Positions 1 through 9,045 of a DNA stretch of 9,045 nt are shown here, in pieces. The translations under genes were made by a program, and so were the position numbers. The notes below the pieces were generated by a model. It did not search any database. It had not been told where the DNA came from and was given only the letters and a program-made list of their open reading frames with translations. The DNA comes from Phycisphaerae bacterium (GTDB lineage: Bacteria > Planctomycetota > Phycisphaerae > Phycisphaerales > UBA1924). Each line of letters opens with the position of its first letter. Position 1 is the first letter of the stretch. Where the stretch lies: positions 1 to 9,045 of the forward strand of contig JAEUIX010000213.1 in assembly GCA_016794945.1 (NCBI GenBank), written 5' to 3'.

Positions 1-50
1 GGCTGCGGCATGGTGTGACTCTATCGACCGGGACAGGGTCGGCGTGTCGC

Positions 51-623
51 TCAGCGGCCGGGGCGGCGGAATCGCCGCAGGGTGGGGTCCTGAAGCCCCA
101 GCGCGGGGTTGAGCCACCGAAGCGGGAATGCCAGGGCGGCGGCCGACAGCCCCGTGGCCAGCGACGACATGGACCGGATCCACAGTTCGGGCCCGGGTGA
201 AAAGGCGACCGAGGCGTCGACGGCCTGGCGCAGGGTGAAGACGAGCGTGGTGGCGACCTGGCCGAGCAGGGCCGCAACGACGCAGACCGCGATGAAGGAA
301 AGCGGGTTTCGGCGGATGACGATGGCGCGGACGTTGAGAGTGAAGAACGCGGCCATCAGGAAGCCCAGGGCGCTGGGGCCGAGGACAACGACCGTGCCGA
401 GCCCGTCGGCCGTGGGCCGGCTGCTCTCCAGGTCGAGCGCCAACCCCGCCAGGAGCGCCGCCCAGAGCGACGGTGTCGCCGGCGCGTGCATGGCGATGTG
501 CACGACCAGCGGCAGCAGGACGTAGGGTGCGATGCCGGTAGGCCCGAGCGACAACGGGGCGCGGATGGCCAGCTCGAGCGCCAGCAGGACGTAGCCCACG
601 ATCACCGCGCCGATCCAGTTCAC
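51..623 (-). CDS. mreD: MreD-like rod shape-determining membrane protein
   Basis: Small integral membrane protein of the cell elongation (Rod) complex. In this family MreD sits in the inner membrane with MreC and links cytoplasmic MreB filaments to wall synthases. The 190-residue product is very hydrophobic, with about five or six membrane segments near residues 4-20, 31-47, 52-64, 76-97, 108-131 and 148-168. It ends in a basic tail (RRFRRPGR). Its length fits MreD, which is usually 160-190 residues. The start is a GTG at 621-623 whose first bases overlap the mreC stop (GTGA). It is preceded by GGAGGG at 630-635 with a 6-base spacer, so this start is well supported even though the frame stays open further upstream. 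MreD is poorly conserved in sequence, so the call rests mainly on position after mreC, size and hydrophobicity. Confidence 0.85.
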   Translation of the reverse strand: MNWIGAVIVGYVLLALELAIRAPLSLGPTGIAPYVLLPLVVHIAMHAPATPSLWAALLAGLALDLESSRPTADGLGTVVVLGPSALGFLMAAFFTLNVRAIVIRRNPLSFIAVCVVAALLGQVATTLVFTLRQAVDASVAFSPGPELWIRSMSSLATGLSAAALAFPLRWLNPALGLQDPTLRRFRRPGR

Positions 624-1591
624 GGCGTGCCCTCCGGGCGCGAGCCGCCTGGGCGAGGCCGGGCGCGCAGGGCGTCGGTGCCGTCGTCGGCGGCGTCCGG
701 CTCGCCGCTGATGCGGATCGCCAACTCGGGCAGGCGCTGCAGGTCGAACATGGGCTTGACGGTGACGACCTCGCGACCGTTGGCGGCGGTATCGATCCGT
801 TCGATGACGCCGACGACGAGCATCTGGGCGCTGCGGGGCCAGGAGGCATCGCGCAGGCGGGCGATCATGCCCGGCGCGAGCTTCGGCGGCTGCTCGCCCG
901 GTCGGCTGGCGCGGCTCTCGGCCGGGCCGCGCAGGCGACCGCCGCCGGTCGGCACGAGCTTGCACTCGATGGAGGTCATGCCCGGGTCGGGCGCGGGGGA
1001 ACCGGCGAGTTCGGTCGGGAAGACGTGGACGCGGATCTCACCGGCGGACCGGTCGGTGATGGGCAGGACGCTGGTGATCCGGTCGGTCACTCCGACCACG
1101 CGCCCGACGAGGTAGACGCCGTCGTAGACGCCGACGGAGTTGAGGGTGATGCCGTTGGCGGCGCCGCCGCGGACTTTCAGCAGCTCGGTGGAGAGATCGC
1201 TGTAGCGACCGATGACCGGGGCGGTAAACTGGCGGACGGGCAGGTCGGGGTTGAGGGCCAGGCCGCGCTGGAGCTGGACGATCTGCTGCTCCAAGCGGCT
1301 CTTCTCGTCGAGGGTGCGGTAGTAGAGCACGCGGTAGACGTTGTTCTCGTCGACGAGGCGGGCGAGCTCGGGGTCGCTGGGCTTGGAGGAAGGCCCGGGC
1401 CCGCGGAGCCACCCCACGAGGCCGGTGAGCGGCTGCTGGACCGGCGCGACGAGGATCTCGGCGATCCCGCCGAGCCAGCCGGTCCAGCCGCTGAAGCGAG
1501 TGGGGGTGAGCGCGACGACGAGCAGGACCGCCGACGCCCCGAGCAGGGCGGTGCGGCTGTTGAAGGCGCTGGAGGACGGTCGGTGGATCAT
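620..1591 (-). CDS. mreC: Rod shape-determining protein MreC
   Basis: Periplasmic, membrane-anchored scaffold of the elongasome, thought to connect MreB with PBP2/RodA. The 323-residue product has a short N-terminal cytoplasmic stretch, one membrane helix near residues 14-30 and a predicted coiled coil near 72-112. The beta-rich MreC core then follows, with the characteristic pattern LLKVRGGAANGITLNSVGVYDG and VGRVVGVTDRITSVLPITD, and later VVGVIERID and VTVKPMFDLQRLPEL. Between the two halves of the core lies a Gly/Pro/Arg-rich insertion (roughly residues 195-245) in place of the usual compact loop. The C-terminal 35 residues are polar and proline-rich. The start chosen is the ATG at 1589-1591, 52 bases after the mreB stop. 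No strong ribosome-binding site is visible there. The open frame upstream lies inside mreB and is not used. The gene overlaps mreD by 4 bases. Confidence 0.93.
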   Translation of the reverse strand: MIHRPSSSAFNSRTALLGASAVLLVVALTPTRFSGWTGWLGGIAEILVAPVQQPLTGLVGWLRGPGPSSKPSDPELARLVDENNVYRVLYYRTLDEKSRLEQQIVQLQRGLALNPDLPVRQFTAPVIGRYSDLSTELLKVRGGAANGITLNSVGVYDGVYLVGRVVGVTDRITSVLPITDRSAGEIRVHVFPTELAGSPAPDPGMTSIECKLVPTGGGRLRGPAESRASRPGEQPPKLAPGMIARLRDASWPRSAQMLVVGVIERIDTAANGREVVTVKPMFDLQRLPELAIRISGEPDAADDGTDALRARPRPGGSRPEGTP

Positions 1592-1643
1592 GCCCGGCGG
1601 TTGTTGAGTGCTGCGGCGTTGCCGGCCGCGCCGTCGGGGCGGC

Positions 1644-2675
1644 TCAGGCGTCGAGATCGTTCTCGAGCGTGGACTTGATGAGTTCGATGTTGTCGAGGAA
1701 GATGGCGGTGCCTCGGGCAACGCAGGTGAGCGGGTCGTCCGCGATGCGGACGGTCAGCCCGGTGGCGTTCTGGAAGACGGTGCCGATGCCGCGGAGCAGC
1801 GCGCCGCCGCCGGCGAGGGTGATGCCGTTCTCGACGAGGTCGGCGGCGAGTTCGGGCTCGGCGCGTTCGAGGGTGCGGGTGACGGCGTCGGTGATGGCGC
1901 TGACGGGCTCCTGGAGGGCCTCGCGGATCTCCTCGCTGGTGACGACGGTCTTGCGCGGCAGTCCGCTGATCATGTCGCGCCCGCGAACCTCCATGGTGGT
2001 CTCGTCGCCGACGGGCGCGGCCGAACCGATGTCGATCTTGATGCGTTCGGCGGTCTGCTCGCCGATCATGAGGTTGTAGGTCTTCTTCATGTGGTTGATG
2101 ATGGCCTCGTCGAGGTCATCGCCCGCCACGCGGAGGCTCTCGCAGACCGCGATGTCGCCGAGCGAGAGGATGGCGATATCGGAGGTGCCCCCGCCGATGT
2201 CGACGATCATGGACGCCTGCGGTTCGGTCCAGGGCAGGCCGGCGCCGATGCCGGCGGCCAGCGGCTGCTCGCAGAGGAAGGTGCGGCGGGCGCCGGCGCG
2301 TTCGGCCGAGTCGATGACCGCGCGTTTCTCGACGGCGGTGATGCCGCCCGGAACGGAGATGACCACCCGGGGGCCGATGAGCCGCCGGCGGCCGTTGACC
2401 TTGCGGATGAAGTACGAGAGCATCGCCTCGGTGATCTCGAAGTCGCTGATCACGCCCTCCTTGAGCGGGCGGATGGCGGTGATCGCGCCGGGCGTCTTGC
2501 CGAGCATCTCCTTGGCGACCCAGCCGACGGCCTGGCCGTTGTACAGCACCTGGTTGGTGCCCTTGCGCACTGCGACCACCGAGGGCTCGTTGAGCACGAT
2601 GCCCTGCCCGCGCACCGCCACCAGCGTGTTGCACGTGCCCAGGTCGATCCCCATGTCGACGCTGAACATCCCCAT
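1644..2675 (-). CDS. mreB: Rod shape-determining protein MreB (bacterial actin)
   Basis: Actin-fold ATPase that forms membrane-associated filaments and guides the lateral wall-synthesis machinery. Numbered from the ATG at 2673-2675 (343 residues, normal for MreB), it shows the phosphate-1 motif DMGIDLGTCNTLV (residues 7-19), the conserved GIVLNEPSVVA (25-35), the phosphate-2 motif VDIGGGTSD (158-166) and the adenosine motif LAGGGALLRG (287-296). Most MreBs carry DLGTANT, and here the alanine is cysteine. The N-terminal GMFSVDMG is compatible with the amphipathic or hydrophobic membrane-binding end of the family. The true start may be a CTG at 2697-2699, which adds eight residues (LGFFSDQL). 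An AAGGAG sits 7 bases before that CTG, while no ribosome-binding site is placed properly for the ATG at 2675 or the one at 2669. First gene of the mreBCD operon. Confidence 0.96.
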   Translation of the reverse strand: MGMFSVDMGIDLGTCNTLVAVRGQGIVLNEPSVVAVRKGTNQVLYNGQAVGWVAKEMLGKTPGAITAIRPLKEGVISDFEITEAMLSYFIRKVNGRRRLIGPRVVISVPGGITAVEKRAVIDSAERAGARRTFLCEQPLAAGIGAGLPWTEPQASMIVDIGGGTSDIAILSLGDIAVCESLRVAGDDLDEAIINHMKKTYNLMIGEQTAERIKIDIGSAAPVGDETTMEVRGRDMISGLPRKTVVTSEEIREALQEPVSAITDAVTRTLERAEPELAADLVENGITLAGGGALLRGIGTVFQNATGLTVRIADDPLTCVARGTAIFLDNIELIKSTLENDLDA

Positions 2676-2705
2676 CAGTTGATCGCTGAAGAATCCCAGG
2701 GGCGG

Positions 2706-2712
2706 TCTCCTT
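2706..2712 (-). promoter_or_regulatory. Ribosome-binding site for mreB, placed for a CTG start
   Basis: On the minus strand AAGGAGA is followed by CCGCCC and then CTG (2697-2699), which is in frame with mreB. The spacing is ideal for that CTG and about 30 bases from the first ATG, too far for normal initiation. This is the only purine-rich SD-like element near the 5' end of the gene. Confidence 0.6.
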
Positions 2713-2760
2713 GCGCGGCGAGGGGGGGCGCACTGCCCGCACGGGCCCGCGGTGGCAGAG

Positions 2761-2788
2761 ATTATCGGCACCAACCCCCGAAGGCCAA
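2761..2788 (-). promoter_or_regulatory. Candidate sigma-70-type promoter of mreBCD
   Basis: Reading the minus strand, TTGGCC (2783-2788) and GATAAT (2761-2766) are separated by 16 bases. The -10 box matches TATAAT at five of six positions. The -35 box matches only TTG plus one further position. It lies about 50 bases upstream of the mreB ribosome-binding site and just downstream of the preceding gene's terminator, which is where the operon promoter should be. Prediction by eye only. Confidence 0.45.
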
Positions 2789-2816
2789 CACCCACCGACC
2801 GTGGGGTGCAAAACGA

Positions 2817-2848
2817 CGACGCCCGGGGCGTCGGGGCCCCGGGCGTCG
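2817..2848 (-). terminator. Rho-independent terminator of the coiled-coil gene
   Basis: A perfect 13-bp inverted repeat (2817-2829 pairing with 2836-2848, arms built on GACGCCCGGGGC) has a 6-base loop. On the minus strand it is followed by TCGTTTTGC, a short T tract. It starts 26 bases after the TAA of the coiled-coil gene at 2875. It should isolate that gene from the mre operon that follows on the same strand. Confidence 0.8.
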
Positions 2849-2874
2849 GGTCGTGTGCTCCGCACCGCGGCGGC

Positions 2875-3894
2875 TTACGGCTTGGCGGCGACCGGCTTGG
2901 TCTGTTCCGCGTCGGGCTGGGCGGGCTTGCCCTGAGGGCCGGCGGACGGGCTCTTGGGGGCGGGGGTGCCGGCGGGTTTGGCGTGGATGCGGACGACGTC
3001 AGGGTCCTCGGCGCCCTTGGCGGTCTTGGTCTGCGGCTTGACGGGCTGGCGGGACGCGTCCCGGTCGAGCGTCTGACGGGCCTTGGTCTCGTAGTCGGTA
3101 CGGTCCTGGCCGGCGGACAGGGCCGCCAGTTCGGCCTCCTGGCGGGCGCGGATGTCGGCCACGCGGCCGTGCAGCTGGTCCAGGCTGCCGGCCTGGTAGC
3201 GCGAGTGCTCGTCGATGGCGGCCTGACGCTTGGAGAGCACGTCGATCATGCGGTCGTTGCGGGCGATGGAGTCGACCTGCCGGTCGAGCTGCCAGAGCTG
3301 CACCTGGAACTCGGCGCGCTCGCTCTCAAGGCGGGTGAGCAGTTGCGCCAGGCGCTCTTCCTGTTTGACGAGGTGGCCGAGGTCACGGTCGATGTCGTCG
3401 AGCCGGGCGGCGTAGGCCGCACGGGTGTTGACGACGTCGTTGACCTTGGCGTAGGCGTCCTCGAGGGTGAGCGTCCGGCCGTCGAAGACGAGCTCGACGC
3501 GCCTGGGGGCGCCGCCGGAGGCGTTCATGGTCATCACGGTCGCTTCGCCGTCGGCGACGAGCTGCTTGAGCACGCCGGTGTCGCGGTCGGCGAGTTCGAC
3601 GACGCGCACGGAGACCTGTTGCTCGCGCTGGAGCTGGGAGAGCTGGGAACGCACCTCGGCGAGGTCGGAGCGCACCTGAGCGATCTTGCGGGGGTACTGG
3701 CCCTCGAGCTCGCGGAGCTGCTGACGCAGCGCGACCGGGTCGGTGATCATCTGGTCGATCTTGCTGTTGATCGAGTCGCGCGTCTGCGAGAAAAGCGCCT
3801 TGATCCGCGCGGGACCGGCGATGACAGCCAGCCCGCCCACGGCCAACGCGCCCACCACGGCGACCCGCACGACGAAACGGGACAGGCTGAACAT
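2875..3894 (-). CDS. Membrane-anchored coiled-coil protein, unknown function
   Basis: I do not recognise a named family. The 339-residue product begins MFSLSRF and has one hydrophobic segment near residues 8-27 rich in V, A and G. It could be an uncleaved signal anchor. A helical region of alternating charge and leucines follows (about 37-115, with QLRELEGQY and LAEVRSQLSQLQREQQ). Next comes a short non-helical stretch with RRVELVFDGRTLTLEDAY (about 130-150), then a second long coiled coil (about 150-255) and a polar Lys/Pro/Gln/Ala-rich tail from about 262 to the end. The ATG at 3892-3894 is preceded by AGGAG (3901-3905) at 6 bases, a convincing start. The open frame continues far upstream through other genes, but that part is antisense shadow. 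It is transcribed divergently from the sigma factor and is probably monocistronic, with its own terminator. The layout resembles uncharacterised planctomycete proteins with a short N-terminal helix and long paired coiled coils. That comparison is from memory and unverified. Confidence 0.85.
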   Translation of the reverse strand: MFSLSRFVVRVAVVGALAVGGLAVIAGPARIKALFSQTRDSINSKIDQMITDPVALRQQLRELEGQYPRKIAQVRSDLAEVRSQLSQLQREQQVSVRVVELADRDTGVLKQLVADGEATVMTMNASGGAPRRVELVFDGRTLTLEDAYAKVNDVVNTRAAYAARLDDIDRDLGHLVKQEERLAQLLTRLESERAEFQVQLWQLDRQVDSIARNDRMIDVLSKRQAAIDEHSRYQAGSLDQLHGRVADIRARQEAELAALSAGQDRTDYETKARQTLDRDASRQPVKPQTKTAKGAEDPDVVRIHAKPAGTPAPKSPSAGPQGKPAQPDAEQTKPVAAKP

Positions 3895-3938
3895 GGCAGA
3901 CTCCTGGCGGCTTGTGCCGCGCTTGACCTTCCGGCGGG

Positions 3939-3956
3939 CCGGGGCGCTCGCCCCGG
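3939..3956. repeat. GC-rich stem-loop in the divergent intergenic region
   Basis: Seven-base perfect arms (CCGGGGC and GCCCCGG) enclose a 4-base loop, with no T tract on either side. It falls in the probable 5' leader of the coiled-coil gene, about 45 bases before its start. In DNA this GC-rich it may be chance. Confidence 0.3.
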
Positions 3957-4015
3957 ACGCCGTCGGACGGGAGAGTTGTTGGGGAACGGCCCGGGTCGAT
4001 TTCGCGCCGTTCGGG

Positions 4016-4021
4016 TATGCT
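4016..4021 (+). promoter_or_regulatory. Possible -10 element for the sigma factor gene
   Basis: TATGCT lies 23 bases before the first ATG of the sigma gene and is one of the few AT-containing hexamers in the 150-bp divergent gap. No good -35 box is found 16-18 bases upstream. If used, the leader would be very short. Weak prediction. Confidence 0.22.
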
Positions 4022-4044
4022 CCGGCGGGACGGTCGGCCGGGCC

Positions 4045-4821
4045 ATGCTCAACGCCATGACTTCCAGCTTCGTCGCGCGACTGCGGGCCCAGGACGAGGC
4101 CGCGTGGTTCGAATTGTGGGAAACGTTCGGCCCGGTGCTGCGCGCCCAGCTGACGAAGTGGGGCAAGGGGCGGATCGGGCCCGAGACGGTGCGTGACCTG
4201 TCGCAGGAGACGATGGCGGCATTGAGCGACTCGATCGACCGGTACGACCCGGCCAAGGGGGCCCGGTTCTCGACCTGGCTCCTGGCGATCGCCAAGCACG
4301 TGCTCGGGGACGAGATGGACCGTCGCATGGCCCAGAAGCGGGGGGGCAGCGGGGCGGGATCGAGTTCCAAGGCGATCGGGCGGAACGTGTCCCTGGACGA
4401 GTCGTGGATGCTGGACGGCGCAGCGAGGTCGGGGCCGGGGCCGGACGCGGAGTACGAACTGGCGGTGTTCCGCGCCAAAGTGCACGCGGCGCTGCGCATG
4501 ACAGAGAAAGCCAGCGATCTGGTCGATTTCGAGGTCTACCGGATGCGCGTGCTGGAGGGCCGTCCCGGCAAGGATGTGGCCGACGCGATGGGCATGAGCG
4601 AGCCGACGGTCAGCCGGCGGCTGGCGAAGGTGCGCGACCTGCTTCGGTCGAGCCTGGCGCAGGTGGTCGCGACCTATTCGTTCACCGAGGAGGAACTGCA
4701 GGAAGCCGCCCGAAACGGGTTGAACCTCGCCCCCAACAAGGAGGGCGACTCGCTGTTCGACGAGGCCGTCGGCGAGATCTTCCGGCACGGAAAAGACGCC
4801 GAGCGCCGACGGCCCGAATAA
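4045..4821 (+). CDS. ECF-like sigma-70 family RNA polymerase sigma factor
   Basis: Redirects RNA polymerase to a specific promoter set. The 258-residue product contains sigma region 2 at about residues 8-97, with FVARLRAQDEAAWFEL, RDLSQETMAAL (region 2.2) and FSTWLLAIAKHVLGDEMDRR (2.3-2.4). A long linker of about 50 residues includes SLDESW. Region 4 spans about 145-204, with the helix-turn-helix GKDVADAMGMSEPTVSRRLAKVRDLLR. A C-terminal extension of about 54 residues (YSFTEEELQEAARNGL and beyond) is absent from minimal ECF factors. In region 2.2 the usual D-A-E-D is T48-V49-R50-D51, so one or two core-binding acidic residues are lost. No anti-sigma gene is adjacent, and a membrane Ser/Thr kinase gene follows 75 bases later. 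The start could be ATG 4045 or the in-frame ATG 4057 (4 residues shorter). Neither has a clear ribosome-binding site. The frame open upstream of 4045 is antisense to the coiled-coil gene. Confidence 0.92.
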   Translation: MLNAMTSSFVARLRAQDEAAWFELWETFGPVLRAQLTKWGKGRIGPETVRDLSQETMAALSDSIDRYDPAKGARFSTWLLAIAKHVLGDEMDRRMAQKRGGSGAGSSSKAIGRNVSLDESWMLDGAARSGPGPDAEYELAVFRAKVHAALRMTEKASDLVDFEVYRMRVLEGRPGKDVADAMGMSEPTVSRRLAKVRDLLRSSLAQVVATYSFTEEELQEAARNGLNLAPNKEGDSLFDEAVGEIFRHGKDAERRRPE

Positions 4822-4840
4822 TCCTCCGTTCGCCGGCGAC

Positions 4841-4861
4841 CCGGCCCGCTGTTCGGGCCGG
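4841..4861. repeat. Stem-loop between sigma factor and kinase genes
   Basis: Perfect 8-bp arms (CCGGCCCG and CGGGCCGG) flank a 5-base loop, 20 bases after the sigma stop codon. AAACCGGGG follows, not a T run, so it is not a standard intrinsic terminator. It could weaken read-through or stabilise the upstream mRNA end. Function is inferred only from position. Confidence 0.4.
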
Positions 4862-4896
4862 AAACCGGGGCCGGGGCGAGTCGTTGGGGTCTGGCC

Positions 4897-7203
4897 ATGG
4901 CAACCGCCTTGTCGATCGGCATCCCGGCGCTGGTGATCGGCGTGCCGCTGCTGATCATCGCCATCATCTACATCGTGGTGCCGACGTTCCGTGGCATCGG
5001 ATGGGTGTTCCGGCAGGTGTTCCGGTTCATCGGGGCGATGGTGACGGACGTCGTGCGGCTGGCGGGGGTGGCGATCACGGCCGTGGTCCTGAGCTTCCTG
5101 GCCCTGGCGAGCGTGGTGATGGGGCGATGGTCCGCGGCCCAGCACTACGGAAGGGCGATTCAGGGTGAGTTCGGCGCCGGCGGCGCGGCGATCTACCGGC
5201 TGGCGATCGGGCACTGGGCGCGACTGTTCTGCGCTGAGTCTCTGGTGGAAGGGATCGAACAGCGCGTGCCGCAGGCGGTAGCGGCGGCGCCCGGAGCGAC
5301 GGCGGCGCCGCGGGCGTTGCCCGCGGGCCCCGTGCGGGGCGCGGGCGAGAACGCGCCGCCGGCGCGGGCCGGGCAGTTCGACGGGTACGAGATCATCGGC
5401 ACGCTTCCGGGCGGCGGTTCGGGCGGGCGGCTGTACGTGGCGCGGCCGACGGCGATGAAGCAGGCGGCGTTCGAGCGGCAGGGGTTCGGGGCGATCGGCA
5501 CCGTGGGCGACGTGGTCATCAAGAGTTTTTCGGTGCGGGAAGGTTCGAGCCTGCCGCAGATCGTGCGAGAGAGCCGGGCGCTGGAGGCGGCCAAGAAACT
5601 CGGCCTGGTGCTGGAGCACGAACTGACCCCGGAGCGGTTCTTCTACGTCATGCGGTACGTGCCGGGCGACTCGCTGGGGATCGTGGCGACGCGCCTGCAC
5701 GCCGCCAGCGGCACCGGGGGCCTGGACGACGCGGGGTTGCGCCGGGTGATCGGCTACGCCGTGGACCTGGTGTCGACGCTCGATCAGTACCACCGCTCCG
5801 GATTGTGGCACAAAGACATCAAGCCGGACAACATCATCGTCAGCACGCTCGACGGGCGGGCCCACCTGGTTGACTTCGGCCTTCTGACCCCGATGCGATC
5901 GAGCCTGACGCTGACGACCCACGGCACGGAGTACTTCCGCGACCCCGAGATGGTGCGCATGGCGCTCAAGGGCGTCAAGGTCGCGGAGGTGGACGGGGGC
6001 CGGTTCGACGTGTACGGCGCGGGCGCCGTGCTGTTCTCGATCGTCGAAAACTCGTTCCCGGCGCACGGCGGCCTGTCGCAGATCACGCGCCGATGCCCCG
6101 ACGCGGTGCGGTGGATCGTTCGGCGCGCCATGGCCGACTACGACAAGCGATACCCCACGGCCGCGCTGATGCTCGCCGACCTTCGGTGCGTCGCCGGTGC
6201 GCCGGATCCGTACGCGGTGAAACCCGCGGATCTACCCAGCATGTCCAACGCGGCGGCCCTGCCCGTCGAGGCGGCGGTGGGGGCCGGGGCGGCCGCCGGG
6301 GTTGGGGCGTTCGGCGGGCCGGAGATGATGGTGGCCGGGCCGGCGCGGTTCACCCCGGTCGGCCCGGTGGCGGCGGCGGCGGTGCGTGCGCGCCCGATCG
6401 GCGTGAGCGCCGAGGAGCAGGTCCGTCGCGCGCGTCAGCGTGCGCAGGAGCGCAGCCAGCGGGCGCAGGGCCGCTTCGCCCGGCGCGGCAGCGACGCCGC
6501 CGTTCCGCGCATGCCAACCGGGATCAACGCGGGCGTCGTCGTCGCCATCGTTTTGTTCCTGGCGTTCGGCGGTCTCGTCGCCAGCGGGCTGGTGTTCACG
6601 TCCCGCTCGGCCGTCACCGTCGGCGCGCCGAGCGAGGATCGCCCCGCGGCGGTGCCGCCGATCGAGGTTGTGATGGCGACCGGGAGCGCGACCGACGGCC
6701 CGGCACCCGTGCCGGCGAGTCTGCGCGACCAGCGCGCCGCCCGCCGCGCGGCCGATCGGCCTGCGACAGTCGGCGGCCTGCCGATCATGATCATGCGCGA
6801 GCCGCTGGCGTTCGACCCGGCCTTCGAGCCGACAGCTCGGCTTCAGGTTGGTCGGCTTCGCGATGCGGGCTTTACCGTCGTTGCGGACGAGGCGGACGGG
6901 TCCAGCCCCGGCGACCGCGACACCGAGGCGATCAAGGCTGCCACCGAGGCCGCGGCCGAGCTGCGGCGGGCAGTCGGCGTTTCGCCTCTAGGCGGTGCGC
7001 AGGCCCGCGCAGCGGTCGAGGCGTGGCTTGCAGCGCAGGCCGGATCGGAACGGCTGGTGCGGCCGGGTGCGGTGGTCTGGTTCGCGCGGCATTCCAACGA
7101 CCCGGCTCGCATGATGGCGTGGGTGGTGGCCGGCCCCGGGCTTGACGCAGGGGCGCTTCGCGCGGCCCGGGCCGCGCTCACGGTGACCGAGCGAGCCAAC
7201 TGA
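4897..7203 (+). CDS. Transmembrane Ser/Thr protein kinase
   Basis: Hanks-type kinase predicted to phosphorylate Ser/Thr on partner proteins at the inner membrane. In the 768-residue product, hydrophobic helices lie near 5-28 and 53-76, then a helical region (77-128) and an Ala/Pro linker. The kinase domain runs from about 164 to 432: glycine-rich loop PGGGSGG (171-177), beta-3 lysine K209 in VVIKSF, catalytic loop HKDIKPDN (305-312, D307 and N312), DFG at 326-328, DPE in place of APE at 349-351, structural D371, and an arginine near 418 before YPTA. About 25 extra residues separate the glycine loop from K209. After an Ala/Gly-rich linker and a basic stretch (505-530) comes a third membrane helix (about 545-567). 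A C-terminal domain of about 200 residues that I do not recognise follows and is probably extracytoplasmic, a candidate sensor. All catalytic residues are present, so activity is expected. HKD replaces the commoner HRD. The start ATG 4897 begins right before the first helix, with only a weak ribosome-binding site. It follows the sigma factor on the same strand. Confidence 0.93.
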   Translation: MATALSIGIPALVIGVPLLIIAIIYIVVPTFRGIGWVFRQVFRFIGAMVTDVVRLAGVAITAVVLSFLALASVVMGRWSAAQHYGRAIQGEFGAGGAAIYRLAIGHWARLFCAESLVEGIEQRVPQAVAAAPGATAAPRALPAGPVRGAGENAPPARAGQFDGYEIIGTLPGGGSGGRLYVARPTAMKQAAFERQGFGAIGTVGDVVIKSFSVREGSSLPQIVRESRALEAAKKLGLVLEHELTPERFFYVMRYVPGDSLGIVATRLHAASGTGGLDDAGLRRVIGYAVDLVSTLDQYHRSGLWHKDIKPDNIIVSTLDGRAHLVDFGLLTPMRSSLTLTTHGTEYFRDPEMVRMALKGVKVAEVDGGRFDVYGAGAVLFSIVENSFPAHGGLSQITRRCPDAVRWIVRRAMADYDKRYPTAALMLADLRCVAGAPDPYAVKPADLPSMSNAAALPVEAAVGAGAAAGVGAFGGPEMMVAGPARFTPVGPVAAAAVRARPIGVSAEEQVRRARQRAQERSQRAQGRFARRGSDAAVPRMPTGINAGVVVAIVLFLAFGGLVASGLVFTSRSAVTVGAPSEDRPAAVPPIEVVMATGSATDGPAPVPASLRDQRAARRAADRPATVGGLPIMIMREPLAFDPAFEPTARLQVGRLRDAGFTVVADEADGSSPGDRDTEAIKAATEAAAELRRAVGVSPLGGAQARAAVEAWLAAQAGSERLVRPGAVVWFARHSNDPARMMAWVVAGPGLDAGALRAARAALTVTERAN

Positions 7204-7247
7204 ATCGGCGGCCGATCCGAGGGCGCCGCCCGACCGTACCATCAGGC

Positions 7248-9045
7248 ATGGAAGCGACGCGTCGCCTAGCGCACATGGCCCGACGGCGTGCGCTGCGGCG
7301 CGCGGCGGTTCGGGCCCTTGGCGCGGCGTTGCTGATCGGGGCGGTCGCGGGCTTCGCGGCGGTGTGTGTTTTCAAGGTCGCAGGCTGGACCAGCCCCTGG
7401 GCCTGGCCCCTTGGCGGCGGTCTGGCGGTGGCGGCGATGGTGGGTCTGGTCGTCGCTTGGTCGAGTCGCCCGAGCCCATTGCAGGCGGTGGCAGAGGTCG
7501 ACCGCGTTCTGAACACCCAGGATCGGCTCGCGACGGGTCTTCTGCTCGACTCCGCGCCGGAGCGCGACACAGGGTTTGTCGCCTGGGCGCGCCAGGAAGC
7601 GGATGAGCGTGCCGAAACCGTCGATCTTTCACGCGTCATGCGGCCGGTTTTCGGCTGGCAGTGGCGAACGTGGCCGGTGATCACGATCGCCGCGGCGGCG
7701 GTGGGCATCTGGGCGCCGACGGATCCGTTCGGGTGGCTGACCGCACGCGGCCCGGGGCAGATTGCTCGAGCGACGCCGGAAGAGGTCCGATCTGCCGCGG
7801 CGGACCTCGCGGCGGTTCGGCCAGACCCGCCCGTGATCGACCCGAATGCCCCGTCTGAGACGGAGGACCATCGCCACGCCGAAGCGCTCCGAGAGATCGA
7901 ACGGCAACTGCTCGAGGGCAAGTCGACGCCGCGCCAGGCCCGCCAGCAGGCGGCGACCGCGCTGGAGTCCATGGCTGCGGAGGCGGAACGCCGGTCGAAG
8001 CAGGCCGCCGCCGCGCGCGATGCGCTCCGCGACCGTCTGGCTCGGACCGGTGCTGCCGATCGCAGCGGTCCGGCGGAACTGAGGCGGGCGATTCGGTCTG
8101 GCGATGCGGAGGCGGTGCGGGATTCGGTGGAACGGCTGGCGCGAGAGGCCGGCGGCTTGTCGCCCCAGGATCGTGCGGCGATCGCTGAACAATTGGAAGA
8201 GGCGGCACGGCAGATCGACCGGCCCAGCGCCGCGACCGGGCCCGCCGATCAGCCCGCACCCGACGTGCCGGCGGAGGCGGCCGGTTCGGATGATCCGCAG
8301 CGGATCGAAGAAGCGCTCCGGCGGTCCGGCATGGACCCCGCGCAGGCAGCGGCCCGGGCCCAGCTACTGGCCGAGCAGAACCGGCAGGCGCGGGCACGAG
8401 AGGATGCAGATCGACAGGCACGCGAACTGTCCGACGCGATGCGCGACGCGGCCAATGAACTGCGTCAGCCGGCGCCGCCGCCCTCACCGCAACGAAAGCC
8501 CGGCGAACCGCAGCGAGGGCCGGACGAACGTCCGTCGGATGGGCGGTCGCCGCCGCGGGATCAGCCGCCGCAGCCGAACCCGGCGTCGCCGCCTGCTGGC
8601 AAGGACTCGAATCCCTCGACCACACGCGATCATGCGGAGCGGCCGCCGTCAACGCCGACTCCCGGCGGTCGGCCTGGCGACACCCCGTCCAAACCGTCCA
8701 GCCCCCCCAGTGGTTCGCCTCCTGGCGAACGACCCGCCGATCAGACGCCAGCTAAGCCCGGCGACCCCGGCGGCGGAGACACGCCGAAGTCACAGCCCTC
8801 CTCTCCCGACGCGGCCAAGAAGCCTGAGCCGACTCCGGGTGACTCGCCGGAACGGCAGCCGACCTCGGCCCCGTCACAGGGGCAACCAGGACCGACTCAA
8901 CAACAGCCGGGCTCGGGCAAGTCGGGCCCCAATCCGGAATCGACAGGTTCAACTTCGGCCGCGAAGGACCAACAGGAGCGCCCAGGGAACCAGCCTTCGG
9001 CTCAGCCCGCCGACAACCCCACCAAGAGCGGCGGGGAGAAGTCAG
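7248..9045 (+). CDS. Large membrane protein with coiled coil and Pro-rich tail (partial, 3' end missing)
   Basis: Open for 599 codons from ATG 7248 to the window edge with no stop, so the C-terminus is unknown. The N-terminus is strongly basic (residues 5-22, many Arg). Membrane helices follow near 22-42, 53-71 and 142-157. Between the second and third lies AVAEVDRVLNTQDRLATGLLL (80-100). This pattern of a dimer-like helix with D-R-L near T-G/A-L recalls DUF4175-type membrane proteins and similar uncharacterised proteins found near MoxR/DUF58 genes. That assignment is tentative. Residues about 175-405 are charged, Ala/Gln/Glu/Arg-rich and probably coiled coil (EALREIERQLLEG, ERLAREAGG, AEQLEEAARQ). 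From about 408 to the edge the chain is low-complexity, dominated by Pro, Gly, Ser, Gln, Asp and Lys, and looks disordered. The gene begins 44 bases after the kinase stop and may be co-transcribed. No clear ribosome-binding site is seen, and ATG 7275 is an alternative start. Confidence 0.85.
   Translation, partial: MEATRRLAHMARRRALRRAAVRALGAALLIGAVAGFAAVCVFKVAGWTSPWAWPLGGGLAVAAMVGLVVAWSSRPSPLQAVAEVDRVLNTQDRLATGLLLDSAPERDTGFVAWARQEADERAETVDLSRVMRPVFGWQWRTWPVITIAAAAVGIWAPTDPFGWLTARGPGQIARATPEEVRSAAADLAAVRPDPPVIDPNAPSETEDHRHAEALREIERQLLEGKSTPRQARQQAATALESMAAEAERRSKQAAAARDALRDRLARTGAADRSGPAELRRAIRSGDAEAVRDSVERLAREAGGLSPQDRAAIAEQLEEAARQIDRPSAATGPADQPAPDVPAEAAGSDDPQRIEEALRRSGMDPAQAAARAQLLAEQNRQARAREDADRQARELSDAMRDAANELRQPAPPPSPQRKPGEPQRGPDERPSDGRSPPRDQPPQPNPASPPAGKDSNPSTTRDHAERPPSTPTPGGRPGDTPSKPSSPPSGSPPGERPADQTPAKPGDPGGGDTPKSQPSSPDAAKKPEPTPGDSPERQPTSAPSQGQPGPTQQQPGSGKSGPNPESTGSTSAAKDQQERPGNQPSAQPADNPTKSGGEKS

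Follow-up and report, generated by a model that had tools for sequence, protein, structure and literature searches.

The sigma factor and kinase locus

The window analysed here, i.e. the whole stretch of 9,045 nt from a Phycisphaerae bacterium, contains an ECF sigma factor gene followed by a gene for a membrane Ser/Thr kinase, with a gene for a coiled-coil protein in divergent orientation. The features are listed below with window positions, strand and basis.

1644..2675, minus strand: mreB, a frequent neighbour beyond the coiled-coil gene (Pfam, neighbourhood comparison)
2875..3894, minus strand: divergent coiled-coil gene, 339 aa with an N-terminal hydrophobic segment, a conserved neighbour and predicted target (neighbourhood and promoter comparison)
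3976..4004, minus strand: predicted sigma-dependent promoter of the coiled-coil gene, CGAAA-N15-CCCCAACAA (motif comparison)
4045..4821, plus strand: ECF sigma gene, 258 aa with a conserved C-terminal extension (ORF, Pfam, alignment, structure model)
4180..4212, plus strand: region 2.2 stretch, P46-E47-T48-V49-R50-D51-L52-S53-Q54-E55-T56 (ORF, alignment, tree)
4678..4818, plus strand: C-terminal extension of the sigma, YSFTxxE ... FDEAV, residues 212–258 (alignment, tree, structure model)
4711..4739, plus strand: further match to the promoter pattern, in the 3′-terminal part of the sigma gene (pattern scan)
4897..7203, plus strand: membrane Ser/Thr kinase gene, 768 aa, with N-terminal hydrophobic helices, catalytic domain, helix 545–564 and an outer alpha/beta domain (ORF, Pfam, alignment, model)
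5359..6276, plus strand: catalytic domain of the kinase, residues 155–460 (alignments)

The start of the sigma open reading frame at 4045 agrees with that of its relatives, where residues 1–3 are M, L and N in 111, 112 and 115 of 121 rows. Pfam shows Sigma70_r2 and Sigma70_r4_2, both above cut-off, no region 3 family is listed in its output for this protein, and TIGR02937 also matches above cut-off. With sigma2 and sigma4 domains and no sigma3, the protein is an ECF (group 4) sigma factor. A fold search with the structure model matches sigmaE, AlgU and SigH, i.e. an ordinary ECF fold. A sequence search of the PDB returned five general sigma factors.

The C-terminal extension described in the original prediction is present at residues 212–258. 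It includes a confidently modelled helix (232–255), and its residues S212 and F238 show no change on a tree of 137 distinct sequences. The linker between sigma2 and sigma4 is poorly conserved across the family alignment. A pattern scan of viral contigs for sigma relatives matched 15 stretches, none of which was confirmed.

The kinase open reading frame is complete and starts 75 nt past the sigma stop, so that a full-length membrane kinase does directly follow the sigma, as originally noted. It has a Pfam Pkinase match (E 3e-14). K209, H305-x-D307-x-K309, N312, D326-x-G328 and P350-E351 are invariant in 22 aligned kinase rows; these provide the VAIK Lys, HxD loop, DxG and P-E of the APE motif of an active Hanks-type kinase. 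The activation/P+1 segment LTTHGTE..RDPE is likewise invariant in 22 and 19 aligned rows. The structure model displays N-terminal helices (2–74 and 78–110), a core at about 160–434, a helix at 545–564 and an alpha/beta domain at 628–761. This model fits two membrane segments before the kinase domain and one after it, in agreement with the three-helix kinase proposed earlier.

No anti-sigma domain is found by Pfam in the five window proteins scanned (sigma, kinase, MreB, the coiled-coil protein and the product of the gene at 7248), and the original claim that no anti-sigma gene is present holds to this extent; the window also contains an mreC-like ORF. The coiled-coil protein matches no Pfam family above cut-off; it was considered as an anti-sigma factor and no evidence for this was found. 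Most of the first 80 loci have its gene next to the sigma gene; BLAST, applied to Phycisphaerae loci only, does not find it in some of these.

Co-occurrence of sigma and kinase

Among 343 genomes the sigma is observed in 49, the kinase in 48 and both in 47, which supports the proposed pairing. Where they occur in the samples searched, the family sigma and the family kinase are each present once per genome. The kinase gene is directly downstream of the sigma gene in 80 of 80 pattern-scan loci (the best 80 of 263 confirmed stretches), and at 52 of 65 rows found by profile, where L131/L132 are one place, L081–L084 repeat four pattern-scan loci and some other places are shared too. The 13 other profile rows comprise five at contig ends, two with the kinase 2.0 and 3.4 kb away and six without a kinase in the examined flank (2.9–5 kb downstream of the sigma). 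In five of these six genomes (G380, G365, G463, G498 and G316) the family kinase is present on another contig. Sigma and kinase belong to an old planctomycete family and very probably act together.

Threonine 48 in region 2.2

The sequence reads E47-T48-V49-R50-D51-L52-S53-Q54-E55-T56, with T48-V49-R50-D51 just before LSQET as originally noted; the T48 codon (acg) is at 4186–4188. Position 48 is Thr in 149 of 149 aligned family rows, 65 of them found with a profile itself built from T48 proteins and the rest via a pattern containing T48; a second fragment of L150 in this alignment is without position 48. The 80 pattern-found loci cannot test T48, because the scan pattern itself contained it. 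A second set of 80 proteins, which partly overlaps the distant rows and includes one fragment without position 48, likewise has Thr in all of its 79 resolved rows. Conservation of this Thr beside the kinase, as the original prediction implied, thus has no exception in either set: neither Asp, Glu nor any other residue is found. T48 shows no change on the 137-tip tree (median site 13 changes, V49 5, R50 18). The conservation of T48 derives from one lineage. In other planctomycete ECF proteins (42 resolved paralog rows; the 43 rows include two places twice, L112/L171 and L113/L172) position 48 is T in 4, D in 17 and E in 7, and S, N, A and other residues also occur.

At position 50, 144 of the 149 rows carry R, K or Q, two carry E, two A and one L; T never occurs. 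All 79 resolved rows of the second set likewise have R, K or Q there. D51 is kept in every row of the two partly overlapping sets (149 and 79), Q54 is invariant in the family and position 55 is E or D. The acidic motif is therefore lost, as claimed, only at the first and third positions of DAED; D51 and E55 are retained. With these residues kept, core binding is not obviously abolished, and an unphosphorylated sigma may be able to bind core.

T48 is also retained at the six places without a family kinase in the examined flank, and conservation only with an adjacent kinase is thus rejected. In the structure model T48 is in the first turn of a helix (46–63), and given this place it could be structural. 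Three other Ser/Thr residues are equally unchanging on the tree: T56, S185 and S212. T48 is the best candidate phosphosite.

A conserved promoter

A conserved putative promoter, TGAAAY-N14-TCSSAANNA, is newly described here from sequence comparison; it points toward the divergent coiled-coil gene and, in some family members, also toward the sigma gene. At a cross-validated score of 12, it is present toward the coiled-coil gene in 85 of 86 loci (5 of 430 shuffles) and toward the sigma in 37 of 86 loci (7 of 430 shuffles), and a chance origin at the locus is rejected by these shuffles. The 86 loci were drawn from 110 sigma loci by excluding repeats and those lacking a coiled-coil homologue within 700 nt (12 without a match, 3 distant). 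An initial reading of the promoter toward the sigma (TTGGGAA/GATTTCA) was dropped for the opposite strand, because the distance to the coiled-coil gene (median 83.5 nt) is tighter than that to the sigma and one rule then holds in both directions.

A sigma-directed site is absent from the window, from about half of the 86 loci and from all 17 intermediate members (L114–L130, best score 6.9). In 11 of 17 distant members the site is 3–50 nt before the aligned sigma start. The second match in the window, located 157 nt upstream of the kinase start, may simply reflect conservation of the coding sequence; in-gene matches are also found in G229 and G002. The sigma probably reads the TGAAAY-N14-TCSSAANNA promoter.

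Genome scans show the observed distribution of the pattern. In 18 hand-picked sigma-bearing genomes there are 162 matches vs. 53 to the reversed pattern, about 3-fold. Sigma-lacking genomes (18 taken from the 176 genomes of the class that had no match) show 168 vs. 133, and a control with wrong spacing 78 vs. 58, each about 1.3-fold. An excess of 1.3-fold persists even in these controls.

Genes downstream of the sites were called with a crude ORF caller at 90 loci of the 162 matches, 30 taken automatically and 60 chosen mainly from less fragmented genomes irrespective of gene content, and at 30 sites for each control set. Matches in sigma-bearing genomes often precede membrane genes: 31 of 41 downstream proteins have hydrophobic segments, vs. 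2 of 4 and 3 of 8 in the controls. Some downstream genes recur across loci, and recurrence is less able to appear in the controls with their 4 and 8 genes; in the first 30 loci, half of the recurrence (4 of 8) is the coiled-coil gene, which had defined the motif. Toastrack (DUF4097) and Band-7 proteins are among the predicted targets, as is the membrane-anchored coiled-coil protein. Sites also precede genes of cytoplasmic appearance (L261, L270) and a further ECF-like gene (L260). An envelope-stress output of the sigma is slightly favoured.

Proposed regulation and alternative explanations

The best overall explanation, held at somewhat less than even confidence, is a kinase-gated ECF sigma system of Planctomycetota with an envelope-stress output. 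We infer the phosphorylation, the direction of its effect and the signal as follows. The outer domain of the kinase probably senses the state of the envelope, and the kinase would phosphorylate its partner sigma, a step that is rather likely. The phosphorylated sigma would be enabled to use TGAAAY-N14-TCSSAANNA promoters and so drive, besides the coiled-coil gene, a limited number of other genes, most of them for membrane proteins; in some family members it would activate its own operon as well. T48, the most likely phosphosite, may stand in for the leading acidic residue of DxxDxxQE, the core-binding motif, and phospho-T48 would supply the missing negative charge. Basal affinity may be reduced by the basic residue at position 50 and kept above zero by D51 and E55. 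That T48 is the decisive site is put forward tentatively.

The pair could be kinase-regulated with its phosphosite elsewhere, at S212/T214 of the extension (a docking site or autoinhibitory lid) or in the sigma2–sigma4 linker, as proposed for EcfK T106. The extension has its confidently modelled helix, S212 is as unchanging on the tree as T48 (T214 shows five changes) and lies in this family-specific extension (S212 is present in 1 of 21 aligned paralog rows), and EcfK, described as activated via T51 or linker T106, is a precedent. This reading is nevertheless unlikely: in the second set two of the 80 rows have Ala for S212 and T214 is more variable still, whereas T48 is invariant, and the linker is poorly conserved. 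Equally unlikely is a T48 that is purely structural or needed as Thr for core binding, with the kinase targeting another partner (e.g. the coiled-coil protein or the cell-shape machinery) and the sigma controlled by transcription or a kinase tether. The place of T48 in the first helical turn, the retention of D51, Q54 and E55/D55, the persistence of T48 where the kinase gene has moved away and the conserved coiled-coil neighbour are in accordance with this. A structural Thr would usually tolerate S, D or N, however, and none occurs in the two partly overlapping sets, while paralogs do vary at this position; sigma and kinase co-occur almost without exception even when apart, and the coiled-coil gene is missing from some Phycisphaerae loci.

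The conserved promoter might also be read by another, more general sigma factor, the pair having an unrelated regulon. Sigma-directed sites are absent from the window and L114–L130, and promoter and sigma could occur in one lineage with no causal connection between them. Near as well as distant members nonetheless have a matching site at the sigma locus itself, and the excess is about 3-fold in sigma-bearing genomes vs. about 1.3-fold without the sigma or with wrong spacing; this alternative is the least likely of those considered.

Returning to the kinase-gated system, the family offers a clean test case, with one sigma and one kinase per genome in the samples searched, an unvarying Thr at another motif position than in ECF43, a defined promoter and few candidate targets. 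If the proposal is true, a phylum whose membranes are unusual gains a circuit for envelope stress, and phosphate-based charge restoration arose at more than one residue. The broader proposal, that in much of the phylum the kinase phosphorylates the unvarying Thr at position 1 of DxxDxxQE, a site distinct from that of ECF43, and so turns a weakened sigma on toward an envelope-stress regulon with TGAAAY-N14-TCSSAANNA promoters, replacing an anti-sigma or Psp circuit, is doubtful.

Comparison with known systems

In the literature considered, ECF43 members are the only sigma factors for which experiments support direct phosphorylation by the kinase encoded alongside. The ECF43 pairs EcfP-PknT (Vibrio parahaemolyticus) and EcfK-PknS (Xanthomonas citri) likewise consist of an ECF sigma beside a membrane Ser/Thr kinase. 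The planctomycete family resembles them in its adjacent Hanks-type kinase (80 of the 80 best pattern loci, 52 of 65 profile rows), in that no anti-sigma gene is seen (here by Pfam, five window proteins) and in having a Thr inside the DAED stretch of region 2.2. The phospho-Thr is described at position 3 of this stretch in EcfP (STTA) and EcfK (QATE), whereas the planctomycete family has Thr at position 1 and mostly R, K or Q at position 3; the Thr of the ECF43 consensus (QTTA) is absent, as position 50 is never T. Nor is DxxD uncharged: the first D is replaced by T in all rows and D51 is kept. Its Asp at position 4 is invariant, unlike ECF43, where a negative charge at this position is given for 15.8% (PMC13147305). 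The DxxDxxQE residues are described as contacting core polymerase. As D51 is kept, the EcfP logic of an uncharged, inactive sigma is not directly transferable; the claimed analogy has to be amended as to motif position and retained charge, and a direct transfer of the EcfP mechanism is rejected. The predicted output and the C-terminal sigma extension also differ from ECF43 pairs.

Planctomycetes are described as carrying many ECF-kinase pairs. Groups ECF59, ECF61, ECF62 and ECF217 are linked to Ser/Thr kinases (PMC8999054), likewise with a planctomycete ECF beside the kinase and proposed control by phosphorylation. Groups other than ECF43 are described there as having DAED or a similar acidic motif, and for ECF59 and the original ECF60 the named target is a Ser (PMC8103513). 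Going by these descriptions, the present family would differ in its non-acidic positions 1 and 3 in nearly all rows and in Thr as the residue.

No PspA/PspC family is found among the proteins scanned with Pfam, and the coiled-coil neighbour (window protein and L217) has no PspA match. The predicted Toastrack (DUF4097), Band-7 and membrane-anchored coiled-coil targets resemble the phage-shock (Psp/Lia) response as described (PMC11237479). Control in that response is attributed to PspF or a two-component system; here it would be exerted by an ECF sigma and a Ser/Thr kinase.

Gene organization of the locus

The genes of the window are as follows.

1644–2675, minus strand: mreB, on the divergent side with the coiled-coil gene
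2875–3894, minus strand: coiled-coil gene, divergent from the sigma gene, with an N-terminal hydrophobic segment and without a Pfam family
4045–4821, plus strand: ECF sigma factor gene (open reading frame and Pfam)
4897–7203, plus strand: membrane Ser/Thr kinase gene, 75 nt after the sigma gene
7248–9044, plus strand: gene encoding hydrophobic segments followed by an extended tail rich in Pro, Ser and Gly; the frame is still open where the window stops

The closest named contig among the matches listed is from a Phycisphaeraceae MAG (L001, 97% identity). The coiled-coil protein and its relatives are conserved, often with mreB and an mreC-like gene adjoining. BLAST finds a relative of the 7248–9044 gene in part of the loci only.

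A threonine in place of an acidic residue

Region 2.2 of the sigma factor does read as originally noted, E47-T48-V49-R50-D51-L52-S53-Q54-E55-T56. Position 48 is Thr in all 149 aligned sigma rows, 65 of them obtained with a profile and not with a T48-containing pattern. A second search, started from a distant family member, gave 80 proteins that overlap in part with these rows; position 48 is resolved in 79 of them and is Thr every time. On a tree of 137 distinct sigma sequences, window included, T48 shows 0 changes, V49 5 and R50 18 (median site, 13). In 43 aligned rows from planctomycete ECFs outside the family, position 48 holds D 17 times, E 7 times and T 4 times, the remainder being other residues and one gap; position 50 is acidic in 25. 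Thus Thr stands in place of the first DAED acid in this family. The third DAED position is mostly basic or Q, and D51 is fixed.

T56, S185 (sigma4 region) and S212 (C-terminal extension) are as unchanging as T48 on the tree; T56 is also present in 14 of the 43 paralog rows.

A simple motif search showed a kinase-like gene near other planctomycete ECFs as well (loci L152, L154, L158, L166, L171, L173, L175–L178 and L182–L186). D or E is found at DAED position 1 or 3 in 13 of 16 distinct rows of these. Thus kinase pairing alone does not go with loss of the motif.

Distribution of the sigma factor and the kinase

In the class sample of 248 genomes, a profile built from 26 relatives detects the sigma family in 28 (next matches <50 bits); in one of these, G141, the sigma is divided between two contigs. 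In the phylum sample it detects the family in 49 of 343, where matches include a distant branch at ~213–256 bits and fragments at ~110–126 bits. Two assemblies have a broken sigma open reading frame (L150 in G482, L118 in G294), the signs being two overlapping frames and an internal stop that the search flagged; this is either assembly error or decay.

A kinase-domain profile finds the kinase family in 48 of the same 343 genomes, and both occur together in 47 (Fisher p 3e-54, kinship ignored). Genomes G394 and G117 have a sigma without a kinase match; in G117 the contig stops soon after the sigma and a kinase piece is visible there (L098). Only G505 has the kinase without the sigma. Sigma and kinase form a system found across much of the phylum.

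The kinase is directly downstream in 52 of 65 profile-found rows; the other 13 comprise five contig ends, two with the kinase at 2.0 and 3.4 kb, and six with none in the flank. In five genomes (G380, G365, G463, G498, G316) the family kinase is absent from the sigma flank (2.9–5 kb downstream) and present on another contig, so that co-occurrence reflects more than operon inheritance. G546 and G350 are uninformative on linkage because the contig ends beside the sigma.

The catalytic residues of the kinase are invariant (22 aligned rows). In the activation/P+1 segment, LTTHGTE..RDPE shows no variation in alignments of 22 and 19 rows and the two in-between residues almost none, and this would suit a conserved substrate. 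In a structure model, N-terminal helices precede the catalytic core, which is followed by a single helix and an outer alpha/beta domain. The region beyond the catalytic domain varies strongly among aligned rows, as would be expected for a sensor.

Predicted promoters and target genes

The intergenic region between the sigma and coiled-coil genes has a strongly conserved element. Toward the coiled-coil gene it reads TGAAAT-N14-TCCCAANNA, at a median of ~84 nt from the gene start. At a cross-validated score of 12 the pattern is present toward the coiled-coil gene in 85/86 loci (5/430 shuffles) and toward the sigma in 37/86 (7/430 shuffles). Members of the distant branch have a similar site, scoring 13.8 or more, 3 to 50 nt before the aligned sigma start in 11/17 places. 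Among the 17 intermediate members (L114–L130) a sigma-directed site was not found (best score 6.9), and 11 have a site of score >=12 facing away from the sigma.

A full match also lies at 4711–4739 (plus strand), within the 3′ end of the sigma gene and 157 nt before the kinase start; it is either an internal kinase promoter or a coding coincidence. In-gene matches are found in G229 and G002 too.

Genome scans with YGAAA-N15-YCSSAANNA gave 162 matches in 18 sigma-bearing genomes, where the reversed pattern gave 53, and 168 versus 133 in 18 class genomes without the sigma. Wrong spacing (shortened by three) gave 78 versus 58 in the same sigma-bearing genomes. The excess is thus ~3-fold in sigma-bearing genomes and ~1.3-fold in controls.

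From 90 fetched loci, 91 sites were assessed and kept if outside strongly coding frames and <=130 nt from a plausible start. Forty-one qualify. Of the genes downstream of them, 19 recur, with a homologue behind a different site; the coiled-coil gene, from which the motif was derived, accounts for four. Among the first 30 true loci, 16 sites qualify and eight genes recur (four of them the coiled-coil gene), as against 4/30 (no sigma) and 8/30 (wrong spacing) qualifying control sites with zero recurrence. The coiled-coil gene is the strongest predicted target.

A hydrophobic segment is present in 31/41 downstream proteins versus 2/4 and 3/8 in the controls. Pfam-tested genes behind sites encode DUF4870, a DrrA-type ABC ATPase, DUF4230, Toastrack DUF4097, a BamE-like lipoprotein, bPH2, TM2 and an M48 peptidase; AIM24 and Band-7 genes come from a looser site list. 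By BLAST, DUF4870 relatives are behind sites in five genomes (three only via the looser list), DUF4230 in three and the ABC ATPase in two. A small membrane protein that carries a stretch of the REIAAYIAEGS type near its end is also behind sites in five (L199, L202, L233, L241, L265); the one scanned, L199, has no Pfam family above cut-off. Cytoplasmic-looking genes (L261, L270) and another ECF-like sigma (L260) are found as well. The M48 protein presumably resembles HtpX, with a link to envelope stress. PMC11237479 connects Toastrack and Band-7 proteins with the phage-shock response.

Comparison with EcfP and EcfK

Among the open-licence titles listed, none names this Phycisphaerae sigma–kinase pair, and a numbered ECF group may already contain it.

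The original prediction was that T48 may be the target of the adjoining kinase, on the model of the ECF43 pair EcfP–PknT. According to PMC8999054 and PMC13147305, EcfP has STTA and EcfK has QATE in place of DAED, the phosphorylated Thr is the third residue of that stretch, and DxxDxxQE is described as the set touching core polymerase. On these descriptions T48 occupies the position of the first D in DxxDxxQE and does not coincide with the ECF43 phosphosite. In EcfK, residues beyond region 2.2 can also be important, which leaves S212/T214 and the linker as candidate phosphosites.

A positional variant, with T48 as the kinase target, is the best single guess, though a tentative one that falls somewhat short of an even chance; a phosphate on T48 would add charge at a core-contact position. 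The exact EcfP form of the mechanism is not supported: the Thr is at a different motif position and D51, the second D of DxxDxxQE, is retained, whereas EcfP has lost all the acids of this stretch.
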